Shown here one piece after another: positions 1 through 64,000 of a DNA stretch of 64,000 bases (its first letter is position 1; each line of letters begins with the position of its first letter). A program made the translations under genes and the position numbers. Below the pieces are notes generated by a model. That model did not search any database. It was not told the origin of the DNA and saw only the letters and a program-made list of their open reading frames with translations. Source of the DNA: Bacteroidetes bacterium ADurb.Bin013 (GTDB taxonomy: Bacteria; Bacteroidota; Bacteroidia; Bacteroidales; UBA932); NCBI GenBank assembly GCA_002071385.1, contig MWFB01000002.1, forward strand, positions 1-64,000, written 5' to 3'.

Positions 1-4
1 AGGC

Positions 5-93
5 GGACTTTCTGCCGTGAACGAAGGTACTCGCTTCCATACCCACCAACGTTGATAAGAGTACCGCCGTTCGCACCTTGATGCAGAAAGTCC
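5..93. repeat. Imperfect hairpin, 11-bp outer arms
   Basis: GGACTTTCTGC (5-15) is the exact reverse complement of GCAGAAAGTCC (83-93). An inner pair GGTACTC (26-32) and GAGTACC (59-65) is also exact, so the block can fold as a nested stem. Confidence 0.6.
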
Positions 94-142
94 AGGGGCG
101 AGCAAGCGGCCTGGAGGCCGGAGGCCAGCGCAGCGAACCCCT
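94..142. repeat. GC-rich hairpin with GAGC/GCGG loop motifs
   Basis: AGGGG (94-98) pairs with CCCCT (138-142). The interior is GC-rich and contains repeated GGCC/GGAGGCC units that can pair in several ways. Confidence 0.45.
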
Positions 143-212
143 AATATTGCCGGCCGACCCGACAGGGCGTCTTCCGAAGCACTAACACTCGCACCCTTCT
201 AAGGGAGCCGCT

Positions 213-301
213 TAACATAATCTAGATTGCGTGCGAAGCGAAAACAAGCGGTGGGGAAGGGGCCCCAACGACTTGTTACGCAATCTCGATAGATTATGTT
301 A
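213..301. repeat. Long imperfect hairpin, 20-bp paired arms
   Basis: TAACATAATCTA (213-224) exactly matches the reverse complement of 290-301, and GATTGCGT (225-232) that of 278-285. The right arm carries a 4-nt bulge (286-289). The loop holds a further ACAAG/CTTGT pair. No U tract follows, so it is not an ordinary terminator. Confidence 0.65.
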
Positions 302-390
302 TGCTGCGGATTAGAAGCACTGACGGTCGCACTGGCACAACGCAGCCCTGGCGGATTATCTCCCCTCCGGGGCTGGGGGCATGACAGGAT

Positions 391-449
391 GGGAGTCTGT
401 GACTGTAAGGGAGCGGAGGAACGGAGCGTACTGGAGGTCACAGTCTCCC
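391..449. repeat. Imperfect hairpin with central T-T mismatch
   Basis: GGGAGTCTGTGAC (391-403) pairs with GTCACAGTCTCCC (437-449) except for one T-T mismatch at the sixth position. The loop contains GAGCGGAGGAACGGAGCG-type sequence shared with the other hairpins here. Confidence 0.6.
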
Positions 450-806
450 ATACCATCTTGATATTAACCTGCTCGATGGTGGCGGCTCCGCCGACATCAT
501 GGAGCATATTGACACCAGCAAGCCTTGTAAGACGGCCGCAGGACGGCTTATAGGGCGCAGCTGACCGCTTCCTACCTCCGCATCCTGACAACGCTCCTGC
601 GCGAAGTGAGTGCTCGATAACGAGCGCCTGGCAGGACACTCGCACAGCACTGACGCCCTATTTTCGCCGTCAGGCGGATATATCGGGAAGTATCATTCTC
701 CCTGATAGTATATATACTGCCAATAGGAGTAAGACACAGGCGCAGGTTGTACGATCATTCTCTGATAATAGCAATACTACTATCACCCACACCACAACGA
801 GCAGCA

Positions 807-892
807 CTACCTGCGGCGGTAGCCGCCGGTAGGCCTTCGAGGGCAGGGCCTGGCTCTGCGTAGCAGCCGCAGGCTGCGAAGCAGGATTGGCC
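807..892. repeat. Two adjacent GC-rich hairpins
   Basis: First hairpin: CTACC (807-811) and GCGGC (813-817) pair with GCCGC (822-826) and GGTAG (828-832). Second: GGCC (847-850), CTGC (856-859) and GCAGCC (863-868) pair with GGCTGC (872-877), GCAG (881-884) and GGCC (889-892). Confidence 0.5.
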
Positions 893-947
893 GGGCGGGT
901 GGGTTCATGGAGCGGAGGACGAAGCCCGGAGCGAGTGCGTGGGCCAG

Positions 948-1006
948 AGCAAGTCTGATGCGTACTGACCAGAGCGCAGCGGCGGGAATACGCAATCAGT
1001 CTTGCT
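948..1006. repeat. Imperfect hairpin with T-T mismatch and one bulge
   Basis: The 17-base arm at 948-964 pairs with 989-1006, with one T-T mismatch inside AGTCTG/CAGTCT and one extra A on the right. The loop contains GAGCGCAGCGG, as in neighbouring hairpins. Confidence 0.6.
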
Positions 1007-1066
1007 GCGCGTGGCAAATGGAAGTGGAAGTCACGGAGGGGCGTCAGTCCCGTAGTGGCTGGAACC

Positions 1067-1105
1067 AAACTGAGTACCTGGAGCGCAGCGGAGGGTACTG
1101 AGTTT
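1067..1105. repeat. Imperfect hairpin with central G-G mismatch
   Basis: AAACTGAGTACC (1067-1078) pairs with GGTACTGAGTTT (1094-1105) except for one G-G mismatch. The loop is TGGAGCGCAGCGGAG-like. Confidence 0.55.
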
Positions 1106-1197
1106 GACCGCTTAGATCTACGGTAGTAAATGGTGATTTTCGCTGAGATTTTCGGCTGTTGACTAGATATAATGTGGCGCCGTTGGAGAAAAATGGC

Positions 1198-1205
1198 TAT
1201 ATTTG
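1198..1205 (+). promoter_or_regulatory. Candidate minus-7 box of the defence operon
   Basis: TATATTTG matches the Bacteroidota TAnnTTTG consensus and ends 16 bases before the first start codon of the operon. Short leaders like this recur in the window. I see no TTTG/TTG minus-33 element at the usual 19-21 bp, so the call is weak. Confidence 0.35.
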
Positions 1206-1221
1206 CTAGTTAAGCAAACAT

Positions 1222-2601
1222 ATGGCCATATGTGCCATTGGAAGTCAAAAATCATTGGAGGTTAAGAAAAACATAGTAGTAGGTTTAGTTGATGCGGATT
1301 TATTAGATAATGGTACGCGTCATCCTAATCTTGTTATCTTAAAGCTTGCTGGTTATTTTCGTGATCATCACATTTCTTATGAATTAATCTTCGGAGACTC
1401 CGTCGATATCGAGAGGTACGATCGCATATATCTGTCCAAAGTATTCACTTTTACAAATCTGCCATCTTTTATTGTTGATTATAAACGACGGAATCCCAGA
1501 ACCTGGTCTCGTAAAATTCAAGAAGGTGGAACTGGGTTTTATGCAACAGAAGAGGATCGTGATGTTTTCAACGAAAAGCGTAAAGAGGACATGTCAAGAC
1601 TGAACAATGATCCTCTTTTGCCGAATTTCTCTATGGCACATCAAATGCCAGACTACAACGAATATAATCAATACATCGATTATGTTGTATCCCTCAAAGT
1701 TGAAGAGGATAGTAAGGCTTATCTCAAGAATTATAATATCTATCCCGACGCAGACTTCTTGAATGCCTCACGGACTAAACACAGAAAAAAATATAAAGAC
1801 TACCTTGACTATAGCATTGGTTTTTTAACACGAGGCTGTATACGTCAGTGTCCTTTTTGCGTTAACAAGGGTGAAAGGGGTATACACCCTTATTCAAATC
1901 TTGAGGATTTCGTAGATAAAAGCCGTCCTTTCATTTATTTGTGGGACGACAATTTCTTGTGTTATAAGAACTGGAAGGAATTGCTTCAGAAGCTAATTGA
2001 TACAGGAAAGCCTTTCCAGTTCCGCCAAGGTCTGGATGAACGCGTGATTGACGAAGAAAGGGCAAAAATGCTTAGTAAAGCACATTATCACGGAGATTTC
2101 ATCTTTGCTTTTGATCAGTGGAAGGATCGTGACCTTATTGTGCGAAAACTACGAATCTGGAAAACGTATTGTCCATCAAAAACGACAAAGTTCTATTTGT
2201 TCTGTGGATATGAACTTACCGCGGACAATGACACTAAGATCTTTGAAGATGTATATTACTTATTCAGAAGAATCCAAATCCTAATGAGTTTTGGATGTTT
2301 AGGATATGTAATGCGTCATGCAGACTACCAGAATCATAGACTTGGTAATATATATACTCAGATAGCGAGGTGGTGCAACCAACCACAGTTCTATAAAAAG
2401 ATGTCTTTTGAGGAGTTTATTCTTAGAAATCAATCTTACCAAGAGGAGCATTCCTCATCAACTAAGACATGCAAGTCACTATCCACATACACAGCTTTCA
2501 AAGAGACCTTTTTTGATCGATGGAATGAGATTGAGCCCCTGTTTCAAATGAAGTACGAATCAACGATTGATGAGTCTCTCTGGAGGAATAATAACGAATA
2601 A
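1222..2601 (+). CDS. Radical SAM protein, first gene of the drmAB-type operon
   Basis: A 459-residue protein with the radical SAM cysteine motif CIRQCPFC (C206, C210, C213), which should bind a 4Fe-4S cluster and cleave S-adenosylmethionine. The N-terminal part (about 15-85) reads VGLVDADLLDNGTRHPN and resembles the B12-binding-like region of a poorly characterised radical SAM family that I associate with mobile elements. The substrate is unknown. The stop is 2 bp before the NERD-helicase gene, so the two are almost certainly co-transcribed. The start at 1222 has no Shine-Dalgarno sequence; a TTG a few codons downstream is possible because homology-like sequence begins near residue 15. In classical DISARM this operon would contain a DNA methyltransferase. 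That this enzyme makes a different nucleic-acid mark is only inference. Confidence 0.8.
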   Translation: MAICAIGSQKSLEVKKNIVVGLVDADLLDNGTRHPNLVILKLAGYFRDHHISYELIFGDSVDIERYDRIYLSKVFTFTNLPSFIVDYKRRNPRTWSRKIQEGGTGFYATEEDRDVFNEKRKEDMSRLNNDPLLPNFSMAHQMPDYNEYNQYIDYVVSLKVEEDSKAYLKNYNIYPDADFLNASRTKHRKKYKDYLDYSIGFLTRGCIRQCPFCVNKGERGIHPYSNLEDFVDKSRPFIYLWDDNFLCYKNWKELLQKLIDTGKPFQFRQGLDERVIDEERAKMLSKAHYHGDFIFAFDQWKDRDLIVRKLRIWKTYCPSKTTKFYLFCGYELTADNDTKIFEDVYYLFRRIQILMSFGCLGYVMRHADYQNHRLGNIYTQIARWCNQPQFYKKMSFEEFILRNQSYQEEHSSSTKTCKSLSTYTAFKETFFDRWNEIEPLFQMKYESTIDESLWRNNNE

Positions 2602-2603
2602 CT

Positions 2604-4352
2604 ATGCCGATCAGACGCCACGACAGAAAAGATCTTGATAATCTTGAAGCTCTCATTTTACAAAATGATGGGCAGCCTCTTCACGGGGAAATAGATATGT
2701 ATAGAAGGATCTGTAAAGACTGTGAGAAAAGTCCGTATACCTGGCATTTCTGGCATGATCTGCGTCTAAATATTCCTATCAACAAACAAGCTGAAATTCA
2801 GATTGATTTCTTTCTAGTCTGTGAGAAGGGCGCCATTGTTGTTGAAGTAAAAGGCGGCAAAATCGGGATGGTAGAAGGTGAGTACTATTATGAGGTAAAT
2901 CATCAGCGTACTTTCATGACTAGAACACCTTTTGCCCAAGCTCGCGATTATATGCAGGCATTGATTGATAGTAGAATTATCAATAGATCTCAGATATACA
3001 TAGATACCGTTTGTGCGTTTCCTCACTCATCCCTAGAACATACAACTGACAATCCCACAGCTGATCTTGGATATAAATTGTGGTCTCGTAGCAAACAGGA
3101 AGATGAGAGCGTGTCATTTGCCGATTTTTGCATAGCTGTCCTTAATGAAGATCGCGAGCGCTGCTCAAAGCCATTCTATGATTTATATCCTGATGAAGTT
3201 GAAATTGCAATTAGTTCGTTGCTTAATACATTTGAGGATAGATCAAGGAATCCGTACTCGGAGCATAGCATCCAGTCTATACTTGAGCGCCTTCATATTG
3301 ATAATCTGAGTGTATTTAATAGCCTCCAGAAAAATGACAGGCTATTTATTGAGGGTGGACCTGGAACAGGAAAAACCACTATTGCAAAAGCATATATCGA
3401 TAAGTATCACACGCTTCGAGGATTATATCTGTGCTGGAATAAACTTCTGGATGCTCGTTTCAGGCATTATCTCGGGCAACAGGGATTTGTGAACTGTGAA
3501 GTGTTCCAATTTGCTTCTTATATACATAAGATTGAGAAACAACTAGGGCTTCCTTTTACGCCTATTGAGGACATCTCATCTGGCAAAGCAATATCTCACA
3601 TCAAAGATCTTGTGTCCCAATTACGCTCACTACCTGATTTTCTTCCATACGATTACATTATAGTCGATGAAGCGCAGGATACTTTGGATAAAGGTGTCTC
3701 ATATCTAATAAATGGTCTTTCTTCAGTTACTGCTGATGGCATAAAAACTGGTCGTTACCTTGTGTTCTACGACATTGAACAAGGTTATCACTACACGTCT
3801 GAGTTATCTGAGCAAATGGTGGATGAGCTTTACCCGTCAGGTGCCCATTTCTTACTTGACGTAAATAAGAGAGTGCCCACAAATAAGGAAATAGTTTCTT
3901 TTGCAAATTCTCTTCTTGGTGATAAGTCAGTTTCTGATGTTATAGCTGACATTGAGGAGTCTAATTATGATTCCGTAAAAGTATTCCATTTTGATGGTGC
4001 AAAATCAATAGTTAAGCATATTAACTCGATAAAGAAGGACATAAAAACATCAGGAACACCATGGGATGATTTCGTCGTTCTTGCTGATTCAAGCACAAAA
4101 CATCAACAGAGCGGCGGAGATGAAAGCCTGTATGACAGAATAGCAACTATCGATGGTATTAAAGATTTAACGCCTCAGAATATTTGTTCTGATACAGGCG
4201 AATTACCGTTTACGTCGATATTGACATATAAAGGCCTTGAGTGCAAGCATGTTGTGCTGGTTGTCAATAATAGATCTGATGTTGACAAGTTAGAGTTATA
4301 TGTGGGAATGACTCGCGCAATCGTGGATCTACAGATTTTAATTTTGGAATAG
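2604..4352 (+). CDS. NERD nuclease-related domain / UvrD-like SF1 helicase
   Basis: A 582-residue two-part protein. Residues about 25-130 form a NERD domain, a PD-(D/E)XK-like nuclease fold: D68 in QIDFF and E81-V-K83 fit the acidic/lysine core. A superfamily 1 helicase follows, with Walker A GGPGTGKT at 251-258, Walker B IIVDEAQD with D355/E356, a TYKGLE motif and a closing YVGMTRA motif VI. The expected activity is ATP-driven translocation on DNA coupled to possible cleavage. It lies 2 bp after the radical SAM gene and 9 bp before the 777-residue gene. In known DISARM operons nuclease activity comes from the PLD protein DrmC, which is missing here; this protein could take that role, which is an inference. 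Confidence 0.8.
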   Translation: MPIRRHDRKDLDNLEALILQNDGQPLHGEIDMYRRICKDCEKSPYTWHFWHDLRLNIPINKQAEIQIDFFLVCEKGAIVVEVKGGKIGMVEGEYYYEVNHQRTFMTRTPFAQARDYMQALIDSRIINRSQIYIDTVCAFPHSSLEHTTDNPTADLGYKLWSRSKQEDESVSFADFCIAVLNEDRERCSKPFYDLYPDEVEIAISSLLNTFEDRSRNPYSEHSIQSILERLHIDNLSVFNSLQKNDRLFIEGGPGTGKTTIAKAYIDKYHTLRGLYLCWNKLLDARFRHYLGQQGFVNCEVFQFASYIHKIEKQLGLPFTPIEDISSGKAISHIKDLVSQLRSLPDFLPYDYIIVDEAQDTLDKGVSYLINGLSSVTADGIKTGRYLVFYDIEQGYHYTSELSEQMVDELYPSGAHFLLDVNKRVPTNKEIVSFANSLLGDKSVSDVIADIEESNYDSVKVFHFDGAKSIVKHINSIKKDIKTSGTPWDDFVVLADSSTKHQQSGGDESLYDRIATIDGIKDLTPQNICSDTGELPFTSILTYKGLECKHVVLVVNNRSDVDKLELYVGMTRAIVDLQILILE

Positions 4353-4361
4353 TGAAACAAT

Positions 4362-6695
4362 ATGGACAACGACCGCTTCTATAATCTGATGCAAACAGAG
4401 TCTCCTTATTTCAAGAAGATTCTTGATACCATGTATCACTCCAAAGTTGATGAAGGGCAAGACTTTCTTCGTGTAATGGATACCACGATAAATAAATGTG
4501 CTCACTACCCAACAAACTGTGAAGAATCTATTTCTCTTCATGTTATATATTTGCCTAGTTGTCCATCATGGGCAAGAGAGCTACTTGTAAGGTTCCTCAT
4601 TCATAGAAGTACACTTTCACAAGATAAGGACATTATTTCCGTTGCAAAGAGAAAGACCGCCGGCCCTCTCTATTTGCCTATGGGTATGAAGGGTTCATCT
4701 AAGCAGGCTAAATTGCTTGAAGAAGAAAGGAAGTATTATAGAAGTATCATTCGCAATTTTCCGGAATTAGAGGATTTGGATTCTGATCCAATCAGATCTC
4801 TATTCGTTCTATCTGAAAACGATATTATTACAAGAGGGGAGGACAAGAATCCTTGGCTTTCCAAGTTATATTCCAAAAATATTGATTCTGAAAGTCCCAC
4901 AATTGTAACAACAGATCTCAATGCTTATGAAATAGAGGACCATATTGCAGAGCTAGATGACGATAATGTCCCCCATATAGAGAATGTCTATATATTCCAT
5001 TCTCAAAATAAAGGTAGAATTACATCATCGTTTAACATTGAGCAGATACAGAGATTGAACCAGTACGGTGTCGGGATAAAGAACATCTTCATATTCTATA
5101 TTACCGAACATCCATACAGGTTGTACTATGCTGATGAAACAGTTAAGCGAAAAATGCTCTCCTATGTACTAAAAAAAGAGATTAAGAAATATGATGCCTT
5201 TAATGGATTTATCAGCTTTACACCTGAGGAGATAGATATCCTATTCCATAGGAAAGTTGATAGACGTAGGCTAGAAATTGACGCTCCGGATAGGGATATA
5301 TTTACAACGGAATTAGATGCTGTATTTGACCAAATGCAGCACAATTATCGCATCAAAAATGACCTGGGTCTTGCGCTTAACAATCAATTGCAAGAGCAAT
5401 TTGTCTCTGAACTTAAGAAGAATGAAGGCTATGTACCAGACGATTTACTGAAACCATTCTTCGCATATTATAAGAACATATGGAGTGATTCTATCAAACA
5501 GCAAATTGAACATTTCATTGCTGATGCATCGCATGTAACATTCGTGATTCATCGTGATAACCGATACTTCAAAGCTTTTTTACGTGAGCAGTTTGAAACA
5601 GAAGAGAGGCATATAGATGTCAAGCAGATTAATGATTTAAAGAAGGGGATAAAAACAGAATGCGTTATTCTCTTCACCTATCGTTATACTGACCGCACAT
5701 ATAAATCATTCCCTAACTCATTTGACCCTATACCGATTACTCAGAATCAGCGATCACTGACCATTGTAAATAAACTGACGCATAACACTTATTTTGAGTG
5801 GAATTCGCATTACTACAAAAAGGATTATAATGGTTTCCTGTATAGTGATTTCAGGAAACAAGAGCTTGGTTGGAGTATTAGGAATTATCCAAGGCCTATT
5901 CTTCCAGACATCTGGGGTAACATTGAAGAAGCTGAGTCTGATCAGAGAGATTATCAGGTTGAAAAGTGTGCTGTAAATTATGAAAATGAAAGGAAGAAGG
6001 ACTATTTTGCAACCACAAAAGCTGTATATCTGAAAGCTAATGGGGAATATGGAGTGAGCCCACTTAAGGAACTCGCTAATACAGACATTGAAGAATTATT
6101 GGTGATCGATGAATTAGTTGATGTAGTAAGAGGTTCTCTCATCTCGAAGTCAAAAGAGAACAATACAGCAGAGGATATCATTAGAAAAGATCCAAAGTAT
6201 GGTCTGTCTCCAACTGAAATTAATTCAAACATAGAGTTATGGAAGTATCTCTTGATACAGAGAATTAATGAGTCTAGTATGGAGGCTGTATACTCTGAAC
6301 TATTCCATCAATCTCCTGAAATATCTCTTCGTGGTTTTGAACGGTGGACAGACTTAAGCTATCCCATGATTCTACCAAGAAGTAGAAAGAGCCAGAATGC
6401 ATTACTCACGTATCTTGGCTTTTCTATAGGTTCACCATATCATAGAATTGTTCTGTCCAAAAAGCTGTTGAGTATTAACGATTCAAGAACTCTCAATACA
6501 CAGATTGAAGCGCTCTTACAATCACTTATTACTCATAAGATTGAGACAAAGGACGAATTTGACTCCTTGCAGGAAAAGCACTCAGATATTTTGACACTTC
6601 TGGAAATATCGACCACCGATGATGCAAACGCGCTTATTGATTTGCTTGAGATAAAATTAAAAAAGATAGTTGAAATAGAATATGATCCAGACTAA
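4362..6695 (+). CDS. Uncharacterised 777-aa protein, possible DrmE-like subunit
   Basis: I do not recognise a catalytic motif. The 777-residue protein is rich in charged residues and aromatics, with no signal peptide, no membrane segment and no P-loop. A well-structured C-terminal region (about 625-725) contains FERW, ILPRSRKS and LTYLGFSIGSPYHR. It sits directly upstream of the DrmA-like gene, overlapping it by 14 bp. In class 2 DISARM the position before drmA is taken by drmE, a large protein of unknown function and similar size. DrmE-like is therefore a guess from position and length; only a profile search could settle it. Base composition matches the rest of the AT-rich operon, so it is an integral member. 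Confidence 0.6.
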   Translation: MDNDRFYNLMQTESPYFKKILDTMYHSKVDEGQDFLRVMDTTINKCAHYPTNCEESISLHVIYLPSCPSWARELLVRFLIHRSTLSQDKDIISVAKRKTAGPLYLPMGMKGSSKQAKLLEEERKYYRSIIRNFPELEDLDSDPIRSLFVLSENDIITRGEDKNPWLSKLYSKNIDSESPTIVTTDLNAYEIEDHIAELDDDNVPHIENVYIFHSQNKGRITSSFNIEQIQRLNQYGVGIKNIFIFYITEHPYRLYYADETVKRKMLSYVLKKEIKKYDAFNGFISFTPEEIDILFHRKVDRRRLEIDAPDRDIFTTELDAVFDQMQHNYRIKNDLGLALNNQLQEQFVSELKKNEGYVPDDLLKPFFAYYKNIWSDSIKQQIEHFIADASHVTFVIHRDNRYFKAFLREQFETEERHIDVKQINDLKKGIKTECVILFTYRYTDRTYKSFPNSFDPIPITQNQRSLTIVNKLTHNTYFEWNSHYYKKDYNGFLYSDFRKQELGWSIRNYPRPILPDIWGNIEEAESDQRDYQVEKCAVNYENERKKDYFATTKAVYLKANGEYGVSPLKELANTDIEELLVIDELVDVVRGSLISKSKENNTAEDIIRKDPKYGLSPTEINSNIELWKYLLIQRINESSMEAVYSELFHQSPEISLRGFERWTDLSYPMILPRSRKSQNALLTYLGFSIGSPYHRIVLSKKLLSINDSRTLNTQIEALLQSLITHKIETKDEFDSLQEKHSDILTLLEISTTDDANALIDLLEIKLKKIVEIEYDPD

Positions 6696-9600
6696 ACGAG
6701 ACTCACTAGAAAAGTTCATCCGGGAGCAAATGCTTGGCCCTGGTGCTTGCCTAGACCATTATTCCATTAAGAAGGATGACACTACCGAAGGAGATAGTGC
6801 CGAGGAAGTGTTGAATACTACTCCGGGTTCTGTATATAGCACAGGCGTTCTATTCCCTCAGCGAAAATTAGCGGAATCAACTGATGTCCTAGAAAGTGAC
6901 AATCAGTCTGAAAGTGTTTTTGATTCGACTGATGACTCCGATGACGACAACCAAGGCGAAGGATTTGAAGAAATCATGAATAGATCACAGAGTGACGATG
7001 AAGATCTGTTCTCTTTGAGCCAACGTTTTCCAACTACTATTGGACTGTCATTTTGTATAGAGAAAGAGACTCCTATCTCTGCAGAGGATCTGACGATATA
7101 TATTTCTGGAAGATACTATCGTAAAGTTCTGAAAGAGAATTACTCTTCAATAATTATCAATATTGAGGAGCAGAATAGTTTTGAAAAACTGTTCACTGAG
7201 TATTCGAGCGATTTAGCATCTTATTTTTCATATTCGGATAAGCAACTACATATTACACATAACTTTGAGAAAGAGGTTGGCGCTGTTAAAGATCTTTTAA
7301 ACGGCATAAATCAAAGGATATGTAAGAATGTGGCTTTCAATGAGGATGGCACTCTCGACAAAGAATATACTGAGATTGGAGAGACATATCGGTTCCTAAA
7401 ATCTTATAAAGAACGTCTGTGGCGTAAGCTGATGGCCGTTAAAAACGGAATATATCCCGCTGCCAAGGAGGTTGATGTGGTATTATCCAGGATAAAGAAT
7501 GTAGAAGTGGCTGAAACTTTTATATCGTACCTGGAAGATGCGATGAATATCTGTAATGCTAAGTCATTTGGATATTGGGTTTGTGAGTCATTTAGTGTAC
7601 CTGTTGACCTGTCCTCAATTGACTTGAATGCATCAGGGTCCAAGGTTATTTATTCGCCTAAAAAGAACTCTTCGCTCAAAGATGTAGTGGAGTTTCCTGT
7701 TGACGCAAATGGCACCTCCGCTTCATTGTCTGTCTGGATACAGATTCTTAATGCTAAGACTGCAGATAAAAAGAAAAAATACATAAAAGTTCAGTTAGAG
7801 AATACCTCAACACCATTTCAGGAAGATGAAGACCATTATTTCTCTATTGTAACGGAAAAAGTCAACCAGAGAAGTTTCTTTGGCGTAGAGATAAAAGTTA
7901 CGAGTCCTCTGTTAGCACCATACAAAGATGTAAAGAGCAATAAAACCCAATCAGACGTAGATGCTCTTAATTATCTATATCGTTCTATCGATGACTATGG
8001 AGTTGGACATTTGTGCTCTGTTGATTGGGATATATCTGGTGACAATCGATGGGTAAAAACGGAATTTATCCCTTCGTATGAAACCCCTGATGTAGAAGCA
8101 GTCCCAAGAGATAAAAATGAATATGTAGAATGTAATAATGAGCTGGTACCTAAGCCACTTCTTGATACATCAGAAACACTTCAGTTCAAATGGCTGTCAA
8201 CATTTTCTGAGGCTACTAATCAAGATGTGATTACTGGGCTATATAAGTTTATTGATGCATACCAGTTATGGATCGATAAATTAAAGGTTGATGTTAGTAC
8301 ACAATCTGAACACGACAAGATACTTGGTAATGCGAACATTTCTGAGTGTTTGAAAGATTGTAATCGTATGCGTGATAATGTCAAGATATTACTTGACGGC
8401 AACGATGAAAACATCACGTCATTCCGTATTATGAATTCAGCTATGTTCATTCAGTTATGGCATAGTAAGTTCAACAATGATAAGAAAACAAACATAAATT
8501 TTTATAAAGAAGCGACAGATCACATTTTTGGAGATTTTCCTGCAACCTGGAGACCATTCCAGCTTGCATTTATCCTGTTAAATCTGGATGGCATTATTCA
8601 ACGTCCAGATGATCAACGATGGGATTATAGGAATGAACTTGTCGACCTGGTTTGGTTCCCTACGGGAGGTGGTAAAACCGAAGCCTATTTAGGTATTATT
8701 GCGCTCACGATTATTCATAGAAGAAGAACTGAGCGCTGTTCCGGTGGAACAACGGCAATCATGCGTTATACACTCCGTCTTCTTGCTACACAGCAGTTCC
8801 AGAGGGCAATGAGGGTCATACTAGCACTAGAACTTCTTCGTCGATGGGATGAATATGGATTAGGTGATGAACCTATTTCGATCGGTCTATATGTCGGAGA
8901 TAACTCCCTCCCGAACAAAGCTGTTGATTTGCGTGAAGAATGTTTGAAATGGAATGATTTAACTCCGGATGGAAAACGTAAGGAATCAAAGATACCACTT
9001 GACAAGTGCCCGTGCTGTGGAAAACCATTAAAATACATTAATCGAGGTACTGATAGCGCCCCTGAGATAAAATTCCGATGTGACAATGTAAGATGTAATT
9101 TCTCAAATGAAATTCCGGTAAAACTGTGCGACGAGTATATATACAAAGAACCTCCTACATTGCTATTCGGAACCGTCGATAAATTTGCGGCAATTGGTCA
9201 TAGGGTGTCATCAAAACCTAATAAGGAGAATCAAGATTCAAGGAGGATTTTTGGAAAGGGACTGAATAATCTGCCGCCTGCTTTGATTATTCAGGATGAG
9301 TTGCACCTGTTACTTGGGCCATTGGGCTCCGCAGTCAGTCTGTTTGAATGTGCCATTGATCAGTTGTGTACATATGAAAGAAATATAAATGGAACACTGT
9401 TGAAGATTAGGCCGAAGATCATTTCATCTACAGCAACAACAAGGAATACCGAACTTCAGATAAGGGCCTTGTATGATCGTTCTGTTAGCATCTTCCCCAA
9501 ATCAGGAATTGATTATGATGACTCATTTTTCTCCTTCTATCAGAGGAAGAAAACTGCAATAGATGAGCATGAATCATTTGTTTCAAAACGTAAGTATATT

Positions 9601-10764
9601 GGTATTTTGCCTACTGGCAGAACGCAAATGACTACGCAGATGAGACTTGTTGCGACCATGTTTGTCCATCGTGCGATATTTGAGAGACAATACAAAGCAC
9701 GTCTTCAAAACAAGGACGTTGAGACAGCATTTGACTATTATCATTCAATAATAGATTATTTCAATAGTCTGAAAGAAGTAGGTAAAACTGATGCACAGTT
9801 CTTCACGGAGTTCACAAAATATACCAGGCGTTTATTCAAACGTGTGCTTAGATATGACAATATGCTTGAGTGCCTGTACTGTTATGATTCCGCTTTTAAG
9901 AAATCAGAATTAACAGGAAGACTTTCAGGCTCAGAGGTCGTTCGTGAATTGGATTCAGTAGGACAAAGGTGGTCATCAGACAATCGATTCCCTCACAATG
10001 ACGGAGGTGAGGAGAATTGGGTTCATGGTACTACTCCTCCAGATCTCATCTTGGCTACGAACATGATTTCCGTTGGACTTGATGTAGACAGATTCAACAC
10101 GATCATAATGAACTCAATGCCAAGAAATGTCGCTGAGTATATCCAGGCAAGTAGCCGTGTTGCACGCAATAAAAAGGGACTCGTTGTTACTCTTCACAAT
10201 CCTTTCAGGATGCGTGACATGTCTCATTTTGAACGTTTTAGAGAGTTTCATGAGAAATTGTACTACTATGTAGAGCCTATTTCTATTACTCCTTTCTCAA
10301 AGAAATCTGTAGAGCGATACTTACCATTGTATTTAGCTACGATGATTCGCCACATCTATAACGAACTAGCTGATGTTGAAAATGCAGCTGTTTTAAATGA
10401 TGCAAAAATGGCAAGTCTAAGAGCAGAGCTAAGCGCATATTTCAGGGAACGTCTTAAGAGAACAGGGGAGCTAAATCCTGAACTCAGAGAATTGTTGACT
10501 CTGGAGCAAGAATCTTTCATCGAAGAGTTTATTGAAAAGGCACTCAATGATTGGTTAAGTTTAGTTAAAGGGCAATCGTCTGGAGACTACAAATTGAGAT
10601 ATTCGGGTTCTGAATTCTTGAATGGTCGCAGCTCAACTAATTGGAAGGACTTATTTGTCAGCCTTGATTCTTATCAAGACGATGATACTGTATCATCATG
10701 GGCAGTACCAATGTCATTAAGAACAGTCGAATCTGAAGCCGTAATTAACGTAAAAGAACAGTAA
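6682..10764 (+). CDS. drmA: DrmA-like large SF2 helicase
   Basis: A 1,360-residue helicase of the DISARM DrmA type. Early sequence SVYSTGVLFPQ (about 50-60) precedes a strongly acidic, serine-rich stretch to about residue 110. The helicase core starts near 630: Walker A PTGGGKT with K665, DELH box at 872-875, SSTATTRN motif III, and motif VI QASSRVAR from Q1155. A four-cysteine zinc ribbon (CPCC at 776-779, further Cys to about 801) is inserted between Walker A and the DELH box. The stop is 1 bp before the DUF1998 gene. DrmA with DrmB forms the DNA-loading core of DISARM. Function in phage exclusion is inferred from this pairing. The gene symbol is by similarity only. Confidence 0.78.
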   Translation: MIQTKRDSLEKFIREQMLGPGACLDHYSIKKDDTTEGDSAEEVLNTTPGSVYSTGVLFPQRKLAESTDVLESDNQSESVFDSTDDSDDDNQGEGFEEIMNRSQSDDEDLFSLSQRFPTTIGLSFCIEKETPISAEDLTIYISGRYYRKVLKENYSSIIINIEEQNSFEKLFTEYSSDLASYFSYSDKQLHITHNFEKEVGAVKDLLNGINQRICKNVAFNEDGTLDKEYTEIGETYRFLKSYKERLWRKLMAVKNGIYPAAKEVDVVLSRIKNVEVAETFISYLEDAMNICNAKSFGYWVCESFSVPVDLSSIDLNASGSKVIYSPKKNSSLKDVVEFPVDANGTSASLSVWIQILNAKTADKKKKYIKVQLENTSTPFQEDEDHYFSIVTEKVNQRSFFGVEIKVTSPLLAPYKDVKSNKTQSDVDALNYLYRSIDDYGVGHLCSVDWDISGDNRWVKTEFIPSYETPDVEAVPRDKNEYVECNNELVPKPLLDTSETLQFKWLSTFSEATNQDVITGLYKFIDAYQLWIDKLKVDVSTQSEHDKILGNANISECLKDCNRMRDNVKILLDGNDENITSFRIMNSAMFIQLWHSKFNNDKKTNINFYKEATDHIFGDFPATWRPFQLAFILLNLDGIIQRPDDQRWDYRNELVDLVWFPTGGGKTEAYLGIIALTIIHRRRTERCSGGTTAIMRYTLRLLATQQFQRAMRVILALELLRRWDEYGLGDEPISIGLYVGDNSLPNKAVDLREECLKWNDLTPDGKRKESKIPLDKCPCCGKPLKYINRGTDSAPEIKFRCDNVRCNFSNEIPVKLCDEYIYKEPPTLLFGTVDKFAAIGHRVSSKPNKENQDSRRIFGKGLNNLPPALIIQDELHLLLGPLGSAVSLFECAIDQLCTYERNINGTLLKIRPKIISSTATTRNTELQIRALYDRSVSIFPKSGIDYDDSFFSFYQRKKTAIDEHESFVSKRKYIGILPTGRTQMTTQMRLVATMFVHRAIFERQYKARLQNKDVETAFDYYHSIIDYFNSLKEVGKTDAQFFTEFTKYTRRLFKRVLRYDNMLECLYCYDSAFKKSELTGRLSGSEVVRELDSVGQRWSSDNRFPHNDGGEENWVHGTTPPDLILATNMISVGLDVDRFNTIIMNSMPRNVAEYIQASSRVARNKKGLVVTLHNPFRMRDMSHFERFREFHEKLYYYVEPISITPFSKKSVERYLPLYLATMIRHIYNELADVENAAVLNDAKMASLRAELSAYFRERLKRTGELNPELRELLTLEQESFIEEFIEKALNDWLSLVKGQSSGDYKLRYSGSEFLNGRSSTNWKDLFVSLDSYQDDDTVSSWAVPMSLRTVESEAVINVKEQ

Positions 10765-10765
10765 T

Positions 10766-12880
10766 ATGGAGATTAATAAAGATAAGCAATATAACCAGGG
10801 AGTTGGTAAGTTTAAAGTTCTCTCATCAAATGCTGGTGTTGGCTCTATTATTACTACTAAAGCAGGGTATTTCATCATGCCTCAATCGGTGTCAATATGG
10901 GGCTTCGTTAAAGATGTAAATCGACAGATTGAGAACTTTGATGAGCGTGACCCTAAAGAGATTGCGAAAAAGGCCGGAGTTGATGTAATAGATGATCCTC
11001 GTTTTGTTAAGTTCCTTAAGAAGGATCAGAGTATACCCAAGCTTAGTATTCTTATTGATGTTCCACACCTAGCATTATCTGAATGGAATTATCCTCAAGT
11101 AAAGGAACATCCTCTATATAAGAGGCATTTAGAATTAATGGGTACAAGACTGGAGTCAGAGCATTTCTCAATTCCAGCAATTCATTTCCCTAGGTGGTTC
11201 TATAGTCGCAAAGAAAAACTGTTCATGCCTTATAATGATTGGAAAAGCAAATGGAAAGAAAACAGGTGCAATGGTGGAGATCTGAAATACTTCGCTCCAC
11301 CAAGAGATCCGTTCAATAAAACAGGGCGTACTTTTCGTGGTGACAATGACCAGTTAAAAGATATCTACGAGCCGCTAGTGCAAATACCTATCTTGTTGAT
11401 ATGTAAGAATGGGCATATATCTGATATACCATGGTATCAATTATTCTGTGCCGGTATTGATGGTCACAAACATGACATGGCTAGTGATAAAGGCTTTGAG
11501 CTTTTTGAATATCCTTGTCAAGATTGTGAACGTGGAGGTCGACACCAACTGCAATGGATTGAGAACCGCAACAATACCGAAAGTTGGGGTACTTTGAAGT
11601 GCAAAAAATGCGGTCAGACCTATGGTTTGGAAGGTATTATGAATATTAAGCCATTCTGTAGAGCTGAAACCCCGTGGAATGGACTTGGGACACACTCGGA
11701 TGAACCATGTAAAGATATTCATGGGGCAAGAGGAACTATGCAGATGGCGCTTGTCACAAGTAATAGTGTCTATTATGCTAATTCATTCAGCAGTCTATAT
11801 ATCCCCCCGTGTTATCTGCCGGACTCCATCCTTCCTCGTGATTCACAACGTGTATTGGACCTTCTGAATACCAAATGGTACCCTAAGGCCTTAGCCTCCA
11901 ACCCAGACCTCAGTAAAGAGGACTATATTAATGGGTTGGACCTTGTCAGCAAAGCAGATGATTCAGACATTGAAATATCAGCAGCTGACGCGAAAGTTAT
12001 CAAATCTAAATTCTTAAATATTGAAGACGAATTAGGTGATACCTACGAAGAGTACAGGTTTGACGAGTTCACTGTATTCTCCGGAAATACACAATCAATG
12101 TCTGATCAAAAGAAATTGGAGTTTAAAGATATTCAACTTCCAACTATCCTCACTCCATATTTTAAAAAGATTCAGCAGGTTAATACTCTTGCCATGACAA
12201 TGACTCAGCTTGGCTTTAATAGAGTATCCATTCCTGTTCCATTACGAAAAGATGGGAAAGTGATACGTGAATCTGGACAGCATATATATAATGAACCAGT
12301 AGAGAAGGTGTATTCACTTCCTGCAAATCAGAGTTTTGGAGAAGGCATATTCTTTGAGTTTGACCTTGAGCGTGTAAAAGAGTGGGCTAGTCAGTATGCA
12401 GAAGTTCTCGAGAAACGATATGATCAACCGGAGGGTGAAATCGGGAAGGATATAAAAGAGGAGATGAAGCAATATGGAGCCGCAATGTTTTACATGCTTC
12501 ACACCTTCTCTCACATCATACTTAAGGAACTAGAGTTTTCATGCGGATATCCAACTGCTAGCCTTCAAGAAAGACTATATTATTCGGATAGGATGTGTGG
12601 CGTCCTTATTTATACAACGGACGGATCTGAAGGAAGTATGGGTGGACTGGTTTGGCAGGGACAACCGAGATTGATAGAAAAGATCATTACATCTGCTCTT
12701 GAAAATGCTACGGATTGTTCTTCTGATCCACTTTGTTGGGAGAATGAAGATCAGCTTAACCTGGCGGCATGTTTTTCATGTTGTCTTGTCTCAGAAACAT
12801 CCTGTGAGAGACGAAATATGGGTTTGGACAGAAGGGCTTTGATAGATCCTGACTTTGGATTCTTTAAGGACCTATTGTAA
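10766..12880 (+). CDS. drmB: DrmB-like DUF1998 protein
   Basis: A 704-residue partner of the helicase. The N-terminus has the GVGSIITTKAGYFIMP pattern expected for DrmB. The middle has two zinc-knuckle pairs, C251/C254 and C279/C282. The C-terminal DUF1998 region (about 570-700) has MLHTFSHI, LIYTTDGSEGSMGGL and a cysteine cluster (SSDPLC, ACFSCC, SETSC) typical of the family. In DISARM, DrmB binds DrmA and together they recognise and clamp incoming DNA. This is the last gene of the operon; an A-rich gap and a large hairpin follow. No drmC and no methyltransferase lies downstream, which sets this locus apart from class 1 and class 2 DISARM. Confidence 0.8.
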   Translation: MEINKDKQYNQGVGKFKVLSSNAGVGSIITTKAGYFIMPQSVSIWGFVKDVNRQIENFDERDPKEIAKKAGVDVIDDPRFVKFLKKDQSIPKLSILIDVPHLALSEWNYPQVKEHPLYKRHLELMGTRLESEHFSIPAIHFPRWFYSRKEKLFMPYNDWKSKWKENRCNGGDLKYFAPPRDPFNKTGRTFRGDNDQLKDIYEPLVQIPILLICKNGHISDIPWYQLFCAGIDGHKHDMASDKGFELFEYPCQDCERGGRHQLQWIENRNNTESWGTLKCKKCGQTYGLEGIMNIKPFCRAETPWNGLGTHSDEPCKDIHGARGTMQMALVTSNSVYYANSFSSLYIPPCYLPDSILPRDSQRVLDLLNTKWYPKALASNPDLSKEDYINGLDLVSKADDSDIEISAADAKVIKSKFLNIEDELGDTYEEYRFDEFTVFSGNTQSMSDQKKLEFKDIQLPTILTPYFKKIQQVNTLAMTMTQLGFNRVSIPVPLRKDGKVIRESGQHIYNEPVEKVYSLPANQSFGEGIFFEFDLERVKEWASQYAEVLEKRYDQPEGEIGKDIKEEMKQYGAAMFYMLHTFSHIILKELEFSCGYPTASLQERLYYSDRMCGVLIYTTDGSEGSMGGLVWQGQPRLIEKIITSALENATDCSSDPLCWENEDQLNLAACFSCCLVSETSCERRNMGLDRRALIDPDFGFFKDLL

Positions 12881-12890
12881 TCATAATAAA

Positions 12891-13015
12891 GCAGCAGCGG
12901 CAGTTGCGCGAGAGAAACACTGCCACCCTCGGCAGTTAAGAGGGAGGGGCCCACGCGCCAGCGTGGGAGGGGTCGAGCGGAGCGAGACGTTTCTCTGCGC
13001 AAGCTGCCGTGCTGC
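12891..13015. repeat. Large branched hairpin between convergent operons
   Basis: A 28-base left arm (12,891-12,918) pairs with 12,989-13,015, interrupted only by single-base bulges. Inside are two small hairpins: CCCACGC (12,950-12,956) with GCGTGGG (12,961-12,967), and ACTGCC (12,919-12,924) with GGCAGT (12,931-12,936). The loop region also carries GAGCGGAGCGAG, as on the left flank. It lies between the 3' ends of the defence operon and the backbone operon and could act as a two-way terminator, although no U tract is present. Confidence 0.65.
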
Positions 13016-13038
13016 GGAATCAGGCTATCGGCATTGCC

Positions 13039-13320
13039 CTACACCCACACCTCTCCGCTCTCGACATAGTCCTTTACGGCGTCCAGAACTTCATCGGCGT
13101 TTGGGATTCCCATGATCTTGAGCTCCATGTCCCGGAACTGGACCGTGAAGAAGGTGTTGTCCTGCCAGGTGATGATGACAGTGCCTTTGTAGATTGGGGT
13201 GCTGACTTTGAAGCCCACGCATTCATCAGAAAGGAATACGAACTCGGTGGCGTTCCATACCTGCAGCATCTTCGGGTAATTCAGGAACAGGGCCGTTATG
13301 TGTGAAATCTGTGTTTTCAT
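13039..13320 (-). CDS. Small hypothetical protein of the element backbone
   Basis: A 93-residue protein starting at the ATG at 13,320 (MKTQISHIT). The open frame extends upstream to 13,443, but that part overlaps the primase end and a repeat cluster and looks non-coding. The sequence has alternating hydrophobic and polar residues (FTVQFRDMELKIMGIPNADEVLDAV), suggesting a small alpha/beta fold. I recognise no family. It is the last gene of the leftward backbone unit, about 100 bp after the primase. Confidence 0.55.
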   Translation of the reverse strand: MKTQISHITALFLNYPKMLQVWNATEFVFLSDECVGFKVSTPIYKGTVIITWQDNTFFTVQFRDMELKIMGIPNADEVLDAVKDYVESGEVWV

Positions 13321-13346
13321 CTTGATTTGGTTGCTTGGTGTCCTTC

Positions 13347-13609
13347 TGTCCCACGTCCCAAGCAGTGGGACAGTGGGGACAAGTGGGACAATTTTGAGTG
13401 ATTTTGGGACGGTGTCCCTAGTTCTGGGACGCGGGACGGACATCTATCGGGACCAGTCCGAGTTCATCCATGAAAACTGCGACAACGCCTTGGTATTCAG
13501 GTGAAATGTACTGTGCAATCTGAAGAAAGTCCGGGTTCTCCAAAGGTGTCCCATAGTGGGACAATGCCGGAGTTTCTGTGGGACAGTCCTCGGGTGGGAC
13601 AAGTGTCCC
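13347..13609. repeat. Iteron-like cluster of TGGGACA / TGTCCCA
   Basis: About 14 copies of a 6-7 bp word in either orientation occur in 263 bp. Exact TGGGACA lies at 13,366, 13,384, 13,557, 13,579 and 13,595; TGTCCCA lies at 13,347 and 13,547. Near matches lie at 13,355, 13,374, 13,405, 13,413, 13,425, 13,432, 13,448 and 13,604. TGTCCCA-TAG-TGGGACA (13,547-13,563) is a perfect palindrome. The cluster covers the primase 3' end and the gap after it. Such clusters beside replication genes often mark a replication origin or the operator of a Rep protein. Confidence 0.6.
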
Positions 13610-14542
13610 GTCCTGGAGCTGGGCGATGAGCCGGTCGGCGATGTCGATGTGGGCTTCGCGTTCCTCTGGCGTGGCTGTGTTTTCGAGGTAGTCAGACACG
13701 GTGATGCGAAGTCCCGGGAGTTCCGAAGCCTTTTTCTTCCATTCCTGATAGCCGTCAACATCGGGGAAGGCGACAATGGTGCGCTGCTTCAGGACATTGA
13801 GCTTGTCCCCGAGCTGGGACTTGCCTCCGGTGGCGAGCCAGACGTATTCGGGCATCAGAGCAGAGCAGATGACTGCTGTCTTTTCTGATTCCACGAGTGC
13901 GACTGTGCGTCCGGGACACTTGGAGAGCAGATGTTCACCGAAGAGGCACTGGGTGAGTTCCCAGTCGGGCTTGAGGGCTCCGCTGCGTTTCATCAGGGAG
14001 TGTACCCAGTTGACTCTGCCGCCAATGTTCTCGTCTTTGATGCGGTGGCCGCTTTCAGGGTCGTATTTCATGACCTTACCGGTGCGGCAGCGGCCGTGGA
14101 CGTCGATCTGGAAGAAGATGACGTCACCGCTCTTTGTCACGCCGAGGCGGTATTCGTCTATCAGGCGAAGGGTGTTGTTCGGTCCGAGGATGGACGCGAG
14201 AAAGCGTGTAAAGGCGCTTTGATACTTGGGGTTGACTGACCGCGTAACGAGGTCTGAGGGAATGAAGCATAGTGGTTTTGGTGCTGGTTTCTTCTTTGGG
14301 AGTTTGATTACGGTGGACATGAAGTTGTCCCGCCAGTTGTCGCTGGCTTCCGGGTGATCCTGGAAGTACTGTGCGGGAGTGTAGTGGTAGCCGCAGGCGG
14401 ATTCGTGGTCGCATCGCCCTACAGCAGGGTTGAGCGGTTCTCCGTCCTCGTTGACGTAGAGGGTGAAGCAGCGCTTGCGTTCGCATGCAGGGCAGGTGTG
14501 CCTGCTCTTCATGCCTGTGTATTTCTCGAGTGACCAGTTCAT
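13418..14542 (-). CDS. Toprim-type primase of the mobile element
   Basis: A 374-residue protein. The N-terminus carries a zinc-binding finger (C17, C20, C25, C44, C50; CPACERKRC and GRCDHESACGYH) like the CHC2-type fingers of primases. The middle contains ALVESEKTAVICSAL, matching the Toprim-like glutamate motif, and later VAFPDVDGYQEWKKKA supplies the following acidic residues. It resembles the DUF6371-type proteins common on Bacteroidales mobile elements. The start overlaps the preceding ATPase stop by 4 bp (ATGA). It is expected to make primers for replication of the excised element. The last about 60 codons coincide with the TGGGACA repeat cluster. Confidence 0.72.
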   Translation of the reverse strand: MNWSLEKYTGMKSRHTCPACERKRCFTLYVNEDGEPLNPAVGRCDHESACGYHYTPAQYFQDHPEASDNWRDNFMSTVIKLPKKKPAPKPLCFIPSDLVTRSVNPKYQSAFTRFLASILGPNNTLRLIDEYRLGVTKSGDVIFFQIDVHGRCRTGKVMKYDPESGHRIKDENIGGRVNWVHSLMKRSGALKPDWELTQCLFGEHLLSKCPGRTVALVESEKTAVICSALMPEYVWLATGGKSQLGDKLNVLKQRTIVAFPDVDGYQEWKKKASELPGLRITVSDYLENTATPEEREAHIDIADRLIAQLQDGTLVPPEDCPTETPALSHYGTPLENPDFLQIAQYISPEYQGVVAVFMDELGLVPIDVRPASQN

Positions 14543-15549
14543 TCTTCTTCCTGTTTAGTTTCGTTCTTGAGTTGGAATACGATGCGTCCAGCCTTGGACT
14601 TGGAGATGCCGAGCTCAGCAGCGATCTCGCGGATGGACTTGCCGGCTTCTACGAGTTCGGCCACATTCATCTTCTCCTGGCTTACCTCTGAGTCCTCCTG
14701 TTCTTTGAGGTGTTCTTTCTCTTTGGCAAAGCCACGAGCTGAGAAGTGGACGAAGCCGCCTTCTGATACGATCTCGTGGACGATGACGTTGTCGGAGCCG
14801 TATTTGTATTCACCGGCGCGGACCTTTACCTGCTTGACGTACTTGATGCCGGGGTCGTTGGCTGACTGCCCGATGGCTATCACTGAGTCAAAGAAGTTGT
14901 AGAGCTTCTTGGAGCCGGCAAGGTCGTTCTGGGTGATAGGATTGGAGAGGGTGCGCTTTGGTGTGTGCGCGATGATCAGAAGGCTCCAGCCGTGCTTCTT
15001 CTTGATGGTCATCAGCTTCATCATGAAGAGGCCTGCCACGTCGCCTTTCTCGCTGCTGTTGCAGAGGTAGGTGAGGTTGTCAATGACGATGACACGGCAA
15101 CCGGTGCTGATGGCGGCTTCCTCGATGTTTTGGATGATGTCGTCTTCGTAGTTCTGTGCGTTGATGGCTTCCGGACGGATTTCTGCGCGGAGCAGATTGT
15201 CAGGGAAGATGTGTCGCAGACCTGTTTCCTGATCTGTGTAACGCAGCTGGAACTGCTTATCGGACAACTCGCAATCAACATAGAGAACAGGCTGTGAATG
15301 AGCAACATAGTCTGCCATCTGTACGGCGAAGATTGACTTGCCGATGTTGGAGTCGGCGAATAGGCAGCAGACCTCTCCCTCATACCAGAGGGAGTTGTAC
15401 AGGTCAACTGGGTTGGGACGGCGAGCGGCATCGATGACTGTCTGGTTGGCTGTCTTGATGGAGAGCATGCCTACGTAGCGTTCTCCGTCTTTGGGCTGGA
15501 CAGCGGATACCTGGGCGCGGATTGCGTCGAGTGCACTGCTATCTGACAT
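14539..15549 (-). CDS. RepA-like AAA ATPase with C-terminal HTH
   Basis: A 336-residue RecA/RepA-fold ATPase. Walker A is ADSNIGKS at 65-72, followed by VLYVDCELSDKQF and a Walker B-like strand VIVIDNLTYL. The C-terminus (about 305-330) is a small helix-turn-helix (IREIAAELGISKSKAGRIV). This architecture is common in replication and mobilisation modules of Bacteroidales integrative elements, where it likely acts as a hexameric helicase or helicase loader. It overlaps the upstream HTH gene by 11 bp and the downstream primase by 4 bp, so the three are one operon. A regulatory ATPase with no helicase role cannot be excluded. Confidence 0.72.
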   Translation of the reverse strand: MSDSSALDAIRAQVSAVQPKDGERYVGMLSIKTANQTVIDAARRPNPVDLYNSLWYEGEVCCLFADSNIGKSIFAVQMADYVAHSQPVLYVDCELSDKQFQLRYTDQETGLRHIFPDNLLRAEIRPEAINAQNYEDDIIQNIEEAAISTGCRVIVIDNLTYLCNSSEKGDVAGLFMMKLMTIKKKHGWSLLIIAHTPKRTLSNPITQNDLAGSKKLYNFFDSVIAIGQSANDPGIKYVKQVKVRAGEYKYGSDNVIVHEIVSEGGFVHFSARGFAKEKEHLKEQEDSEVSQEKMNVAELVEAGKSIREIAAELGISKSKAGRIVFQLKNETKQEEE

Positions 15550-15943
15550 ACTTCGATTCCTCCATGCGCTTTTGGATGTCAGACAGTCGGTACCTTACAC
15601 TGTTGCCAATCTTCTCTGGAACGAGGTAGTCTTTGCTCCAGCGCCAGAGTGTTGCAGAGGAAATGCCGAAGATTTCCATGACTTCGGTGCGTGTGAGGTA
15701 CTTTTCTTCTTCCTGCTGGGTGATTGTTGCAGGCTGTTCTTCTCTTGATGCAGCAGCGATGCTCTGACCGAATTCGAGCAAATCGCCAAGTTTGAGTGAT
15801 ACGATGAGGTCGGGGTTTTCTTTTGCGACCTCGAGTAAGTTTACATTCATTTTAAGTGTGAAACTTTGGGAAGTAGCAGCTGTCGTGACGTGATACGGCC
15901 CGTATTGACAGGCTGCGGAGGGCGTGAGAACGCCGTATTTCAT
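15539..15943 (-). CDS. Helix-turn-helix (excisionase-like) protein
   Basis: The C-terminal half has a MerR/excisionase-type winged helix: YLTRTEVMEIFGISSATLWRWSKD followed by the wing and a KIGNSVRYRLSDIQKRMEE recognition region (motif split for length). I chose the ATG at 15,943 because GGAGG lies five bases before it. An ATG at 15,955 sits almost at the predicted transcription start, and one at 15,850 (MNVNLLEV) would give a 103-residue protein closer to the usual family size. It may control excision of the element or transcription of its replication operon. It is the first gene of that operon. Confidence 0.7.
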   Translation of the reverse strand: MKYGVLTPSAACQYGPYHVTTAATSQSFTLKMNVNLLEVAKENPDLIVSLKLGDLLEFGQSIAAASREEQPATITQQEEEKYLTRTEVMEIFGISSATLWRWSKDYLVPEKIGNSVRYRLSDIQKRMEESKYVR

Positions 15944-15958
15944 TCTGTCCTCCATTTA

Positions 15959-15966
15959 CAAAGTTA
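15959..15966 (-). promoter_or_regulatory. Minus-7 box of the HTH-RepA-primase operon
   Basis: Read on the minus strand this is TAACTTTG, matching TAnnTTTG. It lies just upstream of the HTH gene and before the GGAGG at about 15,948. No clear minus-33 element was found. The 120 bp further upstream holds no gene that I can see. Confidence 0.45.
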
Positions 15967-16088
15967 GAAGTGTTCTTGCGAGGATAAATGAAAAATACGT
16001 CCCACCTGATTGAGGTGGAACGGTGATTTCACGGACGTTTCGGGTGAAACGCTATGTGCTTGTTTTAGAGATGTTTATAGATTCGGTT

Positions 16089-16991
16089 TCACTTGATGTT
16101 TGAAATGTCAAGTGAATTGAAGAAGGACTCTGCTTCGGTCCATCTAGCGGGTACGGTTCCCTTCATGCTGGGCCTTTTGAACTGAGCCGGCTTGTATGCG
16201 GCTGCGTCTTCTTTGATGCTGAAACGGAGGAAGAGATAGGTGAGAGTTTCCTTGTATGTCTTGCTGAGGACCTTCTTGGTGAAGAGCACAGCAGCAAGCG
16301 CCGCGAGTTTTGCGACGTGGCCGTCTTTCTTCTGTTTGCCCAGCTCGTTTACCTTTGCGTTGATTTTGGCAATCTTGATGGCATCGTAGTCCTTGATGAA
16401 GTAGTTTCGGAAGGCTTTGGTGGAGTCGATGTTTTCTTTGCCTATGGTCTGCGGTTCGTCAAGGTCTGGATCGTGGATGATGATTTTGATTGCGGTGTTG
16501 CTTCTGTTGGAGAGTTCGTCGTGGATGTCTCTGGCGTGATGGATATGCCACAGTTCAGCCCAGGCGATGATGTCGTACACCTGCTCCTTGATGATGTCAA
16601 TGAGTGTGATGCTGCGAAATGGCGTCTTGGTGTCTCGCATGTATTTGACAAGGAAGTCCTGGACTGGCGTGAAGTGTGGGTCAGACTCGACGATGTCCGT
16701 AGCGAAGGCGATGTCTTCGTTTTCTATTATGTGGTCGTAGATCTTCTTGAAGTATGCTTCTACTTGATCCGACGTAATTGTGCCTGGTTCTTCATTAAGT
16801 CCTATGCAGAAATAGCCGGAAAGGGCTGTAAGGGCGTTGTCAATGTCCATGGCAAGGATTTCCATATCTTCCTGGTCATAGTCGTCGAGATCGCCCTTTA
16901 TGAGGTCATAGTATGTGTTGAGTTCGTTGAAGAAGAGAAGCATGTTCTTCTCTGCTTCCCATAATTGCAGCTTTGATAAGTGGTCGTCCAT
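16089..16991 (-). CDS. Hypothetical protein of the integrative element
   Basis: A 300-residue, mostly helical, acidic protein without signal peptide or membrane segment. I recognise no domain. Conspicuous parts are an N-terminal acidic helix region (KGDLDDYDQEDMEILAMDID), a middle AELWHIHHARDIHDELSNR segment, and a basic, alanine-rich stretch near 215-245. The C-terminus KGTVPARWTEAESFFNSLD resembles the tail of proteins that accompany tyrosine integrases on Bacteroidales elements, but I cannot name a function. It lies between the integrase terminator and the HTH promoter, so it is probably transcribed on its own. A long plus-strand frame inside it is antisense shadow. Confidence 0.6.
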   Translation of the reverse strand: MDDHLSKLQLWEAEKNMLLFFNELNTYYDLIKGDLDDYDQEDMEILAMDIDNALTALSGYFCIGLNEEPGTITSDQVEAYFKKIYDHIIENEDIAFATDIVESDPHFTPVQDFLVKYMRDTKTPFRSITLIDIIKEQVYDIIAWAELWHIHHARDIHDELSNRSNTAIKIIIHDPDLDEPQTIGKENIDSTKAFRNYFIKDYDAIKIAKINAKVNELGKQKKDGHVAKLAALAAVLFTKKVLSKTYKETLTYLFLRFSIKEDAAAYKPAQFKRPSMKGTVPARWTEAESFFNSLDISNIK

Positions 16992-17098
16992 GGTCTTAGT
17001 TCGTCTTCTTTGTGCGTCAGGTGATGATTCCCCTGAAAGGGCGGGGAAAAGGGGAATGAAGTTACGAAAAATCTGCGAGCCACGGGACCGGAAAAATG

Positions 17099-17131
17099 AA
17101 AAAACCTCCCACTATTTATCAACAGGGGAGG
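17099..17131 (-). terminator. Rho-independent terminator of the integrase gene
   Basis: On the minus strand CCTCCC (17,131-17,126) and GGGAGG (17,110-17,105) form a stem with a 15-nt loop, followed by six T. It lies 20 bp after the integrase stop. Confidence 0.75.
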
Positions 17132-17150
17132 CTAAGTCATTTGATTACAG

Positions 17151-18518
17151 CTAGTCAAGCAGATTGGTCATTTCCTTGATCATGTCGTCATCAATGTCAC
17201 GATAACGGGCGAATGCCTTTGAACCTTCGCAGTGGCCGGAGAGCTTGCCGACAAGGTTCGGGTCTTTTACCTTCTTATAGAGGTTGCCGATGAATGTACG
17301 GCGAGCCATATGCGAGCTGGCCACGTCGCAGATTGGGTGCTGTTCTGACTGCTTGGTTACAGGATTGACTACGGTGACTACTCGGTTGATACCGGCTTCC
17401 TTCATCGCAACGCGGATGAGATCATTGAGTTTGCCCGTGCTCATGAAAGGGAAGAGGCTGTTCTTCTGCGTGCCACGGTAGCGCTTCAGGATCTCGATGG
17501 CGGTTGGTGCCAGGTACACCTTTACTACGCGCGGGCGCTCCTCTTTGGTTTTGCTCGGTATGTAGTGAACGGCTATTCCGTTTTCTGACTCCACGATGTT
17601 GTTCTCAGTCAAGGCGAAGAGGTCGGAGATTCGGCAGCCGATGTAGCACTGAAATACGAAGATATCACGCGCGATTGCTACTTCTTTGTTCGATTTTAGC
17701 TTCGTCTTGAATAGCAAGTCCCTTTCTTCGGTGGTCAGATAGTAAGGGGTGCCGTACTTCTGGGAGCCTACGGTGTATTTGCGGAATGGGTTGTTGTTGG
17801 TGTAGCCCATGTCTATGCACCAGCGCCAATATGCGCGGACTGCGCTCATGTAGGTGACGATGGCGTTGTCGCTTCGCTGCAGAGGGACTTTCTCATGCTC
17901 AGAGTTATCCCAGATAAGCTTGTACTTCTTGATAGGTGTATAGGTGGTTGCGAACTTGCCCTTCTTTGCAGTGAAGAATGTGTGCTCATCCCTGAAGAAC
18001 TTCTCAAGCTCTACCAGAGTGTCACCAGTGGCAGTATCAAGTTTGATAGGCTTGCCGGTGTAGAGTTCGAAGCGCTTGACGATGTTGAAGATGATGCGGT
18101 AACTCTTCAGGCGCTGAACGGAAACCTTCTTGAACTTGAGGAAGTCCTCGACCTTGTCCTGGAAGTAACGCTCTTCGCTCTCCGGATCTTTGTAGTTCTC
18201 GGGGAAGAGGAGGCGGTCAACGGTGTCTTGTGCCCAATCTGGTGCAAAGTCTGATATCGCCTTGTTGTTGCCTTTCTCTATGAGATGGGCTACGATTTTG
18301 TCCACGGCAAGCTTCGCTTCGCGGGCCTCTTGAACCTCAGGAGTGATGATTCTTGCCTTGATTTTGATTTCTCCGTCCACGAAGTACTTTGGAAGGAGGT
18401 AAACGTGGGAGTGTGCGCGCTGTCCGACATCACGTGTGTTGCGGTACCTCAAAAGGACCTCAGACTTGCCTGTATCCTTCTGTACGCGGGATGAAAGTGA
18501 TAAATATACCTTTGCCAT
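17151..18518 (-). CDS. int: Tyrosine recombinase / integrase
   Basis: A 455-residue phage-type integrase. From the start at 18,518 the catalytic set is R296 (GCRISDLF), a lysine near 323 (SKTK), H403-x-x-R406 (SSHMARR), H429 (LSGHCEG) and the nucleophile Y439 (ARYRDID). The N-terminal part holds an arm-binding domain and a SAM-like core-binding domain, as in Bacteroidales integrases. The ATG at 18,518 (MAKVYLSLSS) is preferred over one at 18,587 because a good promoter lies between them. The protein would cut and join the element at its attachment site. It is transcribed away from the right junction, as is usual for genes placed at the end of an integrative element. Confidence 0.88.
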   Translation of the reverse strand: MAKVYLSLSSRVQKDTGKSEVLLRYRNTRDVGQRAHSHVYLLPKYFVDGEIKIKARIITPEVQEAREAKLAVDKIVAHLIEKGNNKAISDFAPDWAQDTVDRLLFPENYKDPESEERYFQDKVEDFLKFKKVSVQRLKSYRIIFNIVKRFELYTGKPIKLDTATGDTLVELEKFFRDEHTFFTAKKGKFATTYTPIKKYKLIWDNSEHEKVPLQRSDNAIVTYMSAVRAYWRWCIDMGYTNNNPFRKYTVGSQKYGTPYYLTTEERDLLFKTKLKSNKEVAIARDIFVFQCYIGCRISDLFALTENNIVESENGIAVHYIPSKTKEERPRVVKVYLAPTAIEILKRYRGTQKNSLFPFMSTGKLNDLIRVAMKEAGINRVVTVVNPVTKQSEQHPICDVASSHMARRTFIGNLYKKVKDPNLVGKLSGHCEGSKAFARYRDIDDDMIKEMTNLLD

Positions 18519-18539
18519 AATGCGATTTGTTAACGATAA

Positions 18540-18570
18540 CAAAGGTACAAAAATCGGTGGACAAAAACAA
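18540..18570 (-). promoter_or_regulatory. Promoter of the integrase gene
   Basis: On the minus strand TTG (18,570-18,568), a 20-bp spacer and TACCTTTG (18,547-18,540) match the Bacteroidota minus-33/minus-7 pattern. Predicted transcription starts about 15 bases before the ATG at 18,518. Confidence 0.65.
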
Positions 18571-18587
18571 TTGAAATTGTCCACCAA

Positions 18588-18725
18588 CTTGAATTCTAAT
18601 GAAATCTGCTGAAAATCGACCTACGCCCTAAAAGTGGGGTAAATGCTTATAGATGAATGTTTTACAAGGAAAAATGAAAAGAGGCGTTTTCACCCGTTTT
18701 CATTTAATTTCACTGTTTATTTCCC
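18588..18725. other. Right junction of the integrative element with the HTCS gene
   Basis: The HTCS reading frame is homologous-looking from about 18,726 and its open frame begins at 18,708, directly after an in-frame TAA (18,705-18,707). Left of this point lies only integrase upstream sequence. The change from element to host gene therefore falls here. The attachment-site core cannot be defined without the left end. Confidence 0.65.
18672..18705. repeat. 9-bp perfect inverted repeat at the element junction
   Basis: AAATGAAAA (18,672-18,680) and TTTTCATTT (18,697-18,705) are exact inverted copies separated by 16 bp. The position at the element end suggests an integrase or excisionase binding site. 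Confidence 0.45.
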
Positions 18726-21700
18726 GATGCAGAAATTACAACAATTTATGAAGATTCACGTTCTAATATTTTTATAGGAACTTATGACAAAGGCTTTTAT
18801 ATAAGAAATCCTTTCCGCCAGTCCTTTGGCGGAAATACATTACTGACAAAAAAGTATAACGGGAAAAATATAGTTTCACTTGATACAGACAGCAGTGGGA
18901 ATTTGTGGATATCCGCACGCCGGGAGGGTGTATCTTTATATGACCGCGTTAAGGATTCGATTATTGATCTCTCGGATATGATCGAAAGGGTGGTCCCCGG
19001 ATTTCTGAATGATCCTTTGATCAACATCCATGTAGCTCCGGATAATACTGTCTGGCTCTATCACTATACAGAACTGATCGCTCTGAAATACACCCGGGGA
19101 AATATCCGTCTGGTAAAACGGTTTAAATCCCTTCCTCCAGTCATTTCAGTCACTTCAGATAAAGAGGGGACCTTGTGGGTGGGGACTTTCAGCCACCAAA
19201 TCTTTTTCCTGGAAAAAGGATCTCTAACAATGAAAAGCCGGGATTTATTTCATCCCGGATTTGTCTATATCCCCCATATTTTACCATTATCCAACGGATC
19301 TCTTTTTATTCCGGGATTCAAACAAAATCCAAGGATCCTGCATCCCGGGGACATGAGTTATGAAGAACTGGATATAATGCACCTATTCCCTGATCTGCCG
19401 CTGATCCCGTCTGCCTTGATGGAAGATTCGGCGGGAATTATCTGGATGGGGACTGTTGGGAACGGCCTGATCAAATATACACCTGCCACCGGGGAAATTA
19501 TCCCGGTCAGGGATCTTTCCTGCAATGACATAAGTGACCTGTTGGAAGACAACGCCGGGCAGGTCTGGCTCAGCACACAGTATGGATTGATCCGTTACGA
19601 CAGAACCATAGACCGGTATTTTAGCTATACGGCCCTGGATGGCATATCAGGGAACCAATTTAACGAAAGGAGTGCCGTCAGGCTGCCTGATAACACGCTG
19701 GTTTTTGGCGGGACACATGGAATCACTCATTTCAATCCCCTGGACATTGCCCAAAAAAGATCGGTCCCGCTATGTTTTGAATACCTGAAGATCCACAACA
19801 AACTGGTTATGCCATCTGAAGACGGACCTATAAAACGCTCGCTGACAGAAACTCCGGAAATAGTTCTGGACCACACTCAGAACGATTTCAGTATATCTTT
19901 TGCTGCATTGGATTACCACAATGCAGCCCCGCGCGTGGAATATAGCTATCGTTTATCGGGATATGATAAAGAGGACATTTCAGCCGGCCAGCACCGGGAA
20001 GCTTATTATTCCAACCTTCCCGCAGGCACGTATACATTTACAGTGCATATAAAAAACCACGACAACACCATTGCAGAGGTATCCCGATCGTTGTCTTTGC
20101 GGATCAAGAGCGCTCCCTGGTTCTCCTGGTGGGCCTGGCTGCTTTACGGGTTGTCGGGTGCCCTGATCCTGGGTAGTATACTTGCATTGTACATGAGGAT
20201 AAAAAGAAACAAAACAAGAACCCGGCAAATTGAAATGGAACGGGAACGGGAGATCCGCCAGAATGAGACCAACATGAAATTCTTTTCTAATATTTCCCAT
20301 GAATTCCGAACACCATTGACCATGATTGCCGGCCCCATTTCTACCTTGGCCAATGATAAAGCAATCTCCGAAGAGAACCGGCAGTTAGTTATTATCATTC
20401 AGCGCAGTGTCCGGAGAATGCTCAAGCTGATCAATCAGTTATTGGATTTTTATAAACTTGAAAACGACACACTTAAACTGCGGGTAAGAAAAACAGACAT
20501 CATTGAGCCGGTTAACAAGTTGGTAGATATTTTCAGGATCAATGCTTCAGAAAAAGACATAACTTTACGTACCAAAGGACTGGAAGATACATTTCTTACC
20601 TGGATAGACGAAGATAAAATTGACAAGATCATTGGAAATCTGTTGGCCAATGCGGTGAAATTTTCTACTCCCGGAAAAGGACGTATAGAGGTGACATTCG
20701 ATGTGATAGACAGTAAAGATGCTGTAAAGAGCTTTGATCTTGACCAAAGTGCCGGATTTGTATCCTCCTGGTATGTTCAATTATCGGTTGGCGATAACGG
20801 TCCGGGATTTGACAACAAAGACCTGGCAAAAATATTTACCAGGTATTACCAGATGGAACGTCAGAAAACCGGATTTCTTTCCTGGGGCACAGGTATAGGA
20901 TTGTATTATTCGCGACGGCTTGTTGAGACTCATCACGGTTTTATCAAAGCGCAAAACAAACCAGATGGCGGAGCTTTGTTAACTTTTATAATTCCTGTTG
21001 ATGAAGCCGCCTATGATCCTTCAGAACTGGATTATTCAGAGACACCTGTCTGTGCAGATCCTGCTGTAAACACTTCAGGACCCTGTCCCAAAATCATGCA
21101 GGGAGACAAAGAAAATATTCAAGAACTGCCCGTGATCCTTCTGGTGGAAGACGACACAGATGTCGCTCATTATCTGAAAATGCTTCTGAGACCTAATTAC
21201 CACGTTATTCATGAATTTGATGGGCAAACAGCTCTGAACATTATGGAAACCACAATTCCTGACCTGATAATCAGCGATATTGTAATGCCGGGTATAGACG
21301 GTTTTACATTTTGCCGTAAAATAAAAGATAATCTTAGTTACAGCCATATACCTGTCATACTGCTGACAGCCAAAACAACGACAGAAGAAAAAGTCAGCGG
21401 ATTTGAATCCGGGGCAGATGCCTATATTACAAAACCTTTCGAACCGCCTTACCTGGAGGCTGTTATTAAAGCACAACTTAAAAACAGGGAAAATTTGCAC
21501 CGCCTGCTTGAGAAAACGACAAAACCTCCGCTTGAGATTGACGATAAGGAACTGTTGCCCCATGACAAACAATTTCTTAAGGGCCTTTATGAGCTCATGG
21601 AAAAGGAACTCTCCAATCCGGAACTCAATATTCAGCGTATGACCGAGACCCTGCAGATGAGCAGGACAAAGTTTTATTATAAAGTCAAAGGCCTTACTGG

Positions 21701-21881
21701 TTTGAATCCGAATGTTTTCTTTAAGAAATACAAATTGAACCGGGCAGAAGAACTTTTGTCAACCGGTAAATACAACATATCTGAAGTGGCCGATCTTACA
21801 GGATTCAGCACATTATCCCATTTCTCTGTCAGTTTTAAGAAACACTTTGGGTCATCTCCCAGCGAATACAACCGCAAATAA
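18708..21881 (+). CDS. 5'-truncated hybrid two-component system regulator (HTCS)
   Basis: This is the larger part of a membrane sensor-regulator of the Bacteroidota HTCS type. The frame is open from 18,708, but the first in-frame ATG is at 18,903, giving 992 residues against about 1,300-1,400 for intact members. The signal peptide and first propeller blades are missing, apparently because the element lies here. Counting from the ATG: beta-propeller blades (1-310), Y_Y_Y domain (about 330-400), membrane helix (404-428), histidine kinase with H466 in ISHEFRTPL, ATPase domain, receiver domain with D792 in ISDIVMPGIDG, and a C-terminal AraC-type DNA-binding domain. Intact relatives sense glycans in the periplasm and switch on nearby polysaccharide-use genes. 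Signal sensing is probably lost here. Confidence 0.85.
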   Translation, partial: FHCLFPDAEITTIYEDSRSNIFIGTYDKGFYIRNPFRQSFGGNTLLTKKYNGKNIVSLDTDSSGNLWISARREGVSLYDRVKDSIIDLSDMIERVVPGFLNDPLINIHVAPDNTVWLYHYTELIALKYTRGNIRLVKRFKSLPPVISVTSDKEGTLWVGTFSHQIFFLEKGSLTMKSRDLFHPGFVYIPHILPLSNGSLFIPGFKQNPRILHPGDMSYEELDIMHLFPDLPLIPSALMEDSAGIIWMGTVGNGLIKYTPATGEIIPVRDLSCNDISDLLEDNAGQVWLSTQYGLIRYDRTIDRYFSYTALDGISGNQFNERSAVRLPDNTLVFGGTHGITHFNPLDIAQKRSVPLCFEYLKIHNKLVMPSEDGPIKRSLTETPEIVLDHTQNDFSISFAALDYHNAAPRVEYSYRLSGYDKEDISAGQHREAYYSNLPAGTYTFTVHIKNHDNTIAEVSRSLSLRIKSAPWFSWWAWLLYGLSGALILGSILALYMRIKRNKTRTRQIEMEREREIRQNETNMKFFSNISHEFRTPLTMIAGPISTLANDKAISEENRQLVIIIQRSVRRMLKLINQLLDFYKLENDTLKLRVRKTDIIEPVNKLVDIFRINASEKDITLRTKGLEDTFLTWIDEDKIDKIIGNLLANAVKFSTPGKGRIEVTFDVIDSKDAVKSFDLDQSAGFVSSWYVQLSVGDNGPGFDNKDLAKIFTRYYQMERQKTGFLSWGTGIGLYYSRRLVETHHGFIKAQNKPDGGALLTFIIPVDEAAYDPSELDYSETPVCADPAVNTSGPCPKIMQGDKENIQELPVILLVEDDTDVAHYLKMLLRPNYHVIHEFDGQTALNIMETTIPDLIISDIVMPGIDGFTFCRKIKDNLSYSHIPVILLTAKTTTEEKVSGFESGADAYITKPFEPPYLEAVIKAQLKNRENLHRLLEKTTKPPLEIDDKELLPHDKQFLKGLYELMEKELSNPELNIQRMTETLQMSRTKFYYKVKGLTGLNPNVFFKKYKLNRAEELLSTGKYNISEVADLTGFSTLSHFSVSFKKHFGSSPSEYNRK

Positions 21882-21909
21882 GCACAGGCATGATGTATCC
21901 TGTTCTGGT

Positions 21910-23583
21910 TCAATCCTGCAGTTTTTTGTACTTGAACGGCTTGATCTCCGTCCCAAGCCGGCGTTTACGGTTTTCTTCGTATTCACTGTAGGAGCCTTCA
22001 AAGAAATAAACCCCTGAATCGCCTTCAAAGGCCAGGATATGCGTGGCAATGCGGTCCAGGAACCACCGGTCGTGGGATACGATCACGGCACAACCCGCGA
22101 AATTCTCCAGCCCTTCCTCCAGGGCTCTTATCGTGTTGACATCCACATCATTGGTAGGCTCGTCAAGCAACAGCACATTGGCGTTTTCCTTCAGTGTCAG
22201 GGCCAGGTGCAGCCGGTTGCGTTCCCCACCGCTCAATATCCCGCACAGTTTTTCCTGGTCCGCCCCTGAGAAATTGAAACGGGAAACGTATGCCCGCGCA
22301 TTCACATCGCGGTTCCCCAGACGAATGTATTCCGAGTTTCCTGCAATGGTCTGGTAAACGGTTTTATCGGGATCTATCTGTTTATGCTGCTGGTCCACGT
22401 AGGCAAGCCGCACGGTCTCCCCCACCCTGAACTCCCCGGCATCGGGTTTCTCCACCCCCATTATCAGGCGGAACAACGTGGTCTTTCCGGCACCGTTGGG
22501 TCCAATCACTCCCACGATGCCAGCCGGAGGCAACCTGAAATTCAGGTTATCGAAGAGGAGTTTCTCCCCGTAAGCCTTCGCTACACCCGTGGCTTCAATC
22601 ACCTTGTCCCCCAGCCTCGGCCCGTCGGGAATAAATATTTCCAGGCGTTCTTCCTTCTGGCGGCTGTCCTGGTTAAGCATTTTTTCATAAGCCCCGAGGC
22701 GCGCCTTTGACTTGGCGTGGCGGGCCTTGGGTGCCATGCGCACCCATTCCAGTTCGCGCTCCAGTGTTTTGCGGCGTTTGCTTTCCTGCTTTTCTTCCAT
22801 TGCCAGGCGGATGGTCTTCTGTTCCAGCCATGAAGAGTAATTACCTTTCCAGGGAATCCCTTCCCCCCGGTCCAGTTCCAAAATCCATCCGGCCACGTTG
22901 TCCAGGAAATACCGGTCGTGGGTAACGGCTATGACCGTTCCCTTATATTGTTGCAGGTGGGCTTCCAGCCATTGAACGCTTTCAGTATCCAGGTGGTTGG
23001 TGGGCTCGTCCAGCAACAGCACATCCGGTTCGCTCAACAGCAGGCGGCACAAAGCCACCCGGCGTCGTTCCCCTCCGCTCAGGTATTTGACGGAATTCCC
23101 GGCCGGAGGACACTGCAGGGCATCCATGGCCCGCTGCAGTTTGGAATCCAGGTCCCAGGCGCCTGCATTATCGATTTTTTCTGTCAGTTCACCCTGGCGG
23201 ATGATCAGTTCATTCATCTGATCATCGTCCATGGGTTCTGAAAACTTCATGTTCACCTCTTCGTATTCCTTCAGCAAGTCTACCACGTCCTGCACCCCTT
23301 CCTGCACCGTTTCCATGACGGTTTTGAAATCATCCAGACGGGGTTCCTGTTCCAGATACCCTACCGAATAACCAGGAGCCCATACCACTTCCCCTTCTGT
23401 TCCCTTTTCCAGTCCTGCAATGATCTTCAACAGGGTTGATTTTCCGGATCCATTCAATCCGATCACTCCGATCTTGGCCCCGTAAAAAAAAGACAAGTAG
23501 ATGTTTTTCAGGATGGTCTTGTTGTTTTGTGGAAGGATCTTGTTGACTCCGTTCATAGAAAATATGATTTTCTCGTCTGCCAT
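21910..23583 (-). CDS. ettA: Energy-dependent translational throttle protein EttA (ABC-F)
   Basis: A 557-residue soluble protein with two ABC ATPase domains and no membrane segments. Domain 1: Walker A GLNGSGKST (42-50), signature LSGGE (168-172), Walker B DEPTNHLD (192-199). Domain 2: Walker A GPNGAGKTT (361-369), signature LSGGERNR, DEPTNDVD. The charged linker (about 255-310) is the P-site tRNA-interacting region. The start MADEKIIFSM is the usual EttA beginning, so the ATG at 23,583 is used rather than one ten codons upstream. EttA binds the ribosomal E site and gates the first peptide bonds according to the ATP/ADP ratio. It lies 2 bp after msrA on the same strand and is convergent with the HTCS gene. 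Confidence 0.9.
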   Translation of the reverse strand: MADEKIIFSMNGVNKILPQNNKTILKNIYLSFFYGAKIGVIGLNGSGKSTLLKIIAGLEKGTEGEVVWAPGYSVGYLEQEPRLDDFKTVMETVQEGVQDVVDLLKEYEEVNMKFSEPMDDDQMNELIIRQGELTEKIDNAGAWDLDSKLQRAMDALQCPPAGNSVKYLSGGERRRVALCRLLLSEPDVLLLDEPTNHLDTESVQWLEAHLQQYKGTVIAVTHDRYFLDNVAGWILELDRGEGIPWKGNYSSWLEQKTIRLAMEEKQESKRRKTLERELEWVRMAPKARHAKSKARLGAYEKMLNQDSRQKEERLEIFIPDGPRLGDKVIEATGVAKAYGEKLLFDNLNFRLPPAGIVGVIGPNGAGKTTLFRLIMGVEKPDAGEFRVGETVRLAYVDQQHKQIDPDKTVYQTIAGNSEYIRLGNRDVNARAYVSRFNFSGADQEKLCGILSGGERNRLHLALTLKENANVLLLDEPTNDVDVNTIRALEEGLENFAGCAVIVSHDRWFLDRIATHILAFEGDSGVYFFEGSYSEYEENRKRRLGTEIKPFKYKKLQD

Positions 23584-23585
23584 GA

Positions 23586-24065
23586 TCAGAATTTTTTTAT
23601 GCGGAAATGACAATAGGGTTGATGTCCTGTTTTATGATAATAATGCTGGTGGTAATTTTCTGCAGGCCAGAAACGGGTGGCAGGCGTAAGGGCCGTATGG
23701 ACCGCATGGCCTTTTTCCCGGAGTATCAACATGAGCTTTTGGGCCGTCACGCGTTGCTTGTCATCCATGTAAAAAATCTCTGAACGGTATTGGTGTCCTA
23801 TGTCGGGACCCTGGCCGTTGGTCTGTCCGGGATCGTGGATCTCGAAAAACAAACGGCACAATTCCTCAAAACTTGTCAAAATCGGATCGAACTCCACCTC
23901 AACAGCTTCGGCATGGCCTGTAGTGTGTGATTTTACTTCTTCATAGGAAGGGTCATCCTTATGACCGCCTGTATAGCCCACAGTGGTCCGGATCACTCCG
24001 GGAGCCATGTCCAGGTAATGTTGTACGCCCCAAAAACATCCTGCGGCAAATACTGCTTTTTCCAT
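23586..24065 (-). CDS. msrA: Peptide methionine sulfoxide reductase MsrA
   Basis: A 159-residue enzyme that reduces the S form of methionine sulfoxide in proteins. GCFWG at 9-13 carries the catalytic C10. VGYTGG, GHAEAVEVEFDP and the GQTNGQGPDIGHQYRS block are all present. C152 near the C-terminus may resolve the sulfenic acid. No MsrB domain is fused. The ATG at 24,065 directly follows a promoter box; the open frame continues upstream for 235 codons but is antisense to the AlbA_2 gene and not coding. The stop is 2 bp before ettA, so both share a transcript. Confidence 0.93.
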   Translation of the reverse strand: MEKAVFAAGCFWGVQHYLDMAPGVIRTTVGYTGGHKDDPSYEEVKSHTTGHAEAVEVEFDPILTSFEELCRLFFEIHDPGQTNGQGPDIGHQYRSEIFYMDDKQRVTAQKLMLILREKGHAVHTALTPATRFWPAENYHQHYYHKTGHQPYCHFRIKKF

Positions 24066-24069
24066 GGTG

Positions 24070-24077
24070 CAAATATA
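24070..24077 (-). promoter_or_regulatory. Minus-7 box of msrA-ettA
   Basis: Minus-strand TATATTTG ends 4 bp before the msrA ATG, implying a very short or no leader. No clear minus-33 element. Confidence 0.5.
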
Positions 24078-24092
24078 GGAAAAAAGGAATGC

Positions 24093-24100
24093 TATCTTTG
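24093..24100 (+). promoter_or_regulatory. Minus-7 box of the AlbA_2 gene
   Basis: TATCTTTG matches TAnnTTTG and ends 4 bp before the ATG at 24,105. It faces away from the msrA box, so both promoters share about 40 bp. Confidence 0.45.
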
Positions 24101-24104
24101 TATT

Positions 24105-24710
24105 ATGCATCCGCTTGAAAAAATGATAGGGGAAGGGGAACATGTACGTCAGGACTTTAAATATTTCCTGAACGATGCCCGGAAAATCGCACGTTCCCTG
24201 GCAGCTTTCGCCAACACGGAAGGAGGCCGGCTCCTTGTGGGTGTGAAGGACAATGGCAGGATAGCCGGATTGAAACACAGGGAAGAAGAAGCCTACGTGG
24301 TTGAAGCGGCAGCTCATGTCTTCTGCAGGCCTCCCGTCCGTTACACTACCCGTAACTGGGAACACGAGGGAAAGGTGGTCTTGGAAGTGCAGGTTCCAAA
24401 AAGCACGAAAGCCCCTCACTCTGCTCCTGACGAATCGGGAAAATACCTTTGCTACATAAGGAAAGGTGATGAAAATAAAGTGGCTTCCGAACTGGAAACC
24501 ACTGTGCTGAAAATGACTCACTCGGCCAGACCGCTCCATTTTACCCTGGACAACAAACACCGGCGCCTGCTCCAGGTGCTCGGGACACAAACGGAATACA
24601 AGGAATTCGATATAGCAGAACTGTCCCGTCTCAGCCTGATGACACGCAAAGAATGCATCCGGGCCCTGGCCGGCCTTATAGCCAGTGGAACCATTCAGAC
24701 TTCCAGATAG
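24105..24710 (+). CDS. AlbA_2 (Schlafen-like) domain protein
   Basis: A 201-residue protein. Residues about 10-125 form an AlbA_2/Schlafen-type domain: GEGEHVRQDFK, then ARKIARSLAAFANTEGGRLLVGV, the hallmark of the family, and later YIRKGDENKVAS. A winged-helix-like segment closes the protein (IAELSRLSLMTRKECIRALAGL, about 170-190). Such proteins are thought to bind nucleic acid or nucleotide and regulate transcription; the actual role is unknown. The ATG at 24,105 is chosen from the promoter box next to it. Its last 16 bp overlap the convergent regulator gene. It is divergent from msrA. Confidence 0.8.
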   Translation: MHPLEKMIGEGEHVRQDFKYFLNDARKIARSLAAFANTEGGRLLVGVKDNGRIAGLKHREEEAYVVEAAAHVFCRPPVRYTTRNWEHEGKVVLEVQVPKSTKAPHSAPDESGKYLCYIRKGDENKVASELETTVLKMTHSARPLHFTLDNKHRRLLQVLGTQTEYKEFDIAELSRLSLMTRKECIRALAGLIASGTIQTSR

Positions 24711-24979
24711 CCTTTGATAGCTTCTACGTAGGAGCGGAATGCTTCCAGTCCCCGGGGTGTTATACGGCACACCGTGCGGGGTTTCTTTCCCCTGAATGTT
24801 TTCTCCATCTCTATGTACCCGGCTGCATTGAGCTTGTCCAGCTGTATACTCAGGTTCCCGGGACTGGCTCCCGTTTGTTTCTGAAGGTATACAAAATCGG
24901 CTTCTTCAAGGGAAATAAGTACCGACATCACCGCCAAACGCAGCTCTGAATGCAACAGGGGATCCAGTTCCTTAAACAT
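24695..24979 (-). CDS. Small winged-helix transcriptional regulator
   Basis: A 94-residue MarR/ArsR-like winged helix (HTH_34 type). The order is LHSELRLAVMSVLIS (helix 1), DFVYLQKQTGASPGNLSIQLDKL (helix-turn-helix) and the wing FRGKKPRTVCRITPRGLEAF. The start at 24,979 (MFKELDPL) overlaps the membrane-protein gene upstream by 8 bp. Pairs of this kind of regulator with a small multi-spanning membrane protein are widespread in Bacteroidota. The regulator likely controls its own operon, but the signal is unknown. Confidence 0.8.
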   Translation of the reverse strand: MFKELDPLLHSELRLAVMSVLISLEEADFVYLQKQTGASPGNLSIQLDKLNAAGYIEMEKTFRGKKPRTVCRITPRGLEAFRSYVEAIKGYLEV

Positions 24980-25571
24980 CGCTACGGAGTTTTTTATTGG
25001 CTGCACATTGCAATATATGGGCAGGGACCACCATGATGATGACAAAAGCTATGGCTATGAGCGGGATCGTATTGATTCCGTCGACCCACAAAAAGGCAAA
25101 GGACAGCAGGATCCCGATCAATCCGCAAACGATAAAAGGTTTGTACAGCACCATTAACCCGGTAGTGCTCACCCCAACGGACACAAGCAGTGTAATCACA
25201 AAAGTGGCAGGAAAAGGGTGAACCAGGAAGGCTGCCGCTGCACACAGGAACATGGCAACGGCTAGCAGGATCCATATCCTGGTAATGATTTTACCCATGT
25301 GTGACTGGGATGCGCCCTGTGTACGGGTCTTGCCTCTTTCCATGATCCAGTAAATGATCCATCCCAGAACCGGTATGGATAACCACAACAGGTTGTACAT
25401 ATAATCACCTGTCTGGCGGATGGCAAACCAGACAGCCAGGGCCGTGAGCACACTTACATAGCCGAATATGAGCATGGGGCGTGCTGCATTTTTCTCCATG
25501 CCCTTACGGGTGTTGTCGATCATCCTGGTGATCAACTCAAGACTTTCTTTTTCATTCAAGACTTTTTCCAT
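24972..25571 (-). CDS. Multi-spanning membrane protein next to a regulator
   Basis: A 199-residue inner-membrane protein with a cytoplasmic N-terminal stretch (MEKVLNEKESLELITRMID) and about six hydrophobic segments: near residues 32-48, 60-75, 96-118, 119-140, 143-160 and 163-185. No catalytic or transport motif is visible. The ATG at 25,571 lies about 24 bp after a strong promoter box. Its 3' end overlaps the small winged-helix gene, so the two are co-expressed. The regulator partner suggests a stress or envelope role, but this is inference. Confidence 0.72.
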   Translation of the reverse strand: MEKVLNEKESLELITRMIDNTRKGMEKNAARPMLIFGYVSVLTALAVWFAIRQTGDYMYNLLWLSIPVLGWIIYWIMERGKTRTQGASQSHMGKIITRIWILLAVAMFLCAAAAFLVHPFPATFVITLLVSVGVSTTGLMVLYKPFIVCGLIGILLSFAFLWVDGINTIPLIAIAFVIIMVVPAHILQCAANKKLRSDV

Positions 25572-25594
25572 GGCTTTAATTACTAATGTTGTCA

Positions 25595-25626
25595 CAAATA
25601 TAAAGTACTTATTTTTATAAACCAAA
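25595..25626 (-). promoter_or_regulatory. Promoter of the membrane protein-regulator operon
   Basis: On the minus strand TTTG (25,626-25,623), a 20-bp spacer and TATATTTG (25,602-25,595) fit the Bacteroidota consensus at both elements. Confidence 0.72.
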
Positions 25627-25644
25627 TATTTTTAAAAAAACTTT

Positions 25645-25652
25645 TATATTTG
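25645..25652 (+). promoter_or_regulatory. Minus-7 box of the methionine/threonine operon
   Basis: TATATTTG lies 4 bp before the leader-peptide ATG and about 130 bp before metY. The minus-33 region is A/T-rich without a clear TTTG. Confidence 0.55.
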
Positions 25653-25656
25653 CAAT

Positions 25657-25707
25657 ATGAATCGTCTTTTTTACATATCATCTATGATAATGCGAATGCA
25701 TCGTTAA
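25657..25707 (+). CDS. Met-rich leader peptide of the met operon
   Basis: A 16-codon frame, MNRLFYISSMIMRMHR, starts immediately after the promoter box. Besides the start it has three Met codons among codons 10-14, just before the stop. No downstream coding continues in this frame, and metY starts 72 bp later. Position and codon content fit a leader peptide whose translation senses charged tRNA-Met to control the methionine genes. No database was consulted. Confidence 0.6.
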   Translation: MNRLFYISSMIMRMHR

Positions 25708-25720
25708 GATGCAATTCCGC
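25692..25720 (+). promoter_or_regulatory. Hairpin overlapping leader-peptide stop, candidate attenuator
   Basis: GCGAATGCATC (25,692-25,702) pairs with GATGCAATTCCGC (25,708-25,720) with two single-base bulges; the core TGCATC/GATGCA is perfect. The last Met codon lies in the 5' arm and the UAA in the loop. A U-rich stretch follows from about 25,730. A stalled ribosome on the Met codons would prevent the hairpin, a classical attenuation geometry. Confidence 0.5.
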
Positions 25721-25779
25721 CTGCTCCCACTTTTCAGTTTCTTTATTTTCTACTTTTTTAATATTTAATTACTGACATC

Positions 25780-27066
25780 ATGTCTGTATACAAGCATTTT
25801 GAGACCATGCAGGTCCATGCAGGGCACATAGCGGATCCGGCTACAGGTTCCTGCGCTACCCCCCTATACCAGACAGCTTCTTTCTGTTTCAGGGACATGG
25901 ACCATGCAGCGCGTCTATTCCAGTTGCAGGAAGAAGGTTATATCTATTCTCGTCTGTCAAATCCCACGGTCACTGTACTGGAGGAACGCCTGGCCGCCCT
26001 GGAAAACTGTTCCGGGGCAGTTGCCGTATCCTCCGGCCAGGCCGCCCTTTTTCTCACTGTTTTTAACCTGGCCGTGCCTGGGGACAATTTTGTGGCTTTT
26101 CCTTCCCTGTACGGGGGAACATACTCCCTTTTCCGGGACCGTTTGCGTGAATTGGAAATCACCGTTCGATTTGCACCTGGAAATGAACCGGAAAACATCC
26201 TGGCCCTTATAGACAGCCGCACTAAAGGTTTGTTTGTGGAAACAATAGCCAATTCAGATTATCATGTTCCTGATTTTGATGTGCTGGCATCGATTTGTCA
26301 TAAAAAACAGATTCCCCTTATTGTAGACAACACCTTCGGAGGGGGCGGGTATCTGTTTCGCCCGGCAAATCACGGAGCAGCAGTCATAACACATTCAGCT
26401 ACCAAATGGATTGGAGGACACGGCAACAGCATTGCCGGGATTCTTGCCGAGGCAGGGACTTTCAACTGGGATAATCCCCGTTTCCCGCAATTCACCGAAA
26501 ATTGTCCTTCATATCATGGTTTGAATTTTTATGCATCTTTTGGTGATAAGGCTTTCTGTAACAGGGCAAGGGCACTGGGCCTGCGCGACTGGGGTTGCTG
26601 CCTTTCCCCCTTCAATGCACTGCTCATCCTTCAAGGAATAGAAACCCTGTCACTGCGCATGCAGCGGGCTATGGACAATGCACTGGAACTGGCGCTCTGG
26701 CTTGGCAGGCAAAAGCAGGTTTCAGGGGTATGTTATCCGGGGTTGAAAACACACCCTTCGTATGATCATGTTAAGAAATACTTTCCATGCGGAGCAGGAG
26801 CCGTCTTGAGTTTCACCCTCAAGGCAGACCCTGCCGCCACCGCAGCTTTTGTGAACCGCCTGCAGCTGATCACCCACCTGGCTAATGTTGGAGACAACAG
26901 AACCCTTATCACCCACCCCGCTTCCACAACACACGCGCAAATGCCAGATGATGCCTTGAAAGCAGCCGGTATTGGCCCGGGCACTTTACGCCTTTCGGTT
27001 GGCATTGAGCATATTGATGATCTTAAGAGTGACTTGAAGCAAGCCCTGGTTTCCTGTTCAGGATGA
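25780..27066 (+). CDS. metY: O-acetylhomoserine sulfhydrylase MetY
   Basis: A 428-residue PLP enzyme of the Cys/Met metabolism family that converts O-acetylhomoserine and sulfide to homocysteine. The PLP lysine is K209 in HSATKWIGGHG; YSRLSNPT (57-64) contributes phosphate contacts from the neighbouring subunit; IVDNTF (181-186) holds the aspartate that pairs with the PLP nitrogen. Length and the GGHG after the lysine favour MetY over cystathionine gamma-synthase. The first structural gene after the leader peptide; it overlaps metX by 4 bp. Confidence 0.9.
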   Translation: MSVYKHFETMQVHAGHIADPATGSCATPLYQTASFCFRDMDHAARLFQLQEEGYIYSRLSNPTVTVLEERLAALENCSGAVAVSSGQAALFLTVFNLAVPGDNFVAFPSLYGGTYSLFRDRLRELEITVRFAPGNEPENILALIDSRTKGLFVETIANSDYHVPDFDVLASICHKKQIPLIVDNTFGGGGYLFRPANHGAAVITHSATKWIGGHGNSIAGILAEAGTFNWDNPRFPQFTENCPSYHGLNFYASFGDKAFCNRARALGLRDWGCCLSPFNALLILQGIETLSLRMQRAMDNALELALWLGRQKQVSGVCYPGLKTHPSYDHVKKYFPCGAGAVLSFTLKADPAATAAFVNRLQLITHLANVGDNRTLITHPASTTHAQMPDDALKAAGIGPGTLRLSVGIEHIDDLKSDLKQALVSCSG

Positions 27067-28079
27067 AAGAGAACACCTATATATATAATGAGCCTTTTCT
27101 CCTGGAAAGCGGAGCGGTCCTGCCCGGGATACGCATTCGCTACCATTGCAGTCCGGGCTCTTGTGCCGGCAGAAATGTGGTCTGGATATGCCACGCCCTG
27201 ACAGCCAATTCAAATCCACTTGAATGGTGGCCCACAATGGTTGGACCGGAAAAATTCCTTGATCCTGGTCGGGAGTATATTATCTGCGCCAATGTCCAGG
27301 GGTCCTGTTACGGCTCCACGCAACCCCATGCTACTGACTTCCCTTTAATCACCATCCGGGATATGGTGAAAGCACACGAATTGCTTCGCCTCCATCTGGG
27401 TATTGAACATATTGACCTGCTCACAGGGGGTTCCAGCGGAGGTTTTCAAGCCCTGGAATGGGCCATAGGTAATCCCGGCCTGACAGGCAACCTGTGCCTG
27501 ATCGCCTGCAATGCACGCATCAGTCCCTGGGCTACGGCATTAAATGAATCACAACGCATGGCCCTTTTAGCAGATACGACTTTCGGCCCTCGGGAAGAAC
27601 CCCTGTCTGGCCGCCGGGGACTGGCAGCGGCACGATCCATCGCCATGCTCTCTTACCGGTCATATGAGGGGTATAGTAAGACCCAGTCAGAACAGGAGGA
27701 TGACGTGCTGATGGCTTTAAAAGCCTGTTCTTACCAGCAGTACCAGGGGAAAAAACTGGCAGACCGGTTCAGCCCTTACAGTTACTACACCCTTACCTTA
27801 AGCCTGGATTCGCACAATGTGGGGCGTAATCGCGGCGGCACAGCCAAAGCCTTGTCACGTATCAAAGCACGCACCCTATGTATTGGCATAGACAGCGACA
27901 TACTTTTTCCCATTTCAGAAATGGAAATTCTGGCCCGTCACATACCCGGAGCAGTCCTGGAGGTCATTTCATCTGATTTTGGACATGACGGCTTTTTACT
28001 GGAACATGAACAAATAACATCTACTTTATGCAAGTTCTTAAATTCGGGGGCAGCTCACTGGCCAATGCCTCTGCCATAA
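27063..28079 (+). CDS. metX: Homoserine O-acetyltransferase MetX
   Basis: A 338-residue alpha/beta-hydrolase-fold enzyme that transfers acetyl from acetyl-CoA to homoserine. The nucleophile is S124 in GGSSGG; family members usually have GGSMGG. The acid is in GIDSDILFP and the catalytic histidine in FGHDGFLLE near the C-terminus. The N-terminal WICHALTANSNP matches the family oxyanion region. Its last 52 bp overlap the start of thrA in another frame, so the final about 17 residues (SGAAHWPMPLP and just before) are dictated by thrA sequence. It supplies the substrate of MetY next door. Confidence 0.9.
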   Translation: MKENTYIYNEPFLLESGAVLPGIRIRYHCSPGSCAGRNVVWICHALTANSNPLEWWPTMVGPEKFLDPGREYIICANVQGSCYGSTQPHATDFPLITIRDMVKAHELLRLHLGIEHIDLLTGGSSGGFQALEWAIGNPGLTGNLCLIACNARISPWATALNESQRMALLADTTFGPREEPLSGRRGLAAARSIAMLSYRSYEGYSKTQSEQEDDVLMALKACSYQQYQGKKLADRFSPYSYYTLTLSLDSHNVGRNRGGTAKALSRIKARTLCIGIDSDILFPISEMEILARHIPGAVLEVISSDFGHDGFLLEHEQITSTLCKFLNSGAAHWPMPLP

Positions 28080-30427
28080 GTCAGGTTATGAAAATTATCC
28101 GGACTGCCTCGGCCAGGGATAAAACCATTGTGGTTGCCTCGGCCCTGAGCGGTGTGACCGATACGCTGATACGTGCAGGAATCATGGCCGGCAGCGGAGA
28201 TTCCGGTTATACTACATTGATAGACGATCTGCAAGCAAGGCATATCACAGTTATAAACGAGCTGCTTCCATCGGAATCAGATCCCGGTGTCCGGGTTGAG
28301 TTATCCATATTGTTTGATAAGCTGCGGGATATATGCCGCGGGGCTTTCATGATAGGGGAAATCAGTCCTGCCACTTCCGATCTGATTGCCGGTTTCGGGG
28401 AGTTGTTCTCCACCCGGATCCTGGAAGCAACATGCACCTCCACGGGACTAAGTTGCCACTGGGCAGATGCCCGTGAAATCATCCGGACCGGTCCCTCCTC
28501 TTCCCAGCCGGTGGTCAACACCGCCGTGACGCAGCGCAATGTCCGGGAATTGTTGCGCAATAACCTGTCAAAGATTATTCTTGTACCGGGTTTCATTGCC
28601 TCCGATGATCAGGGCAGGACAACCACCCTGGGAAGGGGAGGATCAGATTACACGGCCTCGTTGCTGGCTGTAGCGGCAAAAGCCCGCATGCTTTGGATCT
28701 GGACCGATGTGAACGGGATGATGACGGCAGATCCACGAATCGTTCCCCAGGCACGTACCATTGAGAACATATCGTATAAAGAAGCGCTGGAGATCTCGCA
28801 TTTCGGGGCGCGGGTGGTGTACCCTCCCACCATACAGCCGGTCGTGTCGAAAGGCATCCCCATCATGGTAAAAAACACCTTTGATCCTGAAGGCCCCGGG
28901 ACACTCATCGAGCAGGACCCCCCCGAAGGAAAAGAAAAGATCAGGGGTATTTCCGGAAGTGACCGCATAGCCCTGCTATCCATGGAAGGGAGCGGGATGG
29001 TGGGCATTCCGGGGTATTCAAGCCGACTTTTCAATGCGCTGGCGCAGCAGCAGATCAACATTATTCTCATAACGCAGGCATCTTCGGTGCACACCATGCT
29101 GGTGGCTATTGACCAGGCCGATGCGCAGAAAGCCAGGAAGGCCGCCGATGAAACCTTTGCCTACGAAATTTCACTGCAGAAAGTAGAACCTTTGAAAGTA
29201 GAAAGCGGTTTTTCAATTATCAGTCTTATTGGCGACGATATGAAAAACCAATCCGGGGCTAGCGGCCGCATGTTTGAGGCCATTGGCCGCCGAAACATCA
29301 CCATCCGGGCCATAGCCCAGGGATCCTCTGAAAAAAACGTTTCGGCTGTTGTGGCCACAAACGATGCAGCGGAAGCCATCCGGGCTGTACACCAGGAGTT
29401 CTTCGGATCTTCTGAACGCTGTATCAACCTCTTTATTGCAGGCTGGGGCAATGTGGGAAAAAGCCTGACCGCAATGATCTTCAGCCAACGGGAAGCATGG
29501 GCCGTGCGGGAAGGTATCCGGGTACAGATCTGCGGGATCTGCAACAGCAAAAGAATGATCCTGAATAAGGAAGGGCTGGCTCCTGACCAGATCGGACAGA
29601 CCTTGTCCAGCGACGGGGAATTGTACCAAAACGGGACTTTTATTGACAAAATCATAGAAATGAATCTGAGAAACAGCGTGTTTGCAGACTGTACAGCTGA
29701 TCATTTCATTGCCCTGCGCTACGAAGATATTATTATGGCCAAAATAGCCATAGTGACCTGTAATAAGATTGCCAACACCCTGGATATGGATTATTATAAC
29801 AAACTTCGCCGCCAGGCGGTCAGAAGACATGTTCCTTTCCTCTATGAAACCAACGTGGGCGCAGCGCTTCCGGTGATTTGCCTGATCCGGCAGATGCGCC
29901 TCAGCGGGGACACCCCTGAACGGGTGGAGGCATGTCTTTCTGGAACCCTGAACTATGTTTTCAGCCGTTATGACGGCCAGACTCCATTCCACCGGATTGT
30001 GGAAGAAGCCTCAAGTCTTGGTTATGCCGAGCCGGATCCAATGGCAGACCTTTCCGGAAAGGATGTAATGCGCAAAACATTGATCCTGGCACGCGAATGT
30101 GGAATGGACATAGAAGAAAGCCAGGTAAACACCGCCTCGTTTCTTCCCACGCAGTGGCCCTGTGAAGAACATTTCAGGTCCCTGTACCTGGAAAGCCAGC
30201 AAAAGGAAGGAACCCTGCGATACGTTTCCACAATAGACAACCGGGGCGTTAAGGCCGGCCTGAAAGTGGTGCCCCGTGAACATCCCTTTTCAGGACTCCG
30301 CGGGACAGACGTGTCGGTTATCCTTTACAGCCGGTTATATCCCAACGGATTGCGCGTGGAAGGAGCGGGAGCCGGCGGCCGGCAGACAGCTTCCGGATTG
30401 ATCAACGATATTCTGCAATGCGTATGA
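28028..30427 (+). CDS. thrA: Bifunctional aspartokinase / homoserine dehydrogenase
   Basis: A 799-residue fusion. The aspartokinase part starts with VLKFGGSSLAN (KFGGSS at 5-10) and has TTLGRGGSDYTA at the active site, followed by two ACT-type regulatory domains (about 315-455). The homoserine dehydrogenase part begins near 465 with the NAD(P)-binding FIAGWGNVGKS and contains GTLNYVFS and GYAEPDPMADLSGKD motifs. It catalyses the first and third steps from aspartate to homoserine. ACT domains usually give threonine feedback. Translation starts inside metX (52-bp overlap), implying coupling. asd overlaps its end by 10 bp. Confidence 0.93.
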   Translation: MQVLKFGGSSLANASAISQVMKIIRTASARDKTIVVASALSGVTDTLIRAGIMAGSGDSGYTTLIDDLQARHITVINELLPSESDPGVRVELSILFDKLRDICRGAFMIGEISPATSDLIAGFGELFSTRILEATCTSTGLSCHWADAREIIRTGPSSSQPVVNTAVTQRNVRELLRNNLSKIILVPGFIASDDQGRTTTLGRGGSDYTASLLAVAAKARMLWIWTDVNGMMTADPRIVPQARTIENISYKEALEISHFGARVVYPPTIQPVVSKGIPIMVKNTFDPEGPGTLIEQDPPEGKEKIRGISGSDRIALLSMEGSGMVGIPGYSSRLFNALAQQQINIILITQASSVHTMLVAIDQADAQKARKAADETFAYEISLQKVEPLKVESGFSIISLIGDDMKNQSGASGRMFEAIGRRNITIRAIAQGSSEKNVSAVVATNDAAEAIRAVHQEFFGSSERCINLFIAGWGNVGKSLTAMIFSQREAWAVREGIRVQICGICNSKRMILNKEGLAPDQIGQTLSSDGELYQNGTFIDKIIEMNLRNSVFADCTADHFIALRYEDIIMAKIAIVTCNKIANTLDMDYYNKLRRQAVRRHVPFLYETNVGAALPVICLIRQMRLSGDTPERVEACLSGTLNYVFSRYDGQTPFHRIVEEASSLGYAEPDPMADLSGKDVMRKTLILARECGMDIEESQVNTASFLPTQWPCEEHFRSLYLESQQKEGTLRYVSTIDNRGVKAGLKVVPREHPFSGLRGTDVSVILYSRLYPNGLRVEGAGAGGRQTASGLINDILQCV

Positions 30428-31431
30428 ACAGAAATGTAATGGTTGCAGGAGCAACTGGACTGGTGGGCAGGACTATGATCAAAATACTGGAAGAAAGGAA
30501 CTTTCCGGCAGATCACCTGGTTGCCGTGGCATCGGAACGCCCTGAAGGACGCACGGTTTCTTTCCGGGGAAAGAAAATCGGGGTGACCACCCTGCCTGCT
30601 GCACTGAAAGAGGAACCGGGCATAGCCTTCTTTTCCGCAGGGAAAGACGTTTCCGGAACCTGGGCTCCGCTTTTTGTACAAGCCGGCTGGAAGGTGGTAG
30701 ACAATTCTTCCTGCTGGAGGATGTCCGGGAACGTGAAACTGGTAGTCCCCGAAATCAATGGTAGTTTGCTCAGCCCCGATGACCGGCTGGTTGCCAATCC
30801 CAATTGCTCTACCATTCAGATGGTCCTGGCGCTGGCACCCCTGCACAACAGGTACCGGCTGCAAAGGATTGTGGCCTGCACATACCAGGCGGTGACCGGC
30901 TCGGGACAGAAAGGCGTGGAAAGGATACTGGCAGAAAGAAAGGCCTGGGTAGCAGGAAATCCGCTGCCCCTGTCAGGGAGCGTTTACCCCTGCCCCATAG
31001 ACCTGAATGTGATACCGGATATCGGCGCCCTGACGCCCGATGGATACACAGAAGAAGAAATAAAAATGCGCGAAGAAACCCGAAAAATATTGGGTGATGC
31101 GAAAATCGGGGTTTCTGCCACTTGCGTGCGCGTACCGGTCATAGCGAGTCACTGTGTGGCGGTCAATGCCCGGTTCGCTGAACCTTTTTCTTTGGAGGAT
31201 GTCTGTTCGCTTATAAAAAGTTTCCCCGGCCTTGTGTTGAATGATTTTTCAGCCGGTCATGGTTTTGCCGTGCCCCTGGAAGCCGAAGGTACAGATACTG
31301 TCTATGTAGGCAGGATCCGGAGAGATCCTACGGAAGAAAACACATTGGAATTATGGACCGTGGCCGACAACCTTCGAAAGGGGGCTGCACTGAACGCCAT
31401 ACAGATCGGTGAACTGCTGTTGCAGTTCTGA
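30418..31431 (+). CDS. asd: Aspartate-semialdehyde dehydrogenase
   Basis: A 337-residue enzyme that reduces aspartyl phosphate to aspartate semialdehyde, the step between the two thrA activities. N-terminal NADP-binding GATGLVGRTM, catalytic C130 in NPNCSTIQM (counted from 30,418), and QAVTGSGQKG follow the family order. A second ATG at 30,424 (MNRNVMVAG) is an equally good start; the first overlaps the thrA stop by 10 bp. With it the operon holds every enzyme needed to go from aspartate to homocysteine. The 3' end nearly touches the convergent lipoprotein gene. Confidence 0.93.
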   Translation: MRMNRNVMVAGATGLVGRTMIKILEERNFPADHLVAVASERPEGRTVSFRGKKIGVTTLPAALKEEPGIAFFSAGKDVSGTWAPLFVQAGWKVVDNSSCWRMSGNVKLVVPEINGSLLSPDDRLVANPNCSTIQMVLALAPLHNRYRLQRIVACTYQAVTGSGQKGVERILAERKAWVAGNPLPLSGSVYPCPIDLNVIPDIGALTPDGYTEEEIKMREETRKILGDAKIGVSATCVRVPVIASHCVAVNARFAEPFSLEDVCSLIKSFPGLVLNDFSAGHGFAVPLEAEGTDTVYVGRIRRDPTEENTLELWTVADNLRKGAALNAIQIGELLLQF

Positions 31432-31432
31432 A

Positions 31433-32797
31433 TCAGAACGGAAGCAGCGGCCAGGTATGCCTGAGCGAACGGAAACGTTCTATGGTCAGACTATCTATAT
31501 TGTCTGCAGAAAAAGGCACAATGTCGATATCTTGTGCAAACAGGCCTGCCATACGGCCGTATTTATATTCATAGGTAAAACGCCCCAGTGAATCGAGTCT
31601 TTGTGGGTTATCAGGATCCTTTCTTGAAACCGATAAATAAAATTGCGCATTCGATTGTCCAAGCCTGTAAGTGAGCAGATTGTCCTTCAACAGCGTGTAA
31701 TACAGCTCGCGTGCCGTTTCCAGCGCCGGATCTATGATTTCCACATCCGGTGCTATCAGGTCCCGGTACGGATACTGGTCACCCTGCCTGAATTGGCGCA
31801 AATGCTCCAGCATCAGTGTTAAAGTTTCCAGCTGGTAAGGATAATGGGTACATCCCAGGACCAGGTAACGCAATGGCTTTGGGTCACTGCTTCGGCGCAG
31901 TTGTTCCATAAGGCTCAACAGGTGGTACCGTGCGTAATTCTCCGCTGCGTTCAGTTGCAGGCGGGCCGGATCTTCAGGTGTGCCTTCATATAACATTTTA
32001 TTGGATGAAAAATCAAAGCCATAGGCTGGCAGCAGATCAAGTTCTATCTTGTATTGTGGGTGATCCGGCGACGGTCCCCGGTATCCATCCCTTGGACCGG
32101 ATGCATCTGTGCAGATAAAATCCCTTTCCCCGTCAACGGCTTCTGCAAAACCCAGAGATCCATGGCTAACTACCAGGATATTGTCACCGTAACCCCGCTC
32201 AAGGGCAAGGGACCGGAAAGTGTTTTCATACCCACCCGAAGCCACGGTTCCCACCGTTGCCAAAACGCCTACAGCCACCTCCTCACCGGGCTTTATCCTG
32301 TCCAGTGTGGCATTGACCCCGGCATTGATCACGCCAATGACCTTGATCCCTGAACCGCTCTCATCAAGGTACGCTCTGATATCCTCCAGGCCATATGCAG
32401 TAGCTGTATTGCAGGCCACTACCAGTATTTTAACTTTCCGTCCAAGCAGGAAAAAGGCATCCTGCATGATGAGTTCCCTCAGAAAGTCTGTCTTTCCCTC
32501 TGATGGATAATTGCCATAAGGCATATTGGCCTGGTCCCCGAAATAAATATAATTCTCTCCATCCAGCAGGCGGCTGGCCATAATGGCCTCCATCACGGTC
32601 AGACCCCCTGTTCCCGAATCAAAAATACCTATCGGCAGATCGTTACGGACGGCAGGATAAGCAGAAAAGTCTGTGTAGTATACAGAATTTGAATCATTAA
32701 GAGCTGTTTCAATTATGGGTATGTGTGTCGGCCTGCCCTGGCATGAAGCCAGGAAAAGTACCAGTACCGGCAAAAGATCTTTTCTGATATTCATCAT
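31433..32797 (-). CDS. Exported glutamate-racemase-like lipoprotein
   Basis: A 454-residue protein with a lipoprotein signal (VLVLFLASC, lipid Cys at 19) followed by an Asp/Glu racemase fold. Racemase residues are intact: FDSGTGG (D60, S61), VACNTATA with C129, and LGCTHYP with C316. It is far longer than cytosolic MurI (about 270), with insertions around 220-275 and 380-430. Cytosolic MurI makes D-glutamate for peptidoglycan, but this one should sit in the periplasm or outer membrane, so its substrate may be a released amino acid or peptide. Its ATG overlaps the PHP gene stop (ATGA), placing it in the eno-PHP unit. Confidence 0.75.
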   Translation of the reverse strand: MMNIRKDLLPVLVLFLASCQGRPTHIPIIETALNDSNSVYYTDFSAYPAVRNDLPIGIFDSGTGGLTVMEAIMASRLLDGENYIYFGDQANMPYGNYPSEGKTDFLRELIMQDAFFLLGRKVKILVVACNTATAYGLEDIRAYLDESGSGIKVIGVINAGVNATLDRIKPGEEVAVGVLATVGTVASGGYENTFRSLALERGYGDNILVVSHGSLGFAEAVDGERDFICTDASGPRDGYRGPSPDHPQYKIELDLLPAYGFDFSSNKMLYEGTPEDPARLQLNAAENYARYHLLSLMEQLRRSSDPKPLRYLVLGCTHYPYQLETLTLMLEHLRQFRQGDQYPYRDLIAPDVEIIDPALETARELYYTLLKDNLLTYRLGQSNAQFYLSVSRKDPDNPQRLDSLGRFTYEYKYGRMAGLFAQDIDIVPFSADNIDSLTIERFRSLRHTWPLLPF

Positions 32798-33603
32798 GAA
32801 TCAATTTTATAATATTCCGGTCTCCTGTTCCTGTAATACACCCCGTAACGGAATCCGCACTGCCGGAGTATATCGGTATAAATTCCGAATTGTTCCCCGA
32901 TCTTTTCATCACTATGGGCGTCCGATCCCAGGCTTACGGCTTCACCGCCCAGCTCCCTGAATCGCCTGATGACATTTTTATCCAGGGTCGGGGTTCCATA
33001 TTGGAATTTCTGGTACGTTTTTGTGTTGATTTCTAATGTTTTTCCATTTTGGGCCAGGATCTTCAATATGGGATCCAGCACATCGCCAAAGACCTTCATG
33101 GACACTTCGTGTTCCAGGTATGGAGAATACCGGGCCACGTAATCAAAGTGGCCCAGTATGTCAAAATCGGGAAAAACACTGATACAAGACAAAATGTCTT
33201 CCAGGTATATACCGTACGCCTGTTTGAAATCGTATCCCTGGTAATAAGTACGGTGGAAAGGATCCGTTCCCCGGACAAAGTGCATGGAGGCTATGACCGT
33301 GTCAAAGGCATGTTTGCCCATGAAATCCCTTATGGCGCCGAGACTGATGGGTTGTATCCCGATTTCCACTCCTTTGAGCAGAACAATTGAAGGAAATTTT
33401 TCTTTCAACCCTTCGATTTCCTCCTGCTGCCGCTGCACATCAAATGTGAACAACCTCACTCCTTCAGGAGCGTCAAAATCGTAATGATCCGAGAAACATA
33501 TCCCTCCCAATGACCTTTGTAGGGCCTTTTCAGCCGCCCTGCCCGGAGCCATCCTGCTGTCGGCAGAATGATGGGAGTGCGTATGATTGTCAAAATGAAT
33601 CAT
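32794..33603 (-). CDS. PHP-domain phosphoesterase (histidinol-phosphatase-like)
   Basis: A 269-residue PHP metal-dependent phosphoesterase. Metal-binding motifs are visible in order: DNHTHSHHSADS (5-16), FSDHYD, GVEIG, ILGHFDYVARY and SLGSDAHS. This matches the HisJ/HisK type of histidinol-phosphatase, but no other histidine genes are nearby and PHP proteins have many substrates, so the name is provisional. The start is taken at the ATG at 33,603 (MIHFDNHTH); a GTG seven codons upstream is possible. It is 28 bp after eno and overlaps the lipoprotein gene by 4 bp. Confidence 0.78.
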   Translation of the reverse strand: MIHFDNHTHSHHSADSRMAPGRAAEKALQRSLGGICFSDHYDFDAPEGVRLFTFDVQRQQEEIEGLKEKFPSIVLLKGVEIGIQPISLGAIRDFMGKHAFDTVIASMHFVRGTDPFHRTYYQGYDFKQAYGIYLEDILSCISVFPDFDILGHFDYVARYSPYLEHEVSMKVFGDVLDPILKILAQNGKTLEINTKTYQKFQYGTPTLDKNVIRRFRELGGEAVSLGSDAHSDEKIGEQFGIYTDILRQCGFRYGVYYRNRRPEYYKIDS

Positions 33604-33631
33604 CCCTCCAGGCTTTTGGAACACTAACTTT

Positions 33632-34966
<1,335 letters not shown>

Positions 34967-34988
34967 TCAATCCGGAAAAGAACCGGTA

Positions 34989-35015
34989 TAAAAAAACCGC
35001 GATGTTATCACGGTT
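34989..35015 (-). terminator. Terminator of tRNA-Phe
   Basis: On the minus strand a 9-bp stem (35,015-35,007 with 35,003-34,995, one G-U pair) and a 3-nt loop are followed by a run of T. It begins 8 bp after the tRNA 3' end. Confidence 0.8.
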
Positions 35016-35023
35016 ACTGGATG

Positions 35024-35096
35024 TGGTGCCACCGGGAATCGAACCAGGGACACAAGGATTTTCAGTCCTTTGCTCTACCAACTGAGCTATGGCACC
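35024..35096 (-). tRNA. tRNA-Phe (GAA)
   Basis: On the minus strand the gene starts GGTGCCATAGCTCAG with a 7-bp acceptor stem closed by TGGCACC. The anticodon loop CTGAAAA gives anticodon GAA, and the T-loop is GGTTCGATTCC. Length is 73 nt. The CCA end is not encoded. It has its own promoter and terminator. Confidence 0.96.
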
Positions 35097-35111
35097 ATTA
35101 TTGAGGGGGAG

Positions 35112-35142
35112 CAAAGTTAAATATTTATTCACTGCCGGCAAA
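35112..35142 (-). promoter_or_regulatory. Promoter of tRNA-Phe
   Basis: On the minus strand TTTG (35,142-35,139), a 19-bp spacer and TAACTTTG (35,119-35,112) match both consensus elements. Confidence 0.7.
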
Positions 35143-35163
35143 ATTTTTATTTTATTAAACTAT

Positions 35164-35195
35164 TTTCGTCCGAGTCCATCAAATGGATACATTTG
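35164..35195 (+). promoter_or_regulatory. Promoter of the export cluster
   Basis: TACATTTG (35,188-35,195) fits the minus-7 box; TTTC at 35,164-35,167, 20 bp upstream, is a near match to TTTG. Lies 33 bp before the adaptor gene. Confidence 0.5.
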
Positions 35196-35228
35196 TCAAA
35201 TTTTAGAAATCAGACTATATAAATCAGT

Positions 35229-36710
35229 ATGAAAAAGAGGAATATCATCATCTTGAGCTCTGTGGCCGTAGCCGCTATTGTCCTGGTCATAATTCTGGCG
35301 ACCGGTAATAAGGACGGTTACACACCCCTGGTAGTCAAGGCACAAAAAGGTCTTTTCGAGATTGTTGTAGCAACAACCGGAGAGCTGGAAGCAGAGAATA
35401 ACATTAAAATTGAAGGTCCGTCCGGGATGACCGCTCGTAACGTCCGTATAGGCGAAGTGAAGATCCAGGACCTGGTTGCGGAGGGAACTGTTGTCAGGCA
35501 GGGCGATTATGTGGCTACACTGGACAGGACATCAGCCGATAATTCACTTAAGGACCTGGAAGATGAATACGAAGCGCTGGTAGCAAAATATGATAGGACA
35601 CTGCTTGATACGTCCCTGACCCTGAAAGCCTTGCGCGATGATATAGAAAATCAGAAATTTAATATTGAAGAGGCCGAAATAGCCGTGGAACAATCCATTT
35701 ACGAACCACCAGCAACACAAAGGCAATATCGCAATAACCTGGAAAAAGCGTTGCGGTCCTATGAGCAGGCCCTCAACAATTATGATCTGAAAGTTGAACA
35801 GGCCCAGGCCAGCGTAAACGACGTATCCATAGAACTGAACAGGAAAAAGAGGCAATTGGAAGAACTTCGTTCAGTGCTCAAGGATTTTACCATTTATGCC
35901 CCAAGCGACGGGATGGTTATTTATTACAGGGACTGGAGCGGAGATAAGCGGCGTATTGGTTCATCAATAAGCGGATGGGACCTGGTGGTTGCCACTCTCC
36001 CCGATCTGAGCAATATGTTATCCAAAACATACGTCAACGAGATCGATATCGCCAAGGTAAAACCCGGACAAGAAGTTCGCATCGGGGTAGATGCTTTTCC
36101 CGAAAAAAGCTACACGGGATATGTTAAAGAAGTGTCGAATGTGGGGGAACAACTAAAGAATGCAGACGCCAAGGTTTTTGAAGTAGTAATCAAAGTAGAT
36201 GGCCAGGATGAGATCCTGCGCCCTGCCATGACCACCAGCAACCAGATTGTCACATCTTCCATGGATAGCGCCATTTTCATTCCGTCGGAAGCAATATTTG
36301 AAAGGGACAGCATCACTTATGTGTATACAACGGACGGGATACGCCAGATAGTTGTCAAGGGAGAATCCAACGAGAATTTCACAGTGATAGAACAGGGGCT
36401 GGCCGAAGGGGATGAACTGTACCTTTCCCTGCCTATGAATCCTTCCCGCTTTAAAGTCCAGGGAGAAGAGTACATCGCTGTCATCAAGCAAAGGATCATT
36501 GAAAAGGCCGAGGCGGAGAAGAGGAGAGCAGAGGAACAGGAATCAGTGCAGCAAAAACGCATGATGCGCGTCAACGGTCAGGGACAGCAGAATTTTACCC
36601 TGCCCGAAGGAGTTACCCTGCCGCAGGGGGTAAGACCACCACAAGGAGGAACCCCTCCTTCCGGCGGTCAACGCAGGGTGGTAATGCAGCCTTCAGGTAC
36701 TCAAAAGTAA
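35229..36710 (+). CDS. MacA-like periplasmic adaptor (HlyD family)
   Basis: A 493-residue membrane-fusion protein anchored by one N-terminal helix (about 6-26). A lipoyl/barrel half follows, then a coiled-coil hairpin (about 105-220, rich in Glu/Lys/Gln), the second lipoyl half (YAPSDGMVIYY) and beta-barrel domains. The C-terminal 60 residues are Glu/Arg- then Pro/Gln/Gly-rich and probably disordered. It should bridge an inner-membrane permease and a TolC channel. It stands first in a three-gene cluster, 12 bp before the permease. The substrate is unknown; MacAB-type systems move peptides, lipids or antibiotics. Confidence 0.82.
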   Translation: MKKRNIIILSSVAVAAIVLVIILATGNKDGYTPLVVKAQKGLFEIVVATTGELEAENNIKIEGPSGMTARNVRIGEVKIQDLVAEGTVVRQGDYVATLDRTSADNSLKDLEDEYEALVAKYDRTLLDTSLTLKALRDDIENQKFNIEEAEIAVEQSIYEPPATQRQYRNNLEKALRSYEQALNNYDLKVEQAQASVNDVSIELNRKKRQLEELRSVLKDFTIYAPSDGMVIYYRDWSGDKRRIGSSISGWDLVVATLPDLSNMLSKTYVNEIDIAKVKPGQEVRIGVDAFPEKSYTGYVKEVSNVGEQLKNADAKVFEVVIKVDGQDEILRPAMTTSNQIVTSSMDSAIFIPSEAIFERDSITYVYTTDGIRQIVVKGESNENFTVIEQGLAEGDELYLSLPMNPSRFKVQGEEYIAVIKQRIIEKAEAEKRRAEEQESVQQKRMMRVNGQGQQNFTLPEGVTLPQGVRPPQGGTPPSGGQRRVVMQPSGTQK

Positions 36711-36722
36711 GCATCCGTTCTT

Positions 36723-38177
36723 ATGAATATTTTTTTCATCCACAGATACATGCACGATATCCACATAGCCGTGGAATCCATCGTGCACAATAAGCTGAAG
36801 AGTTTCCTTACGGCTCTGGGGATCGTATTTGGTGTGGGGGCTGTGATCAGCATGATGGCCATAGGGAACGGAGCCCAGCAGGAAATACTGGATCAGATAG
36901 AAATGGTTGGGGTAAACAATATAGTTATCCTTCCTGCCACCGTTGAAGAAGTTGACGAGGAGTCAACAGGCACTTCGGCCAGTCAGACAAAAAAATTCTC
37001 TCCCGGATTGCAGCTTTCCGATGCATTGGCCATAAAGCAGGTGCTCCCTTCTGTAAAACACGTATCCCCCGAAGTAAGTGTCTTCACCTATATCACCTAT
37101 AACGGGATCAGGAAGCCGGCAAAAGTGCTTGGCATAACAAGCGAGTATTTTCAATTGTACAACATGGGGTTGGAAGCCGGAGAGTATTTTTCCATTGAAC
37201 AGGAGCTCAATTCCATGGCGGTGTGCCTGATAGGACATAATGTAAAAATCCGTTTCTTTCAACAGAATGACCCCATAGGCCAGTTCATTAAATTCGGAAA
37301 TAACTGGGTAAAGGTGATAGGTGTTTTGGAACAGAGCACTTCGGGTGCTTCCACGCCTAAGGAAGAGGCTGAATCATCCGGGACAGCATCTACTGCCAGG
37401 TCAGGATCCCTGGGTACTATCGGCTCTGAAAGCATGGGCATGCAAGGATACGACGACCAGGTATTCATCCCAATAAGGACCATGTTGCTCCGCCAGGAAA
37501 ACAGGGCGCTGGCAATAACCAATCCCGCATCAGCATCAGGAGGTTCAGTGGTTATGGCAGGAGGCGGAGGTCGCAGGCATATAGTGATTTCCAGCAACAC
37601 GTCGACTTCAGCCGGCAATACAAATTATCACCAGCTGGACAGGATCACTGTACAGGTAAACGATACTGACGAACTGACCTCGTCTCAGGAAGTCATTACC
37701 AGGATCCTGAAAAGACGCCACCAGGATGTTCCTGACTTTGAGGTTACTGTGCCCGAGCTGCTGCTCAAGCAGCAACAACGCACCAAGGATATTTTCAACA
37801 TTGTGCTGGGAGCCATCGCCGGGATCTCGCTCCTGGTGGGAGGCATCGGCATCATGAACATCATGTTCGCTTCGGTCATGGAACGGACAAAGGAAATCGG
37901 CACAAGGCTGGCCATTGGCGCAAAAAAAGCCGATGTGATAGCCCAGTTCCTCTCGGAAGCCATCCTGATAAGCGTGGCCGGAGGTGTGATTGGCGTGTTT
38001 GTGGGAGTCCTGTTGTCCTTTCTGATCCGGTCTTTCTTTGATATCACCACCATCATTTCATTTTCATCCATTGTCATTTCATTCGGCGTATCGGCTGCTG
38101 TAGGTGTGATATTCGGTTACTCCCCTGCCAAACGCGCAGCTGAACGCGATCCCATAGAATCTCTCAGATATGAATAA
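36723..38177 (+). CDS. MacB-like FtsX-type ABC permease without ATPase domain
   Basis: A 484-residue permease with the MacB arrangement: one membrane helix near 25-50, a long periplasmic domain (about 55-350, with a Ser/Gly-rich insertion near 215-300), and three C-terminal helices in the FtsX domain (about 355-380, 405-435, 440-470). The motif GGIGIMNIMFASVMERTKEIG before the last helices is diagnostic. No nucleotide-binding domain is fused and none is in the cluster, so the ATPase must come from elsewhere. A second ATG at 36,750 (MHDIHIAVES) may be the true start. It overlaps the tolC gene by 8 bp. Confidence 0.82.
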   Translation: MNIFFIHRYMHDIHIAVESIVHNKLKSFLTALGIVFGVGAVISMMAIGNGAQQEILDQIEMVGVNNIVILPATVEEVDEESTGTSASQTKKFSPGLQLSDALAIKQVLPSVKHVSPEVSVFTYITYNGIRKPAKVLGITSEYFQLYNMGLEAGEYFSIEQELNSMAVCLIGHNVKIRFFQQNDPIGQFIKFGNNWVKVIGVLEQSTSGASTPKEEAESSGTASTARSGSLGTIGSESMGMQGYDDQVFIPIRTMLLRQENRALAITNPASASGGSVVMAGGGGRRHIVISSNTSTSAGNTNYHQLDRITVQVNDTDELTSSQEVITRILKRRHQDVPDFEVTVPELLLKQQQRTKDIFNIVLGAIAGISLLVGGIGIMNIMFASVMERTKEIGTRLAIGAKKADVIAQFLSEAILISVAGGVIGVFVGVLLSFLIRSFFDITTIISFSSIVISFGVSAAVGVIFGYSPAKRAAERDPIESLRYE

Positions 38178-39735
38178 AATTATGAAGATCAATACCTGGT
38201 TTCTGACATGCATCATCTGCATGCTTTTCGCTGCCCCGGGCATATGGGCACAAACCAATCAGGAAACGGCAGATCCGGATTCGCAGGAGTACATCCTGTA
38301 TTCGTATAACCTGACACTGGAGGATGTACTGCACCTTGCCGCCACACAGTCCAATGAAGCCCTGAGGGCGAGGAACAGCTTCCAGGTAGGATACTGGCAA
38401 TACCGGTCGTACAGGGCAAATTTTTTACCCTCCCTGTCGTTTACTTCTCAATTGCCGGAATTTTCCCGCAAGATAGTGGACGTTCCCAGCATAGATCCTG
38501 CAACGGGAGAAGTGCGGCATGATTATTCCTCGGAATTCTACAATGTTTTCAGCGGCGGTCTGTCACTCCAGCAAAACCTGCCTACGGGAGGTTCGGTGAC
38601 CATCAGTTCATCGCTGCAGCGGGTTGACCGTTTCAGCGGATCTTTCAACAACCACCAGAGCACGGAATATCTTTCCACTGCACTAAATGTCAGGCTCAGG
38701 CAATCCATTTTCGGCGTTAATGAAATGAAGTGGGACCGCAAGATAGAGCCCCTTAAATATGAAGAAGCCAGGCGCACCTACATAGAAAACATGGAAAATG
38801 TGAACCAGAGGGCTATCCAGTATTTTTTCAATATGGCCATCGCACAGCAACGGCTTGCCATTGCCGAATTCAACCATGCCAACAACGACACGCTGTACAA
38901 TATTGCAGCAGGAAGGTATGAACTGGGCACCATTGGAGAAAACGACCTGCTCCAGTCCGAGCTGGCCTATCAGAATGCACTCTCGACCCTGAATGAAGAC
39001 AGGCTGAACCTTGAAGATGCAGAAAACCGTTTGCGTTCCTATCTTGGATTCAATGAGCGTGTGAAACTGAATATTGTCATACCGGAAAACGTTCCGGATG
39101 TTATCATGGATGTGGAACAGGTATTGCAGCTGGCTTTGGATAACAATCCCGATATGATCTCGTATGAGAGACAGCTGATCGAAGCCCAGAAGAATGTTGC
39201 CCAACAACGTGCCAACCGGGGATTCCAGGCCAACCTGAATGTCGCTTTCGGTCTGAACCAGCAGGCAACAGGGCTGCTAGATTCCTATAAAGATCCCAGG
39301 GACATGCAGACAGTCAGCATAGGACTGACGGTCCCCATACTTGACTGGGGGAGGGGCAAGGGTCTTGTGAAAATGGCCCTGAGCAACGAAGAACTGGTAC
39401 GGCGCCAAGTGGAGCAGTCAAGGCTGGATTTCATACAGGATATAAACCTCAATGTCCGTCAATTCAACATGCAGGAGCAGCAGTTCTTTATTGCGGCCAA
39501 AGCAGACACCATTGCACAGAAACGATATGACGTGGCCAAACAGCGCTACCTGATAGACAAGATAACGGTCACAGACATGAATAATGCCCAGCTTGACAGG
39601 GATCAGGCACGGGTTGGATATGTCCAGGCCTTGTTCAACTATTGGCGATACTATTACGAGCTCAGGAGTATTACCCAGTACGATTTTATCAACAACAGGC
39701 GGTTGGATGCGGATTTTGATTCCATCGTAGATTAG
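38170..39735 (+). CDS. TolC-family outer-membrane channel
   Basis: A 521-residue outer-membrane efflux protein with a cleavable signal peptide (about 1-27, ending GIWAQ). Two repeats of long amphipathic helices typical of TolC follow: the first half contains LHLAATQSNEALRARNSF and the second LQLALDNNPDMISYERQLIEAQKN. Polar Asn/Asp/Gln-rich heptads are seen throughout. It completes the adaptor-permease-channel set and overlaps the permease end by 8 bp. It would form the trimeric exit duct through the outer membrane. Confidence 0.85.
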   Translation: MNKIMKINTWFLTCIICMLFAAPGIWAQTNQETADPDSQEYILYSYNLTLEDVLHLAATQSNEALRARNSFQVGYWQYRSYRANFLPSLSFTSQLPEFSRKIVDVPSIDPATGEVRHDYSSEFYNVFSGGLSLQQNLPTGGSVTISSSLQRVDRFSGSFNNHQSTEYLSTALNVRLRQSIFGVNEMKWDRKIEPLKYEEARRTYIENMENVNQRAIQYFFNMAIAQQRLAIAEFNHANNDTLYNIAAGRYELGTIGENDLLQSELAYQNALSTLNEDRLNLEDAENRLRSYLGFNERVKLNIVIPENVPDVIMDVEQVLQLALDNNPDMISYERQLIEAQKNVAQQRANRGFQANLNVAFGLNQQATGLLDSYKDPRDMQTVSIGLTVPILDWGRGKGLVKMALSNEELVRRQVEQSRLDFIQDINLNVRQFNMQEQQFFIAAKADTIAQKRYDVAKQRYLIDKITVTDMNNAQLDRDQARVGYVQALFNYWRYYYELRSITQYDFINNRRLDADFDSIVD

Positions 39736-39750
39736 GAACCGTTTGTCAGA

Positions 39751-40869
39751 TTATACGTTCATGGTGTAGCACCTTCTGCGGCGGTGCTGCCGGTGTTCAA
39801 ACAGTTTCCACTGGCTCTGGATCTTGATGTTGTCTTCCAGCTCGGGACCGGTTTCAGCATACTCCACACCGGTTTTCATGGCGTTGATTATGCTGTTGTA
39901 TATGATAATGGCGTTTACTCCCCTGTTCTGGTAAGTGGGCCATACCCCTATGTGATACATATCCAGCACGCGAGACTGTCTGATATCCCGCATAATGCCT
40001 AACAAACCCAAGGGGAAGAGCCTGCCTTTGCCAAGACGCACACCCCGGCTGATAGAAGGAGCCATCAGGCCGTAGCCTATGATCTGACCGGCCTTGTTCT
40101 GGACAACGGTTATGTAATCCAGTTTGCATATGGACATGAGCAGGTTGGCAAAATCCATCAGCTGTTTTTCAGAAATGCGAACCACGCCGAACAATTCCGA
40201 AAATGCCTCATTCATGAGAGGAAGAGCTTCCCTGAAAACCGGTTTCAGGTCCTTCACCTTGTTGAACTTCCGAACGGAATAGCCGTACCGCTCCATTGCA
40301 CTCAGGGCAAGCCGTTCCAGCTCAGGATCCATTCGTTCAGGAAGCTTAACCTGGAATTCCAGCCAGTCCACCTTCTTTTGAAGGCCCAACCGTTCCATAT
40401 GTTCTATATAATATTGATAATTGTAGGTGGTTATATACATGTCCATTTCTTCGAATCCTTCTATGAGCATACCCATCTTGTCCATGTCGGAAAAGCCCAG
40501 CGGACCGACTATCTCTTTCATGTCAAGGAACATAGCCCATTCCCTGACTTTCTCCAGGAGCGCAGCAGAGACTTTATAATCGTCTATGAAATCAAAACGG
40601 GTAAAACGAAGTTGGCGCACATTCATCTTATAATTGTAGGCGTTGTTGAGAATGGCCGCTATTCTGCCTACGATCTCCCCGTCCCTGTATGCCAGGAACA
40701 TCTTGCAGGATGCATATTCAAAGGCAGCGTTCTTTTGGGGATTGAAATCCCTCATTTCCTCTGATATCAATGTCGGAACAAACCACGGATTATCCTTATA
40801 TAATTTGACAGGAAATGCAAAGAATTTTCTTTTATCCGATCCTGAAGTGATTTCTTTAACTGTAACCAT
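39751..40869 (-). CDS. GNAT-fold acetyltransferase-like protein
   Basis: A 372-residue soluble protein. The N-terminal region (FPVKLYKDNPWFVPTL, then KMFLAYRDGEIVGRIAAI) and the C-terminal region (DYITVVQNKAGQIIGYGLMAPS, then YHIGVWPTYQNRGVNAIII) look like two GNAT-type halves; the latter has a Q-x-R-G motif resembling an acetyl-CoA loop. No substrate can be given. The ATG at 40,869 (MVTVKEI) is preferred to an upstream one because a promoter box lies just before it. Proteins of this kind are widespread and uncharacterised in Bacteroidota. It is divergent from efp and convergent with the tolC gene. Confidence 0.62.
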   Translation of the reverse strand: MVTVKEITSGSDKRKFFAFPVKLYKDNPWFVPTLISEEMRDFNPQKNAAFEYASCKMFLAYRDGEIVGRIAAILNNAYNYKMNVRQLRFTRFDFIDDYKVSAALLEKVREWAMFLDMKEIVGPLGFSDMDKMGMLIEGFEEMDMYITTYNYQYYIEHMERLGLQKKVDWLEFQVKLPERMDPELERLALSAMERYGYSVRKFNKVKDLKPVFREALPLMNEAFSELFGVVRISEKQLMDFANLLMSICKLDYITVVQNKAGQIIGYGLMAPSISRGVRLGKGRLFPLGLLGIMRDIRQSRVLDMYHIGVWPTYQNRGVNAIIIYNSIINAMKTGVEYAETGPELEDNIKIQSQWKLFEHRQHRRRRCYTMNV

Positions 40870-40877
40870 AAGGGAAA

Positions 40878-40885
40878 CAAATTTA
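40878..40885 (-). promoter_or_regulatory. Minus-7 box of the acetyltransferase-like gene
   Basis: Minus-strand TAAATTTG ends 8 bp before the ATG at 40,869. Confidence 0.45.
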
Positions 40886-40896
40886 AAAAAATCACA

Positions 40897-40904
40897 TAAA
40901 TTTG
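40897..40904 (+). promoter_or_regulatory. Minus-7 box of efp
   Basis: TAAATTTG, facing efp, 31 bp before its ATG. It forms a divergent pair with the box at 40,878. Confidence 0.5.
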
Positions 40905-40935
40905 CGACATATATCAATTTTCATACTCATTTTTT

Positions 40936-41502
40936 ATGGCAACTACAGCAGACTTTAAAAACGGAATGTATATTTCTTTCAACGGAAAACCCTGTTCCAT
41001 AATATGGTTCCAGCATGTGAAGCCGGGTAAGGGCGGTGCGTTTGTAAAGACCAAACTTCGCAACCTGGAAAACGGACGGGTTCTGGAGAACACCTTCAAC
41101 GCCGGAGAAAAGGTGGAAACCATCCGTGTAGAAAGGCGTCCATACCAGTTCCTATATAAAGACGATATGGGATACAATTTCATGCACACAGAAACCTTTG
41201 AACAGATATCCCTGCAACCGGACCTGGTTGAGAATTCCGACCTGATGAAAGAAGGACAATATGTGGAAATGATGTTCCTGGCCGATGAAGAACGTGTGCT
41301 GACCTGTGAATTGCCTCCCTTTGTGGAAATGGAGATTACCTATACAGAACCGGCTGTCAAAGGTGATACGGCATCTACCAACGCCCTTAAGGCTGCCACC
41401 CTGGAAACAGGTGCCCAGATCATGGTCCCCCTGTTCATCAACCAGGGAGAACGTATCAAAGTGGACACCCGCACCCGTGGTTATTCAGAAAGGGTAAAAT
41501 GA
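40936..41502 (+). CDS. efp: Elongation factor P
   Basis: A 188-residue three-domain factor that rescues ribosomes stalled at polyproline. The KOW-like domain I has the exposed loop PGKGGAF with K32 at the position that is modified in many bacteria (K34 in E. coli). An OB domain follows, and the C-terminal domain ends with DTRTRGYSERVK, the family signature. Length is typical. It is followed after 6 bp by the transglutaminase lipoprotein gene. Confidence 0.96.
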   Translation: MATTADFKNGMYISFNGKPCSIIWFQHVKPGKGGAFVKTKLRNLENGRVLENTFNAGEKVETIRVERRPYQFLYKDDMGYNFMHTETFEQISLQPDLVENSDLMKEGQYVEMMFLADEERVLTCELPPFVEMEITYTEPAVKGDTASTNALKAATLETGAQIMVPLFINQGERIKVDTRTRGYSERVK

Positions 41503-41508
41503 TCCGGT

Positions 41509-42951
41509 ATGAGAAGATGGCCTGCCATGCTTGCGTTTCTGGTCCTTCTTTCCTGTCATACAGGAGTTGAGACACCAGATCCAGCCACAATAACCGACCT
41601 GATAGCCCGGGGCAACTTTGAAGAAGCAGAAAAAAAGATCCTGCTTTATACATCAACGTCATCCATGACTGCAGAAGAAAGACTCCACTGGTCATGGGAG
41701 ACAGAACGCATACACAGGATCAGTCTTGATTTCAACAAGACAGAAGAAGAAGCCCTTGAATACATCCGGCAGTACTTTCCGAAGGTAACCCCGCAACAAA
41801 TGTCAGACTGGGAAACATCCCGCGCGTTGGAATGCATGGTGATAAACGGGGAGAAACGTTATTTCTCCAGGGCTTTCAGAAACTTGTTCAGGATTGACAG
41901 TCTTTGCCTTGCCAGGTATGAAGAAATAAACGGCCCCGCAATAGACGCGAAAGCCCCCCTGCTCGAGGAACACCTGCCACGCATTGTGGAGCTTACCGGG
42001 AAAACAGGAGCTGTCATTGTAGAACCCCGGACTTTCACCATAACCTATACCCTGACTGTTCCGGCCAACACGGTTCCCGAGGGAGAAATCCTCTGCGTGT
42101 GGATGCCCCTTCCAAGAACGGATGTCCCCCGGCAAAACGGATTCAGGCTGCTTTCAGTCTCGGAACCGGATTATATCATATCCCCGGATTCCTACATCCA
42201 TAAATCCATCTACATGGAAAAACCGGCTGTGAAGGACCAGGACGCAGTGTTCACCTATTCATTCACATACACAGCCCGGGCACAGTACCACCATATTGAT
42301 GCCATAAAGGATGTGCTACCCTACGATACTCTCAGTCCCGAATGGAAGGAATACACAAAACAAGAGCTCCCGCACATCATCACTACCGGTCCTGTCGCGG
42401 AACTGGCAGAAAAAGTGGTAGGTGATGAAACAAACCCATTCCTGCGGTTACAGAAAATTTTCACCTACATAAGCCAGACGTATCCCTGGGCCGGAGCCAG
42501 GGAATACTCCACTATCGAAAGCATCCCGCTCTATGTCCTTGAAAACGGTCACGGCGATTGCGGCCAGGTCAGCCTGCTCTTCATTTCCATGTGCCGAAGC
42601 CTGGGAATTCCCGCCCGATGGGAAAGCGGCTGGATGCTGCACCCCGGTGAAATAAACCTTCATGACTGGGCCGAGGCCTACCTGGAAGGCATCGGGTGGA
42701 TCCCGGTTGACCAGTCATTCGGACTGCAGCAGGGACCTTTCCCGCTGTTCTATTCCAGCGGCATGGATTCCTACCGTATGGCGGTGAACAGGGGCACGGG
42801 AGGAGACTTCTTCCCGGCAAAAATCTATCCTCGCTCCGAAACAGTTGATTTCCAAAGAGGAGAAGTCGAGTGGCGTGGAGGAAATCTGTATTTCAACCAA
42901 TGGGATTACCAACTCATTTTACATCCTTTCGACCAACAGGGTATTCAATAA
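41509..42951 (+). CDS. Transglutaminase-like lipoprotein
   Basis: A 480-residue secreted lipoprotein (signal FLVLLSC, lipid Cys at 16). The C-terminal third is a transglutaminase-core domain with a full triad: C351 in GDCGQVSLLF, H385 in LHDWAEAY and D401 in WIPVDQSF. Such domains in bacteria often act as cysteine peptidases or amidases rather than crosslinkers. The part before it (about 165-300) is a beta-rich region frequently found with this domain. It is 6 bp after efp. Its 3' end overlaps the convergent M16 peptidase gene by 7 bp. The substrate is unknown. Confidence 0.8.
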   Translation: MRRWPAMLAFLVLLSCHTGVETPDPATITDLIARGNFEEAEKKILLYTSTSSMTAEERLHWSWETERIHRISLDFNKTEEEALEYIRQYFPKVTPQQMSDWETSRALECMVINGEKRYFSRAFRNLFRIDSLCLARYEEINGPAIDAKAPLLEEHLPRIVELTGKTGAVIVEPRTFTITYTLTVPANTVPEGEILCVWMPLPRTDVPRQNGFRLLSVSEPDYIISPDSYIHKSIYMEKPAVKDQDAVFTYSFTYTARAQYHHIDAIKDVLPYDTLSPEWKEYTKQELPHIITTGPVAELAEKVVGDETNPFLRLQKIFTYISQTYPWAGAREYSTIESIPLYVLENGHGDCGQVSLLFISMCRSLGIPARWESGWMLHPGEINLHDWAEAYLEGIGWIPVDQSFGLQQGPFPLFYSSGMDSYRMAVNRGTGGDFFPAKIYPRSETVDFQRGEVEWRGGNLYFNQWDYQLILHPFDQQGIQ

Positions 42952-44189
42952 TAGACCAGTGTGCTGCGCCGGGATGTGTCCCAGATTTCCCCGGCTGATT
43001 CCAGGATCTGGGAGGGAGTCACCGAGTCTATCAGCGACATCATTTCCCGGTGTGAGATAACCTTCCCGAAAGACAACAGGCTTTTACCCATGGAGAGGCA
43101 TTGTACTTCATGGTTGTCTTCTGTGACCGACATCTGTCCTGCCAGTTGTTTCTTGGCCCTGTCAAGCTGCAACGTTGTCAGGGAATCCTTTGCATACCTG
43201 CTGATGACTTTTTCTGTAAGTTCCCTGCAACGATCCAGGTTGGGCCTGTCGGTCCCAAAATAGATCCCTGCAAATCCCGTATCCATGTAGGGTGCATAGG
43301 AAGCTTCCACTGTATAAACCAGCCCGTATTTTTCTCTGAGCAGCATATTGAGGCGTGAGTTCGAGGCCGGTCCCCCGATCATGTTCATCAGAAGAACCAA
43401 CGGGACACGTTTTTTATGATGAAGGCCGTAAGCGGCAGCCCCTGTAAGGCAATGCGTCTGGTAAGTCCCCCTTTTTTCCGCCATATCAAACCGGTTGCTG
43501 TTTTCTAAAGGGTAGTGGTTGGCGGGAAGGCCGGCAGCAGCTGTGCTTTTCTGAGAAAACGCACCAGTGCCGAAATAATTCTCTGCCAGCAGGAGCGCCT
43601 TTTTCGGGGCAACGTTTCCTACAATGCTCACAGCCATTGTTCCGGGGAGGAAACGCTCCCCTACATATTGTTTCATGTGGCGGGAAGTGATTTTTTTCAA
43701 TTCTGCCGGTATGCCCAGGATGGGAGTGGCCATGGAGGTGCCCGAAAACAATTTTTCTTCAAAACTGTCATAGATCAGGTCCATGGGGGAATCCTTGTAG
43801 GATCTGATCTCATCCAGTATCACATCACGTTCCTTGGTCACCTCTGATTCCGGAAACACAGAATGAAACACCAGGTCTGACATCAGCTCCAGTGCTTTGC
43901 CCAGGTCTTCGCGCAGAACTGTAGCATGCAGCACCAGTTCTTCCTTGGTCGTAAAAGCATTTATCTCTCCGCCAAGCCTTTCCAGACGGTTGTTTATGTG
44001 GTATGATTTTCTGCGCAGTGTTCCCTTGAACAGCATGTGTTCGCAAAAATGGGCAAGACCGGCAAAGCCTGATGGTTCAAAACGTGTGCCGGCAAGGGTG
44101 CTCAATGCACAGTAACTCACAGGCGATGTGGTGGTAAGAACGGCGCATTGCATGCCGGAAGTTAAGGTAGTCACCATGACGGGGTCCAT
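42945..44189 (-). CDS. M16 family zinc metallopeptidase
   Basis: A 414-residue insulinase-type peptidase. The inverted zinc motif HxxEH is seen as HFCEHM, with the distal glutamate in ERDVILDEIRS. The second half is the inactive M16 partner domain (NMIGGPASNSRLNMLLREKYGLVYTV, motif shortened here). There is no signal peptide, so it should be cytoplasmic and act on small peptides. The ATG at 44,189 (MDPVMVTTL) is chosen; another lies at 44,177. It is divergent from dnaX and resembles the PqqL/YmxG-like processing peptidases found across Bacteroidota. Confidence 0.88.
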   Translation of the reverse strand: MDPVMVTTLTSGMQCAVLTTTSPVSYCALSTLAGTRFEPSGFAGLAHFCEHMLFKGTLRRKSYHINNRLERLGGEINAFTTKEELVLHATVLREDLGKALELMSDLVFHSVFPESEVTKERDVILDEIRSYKDSPMDLIYDSFEEKLFSGTSMATPILGIPAELKKITSRHMKQYVGERFLPGTMAVSIVGNVAPKKALLLAENYFGTGAFSQKSTAAAGLPANHYPLENSNRFDMAEKRGTYQTHCLTGAAAYGLHHKKRVPLVLLMNMIGGPASNSRLNMLLREKYGLVYTVEASYAPYMDTGFAGIYFGTDRPNLDRCRELTEKVISRYAKDSLTTLQLDRAKKQLAGQMSVTEDNHEVQCLSMGKSLLSFGKVISHREMMSLIDSVTPSQILESAGEIWDTSRRSTLVYY

Positions 44190-44236
44190 AGTCTTTTCAG
44201 CAATATAACAAGGCCGCAAAAATAGGGATTATTTTT

Positions 44237-44244
44237 TATCTTTG
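44237..44244 (+). promoter_or_regulatory. Minus-7 box of dnaX-lptB
   Basis: TATCTTTG lies 6 bp before the dnaX ATG at 44,251. No minus-33 element stands out. Confidence 0.45.
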
Positions 44245-44250
44245 TGCCCT

Positions 44251-45966
44251 ATGGATCCTTTTGTAGTATCAGCCAGGAAGTACCGGCCACAACAATTCAA
44301 CGATGTTGTTGATCAGGATAATATTGTTACAACCCTGAAAAATGCAATCCAGAGGAAACAACTGGCTCATGCCTATCTTTTCTGTGGTCCCCGCGGGGTG
44401 GGAAAAACCACCTGTGCCAGGATTTTTGCCAGAACCATAAATTGCCTGGAACCTGGCCCCGGCATGGAAGCCTGTGGAACCTGTGAATCCTGCGTTTCTT
44501 TTGCCGAGGGAAGGTCTTACTCCATTCACGAGCTGGATGCCGCTTCCAACAATTCGGTAGATGATATCAGGGAACTGATTGATAAAGTACGTATCCCGCC
44601 ACAGGTGGGTAAATACAGCGTCTACATCATTGACGAGGTGCATATGTTGTCCCAGTCTGCTTTCAATGCATTTCTGAAAACACTGGAAGAACCGCCCTCT
44701 TATGCCCTGTTCATTCTTGCAACAACAGAAAAACACAAAGTACTGCCCACCATATTGTCACGTTGCCAGGTCTTTGATTTCAACCGTATCAGCATCAAGG
44801 CCATGACACGTCACCTGGCAGAGGTCGCCCTTAAGGAAGGCGTCACAATAGGACAGGATTCCCTTCAGGTTATAGCCCAAAAAGCAGATGGTGCCATGCG
44901 TGACGCACTCACCCTGCTTGACCAGTGCATTGCCGTCAGTGGAAAAGAGGTGACTTACCAGCAGGTGATCTCGAACCTGAACGTGCTGGACAGGGAGTAT
45001 TACTTCCGGCTAACCAGTATGGCCTTGGAAGGCCGTTTTGATACCATGCTGCTGCTTTTTGACGAAGTGCTGGCCCGCGGATTCAACGCTTTGCATTTCA
45101 TAGGCGGGTTGAGTTCTCATTTTCGCAACCTGCTGGTATGCAAACAGCCTGAAAGCCTGCCACTGCTCGAATACGGGGAGGAAACCGCCCGTAAATACAA
45201 CGAACAGGCAGCAGCGTGTTCACTCCCCTTTCTGTTCGGTGCCCTGGGTATCTGCACTCAGGCCGAGGCCGGATATAAACAGAGCAACCAGCCCAGGTTA
45301 CATATAGAAATGGCTTTGGTCCGGCTCAGCAGGGTCCACAACCAGGAAACGCCAAAACCGCGACTGAATGATATGACAACCGATACCGGGCCACTGGATA
45401 ATGCTCCAGGACCTGCTGCTATCCCGTTCCGGGCATCAACACCCGGCCCCACCGCTATCCAGCCTCCTGCGCCGGTTCCCGTACCGGCGCCCACACCGGA
45501 ACCTGCCATTACGACATCCATCAACAGACTGAAGCATCAGAATAAGAAAGAAAAGCAACGGGAAGAGGAACCCTCCGGGGAAACTACCGGATCCGGTGAG
45601 CTGACCATGGAAGCACTGGAAAAGGCTCTGCCCGGGCTGATGAATCTCTTCAAAGACAAACCGAACCTGTCCGCCACCCTTTCTCGTTGCCCGCCACTTA
45701 TCGTAGACAAATGCAAGGTGCAGTTCACCGTGGTCAATGATCTGCAGAAAACATGGATAGAAGAGCATTATGGCAGGATTATTGATACATACCTGCGCAA
45801 CACCCTGCGGAATAAAGAAGTATGCATGTTCCTGGTCGTGGAGGAAGCGCCTGGCAATATAGCCGTCAATACGTGCTATATGCCGGAAGAAAAAGCAAAA
45901 TATATCGCAGAACAGCATCCAGAAGTGGCAGCCCTCAGGGATGATTTGAACCTGGACATCAGTTAA
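44251..45966 (+). CDS. dnaX: DNA polymerase III subunit gamma/tau
   Basis: A 571-residue clamp-loader ATPase. Walker A GPRGVGKTT at 46-54 (K52), zinc-binding cysteines in CLEPGPGMEACGTCESC, Walker B IIDEVHMLS and an SRC motif in the sensor region (LSRCQVF) follow the DnaX order. After about 360 comes a Pro/Ala-rich linker and a C-terminal domain that binds polymerase or helicase, as in tau. I use the ATG at 44,251 (MDPFVVSARKYRP); an upstream TTG would overlap the promoter box. lptB follows after 12 bp. Confidence 0.95.
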   Translation: MDPFVVSARKYRPQQFNDVVDQDNIVTTLKNAIQRKQLAHAYLFCGPRGVGKTTCARIFARTINCLEPGPGMEACGTCESCVSFAEGRSYSIHELDAASNNSVDDIRELIDKVRIPPQVGKYSVYIIDEVHMLSQSAFNAFLKTLEEPPSYALFILATTEKHKVLPTILSRCQVFDFNRISIKAMTRHLAEVALKEGVTIGQDSLQVIAQKADGAMRDALTLLDQCIAVSGKEVTYQQVISNLNVLDREYYFRLTSMALEGRFDTMLLLFDEVLARGFNALHFIGGLSSHFRNLLVCKQPESLPLLEYGEETARKYNEQAAACSLPFLFGALGICTQAEAGYKQSNQPRLHIEMALVRLSRVHNQETPKPRLNDMTTDTGPLDNAPGPAAIPFRASTPGPTAIQPPAPVPVPAPTPEPAITTSINRLKHQNKKEKQREEEPSGETTGSGELTMEALEKALPGLMNLFKDKPNLSATLSRCPPLIVDKCKVQFTVVNDLQKTWIEEHYGRIIDTYLRNTLRNKEVCMFLVVEEAPGNIAVNTCYMPEEKAKYIAEQHPEVAALRDDLNLDIS

Positions 45967-45978
45967 CCTTAGGATCTT

Positions 45979-46824
45979 ATGCGCTTACACTGTCATAACC
46001 TGGTCAAAAGATACGGTTTGAGAACCGTGGTCAAAAATGTTTCAATCCATGCAGACCAGGGTGAGATCGTAGGTCTTCTGGGGCCCAACGGGGCCGGAAA
46101 GACCACCAGCTTCTACATGATCACAGGGCTGATAAAACCCAACTCAGGAAAGATCTTCCTGGATAATGAGGAGATTACGACGTACCCCATGTACCAGCGG
46201 GCCAAGAAAGGCATCGGATACCTTGCCCAGGAAGCTTCTGTCTTCAGAAAACTGAGCGTCGAGGACAACATAATGTCTGTCATGGAATTGTCGACATTCA
46301 CAAAAGCAGAGCGCAAAGAAAGGATGGAGCGGCTGATTGCTGAATTCGGCCTGCAAACAGTCCGTAAAAGCTATGGTATCCAGCTCTCGGGAGGAGAACG
46401 CCGTCGTTGTGAAATTGCCAGGGCCCTGGCGCTAGACCCTAAATTCATTTTGCTGGACGAGCCATTTGCCGGTGTGGACCCCATTGCCGTGGAAGATATC
46501 CAACAGATAGTGGCCCAGCTGAAAACCAAGGATATCGGTGTATTCATCACCGACCACAATGTCCACGAAACGCTGGCCATCACAGACAGGGCCTACCTGC
46601 TTTATGAAGGCAGCATCCTGGAAAGCGGGACAGCAGAAGAGCTGGCGTCAAATTCTGAAGTCAGACATAAATACCTGGGGCAAAACTTTGAATTACGGAA
46701 AATTGTTCCGGTAGGGACCAACGACATATCCGAAACAGATAATAAAGAATATGATCCCGGGGAGTATCTTCCTGACGGGGATTATTCAGAAGACGCCGTG
46801 TCCAGGGAAAAAGGACTTAATTAA
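45979..46824 (+). CDS. lptB: LPS export ABC ATPase LptB
   Basis: A 281-residue ATPase that drives lipopolysaccharide extraction with LptF/G. Walker A GPNGAGKTT (35-43), Q-loop GYLAQEASVFRKLSVEDN, signature LSGGERRRCEIARAL, and Walker B ILLDEPFAGVDP are present; YLAQEASVFRKL is typical of LptB. The protein is about 40 residues longer than the E. coli enzyme owing to an acidic tail (after about 240). It shares the dnaX transcript and overlaps the convergent M23 gene by 8 bp. lptF/G are not in the window. Confidence 0.93.
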   Translation: MRLHCHNLVKRYGLRTVVKNVSIHADQGEIVGLLGPNGAGKTTSFYMITGLIKPNSGKIFLDNEEITTYPMYQRAKKGIGYLAQEASVFRKLSVEDNIMSVMELSTFTKAERKERMERLIAEFGLQTVRKSYGIQLSGGERRRCEIARALALDPKFILLDEPFAGVDPIAVEDIQQIVAQLKTKDIGVFITDHNVHETLAITDRAYLLYEGSILESGTAEELASNSEVRHKYLGQNFELRKIVPVGTNDISETDNKEYDPGEYLPDGDYSEDAVSREKGLN

Positions 46825-48100
46825 ACCGGATCCCGGTAAATCCGATAATTTGGAGTGCCACTTTCTTATAGAAATCCGGTTCAAGCCGTCTGCTGTAAGG
46901 TGCGATATGAACCAGGAAGTTTTCCATGTCAGATTTGTGAATAGGATCGGCCGGCGGGGATTCCATCGTCAGGGGATTGATGGGTTTCCCGTTTCTCCAG
47001 ACGCGGAAATCAAGATGAGGTCCCGTAGATACCCCGGTACTACCTACAGATCCAATAACTTCTCCCTGCGCCACGCGTTTTCCCACAACCAGTCCGCGGG
47101 CAAAACGTGACAAATGAAGGTATGCGGTGGTATATACACTGTTGTGCCTGATCTTTACGGTATTGCCTCCGCCTCGTGTATAATTTCTTTCAATGACCGT
47201 ACCTTCTCCTATGCTCACCACAGGCGTTCCGACCGCTGCTGCGTAATCAATTCCTGTGTGCGGCCTTAACGTGCGTGTTACCGGATGCCTGCGGGAATAG
47301 CTGAATCCGGAGCTGACCCGGGAATATTTCAGGGGAGCCTTAAGAAAAGCCCGCTGCAGGTTAACCCCGTCCTGATCCCAGTATCCCGGAAGACTATCCT
47401 GTATAAAGCGGAAAGCCATCTGGATACGGCCTGAACGAATGAAAGATGCTGCCAGTATGGTACCGACTTCCACTTCTTTTCCCTCAAGCATGTAAGCCTG
47501 GTAGGATGCCCTGAAAGTATCCCCTTTCTGCAGCCCGAAAAAATCCACCGTCCAGGCGAATACTTCTGACAGCCCATTGGCGACCAGTGGATTGTAACCG
47601 GCATCCTCCAGATCCTGCCATAATGAGGTAGATATGGTGATATCCACGAACTTATCCTCGATTTCCAGCGGAATCTCCGCACGCGTTACCCAGAGACTGT
47701 CTGTCAGAGAAAAGCATATGTGTGTCCTGAAATTTTCTTCATATATCATATAAGCGGGTTGTGAGACACCGGGGGCATACAGTAGCCTGTAGGGATTTCC
47801 CGCCTTGAGTTTGCGCAGGTCAAAAACACCGCGGGCTTTCTCCGTGAGCAGAAACACCCGCTGGAAATCCACTCCCCTGCGTTGCAGGATTCCGGCCAGG
47901 TTTTCATTCTTTCTTATCACGTCACTTTCCTTGCTGTAATCCATCAATGGCAATGAAAACAATTCGCAATACCCGGCAATTTCTCCTTCCAATATGATCT
48001 TATCAGACGACTCCTGCAGTTCCACGTTCTCTTCGCCAGATCCTGCACAGCAGGTAAACACAAGGCAGCACAACAGAAATATGATTTTTTTCACATACAT
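46817..48100 (-). CDS. M23 peptidase-like lipoprotein with altered zinc ligand
   Basis: A 427-residue lipoprotein (signal ending VFTCC, lipid Cys 17 or 18). The region 40-260 resembles the LysM/Csd3-like domains that precede the peptidase in M23 proteins. The LytM domain has H281-x3-D285 (HTGIDYA) and H329 (AYLHL), but the usual HxH is HLD: H362 present, D364 in place of the third zinc ligand. It may still bind metal, or it may be an activator of amidases like other degenerate LytM proteins. Substrate would be peptidoglycan cross-links. It is divergent from mraZ, which fits a cell-wall role. Confidence 0.82.
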   Translation of the reverse strand: MYVKKIIFLLCCLVFTCCAGSGEENVELQESSDKIILEGEIAGYCELFSLPLMDYSKESDVIRKNENLAGILQRRGVDFQRVFLLTEKARGVFDLRKLKAGNPYRLLYAPGVSQPAYMIYEENFRTHICFSLTDSLWVTRAEIPLEIEDKFVDITISTSLWQDLEDAGYNPLVANGLSEVFAWTVDFFGLQKGDTFRASYQAYMLEGKEVEVGTILAASFIRSGRIQMAFRFIQDSLPGYWDQDGVNLQRAFLKAPLKYSRVSSGFSYSRRHPVTRTLRPHTGIDYAAAVGTPVVSIGEGTVIERNYTRGGGNTVKIRHNSVYTTAYLHLSRFARGLVVGKRVAQGEVIGSVGSTGVSTGPHLDFRVWRNGKPINPLTMESPPADPIHKSDMENFLVHIAPYSRRLEPDFYKKVALQIIGFTGIRFN

Positions 48101-48120
48101 GTCAAAGGGTTCTTCTGATA

Positions 48121-48128
48121 CAAAACTA
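48121..48128 (-). promoter_or_regulatory. Minus-7 box of the M23 lipoprotein gene
   Basis: Minus-strand TAGTTTTG matches TAnnTTTG and lies 20 bp upstream of the ATG. Confidence 0.45.
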
Positions 48129-48143
48129 AATAAAATTGTCGCA

Positions 48144-48184
48144 AAGTGGAAAATTTTGTAATAAAATGGAAAATAGTGGAAAAA
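48144..48184 (+). promoter_or_regulatory. MraZ-box-like direct repeats
   Basis: Three copies of TGGAAAA start at 48,147, 48,167 and 48,177, spaced 20 and 10 bp, i.e. on one face of the helix. MraZ binds tandem short TGG-containing repeats at 10-bp spacing upstream of its own gene. The repeats cover the minus-33 region of the mraZ promoter. Confidence 0.6.
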
Positions 48185-48190
48185 TTTTTA

Positions 48191-48198
48191 TACTTTTG
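48191..48198 (+). promoter_or_regulatory. Minus-7 box of the mraZ division cluster
   Basis: TACTTTTG, 24 bp before the mraZ ATG and just after the MraZ-box repeats. Confidence 0.55.
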
Positions 48199-48222
48199 CT
48201 CCAGACATTATACCGTATCGGC

Positions 48223-48672
48223 ATGGCAAAATTTATTGGGGAATACAATGCAAAGCTTGACGACAAAGGACGCCTTGTGTTTCCCTCTGCCCTGAAAGCA
48301 CTCACAGATCCTGGCATTCCGCTTCGATTTGTTGTAAAGAAAGATTTGTTCAGTCCCTGCCTGGAAATGTATTCCTATGAAGAATGGGAAAAACAGTCAG
48401 AGGCAGTAAAGGCGCGACTGAATCCTTCCTTTAACCGCGAGCATGCCGTCCTTTGGCGTGCTTACATGAGCAACAGGGCAGTAGTCGAACCCGACGAGAA
48501 AACAGGAAGGATATTAATTCCCAGACATTTGCTCAACATGATAGGTGTGAATAAAGAGGTGATTTTTGCGGGAGCCGATTTCAAGATCGAGTTGTGGCCG
48601 AAAGAGGCCTACCAGGTCAGTCTAATCAGTAATGATGATTATGTATCACTTGCAGAAAAGATCCTGTCATAA
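48223..48672 (+). CDS. mraZ: Transcriptional regulator MraZ
   Basis: A 149-residue protein with two AbrB-like swapped-hairpin domains, each with a DDKGRLVFPSALK-type or EKTGRILIPRHLL segment containing the conserved DxxGR signature. The ATG at 48,223 (MAKFIGEYNAKLD) is the normal start; an upstream in-frame ATG at 48,136 would run through the promoter and repeats. MraZ forms a ring-shaped octamer that represses the division/cell-wall cluster from repeats in front of its gene. rsmH follows after 11 bp. Confidence 0.95.
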   Translation: MAKFIGEYNAKLDDKGRLVFPSALKALTDPGIPLRFVVKKDLFSPCLEMYSYEEWEKQSEAVKARLNPSFNREHAVLWRAYMSNRAVVEPDEKTGRILIPRHLLNMIGVNKEVIFAGADFKIELWPKEAYQVSLISNDDYVSLAEKILS

Positions 48673-48683
48673 CAATAGCTCCT

Positions 48684-49568
48684 ATGGTTTTCTATCATAT
48701 ACCGGTCCTTTTGAGAGAAAGTATCGAATCCCTGGCCATAAGGCCGCAGGGGGCATACGTAGATGCCACCTTCGGAGGAGGGGGGCATTCCAGGGCAATC
48801 CTGGAACAGCTGGGACCGGAGGGACGCCTGCTGGCATTTGACCAGGACTCAGATTCTCGGAACAACATGCCGGACGACAAAAGGATTTCATGGATCCATT
48901 CCAATTTCAGGTTTATCCACAGTGTTTGCAAATACCATGGCATGCATCAGGCAGATGGCATTCTGGCAGACCTGGGCGTTTCCTGGCATCAGTTTGATAC
49001 GGAAGAACGCGGATTCTCCTTCCGGTTTGATGCGTTGCTGGATATGAGGATGAACCGGTCTTCAGAAAAGACTGCCGCCAATGTGGTCAATGAATATGCA
49101 AGGGAAGACCTGGCCTCCCTTTTTTCTCGTTACGGGGAAATACAAAATGCCGGAGCTCTGGCAGGAGCCATTGTGAAAGAGAGAAGCAAACATCCTCTCA
49201 ATACTTCTGGAGATCTTTGTAAAGCATTGAAGAGGTTCATGCCCCGGAATGCGGAGCATAAATACCTGGCCAAGGTATACCAGGCGCTGCGCATGGAGGT
49301 CAATGATGAAATGCGGGCCCTGGAAGGCTTGCTTCATCAGGGCCTTGCTCTCCTCAGGCCGGGAGGAAGGTTGGTCATCATCACCTATCATTCCCTTGAA
49401 GACAGGATGGTAAAACAATTTTTTCGTGATAAGACCGAAGCCGGTTTGATAAGGCTGGTAAATAAAAAGCCCATTGTGCCGCAGGAAAGGGAGATCAGTG
49501 AAAACACCAGGGCCAGGAGTGCCAAACTCAGGGCTGCTGAAAAATGCGGGGAGGAGGAACATGGCTAA
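48684..49568 (+). CDS. rsmH: 16S rRNA m4C1402 methyltransferase RsmH
   Basis: A 294-residue SAM-dependent methyltransferase acting on C1402 of 16S rRNA. HIPVLL (5-10), the SAM loop DATFGGGGHS (27-36), DLGVSWHQFD, GFSFRFDALLDMRM and the SYHSLEDR-like TYHSLEDRMVKQF are all present. Length is slightly short but normal. It is the usual neighbour of mraZ and overlaps ftsL by 8 bp. Confidence 0.95.
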   Translation: MVFYHIPVLLRESIESLAIRPQGAYVDATFGGGGHSRAILEQLGPEGRLLAFDQDSDSRNNMPDDKRISWIHSNFRFIHSVCKYHGMHQADGILADLGVSWHQFDTEERGFSFRFDALLDMRMNRSSEKTAANVVNEYAREDLASLFSRYGEIQNAGALAGAIVKERSKHPLNTSGDLCKALKRFMPRNAEHKYLAKVYQALRMEVNDEMRALEGLLHQGLALLRPGGRLVIITYHSLEDRMVKQFFRDKTEAGLIRLVNKKPIVPQEREISENTRARSAKLRAAEKCGEEEHG

Positions 49569-49893
49569 AAGCAAGGGAGAAAAGATCGTATCCACACTGT
49601 TCGGGGGGCGTGCCCTGCTAAGCGGGGTCCTTTCCAGACACCTGAACTTCATCCTGTATATCTTTTTTCTATTGATACTATACATAAGCATAAACAATGC
49701 TGTGGAAAAAACCCTGTTAGCCAATTACCAGGTAGAAAAAGCAATAAAGCTGCTTCATGCAGACTACACCAGAAAATCGGCCGATTTTATGAAGCTGAGC
49801 CAACAACAGGAAATTGAAAGAGAACTCAGGAACAGGGGATCGGAATTAATGGCGCCCGTTAACCCGCCTGCCTGGATAAAAAGTGAACGATGA
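49561..49893 (+). CDS. ftsL: FtsL-like division protein
   Basis: A 110-residue bitopic membrane protein: basic cytoplasmic N-terminus, one membrane helix (about 29-46, NFILYIFFLLILYISI) and a periplasmic coiled coil (50-95). Sequence conservation in FtsL is low, so the name rests on topology and position between rsmH and ftsI. It would join FtsQ and FtsB-like proteins in the divisome. The ATG at 49,561 overlaps rsmH by 8 bp, and its end overlaps ftsI by 4 bp. Confidence 0.82.
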   Translation: MAKSKGEKIVSTLFGGRALLSGVLSRHLNFILYIFFLLILYISINNAVEKTLLANYQVEKAIKLLHADYTRKSADFMKLSQQQEIERELRNRGSELMAPVNPPAWIKSER

Positions 49894-51665
49894 ATACGTC
49901 AGCCAAAATGATGATCGTTTATATAGGTTATCTTCTGGTGGCCATGCTGGCCATCGGACAGATTGTGCACCTGCAGTTCTTTTCCGATTACAAGGATCAG
50001 CTGGATGCCATAGTATTCAGAAATATCGAAGTGCAGGCATACCGGGGCAGCATCCTGGATTGTGACGGACGCGTGCTGGCAACTACGGTGCCTTTTTATG
50101 AAGTTCGCATGGATTGCTCCATCCCGGATGACTTGATGCTGAACCGCCATCTGGGTGACCTGTCGGTAGCCCTGTCACGTTTTTTTGGCAATAAATCTGC
50201 AGCAGCTTATGAAAATGAGATCATACAGGCACGAGTGGGAAAAAAGCCCGGGTACCGGAACCTGCTTCTTGGCAACCGGTTGGTGTCTTATGATGAGCTG
50301 CAGAAAATAAAGCAATTCCCTATTTTCAGCCAGGGGCAATTCAGGGGCGGGTTGATTGCCAATCAAAAGGAAAAACGAATTTATCCCTACGGGCGTCTGG
50401 CTTACAGAACCATAGGCTATATCAGCGAGGATGAACAGACCGGCGTGGGCATTGAATACGCCTACAACAGCTATCTGAAGGGAAACCCGGGAAAAGAACG
50501 TGTACGAAGGCGTTCAGGCGATGATAAATGGGTGCCCGTTTCCAGTCAGCCGGAAGTGGCACCAAAGGACGGGCTGGACATAGTCACCACCATAGACATA
50601 GATATCCAGGGAGCTGCCGAAAGTGCCCTCAGGGAACAGCTTTCCGTAGACTCAACTTTTGAAGGTGCGACCACCGTGGTGATGGAAGTGGGGACGGGAG
50701 CCATCCGTGCGATCGTAAACATGAAAAGAATGTCCGACGGGACTTATGACGAAACATTCAACTATGCTATCAGTGAATCCACCAATCCTGGCTCGACATT
50801 CAAGCTTGCCACACTTATCGCGCTTCTGGAAGATGGCTATGTAAGGCTTACGGACAGCATTGCCACCGGAAGAAACGGATGGAATTATTATGGAAAAACA
50901 TTTACCGAGGCTACCAGCTCTTATGGTACCATAACAGTTCAGCAGGCTTTTGAGAAATCTTCCAATGTGGCTTTTGCCAAACTGGCAGTGGAAAAGTACG
51001 GGAACCGGGAAAAACAGTTTATCAACAGGCTGTACAACATGAAGCTTAATGAAAGACTCAACATTGAGCTTATAGGGGAAGGACGGGCACAGATACCCTT
51101 TCCGGGAGAAGGCGGCTGGTCACGCCTTTCGCTGCCCATGATCGCCATGGGGTATGAAATGATGCTCACCCCGCTTCACGTGCTTACCCTTTACAATGCC
51201 ATTGCCAACAACGGCAGGATGGTCACCCCCTACTTCATAGAAAGGTTTATGCAACACGGAAGGCTGGTTGAACAGTCGGAACGTACCCTTTTGAGCGGAA
51301 CGCTTTGCACCTCGGCAACGCTCAAAGCCGTTCACCAGGCATTGCGGGGCGTTGTGGAGAACGGTACAGCCAGCCGCATTAACGATCCGCGTTACAATAT
51401 TTCAGGAAAGACAGGAACGGCACAGATAGCCTATGACGGGGCTTATGTCCATAACGGTTACAGGAAACACCAGGCTTCCTTTGTAGGGTTTTTCCCCTCC
51501 GAAGACCCAAAATACAGCATGATCGTCATTTTGTACTCCAGCCCCACCCGGGGAAATTTTTACGGCGCTTCGTGGGCCGCTCCCGTGTTCAAGAAAATCG
51601 CAGACCATATATACATAACAAATCCTTTCTGGAATGCCCCGCTGGGAGTTACGGAAAAAACCTGA
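49890..51665 (+). CDS. ftsI: Penicillin-binding protein FtsI (PBP3-like)
   Basis: A 591-residue class B transpeptidase that crosslinks septal peptidoglycan. One N-terminal membrane helix (about 8-30), a pedestal domain beginning YRGSILDCDGRVLATT, then the transpeptidase: S302-x-x-K305 in NPGSTFKLA, S-x-N in KSSNVAFAKL, and K507-T-G in SGKTGTAQ. It ends soon after the catalytic domain, so the C-terminal PASTA domain found in many Bacteroidota FtsI proteins is absent. It overlaps ftsL by 4 bp and abuts murE. Confidence 0.93.
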   Translation: MNTSAKMMIVYIGYLLVAMLAIGQIVHLQFFSDYKDQLDAIVFRNIEVQAYRGSILDCDGRVLATTVPFYEVRMDCSIPDDLMLNRHLGDLSVALSRFFGNKSAAAYENEIIQARVGKKPGYRNLLLGNRLVSYDELQKIKQFPIFSQGQFRGGLIANQKEKRIYPYGRLAYRTIGYISEDEQTGVGIEYAYNSYLKGNPGKERVRRRSGDDKWVPVSSQPEVAPKDGLDIVTTIDIDIQGAAESALREQLSVDSTFEGATTVVMEVGTGAIRAIVNMKRMSDGTYDETFNYAISESTNPGSTFKLATLIALLEDGYVRLTDSIATGRNGWNYYGKTFTEATSSYGTITVQQAFEKSSNVAFAKLAVEKYGNREKQFINRLYNMKLNERLNIELIGEGRAQIPFPGEGGWSRLSLPMIAMGYEMMLTPLHVLTLYNAIANNGRMVTPYFIERFMQHGRLVEQSERTLLSGTLCTSATLKAVHQALRGVVENGTASRINDPRYNISGKTGTAQIAYDGAYVHNGYRKHQASFVGFFPSEDPKYSMIVILYSSPTRGNFYGASWAAPVFKKIADHIYITNPFWNAPLGVTEKT

Positions 51666-53153
51666 ATGCATGATGTCATGGAATTGGTCAAGCTTATAGA
51701 AGTATTGGTAACAGGCAGGATCACGGGATCAACCGCCCGTGAGATCACCTGTATCAGCCAGGATTCACGCAAGGTCAGCGAAGGATGTCTTTTTGTTGCC
51801 GTACAGGGAGCACAAACCGACGGTCACCTGTTCATTTCACAAGCGTCACGAAATGGTGCAGCAGCCGTAGTATACCAGAAAGGTTGCCTGGCAAGCGAAC
51901 AGGAGATGGAGGCGTTATCCGGGAACACCACATTCATAGAAGTTGGGGACTCACAGCTTGCCCTGGCCATGCTGGCCGATGCCTGGTACGGTCACCCCTC
52001 GGCCAACATGATCCTGACAGGAGTTACAGGGACCAACGGAAAAACAACTACCGCCACCCTGCTATACCGGATGTTTGGCCAGCTGGGACACAAATGCGGA
52101 CTGATATCCACCATTGCCTACTATATCGGCCAGGAAGAGATTCCCGCCACCAATACCACGCCCGACGCACTCACCATAAACAGCCTGCTGGACCAGATGC
52201 TGCGTAGGGGTTGTACCCATTGCTTCATGGAAGTCAGCTCACATTCGGTGGTACAGCACCGTATCACGGGACTTCATTTTGCAGGTGGCATTTTCACCAA
52301 CCTGACCCATGACCACCTGGACTATCATAAAACCTTTGCCGCTTACCGGGATGCCAAAAAGCGCTTCTTTGACATGCTTCCCGCCGGGGCTTTCGCCCTG
52401 GTCAATGAAGATGACAGGAATGGAAAGATCATGGTCCAGAACTGCCCTGCCCGTACGTATACCTATGCCTGCCGGAAAATGGCCGATTACAACGCCCGCA
52501 TAGTGGAGCATACGGTGGACGGGATGCAGCTGATGATAGACGGGGTGGAAGTATGGAGTTCTTTCATAGGGATGCACAACGCCTACAATCTTCTGGCAGT
52601 TTACGCCTGTGCAGCTATCCTGAAAGAGCCCCGGGAGGAAACACTCCGGATCCTGAGTGGCCTGACCACAGTCAGAGGCAGGATGGAATATGTCAGGGGA
52701 GGAGAAAACCTTACGGCCGTTGTAGATTATTCGCATACCCCGGATGCGCTGAAAAACGTCCTGCTTACCCTCCGGGAACTGGTAAGACCGGGACAAGAGC
52801 TTGTTTGTGTGGTAGGATGCGGAGGTAACAGGGATAAGACAAAACGCCCCCTGATGGCCCGTATCGCCGATCAATACGCCGATCTCTGCATTTTTACTTC
52901 AGACAATCCCCGGTTTGAAGATCCCGAGGACATCCTGGATCAGATGATTGCAGGTCTTACCCCTGAGCAGCAGGATCGCCACCTGCGCATAACCGACAGG
53001 CGCCAGGCGATCAGGACGGCTATAAAAATGGCTCGTCCCGGAGCTGTTGTACTGGTAGCCGGAAAAGGCCATGAGACATACCAGGATATCAAGGGGGTAA
53101 GAAACCACTTCGACGATAAAGAAATTCTTACAGAAATTTTAAAGACCGGATGA
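51666..53153 (+). CDS. murE: UDP-MurNAc-tripeptide synthetase MurE
   Basis: A 495-residue ligase that adds the third residue to UDP-MurNAc-L-Ala-D-Glu. ATP-binding GTNGKTT at 122-128, the VDYSHTPDAL segment and the DNPRFED motif (D413 onward) are present. DNPR is the signature of meso-diaminopimelate-adding enzymes, so the peptidoglycan is probably DAP type. The ATG at 51,666 directly follows the ftsI stop; a second at 51,678 (MELVKLIEV) may be used instead. mraY follows after 1 bp. Confidence 0.94.
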   Translation: MHDVMELVKLIEVLVTGRITGSTAREITCISQDSRKVSEGCLFVAVQGAQTDGHLFISQASRNGAAAVVYQKGCLASEQEMEALSGNTTFIEVGDSQLALAMLADAWYGHPSANMILTGVTGTNGKTTTATLLYRMFGQLGHKCGLISTIAYYIGQEEIPATNTTPDALTINSLLDQMLRRGCTHCFMEVSSHSVVQHRITGLHFAGGIFTNLTHDHLDYHKTFAAYRDAKKRFFDMLPAGAFALVNEDDRNGKIMVQNCPARTYTYACRKMADYNARIVEHTVDGMQLMIDGVEVWSSFIGMHNAYNLLAVYACAAILKEPREETLRILSGLTTVRGRMEYVRGGENLTAVVDYSHTPDALKNVLLTLRELVRPGQELVCVVGCGGNRDKTKRPLMARIADQYADLCIFTSDNPRFEDPEDILDQMIAGLTPEQQDRHLRITDRRQAIRTAIKMARPGAVVLVAGKGHETYQDIKGVRNHFDDKEILTEILKTG

Positions 53154-53154
53154 T

Positions 53155-54519
53155 ATGCTATACCATTTATTTGAATACCTGAAAGAAAACGTGGATTTCC
53201 CGGGAGTTGGACTCTTCCGCTATATATCTGTCCGGTCCATAATGTCGGTCATCATTGCCCTGTTCGTTTCAACGATAGCAGGAAAATACATCATAGCCCG
53301 GCTCAAGAGGAACCAGATAACCGACACCTCGGTAAAAACGGGGGAAAACGGAAAATCCGGAACTCCCACCATGGGAGGCATTGTGATCATCGTATCCCTG
53401 CTGGTATCGGTGTTTCTTTTATGTGACCTGTCCAACCTGTATGTGCAGTTGCTGGTCATATCCACACTCTGGCTTTCCACTATAGGCTTTCTTGATGATC
53501 TGCTAAAACTAAGGCACATGGCCGGTAAAGAAGACTCCCGGGTAGTGCGTTTTCTGTCCAGACTCCGGCGTAAGGATAAAGACGGAATGAAAGGAAAACT
53601 CAAGGTGTATGGTCAGGTGGGGCTGGGTTTGATCGTAGGGATTGCCCTGTATGTGAGCGATAAGGCAGTTATCGTGGAAATGAAGAATGTTCCCTCGGAC
53701 ACAGATCAGACAGAGCAGGTGGAAACGACCAGTTATGTCCGTCATGTGAAAAGCACCAAGACAACCATTCCATTCCTGAAAGACAACCTGTTTGACTATT
53801 CCTGGCTCACGCCCTTCAAGGGAGCAGCCGGGCAGAAGGCCGGCTGGATCGTATATATCCTGGTAGCCATCTTCATAGTGACAGCCGTATCCAACGGGAC
53901 CAACCTCACGGACGGGAGAGACGGACTGGCCACCGGCACGGTGGCCATTGTGGGGGTCACCTTGGGTGTGCTTGCCTATTTGACCGGTAATATTGTCTAT
54001 GCGCGGTACCTGAATATCATGTATATACCTAATTCAGGAGAAATGGTCGTCTTTATGGCAGGTCTGATCGGGGCCCTCATTGGCTTCCTCTGGTATAACA
54101 CCTATCCGGCACAGGTATTCATGGGAGATGTGGGAAGCCTTACCCTGGGAGGCATCGTGGCCGTGTTCGCGCTGATGATAAGGGTAGAGTTGCTACTGGT
54201 AATACTTTGCGGCATTTTCCTGGCAGAGAGTTTCTCTGTAATGATACAACGGTTTTGGTACAAGTATACCCGTATCCGTGCCACAAAAAAACTGATGGCA
54301 CAGGGAAAATACCATCCGGGAGATGTCGTGAAGGGAGAAAGGGTGTGGGTAAGGGCACCGCTGCACGACCATTACATATACGACCGGAAGAAAGTTGACA
54401 CCCCCATATTGCTTAAGACACCCAGGGAACCTATTGCGGAGCCGAAAGTGGTCGTGCGTTTCTGGATCATAAGCATCCTGTTAGCCGTGTTAACGATTAT
54501 AACATTGAAAATCAGATAA
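53155..54519 (+). CDS. mraY: Phospho-MurNAc-pentapeptide transferase MraY
   Basis: A 454-residue inner-membrane enzyme that makes lipid I. About ten membrane helices are visible. Active-site motifs: GKSGTPTMGG, LGFLDD-like GFLDDLLKL, NGTNLTDGRDGLATG, and the FMGDVGSLTLGG loop. It is longer than the 360-residue E. coli enzyme because of a hydrophilic insertion around 160-220, as usual in Bacteroidota. The C-terminal HD-box region LHDHYIYDRK differs somewhat from the HHHFE form of Proteobacteria. murD is 13 bp downstream. Confidence 0.93.
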   Translation: MLYHLFEYLKENVDFPGVGLFRYISVRSIMSVIIALFVSTIAGKYIIARLKRNQITDTSVKTGENGKSGTPTMGGIVIIVSLLVSVFLLCDLSNLYVQLLVISTLWLSTIGFLDDLLKLRHMAGKEDSRVVRFLSRLRRKDKDGMKGKLKVYGQVGLGLIVGIALYVSDKAVIVEMKNVPSDTDQTEQVETTSYVRHVKSTKTTIPFLKDNLFDYSWLTPFKGAAGQKAGWIVYILVAIFIVTAVSNGTNLTDGRDGLATGTVAIVGVTLGVLAYLTGNIVYARYLNIMYIPNSGEMVVFMAGLIGALIGFLWYNTYPAQVFMGDVGSLTLGGIVAVFALMIRVELLLVILCGIFLAESFSVMIQRFWYKYTRIRATKKLMAQGKYHPGDVVKGERVWVRAPLHDHYIYDRKKVDTPILLKTPREPIAEPKVVVRFWIISILLAVLTIITLKIR

Positions 54520-54532
54520 TCAAAATCATACT

Positions 54533-55870
54533 ATGGGCAATAGACTGGTTATACTGGGAGGCGGAGAAAGCGGTGTGGGGGCCGCAGTACTTGCAAAAAA
54601 ACAAGGCTATGATGTGTTCCTTTCCGATTCAGGGGTCATCCAGCCCGGGGCAAGGGCTTTACTCGATGAACACAAGGTCCCGTTTGAAGAAGGAATGCAT
54701 ACCCGTTCGTTGATCATGACAGCGGATCAGGTTGTAAAAAGCCCCGGCATCCCGGACACTGTACCCGTTGTTGAAGATTTGAACAAGGCCGGAATACCCG
54801 TGATTTCAGAGATCGAATTTGCGGGCCGCTATACCAATGCCCGTAAAATTTGTGTCACAGGGAGTAACGGCAAGACAACCACGGCTTCCCTGATTTATTA
54901 CCTGCTCAGGAATGCAGGGCTGAATGCCGGGCTGGCGGGGAATGTGGGCCAGAGTTTTGCATACCAGGTAGCCACGCAGAATTATGATATATATGTTCTG
55001 GAACTGAGCAGCTTCCAGCTCGAAGGCATGTATGATTTCAAGGCCGACATTGCCATTCTTTTGAATATCACCCCGGACCACCTGGACAGGTACCATCATG
55101 ACCTGAATGAATACGTCAGGGCAAAGTTCCGCATCACCCAGAACATGGATCAGGATGATTGCTTTATCTTTTGTCGGGACGATGAGATTTCCATGGATCA
55201 TCTGAGCCGCATTGTTCTGAAAGCTAAAATGCTGCCAATTTCCCAACAAGTCGTGATTCCACAGGGCGCTTATACCTCGGATAACAGGATGCATGTGACT
55301 TATGGTGAGGAAGAATTTGAAATATTCCTCAACGAACTGGCCCTCCAGGGAAAGCACAACATTTACAATTCCATGGCGGCTGCCCTCTCGGCAAAGGTCA
55401 TGCATATCAGCAATCCCGTTATCCGCGAAAGCCTGACCTCCTTCAAAAGCATTCCCCACAGGATGGAACAGGTGGCAAGGGTAAAAGGCGCGCTGTATAT
55501 CAACGACTCCAAGGCAACCAATGTCAACTCAGTATGGTATGCCATTGAAAGCCTGAAAACCCCTGTCGTCTGGATTGCCGGAGGGAAGGACAAGGGAAAC
55601 GACTATACGCCATTATACGACCTGGTCTCGGAAAAGGTTAAGGCCCTGATCTGCCTGGGTGCTGACAATAAAAAACTCCACGACTGCTTTGAAGGCAGGG
55701 TACCCTGCATTATTGAAACAAACTCCATGAAAGATGCCGTAAACCAGGCATATGCCCTGGCGCAATCCGGAGACACTGTGCTGCTCTCCCCTGCTTGTGC
55801 CAGTTTTGATCTGTTCAAGAATTATGAAGACCGGGGAGACAAGTTCCGGGAAGCGGTTAGGGGCTTATAA
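54533..55870 (+). CDS. murD: UDP-MurNAc-L-alanine:D-glutamate ligase MurD
   Basis: A 445-residue ATP-dependent ligase adding D-glutamate. The N-terminal Rossmann part begins RLVILGGGESGVGAAVLA; the ATP loop is GSNGKTTT (110-117); NITPDHLDRY and HRMEQV and INDSKATN follow in the usual Mur order. Length is typical. Its D-glutamate must come from a glutamate racemase; the racemase-like protein at 31.4 kb is exported, so a cytosolic MurI is expected elsewhere. ftsW lies 8 bp downstream. Confidence 0.95.
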   Translation: MGNRLVILGGGESGVGAAVLAKKQGYDVFLSDSGVIQPGARALLDEHKVPFEEGMHTRSLIMTADQVVKSPGIPDTVPVVEDLNKAGIPVISEIEFAGRYTNARKICVTGSNGKTTTASLIYYLLRNAGLNAGLAGNVGQSFAYQVATQNYDIYVLELSSFQLEGMYDFKADIAILLNITPDHLDRYHHDLNEYVRAKFRITQNMDQDDCFIFCRDDEISMDHLSRIVLKAKMLPISQQVVIPQGAYTSDNRMHVTYGEEEFEIFLNELALQGKHNIYNSMAAALSAKVMHISNPVIRESLTSFKSIPHRMEQVARVKGALYINDSKATNVNSVWYAIESLKTPVVWIAGGKDKGNDYTPLYDLVSEKVKALICLGADNKKLHDCFEGRVPCIIETNSMKDAVNQAYALAQSGDTVLLSPACASFDLFKNYEDRGDKFREAVRGL

Positions 55871-55878
55871 AAAAGGTT

Positions 55879-57105
55879 ATGAACAAAACAGGAAAAATAA
55901 GGCTGAAAGGGGACACGTCTTTATGGGCGCTGGTGATCATATTCTCATTGCTGTCCCTTGTCTTCGTGTACTCATCTTCCAGCCGTATCGCGGCCATGCA
56001 GAACACATCGACCTTTTCCATCATGATCGAACAGATGGGGCACATCCTCATTGGTTTCGGGATCATCTACCTGTTCCACATCATTCCCTTGAAGACTTAC
56101 CGGATACTGGCTTATTTCGGATATATCGTGTTCCTGGTCCTTTTGCTGCTGACCATGTTCCTTGGAGTCACACGGAATGAAGGCACAAGATGGCTGTCCA
56201 TATTCGGATTCAGCTTCCAGACCTCCGAGTTTGCCAAGATCGCCCTGATACTATTTGTGGCAAAAGTGCTGGAGGATGACAAACTGGACAGTTTCAAAGA
56301 TTTTTTCCTGCGATTGTTCCTTCCGCTGCTGGCCTTTATCCTGCCGATAATCTGGGAAGGCTTTTCAACCGGGGTTATTCTTTCACTGACCGTTCTGATC
56401 ATGTTGCTTATTTCTCAGGTCCGTTTCAGTCATATTGCGAAAACGGCCGGTATCGTGGTATTGCTGGCAGGATTAACCTACGGGGGCATGATTCTGAACA
56501 GGACACTACGCAAAAAGACGGACCCGTCCCTGGTATCCACCTCCCGCCTGGAGACGGTGGAAAAACGTGTGAGCAGTTTCCTTGGATTCGGCCAGGCAGA
56601 AGAGGAAAAGGAAAACGACCAGGTCATGTATGCCAAGGTAGCCATAGCCACAGGAGGCGTAGGCGGGAAGATCCCGGGCAACGGGGCTTTACGTCACGTC
56701 CTGCCCTTGTCCAACAGCGATTACATATATTCAATCATAGTGGAGGAAACAGGGCTGATAGGCGGCATATTTGTCATTGGCCTGTACTTCTGGCTCTTGT
56801 TCAGTGTGATCATCATCACGAAAAAATGCACGAAGATCTTTTCTTCCATGCTCGTAAGCGGATTGGGAGTATTGATCGTAACGCAGGCAATGATCCATAT
56901 CCTGGTAAACGTGGGATTGTTGCCGGTAACCGGCCAGACTCTGCCCATGATTAGTTCGGGAGGTTCTTCCGTCCTGGCTGTGAGCGCTGCGTTCGGGATG
57001 ATGTTGTCTGTAAGCAGGGCGTTGCAGGATGAGCAGCTTGACTCTGAAGACCCGGCAAAAGAAGAAACAAATAAAGCTATAACACATGAAAACCCGCAAT
57101 CATAA
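55879..57105 (+). CDS. ftsW: Septal peptidoglycan polymerase FtsW
   Basis: A 408-residue SEDS-family protein with about ten membrane helices. FVYSSSSRIAAM near the start, NEGTRWLSIFGFSFQTSEFAK, the VAIATGGVGGKIPGNG loop, and the C-terminal TGQTLPMISSGGSSVL are typical of FtsW/RodA. It polymerises glycan strands together with FtsI. A charged cytoplasmic tail (after about 380) carries Glu/Asp-rich sequence. Its end overlaps murG by 20 bp. Confidence 0.94.
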   Translation: MNKTGKIRLKGDTSLWALVIIFSLLSLVFVYSSSSRIAAMQNTSTFSIMIEQMGHILIGFGIIYLFHIIPLKTYRILAYFGYIVFLVLLLLTMFLGVTRNEGTRWLSIFGFSFQTSEFAKIALILFVAKVLEDDKLDSFKDFFLRLFLPLLAFILPIIWEGFSTGVILSLTVLIMLLISQVRFSHIAKTAGIVVLLAGLTYGGMILNRTLRKKTDPSLVSTSRLETVEKRVSSFLGFGQAEEEKENDQVMYAKVAIATGGVGGKIPGNGALRHVLPLSNSDYIYSIIVEETGLIGGIFVIGLYFWLLFSVIIITKKCTKIFSSMLVSGLGVLIVTQAMIHILVNVGLLPVTGQTLPMISSGGSSVLAVSAAFGMMLSVSRALQDEQLDSEDPAKEETNKAITHENPQS

Positions 57106-58204
57106 CAGGATCATCATAAGCGGAGGAGGAACGGGCGGTCATATCTTTCCTGCCATTTCCATAGCCAATGCCATCAGGATGAAAGATCCCGAGGCCGAAA
57201 TCCTGTTCGTGGGTGCCCTGGGAAGGATGGAAATGGAAAAAGTCCCCGCTGCAGGATACAAGATCACAGGCCTGCCCATCGCGGGTCTCAGGAGGGATAA
57301 GTCGGTGAGCGGTGTCATGGCCAATCTCATGCTGCCTGTGCGTTTGCTCAAGAGTGTGTTGGCTGCGGGAAGGATCGTTAAGGATTTCAACCCCACGGTG
57401 GCTGTCGGGGTGGGCGGTTATGCGAGCGGCCCCCTTCTCTGGATTGCCAGGAAAAAGAAAATCCCCTATATCCTCCAGGAACAGAATAGTTTTGCAGGAA
57501 AAACAAATAAAATGCTGGCCAGGGGGGCAGCCTATATCTGTGTGGCTTATTCGGGAATGGAACAGTTTTTTCCTGCTGACAGGATTGTGTTGACAGGAAA
57601 TCCCATCAGAGAAGGAATCCATCCTGCAACAGCACAGGAAAAAAAGGAAGCCTTGCTGCATTTTGGCCTGGACCCTGGTAAAAAGACACTCCTTGTCACA
57701 GGCGGAAGCCTTGGTGCAGGCACCCTGAACAGATGTGTTAGGGAATACCTGCCGCGCACGAGGGAGCATCCTGTGCAGATTCTCTGGCAATGCGGGAAGC
57801 ATGGAATGCGCCTCGCGGCTGAGTCCCTGAAGGAATACCCCGGTGTTCCTGTTCATGCGCACGAATTCATTGCCAGGATGGACCTGGCGTACGCTGCGGC
57901 AGACCTGGTGGTCTCGCGGGCAGGGGCGGGCAGTATCTCGGAATTCTGCGCAGCTGGAAAAGCCTGCATTTTCGTACCCTCACCCAACGTGGCAGAGAAC
58001 CATCAGACACACAATGCCATGGCACTGGTAAAAGAACTGGCAGGCAGGCTTGTGACTGACAAGGACGCACCCGCCATACTGATGGAGAACGCCATGGAAC
58101 TGATATTCAATGACAGCGAATTGAAGAGATTGTCAGAAAACATAGAAAAATTAAGCCGCCCCCATGCGGCTGCACACATAGCATCAATGGTACTGGAATT
58201 ATGA
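57086..58204 (+). CDS. murG: Undecaprenyl-PP-MurNAc-pentapeptide GlcNAc transferase MurG
   Basis: A 372-residue GT28 glycosyltransferase that forms lipid II on the inner face of the membrane. GGGTGGHIFPA (13-23) is the glycine-rich N-terminal loop; LQEQNSFAGKTNK and VTGGSLGAGTLN bind the acceptor and UDP; VVSRAGAGSISEF is the donor-binding loop. Start overlaps ftsW by 20 bp and the end overlaps murC by 4 bp. Confidence 0.95.
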   Translation: MKTRNHNRIIISGGGTGGHIFPAISIANAIRMKDPEAEILFVGALGRMEMEKVPAAGYKITGLPIAGLRRDKSVSGVMANLMLPVRLLKSVLAAGRIVKDFNPTVAVGVGGYASGPLLWIARKKKIPYILQEQNSFAGKTNKMLARGAAYICVAYSGMEQFFPADRIVLTGNPIREGIHPATAQEKKEALLHFGLDPGKKTLLVTGGSLGAGTLNRCVREYLPRTREHPVQILWQCGKHGMRLAAESLKEYPGVPVHAHEFIARMDLAYAAADLVVSRAGAGSISEFCAAGKACIFVPSPNVAENHQTHNAMALVKELAGRLVTDKDAPAILMENAMELIFNDSELKRLSENIEKLSRPHAAAHIASMVLEL

Positions 58205-59574
58205 CAGAAAACGTATATTTTCTGGGTATAGGAGGAATCGGAATGAGTGCGCTGGCAAGATACTACAAGCATGCCGGGGCTTCTGTATGGGGTTACGACC
58301 TTTCCCCTTCCGGGCTCACACGAAGGCTGGAAGAGGAAGGCATGGGAATCCATTACCAGGATGATCCGTTGCAAATACCCAGTCAGGTAGCAGAGAACAG
58401 GGATAAGACCCTGGTGATCTATACACCGGCCCTCCCCCGGGACCACAGGGAGTTGCAATGGTTCAGGGAAAAAGATTACGAAATTATCAAGCGCTCTGTC
58501 GCCCTGGGACACCTGTCTGAAAATCATGTCACCCTGGCAGTGGCGGGAACGCACGGAAAAACCACCACCTCCACCCTGCTTGCCCACATTCTGCATCATT
58601 CGGGAACAGGGTGCACTGCTTTCCTGGGAGGCATTTCCAAGAATTACGACACAAACCTCTTGCTGGGCAACAGTCCTTTTCTTGTTGCCGAGGCAGATGA
58701 ATACGACCGTTCATTCCTCCAGCTGCACCCCCAAAGCGCCCTGATCACATCTGCCGATGCAGACCACCTTGATATCTACGGGACCCACCAGGCTGTCAGG
58801 GAAGCTTACTCTCAATTCGCTTCCCAGGTAGTATCGGGGGGTACGCTAGTGATCAAAAAAAGCGTTGACATTGCTTTGCCCTTACAGCCCGGAGTAACCG
58901 CCTACACATACCATAGCAGTGAGCCATGTGATTTTTACGCCCTGAATCACACCATGCTGAAAGGGGGATTTTACTCTTTTGACCTGATGCTCAAAGGTAA
59001 AAAAGTGGAGGGATGCCGCCTGGACCTGCCGGGAAGGATCAACGTGGAAAATGCTGTCGGGGCCTCGGCTATGGCCTGTCTGGCCGGTATTGCTCCGGAT
59101 GCCATTAAGGATGCCCTGGCATCATTCAGGGGGGTATCCAGGAGAATGGATGTTCGTCACGCTGGCCCGAATTGTTGGTATATTGACGATTATGCACATC
59201 ATCCGGGAGAAATCCGGGCATCGGTCCTTTCTGTCAGAGAGTGGTTCCCGGGAGAGAAAATCACCGGAATCTTCCAGCCTCACCTGTATACAAGGACCAG
59301 GGATTTTGCCGGGGAATTTGCTAAAAGCCTTGACCTGCTTGACCAGGTGGTGCTGATGCCTGTTTATCCGGCAAGGGAGGCAGCCATTCCGGGCGTGGAT
59401 GCGGAATTGATTGCCGGAAAGATGGACCTGCAAGATGTGACCATACTGGACGCGAGCCGGATCATAGATTTTGTAAGGGAAAACAAACCGCGGGTTCTGA
59501 TAACCCTCGGGGCGGGAAATATTGACCGTCTTGTGGCACCCATAACAGAATGCCTAAAGGAGATGCAGTTATGA
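58201..59574 (+). CDS. murC: UDP-N-acetylmuramate:L-alanine ligase MurC
   Basis: A 457-residue ligase adding L-alanine to UDP-MurNAc. The start VYFLGIGGIGMSALARYY is diagnostic; GTHGKTT (116-122) is the ATP loop; EADEYDRSFL, DADHLDIYG and DDYAHHPGEI complete the active site. Length is typical and there is no fusion to ddl. It overlaps murG by 4 bp and ftsQ by 4 bp. Confidence 0.96.
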   Translation: MTENVYFLGIGGIGMSALARYYKHAGASVWGYDLSPSGLTRRLEEEGMGIHYQDDPLQIPSQVAENRDKTLVIYTPALPRDHRELQWFREKDYEIIKRSVALGHLSENHVTLAVAGTHGKTTTSTLLAHILHHSGTGCTAFLGGISKNYDTNLLLGNSPFLVAEADEYDRSFLQLHPQSALITSADADHLDIYGTHQAVREAYSQFASQVVSGGTLVIKKSVDIALPLQPGVTAYTYHSSEPCDFYALNHTMLKGGFYSFDLMLKGKKVEGCRLDLPGRINVENAVGASAMACLAGIAPDAIKDALASFRGVSRRMDVRHAGPNCWYIDDYAHHPGEIRASVLSVREWFPGEKITGIFQPHLYTRTRDFAGEFAKSLDLLDQVVLMPVYPAREAAIPGVDAELIAGKMDLQDVTILDASRIIDFVRENKPRVLITLGAGNIDRLVAPITECLKEMQL

Positions 59575-60362
59575 GCATGTGGAAAAAAGCACTGATAATA
59601 TCCGGATACGTCGCATTGACAGGTATCCTGGGTGCTTATTTCTATTTTGCCACAATCCTTGTTTGCGACAAGAACCAGGAAAGGTGCCAGGAAGTGCTGA
59701 TCATCGTGAAGGACAGTGTGTTCAATCCGTTGATAAGGGCCGGGGAAGTGGCATCTTTCCTGGACAGGAGCTCTGTTGCATTGCTGGGCAGGGATTTCTC
59801 CGCCATTGACATGTATCATCTGGAAAAGAAAGTTGAATCATTTGCTTCGGTAAGGAAATGCAATGCTGTCAGGACCATAGATGGCACACTCAAGCTTGAG
59901 ATACTCCAGCATGAACCGCTCTTCAGGATTGAAACGCAAGTGGGTTCCTTTTTTGTGTCAAAGGAAAAGTTCATATTTCCCATTGTCAATCCATTCCGTG
60001 CACCGGTCCTGATCGTTCGCGGCAATGTTCCGTTTTCGTATCCCGCATCCTATAGGGGACAGATGGATTCGACAGACTCATGGCTGGCATCGATGTACCG
60101 CATGACCGGCTTTATTACGACCCATGACTTCTGGAGCAGGAAAACAGAGACCGTTGTGGTGGAAAATAACCAGGACATACGCATAGTACCCAAAGAAGAT
60201 GACCTGGTACTGAAAATTGGTGACCTGAGCCGGTTTGCCTACAAACTGGATAAGTTACAGGAGTTTTACAGGGTACTTGCACCCCTGGGAGGAAAAGAGA
60301 AATACAGTGTTGTGGATGCGCGTTTCGGGGATCAGCTGGTTTGTACGCAAAGAAAAGATTAA
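59571..60362 (+). CDS. ftsQ: Division protein FtsQ
   Basis: A 263-residue bitopic membrane protein: short cytoplasmic N-terminus, one membrane helix (about 5-27) and a periplasmic POTRA/FtsQ domain. LEILQHEPLFRIETQVGSFFVS matches the POTRA region in style (motif broken here by length). Low sequence conservation means the call leans on position between murC and ftsA. The ATG at 59,571 overlaps the murC stop (ATGA). It would connect FtsL/FtsB to the divisome. Confidence 0.85.
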   Translation: MSMWKKALIISGYVALTGILGAYFYFATILVCDKNQERCQEVLIIVKDSVFNPLIRAGEVASFLDRSSVALLGRDFSAIDMYHLEKKVESFASVRKCNAVRTIDGTLKLEILQHEPLFRIETQVGSFFVSKEKFIFPIVNPFRAPVLIVRGNVPFSYPASYRGQMDSTDSWLASMYRMTGFITTHDFWSRKTETVVVENNQDIRIVPKEDDLVLKIGDLSRFAYKLDKLQEFYRVLAPLGGKEKYSVVDARFGDQLVCTQRKD

Positions 60363-60388
60363 GAAAAAATAAATAACTTAACATACCT

Positions 60389-61708
60389 ATGGAAAAAATT
60401 ATATCTGTAATCGATTTGGGGACCACCAAGGTGGTATGTCTTGCAGGGAAAAAAACAGCAGAGGGTTATAAGGTGATCGCCTCGTGTGAATCACCCTCAC
60501 AGGGGATCATGAGGGGAGAAGTGGTGAACAACCAGAGCGTGCTCAACACACTCAAACCCCTGCTGGTAGAACTGGAAACCAGGATAGGAGAACCCATCCT
60601 GGAAGTTGAGGTGGGAATAGCCGGCCGGTACATCCGTTGCAAATCGGTTAGCAGCAATATCAACCGACCCGACCCGAACGAGGTGATATCGGAACAGGAA
60701 ATCAACAATATGTGGCGGAACATGTACAACTCAAGGGTGGATCCCGGTGAGGAGGTCCTGCACGTGGTCCCGCAATCGTACCACGTGGACGATTACAGAA
60801 GTGTTCCTGATCCGGTAGGCATGTACGGTAGCTGCATTGAAGCAAACTACAAGCTTTTCATAGGAAAAAGCGTCTCTGCCGAGCACACCAAGAGAACCAT
60901 TGAAGGAACAGAACTGAAACTGAACCGCCTTGTTCTAGAGCCCCTGGCAACCGCCAGGGCTGTGCTTCAGGAAGATGAAAAAGAGCTGGGAGTGGCCATG
61001 GTGGACATAGGGGGCGGTACTACCGACCTGTTGGTCTACCAGGACAATATCATCCGACATACCGCGGTCATTCCTTTCGGAGGCAATGTCATCACGGAGG
61101 ACATCCGTCAGGGATGCGAGGTGACAGTGCGACAGGCGGAACAGATGAAAATCCAGTATGGTTCATGTTATGCAGACCTGGCCCCCGAAAACAAAGCCAT
61201 TGTCATTGCCGGGATCGGGGGACGTGAATCCCGGGAGATTCCCTTCCGTTTTCTGGCCAACATTATCGAGGCCAGGATGGATGAGATCCTGGATGCGGTG
61301 ATGTATGAGATCAACCAGAGCGGCTACGGAAACAGGCTCCCTGCCGGCATTGTCCTGACCGGAGGCGGATCGCTTCTTTTTAACCTTCCCCAATTCATAA
61401 AATTCAAAACAGGTTACGACGCACGTGTTGCCCGTCCCCACGGGATCATAACCGAGGGATGTGAGGAGGTCAACCAGGTTACCTATTCTTGCGCCGCGGG
61501 ATTATTGATGTACGGATTTGAGAATCAAGGCCATTTTCCTGAAGAAAAGCAGGCTGACCTGACCGAGATATTTGCCGGTGTCAATGCCGGGCAAACATCT
61601 AAAACAAAAAAAACGGTGAAAAAGGTTTCTCCGGGCAAAAAGCCAAAGGAAAAAACGAGTATCGGCAATCTTTTGAATAGTATTTTTGATGTATCAAACG
61701 AAGCGTGA
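60389..61708 (+). CDS. ftsA: Division protein FtsA
   Basis: A 439-residue actin-like ATPase that tethers FtsZ to the membrane. Phosphate loop ISVIDLGTTKVVCLAG, the SHS2 1C subdomain (about 85-165), the second phosphate loop VDIGGGTTDLLVY and the adenosine motif IVLTGGGSLL are visible. A Lys/Thr/Pro-rich linker leads to a C-terminal NLLNSIFDVSNEA helix that can act as the membrane anchor. It follows ftsQ after 26 bp and ends 5 bp before ftsZ. Confidence 0.95.
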   Translation: MEKIISVIDLGTTKVVCLAGKKTAEGYKVIASCESPSQGIMRGEVVNNQSVLNTLKPLLVELETRIGEPILEVEVGIAGRYIRCKSVSSNINRPDPNEVISEQEINNMWRNMYNSRVDPGEEVLHVVPQSYHVDDYRSVPDPVGMYGSCIEANYKLFIGKSVSAEHTKRTIEGTELKLNRLVLEPLATARAVLQEDEKELGVAMVDIGGGTTDLLVYQDNIIRHTAVIPFGGNVITEDIRQGCEVTVRQAEQMKIQYGSCYADLAPENKAIVIAGIGGRESREIPFRFLANIIEARMDEILDAVMYEINQSGYGNRLPAGIVLTGGGSLLFNLPQFIKFKTGYDARVARPHGIITEGCEEVNQVTYSCAAGLLMYGFENQGHFPEEKQADLTEIFAGVNAGQTSKTKKTVKKVSPGKKPKEKTSIGNLLNSIFDVSNEA

Positions 61709-61713
61709 GTATA

Positions 61714-63120
61714 ATGAAAGAAAAAGAAGATGAATTCATTCCCCTGAACTGGGAAAACAACAAATCCATCATTAAGGTGATAGGAGTTGGTGGCGGAGGC
61801 GGGAATGCTGTCAGCCATATGTACCGCTCGGGATTGAGCGGCGTGGATTTTGTAGTATGCAACACCGATGCTCAGGCGCTGGATTTGAGCCCGGTACCCG
61901 ATAAACTGCAATTGGGAAACACACTCACGCGGGGAAGAGGAGCCGGGTGCAACCCCGAGCTGGCCAAACAGGCTGCCCTGGAAAGCGAGGCCCGTATAAA
62001 GGCCCTGTTTGAAGGACCGGCAGAAATGGTATTCATTACGGCAGGCATGGGAGGCGGTACCGGAACGGGAGCTGCCCCCGTAATAGCCAAGATAGCAAAA
62101 GAAATGGATCTGTTGACCGTTGCCGTGGTAACCCTGCCTTTCCGCGATGAGGGAAGGGATTTCCTGAAACGGGCGCTGGACGGGATACAGGAATTGCAGC
62201 AATATACAGATTCCATGATCATCATCGATAACGAAAAAATATACAGGTCTTATGGCGACCTCCCGATTTTTGAGGCATTCCAGAGAGCCGACGATATATT
62301 AAAAACAGCCGTGAAGGGAATATCCGAGATCATTACGTGCCCGGGGTTCATCAATGTCGATTTTGCCGATGTGAAGATGGTCATGACACAAAGCGGCATG
62401 GCCCTTATGGGAACAGGCTCGGGATCGGGCAAAGACAGGGCGCTGAAAGCCGTCGAATCGGCATTCACCTCGCCCCTGCTCAACGACGCCGATCTGACCC
62501 GCTCTCGGAATGTGCTGATAAACATCACCTCGGGAAAAGAAAAAGCATTATCCATGACCGAATTGTCCCAGATAATGGGATATATTGCCGATTATACAGG
62601 GGGTGCTTCCAATTTCAAGCGGGGAGTCCTTTGCGATCCCTCCATCCAGGACGAGATACGGGTAACGGTGATCGCTACCGGGTTCAGTATTCATTCACTT
62701 CCTCCGATCGCCGTTTACGGAAATGATACAGAAAAAGAAAAAGCAAAGAAGGTTTCTGTATACCTGGACGGGGAATCTGCCCAAAACGAACACGAGGATC
62801 CTTTACCGGGGCTGGTAGTCAGCCCTGCAGCCTTGGGCAATGGTGATTTCAAGGTCACAAACAATCCCCGTGTTTTCCAGGTAGAGCCTGTGGCCGTCCC
62901 CGCCCCGGCTGTCCTCAACAAAAAGCCTGTCCTGATCCTGGAACCGAATCAGAACATAGCAGAACTGGAACAAATCCCGGCATACAAACGCAGACAGTCC
63001 GGTCATACCATGACAAATCCCTCCGAAATCGCCAAACCTTCCCCGAACAAAGTAGAGGAAAAAAACGGCCAGCAGTGGTTGAGTGCCGACAATGCATACA
63101 TACACCAAACACAAGACTGA
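61714..63120 (+). CDS. ftsZ: Cell division GTPase FtsZ
   Basis: A 468-residue tubulin homologue that forms the Z ring. GTP-binding GGGGGNAV (27-34), the tubulin signature GGGTGTG (113-119) and the synergy loop NVDFADV are intact. A disordered linker (about 325-410) follows. The short conserved peptide IPAYKRR (421-427) binds FtsA. Another 40 residues ending [13 protein letters not shown] form a tail seen in other Bacteroidota FtsZ proteins. The ATG at 61,714 is preferred over a GTG at 61,705 that overlaps the ftsA stop. The stop is 1 bp before gltX. Confidence 0.96.
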
Positions 63121-63121
63121 T

Positions 63122-64000
63122 ATGGCAACAACAAAAGTCAGGGTTCGTTTTGCCCCAAGCCCTACCGGGCCGCTCCACATGGGAGGCGTACGTACCGCGC
63201 TTTTCAATTACCTTTTTGCCAGGCAACAGGGCGGTACCTTTGTACTCCGTATTGAAGACACGGACATGCAACGGTATGTACCTGGAGCGGAAGAATATAT
63301 CATTGAATCACTCCGCTGGTGCGGTATCATGCCCGATGAAGGCATAGATGCCTCAGGCAAGGTGGTTACTGAACCATCACCGCTTCATCCCCATGCCCCT
63401 TACCGGCAGAGTGAACGCAAAGGCCTTTATGAAAAATACGCCCGTCAACTGGTCGACAGCAACCATGCCTATTATGCCTTTGATACACCGCATGAACTGG
63501 AATCATACCGGGAAGAAGCCGAAAGCCGGGGTCAAACGTTCATTTACAATCATGCATTCAGGAAAAAGACAGTCAATTCCCTGAACATGGATCCGGAAGA
63601 GGTGTCACGCAGGCTGGAGGAAAACAAGAACTGGGTCATCCGTTTCAAAGTTCCTGAAAACAAGATGGTAGCTATGCACGATCTGATCCGCGGCGAGGTA
63701 AGCGTACAAACCAACACACTGGATGATAAAGTGTTGTGGAAAGCACAAGACGGTCTGCCCACCTACCACCTGGCAAACATAGTGGACGATTACCTGATGC
63801 GCATAACCCATGTGATCCGCGGGGAAGAATGGCTCCCTTCGCTACCCCTGCATTATTTGCTGTATGAAGCTTTCGGATGGCAGGACCAGCGCCCCCTGTT
63901 TTCACATTTGCCCCTGTTGCTGAAACCCGATGGAAAGGGAAAACTGAGCAAGAGGGACGGAGACCGGCTGGGATTCCCTGTATTTCCCCTGGAGTGGACC
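63122..64000 (+). CDS. gltX: Glutamate-tRNA ligase, 3' end beyond window
   Basis: The first 293 residues of a class I aminoacyl-tRNA synthetase; the frame is open to the window end. [15 protein letters not shown] holds the HIGH-like motif (11-22), [12 protein letters not shown] contains the glutamate-binding region, and KLSKR at 274-278 is the KMSKS-like loop. A normal GltX has about 500 residues, so roughly 40 percent is missing. The ATG at 63,122 follows the ftsZ stop by 1 bp, so translation is probably coupled to the division cluster. Absence of glutamine-specific insertions favours GluRS over GlnRS. Confidence 0.92.

Follow-up and report, generated by a model that had tools for sequence, protein, structure and literature searches.

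A DISARM class 2-like operon of a Bacteroidales genome with a radical SAM gene in the DNA methylase slot

Five genes, designated A to E, lie on the plus strand of the window, by which is meant the whole 64,000-nucleotide stretch of DNA analysed here, and all five open reading frames are intact (Table 1). The initial annotation had described them as tightly spaced, and they are: the coordinates match, and the intergenic gaps range from −14 to +9 bases. A candidate promoter element upstream of gene A fits TAnnTTTGY, taken here to be the Bacteroidota −7 element, and is weak, TAnnTTTGC occurring 10 times on the plus strand of the window; promoter and terminator scans gave signals no higher than in shuffles. 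The G+C content is 38.7% in the operon versus 49–57% in its flanks, and a tyrosine integrase gene and small genes of mobile-element type are present downstream. The operon was therefore probably acquired horizontally, as a mobile island. No flanking direct repeat marking the island boundaries was found, nor were the ends of the element. The DNA on the 3′ side of the operon (window positions 13418–18587) encodes the integrase, an AAA ATPase, a DUF6371/zinc-ribbon protein and an HTH protein, and is typical of a Bacteroidota integrative element. The same 12.3 kb occurs in a second MAG (L005, WAS_Bin_9) with 2 mismatches in 12,308 bases relative to the window; this locus was rejected as an independent recurrence, as it represents the same population.

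Table 1. Coordinates of the operon, its surroundings and related operons (positions of the window, or of the locus named)
Feature	Coordinates	Strand	Description
Candidate operon promoter element	1198..1206	+	TATATTTGC
Gene A	1222..2601	+	Radical SAM enzyme, 459 aa; N-terminal Rossmann/B12-like domain; CxxxCxxC at residues 206–213; methyltransferase slot
Gene B	2604..4352	+	NERD nuclease and UvrD-type helicase, 582 aa; E64-D68-E81xK83, GPGTGKTT, DEAQD and GMTR intact
Gene C	4362..6695	+	Putative highly diverged DrmE, 777 aa (profile–profile comparison with the DrmE family)
Gene D	6682..10764	+	DrmA helicase, 1360 aa; PTGGGKT, DELH and QASSRVAR intact
Gene E	10766..12880	+	DrmB, DUF1998/MZB protein, 704 aa
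Tyrosine integrase	17151..18587	−	Downstream of the operon
NERD-type DISARM operons without DrmC	L037:448-12921, L115:2851-15379, L116:2842-15239		Recurrent order C5-methylase, NERD–UvrD, DrmE-like, long DrmA, DrmB
rSAM-ParB-REase-SNF2-ParB operon	L114:9091-14988, L127:11178-16539, L129:8872-14663		All six genes in L114 and L129; first five in L127 (p228 not seen)
Phage rSAM cassette	L048:4042-8950, L056:4519-9379		Several relatives in IMG/VR contigs

The two large proteins, previously annotated as DrmA-like and DrmB-like, are confirmed as such by NCBIfam profiles and by the sequences of the solved 7s9v DrmAB structure. Gene D matches the NCBIfam DrmAS profile (NF038325) at 3.4e-216 with 721 bits, missing the equivalog cut-off of 950, and matches the solved Serratia DrmA (PDB 7s9v_A) at 1.4e-106; Walker A, DELH and motif VI are all present. 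Val1349 of gene D aligns with Val1296 of Serratia DrmA, a residue that contacts a DNA base and has been proposed as a methylation sensor, and the ATPase activity of Serratia DrmAB is lower on 5-methylcytosine DNA (PMC9142583). Gene E matches DrmB_fam (NF038324) with 288 bits, above the cut-off of 240, and 7s9v_B at 1.2e-41; DrmB is thus a separate gene adjoining that of DrmA.

Gene C, as a single sequence, had no match in Pfam, PADLOC, NCBIfam or PHROG and none among plasmids, and its product had been left as an unknown protein of 777 residues. This assignment is corrected by profile–profile comparison. Homologues of gene C at other loci stand directly upstream of DrmA, which is the place of DrmE, and a profile of five C-type proteins matched a profile of 11 DrmE proteins, some of which match Pfam DrmE_C, over a collinear C-terminal region (E 1.1e-5, probability 82%; best of 60 column-shuffled controls, 0.41; unrelated profiles, 0.07 and 0.45). 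An initial comparison with smaller profiles was not significant, and significance was reached with the enlarged profiles only; the AlphaFold model of gene C has a pLDDT of 33. The gene C product is best read, from these profile matches, as a much diverged DrmE, a distant homologue, so that the core of the operon would be a class 2-like DrmE–DrmA–DrmB.

Gene B had been annotated as a NERD–UvrD protein, in agreement with a match of its NERD domain to PF08378 (2.5e-11) and with intact nuclease residues and UvrD-type helicase motifs. Viral-contig scans with the NERD alignment and with the gene C alignment gave no matches. The operon contains neither a methyltransferase gene nor a PLD gene (DrmC), as the initial annotation had stated, and no gene that would complete the system was found elsewhere: in searches covering PF00145, PF01555 and PF07669, the genome, which is 94.9% complete so that about 5% may be missing, yielded no C5, N6/N4 or Eco57I-type methylase, whereas most control genomes gave matches. 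The sole PLD protein of the genome has 532 aa and two PLD domains and is encoded outside the operon. The proposal that the NERD protein replaces DrmC is reasonable, but as a trait of a wider NERD–DISARM group (see below) and not one particular to the rSAM variant.

Gene A (hereafter rSAM) matches phrog_9298, 'radical SAM domain protein', at 1.9e-41 and has no match to Pfam or to any PADLOC family. Together with the CxxxCxxC cysteines (Cys206, Cys210, Cys213) and the predicted fold, this match upholds its annotation as a radical SAM enzyme. In an AlphaFold2 model built on 16 sequences (pLDDT 82), an N-terminal Rossmann-like domain is followed by a radical SAM barrel, and the nearest solved folds are those of MgmA, AprD4, MiaB, RimO, MtaB, OxsB and TsrM (Z 10–14, identity 10–14%), that is, of B12-type radical SAM enzymes and of MiaB/RimO/MtaB; the match is to a broad superfamily, some members of which act on proteins and small molecules. 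Enzymes with these folds attach methyl or methylthio groups to carbon atoms of proteins, RNA or small molecules, or catalyse the dehydration of sugars, and some modify RNA bases. The likeness to the tRNA methylthiotransferases MiaB and MtaB and to the B12-type enzymes MgmA, OxsB, TsrM and AprD4 lies in the Rossmann-like domain and the barrel, whereas sequence identity is 10–14% and the gene A family lacks a second conserved N-terminal cysteine cluster. The predicted fold fits DNA-base chemistry and is compatible with it, short of proof. A viral-contig scan with a single rSAM sequence gave no matches. Two candidate loci, L003 and L004, were rejected as chance matches (a histidine kinase and an unrelated protein).

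DrmA searches in Bacteroidota identified three loci (L037, L115, L116) with the order C5-methylase, NERD–UvrD, C-like gene, long DrmA and DrmB (Table 1). The DrmA proteins of these loci are the closest to gene D, with 39–43% identity over the whole protein. Because a C5-methylase stands at the first position in all three, the rSAM gene occupies exactly the methylase slot of its relatives. The sampling covered about 1,100 distinct genomes, with overlap between several samples, and the rSAM version of the operon is therefore rare. Recurrence of the five-gene order is partial: the full order with rSAM is found in one population only (the window and L005), and parts of it occur in three other loci. 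In two of these, rSAM–NERD(–C) is conserved at 41–45% identity: L047, a contig from human faeces that is catalogued as phage and in which no phage structural genes were seen, carries overlapping rSAM, NERD and C genes up to the contig end, and L036, a complete one-contig genome of another family, carries rSAM, NERD and a truncated C, with no DrmA or DrmB remnants detected by tblastn. The third, L128, is a decayed rSAM…DrmB remnant whose DrmB end is 78% identical. In a tree of NERD proteins, three rSAM-type operons group together and the methylase-type operons fall in the other group, with support of 99/100.

DISARM class 2 consists of DrmA, DrmB, DrmC, DrmE and DrmMII (PADLOC definition; PMC9252829). 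The present operon shares with it clear DrmA and DrmB homologues and the adjacent DrmE–DrmA–DrmB order, as in Bacteroidota DrmE loci, with gene C as the putative diverged DrmE; it differs in having rSAM instead of DrmMII and NERD–UvrD with no DrmC, and in a DrmA below the DrmAS cut-off. It is filed as a class 2-like variant and not as class 2, because DrmA and DrmB are present and DrmE is a distant homologue whereas DrmMII and DrmC are absent. Class 1 differs further, as the operon lacks the SNF2 helicase DrmD and the adenine methylase DrmMI, and the genome has no PF07669 or PF01555 member. In the NERD-type operons of L037, L115 and L116, four of the five genes are homologous and in the same order, and a C5-methylase stands where rSAM stands here. 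Nor is the operon assigned to TALON, ARMADA or BRIGADE, with which it shares a YprA-family helicase and, in the case of TALON, a NERD nuclease: TALON has TPR-CSD and TBP genes together with an inactive, fused RNase H, whereas the present operon lacks TPR-CSD and TBP and has NERD fused to UvrD; ARMADA has BrxHII-like and PglX-like genes; and none of the three has been described with a radical SAM gene (PMC12458937). In the literature searched, no description was found of a radical SAM gene in a DISARM operon or of the NERD-type DISARM operons of Bacteroidota, and the rSAM of this operon is absent from surveys of Dnd and BREX.

The same rSAM subfamily heads a second, six-gene operon, in the order rSAM, ParB-like, small REase-like protein, SNF2 helicase, ParB-like and p228, found in three families of the order (L114, L127, L129; Table 1). 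The REase-like protein (p140) has an 'IGEAKT' motif and a weak match to the REase family PF18743 (0.0012), and the SNF2 helicase is ZorD/DpdE-like. Like the DISARM-like operon, this one combines a leading rSAM with a helicase and a PD-(D/E)xK-type nuclease and has no methylase gene within the operon; it differs in having an SNF2 helicase (ZorD/DpdE/DrmD-like) and ParB-like proteins where DrmA and DrmB are found here. It looks like an undescribed defence system, no description of it having been found in the literature searched. In the rSAM tree, the rSAM of the window is nearest to that of L114 (SNF2 type), and starred branches unite L127 (SNF2 type) with L036 and L128 (both DISARM type); such branches force at least two changes of the DISARM label and at least three of the SNF2 label. 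This interleaving of the two operon types shows rSAM to be a swapped module that moves between systems, as methylases do.

Homologues of rSAM are common in phages and prophages. In gut phages of Firmicutes they occur in a cassette consisting of a short S-AdoMet synthetase-like (metK-like) gene, a ParB/N6-N4 methylase, rSAM and a C5 methylase (L048, L056; Table 1); in an archaeal plasmid, rSAM is followed by three methylases; and two loci from the family of the window itself (L122, L123) contain phage-like rSAMs flanked by or near methylases. Among 12 phage clusters, compared with a small reference set, methylases account for 6 of 46 genes at most two places from rSAM and for 3 of 178 further away (p 0.003), and a methylase lies within two genes of rSAM in only 4 of the 12. 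Methylase enrichment beside phage rSAMs is modest but visible in this small set. The Bacteroidales rSAMs form a group separate from the phage rSAMs, with support of 80/81.

The chance is put at about even that the operon is a mobile phage-defence system of DISARM class 2-like type, in which a DNA modification made by the radical SAM enzyme marks self and NERD–UvrD is the nuclease. By analogy with DISARM and with the ATPase data for Serratia DrmAB, DrmA (helicase) and DrmB (DUF1998) would form the core that loads on unmarked invading DNA and translocates along it, with the gene C product as a DrmE-like partner. NERD–UvrD would stand in for the PLD protein DrmC and degrade the invading DNA, and rSAM, in place of the cytosine methylase, would modify the DNA of the host, most likely a base, and the mark would keep DrmAB from being activated by self. 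The initial annotation had suggested that rSAM may replace methylation with another self mark, or that the system needs none. Replacement of the methylase has strong positional support in the C5-methylase that fills the same slot of the relatives; we infer the remainder: DNA as the substrate of rSAM, its product as the self mark, and phage defence as the role of the operon. Several observations weigh against this reading: the full order with rSAM is known from a single population, only 4 of the 12 phage clusters have a methylase within two genes of rSAM, one viral rSAM adjoins dCMP deaminase and thymidylate synthase instead, rSAM shows no recognisable DNA-binding domain, and its fold match is to a broad superfamily. 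A broader reading, held tentatively and at somewhat less than an even chance, is that enzymes of the rSAM family add an undescribed modification to DNA bases, that two or more unrelated types of bacterial defence operon (DISARM-like and SNF2/ParB) use it to mark self, and that phages, which carry the enzyme beside DNA methylases, possibly copy this mark. Known DISARM systems are paired with ordinary DNA methylases. If rSAM does the job of the methylase, Bacteroidota and their phages would possess a new chemistry for modifying DNA as well as a new means of self/foreign discrimination, and this would also inform the question of whether DrmAB responds to the modification of DNA in the first place; that a methylase and rSAM replace each other in a single slot of the operon provides a direct, testable prediction.

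Instead of DNA, rSAM may modify a protein of the system (e.g., NERD, DrmE or a ParB-like protein) or tRNA, and so serve effector maturation or protection of translation. Its nearest folds include the protein-acting MgmA and RimO and the tRNA-acting MiaB and MtaB, and no DNA-binding domain is recognisable in it; however, this alternative is considered unlikely, given that rSAM sits precisely where relatives of the operon have a DNA methylase, that it heads two operon types with different proteins, no protein being common to all of its settings, and that its phage homologues adjoin DNA methylases. Alternatively, rSAM could be a viperin-like antiviral effector that makes a modified nucleotide or small molecule, in which case no self mark would be needed and DrmAB would discriminate by DNA end structure. 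DrmAB favours 5′ overhangs, and a trigger loop keeps it closed (PMC9142583); the viperins of prokaryotes are defence enzymes of the radical SAM type (PMC12926258). Yet rSAM matches no PADLOC family, the MoaA fold (2fb2) scores Z 7.3 against its model, far below the 12–14 of the MiaB/B12-type folds, and carriage by phages would be odd for an antiviral effector; this role is considered quite unlikely. Finally, rSAM could be a phage gene, either a hitch-hiker or one for counter-defence, that came to lie in front of a DISARM operon whose methylase has been lost. This would accord with the abundance of its homologues in phages and prophages and with a complete operon in one population only, but is judged highly improbable: rSAM–NERD(–C) has been kept in L047 and L036, with overlapping genes in the former, rSAM and NERD are 2 bases apart in the window, and the Bacteroidales rSAMs stand apart from those of phages.

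Three further observations concern the loci surveyed. In L128 (10720–11583, genome G1024), the rSAM fragment is separated from the DrmB end by a 287-aa open reading frame for which Pfam gave no match. In the viral contig L061 (3376–7015), rSAM is located between dCMP deaminase and thymidylate synthase genes, with DHFR nearby, a setting that hints at pyrimidine chemistry. L121 (2861–14885) and L045 (4702–16553) contain additional DISARM operons with a NERD gene; one also has Vsr-like and C5-methylase genes, and the other is followed by an AIPR abortive-infection gene.
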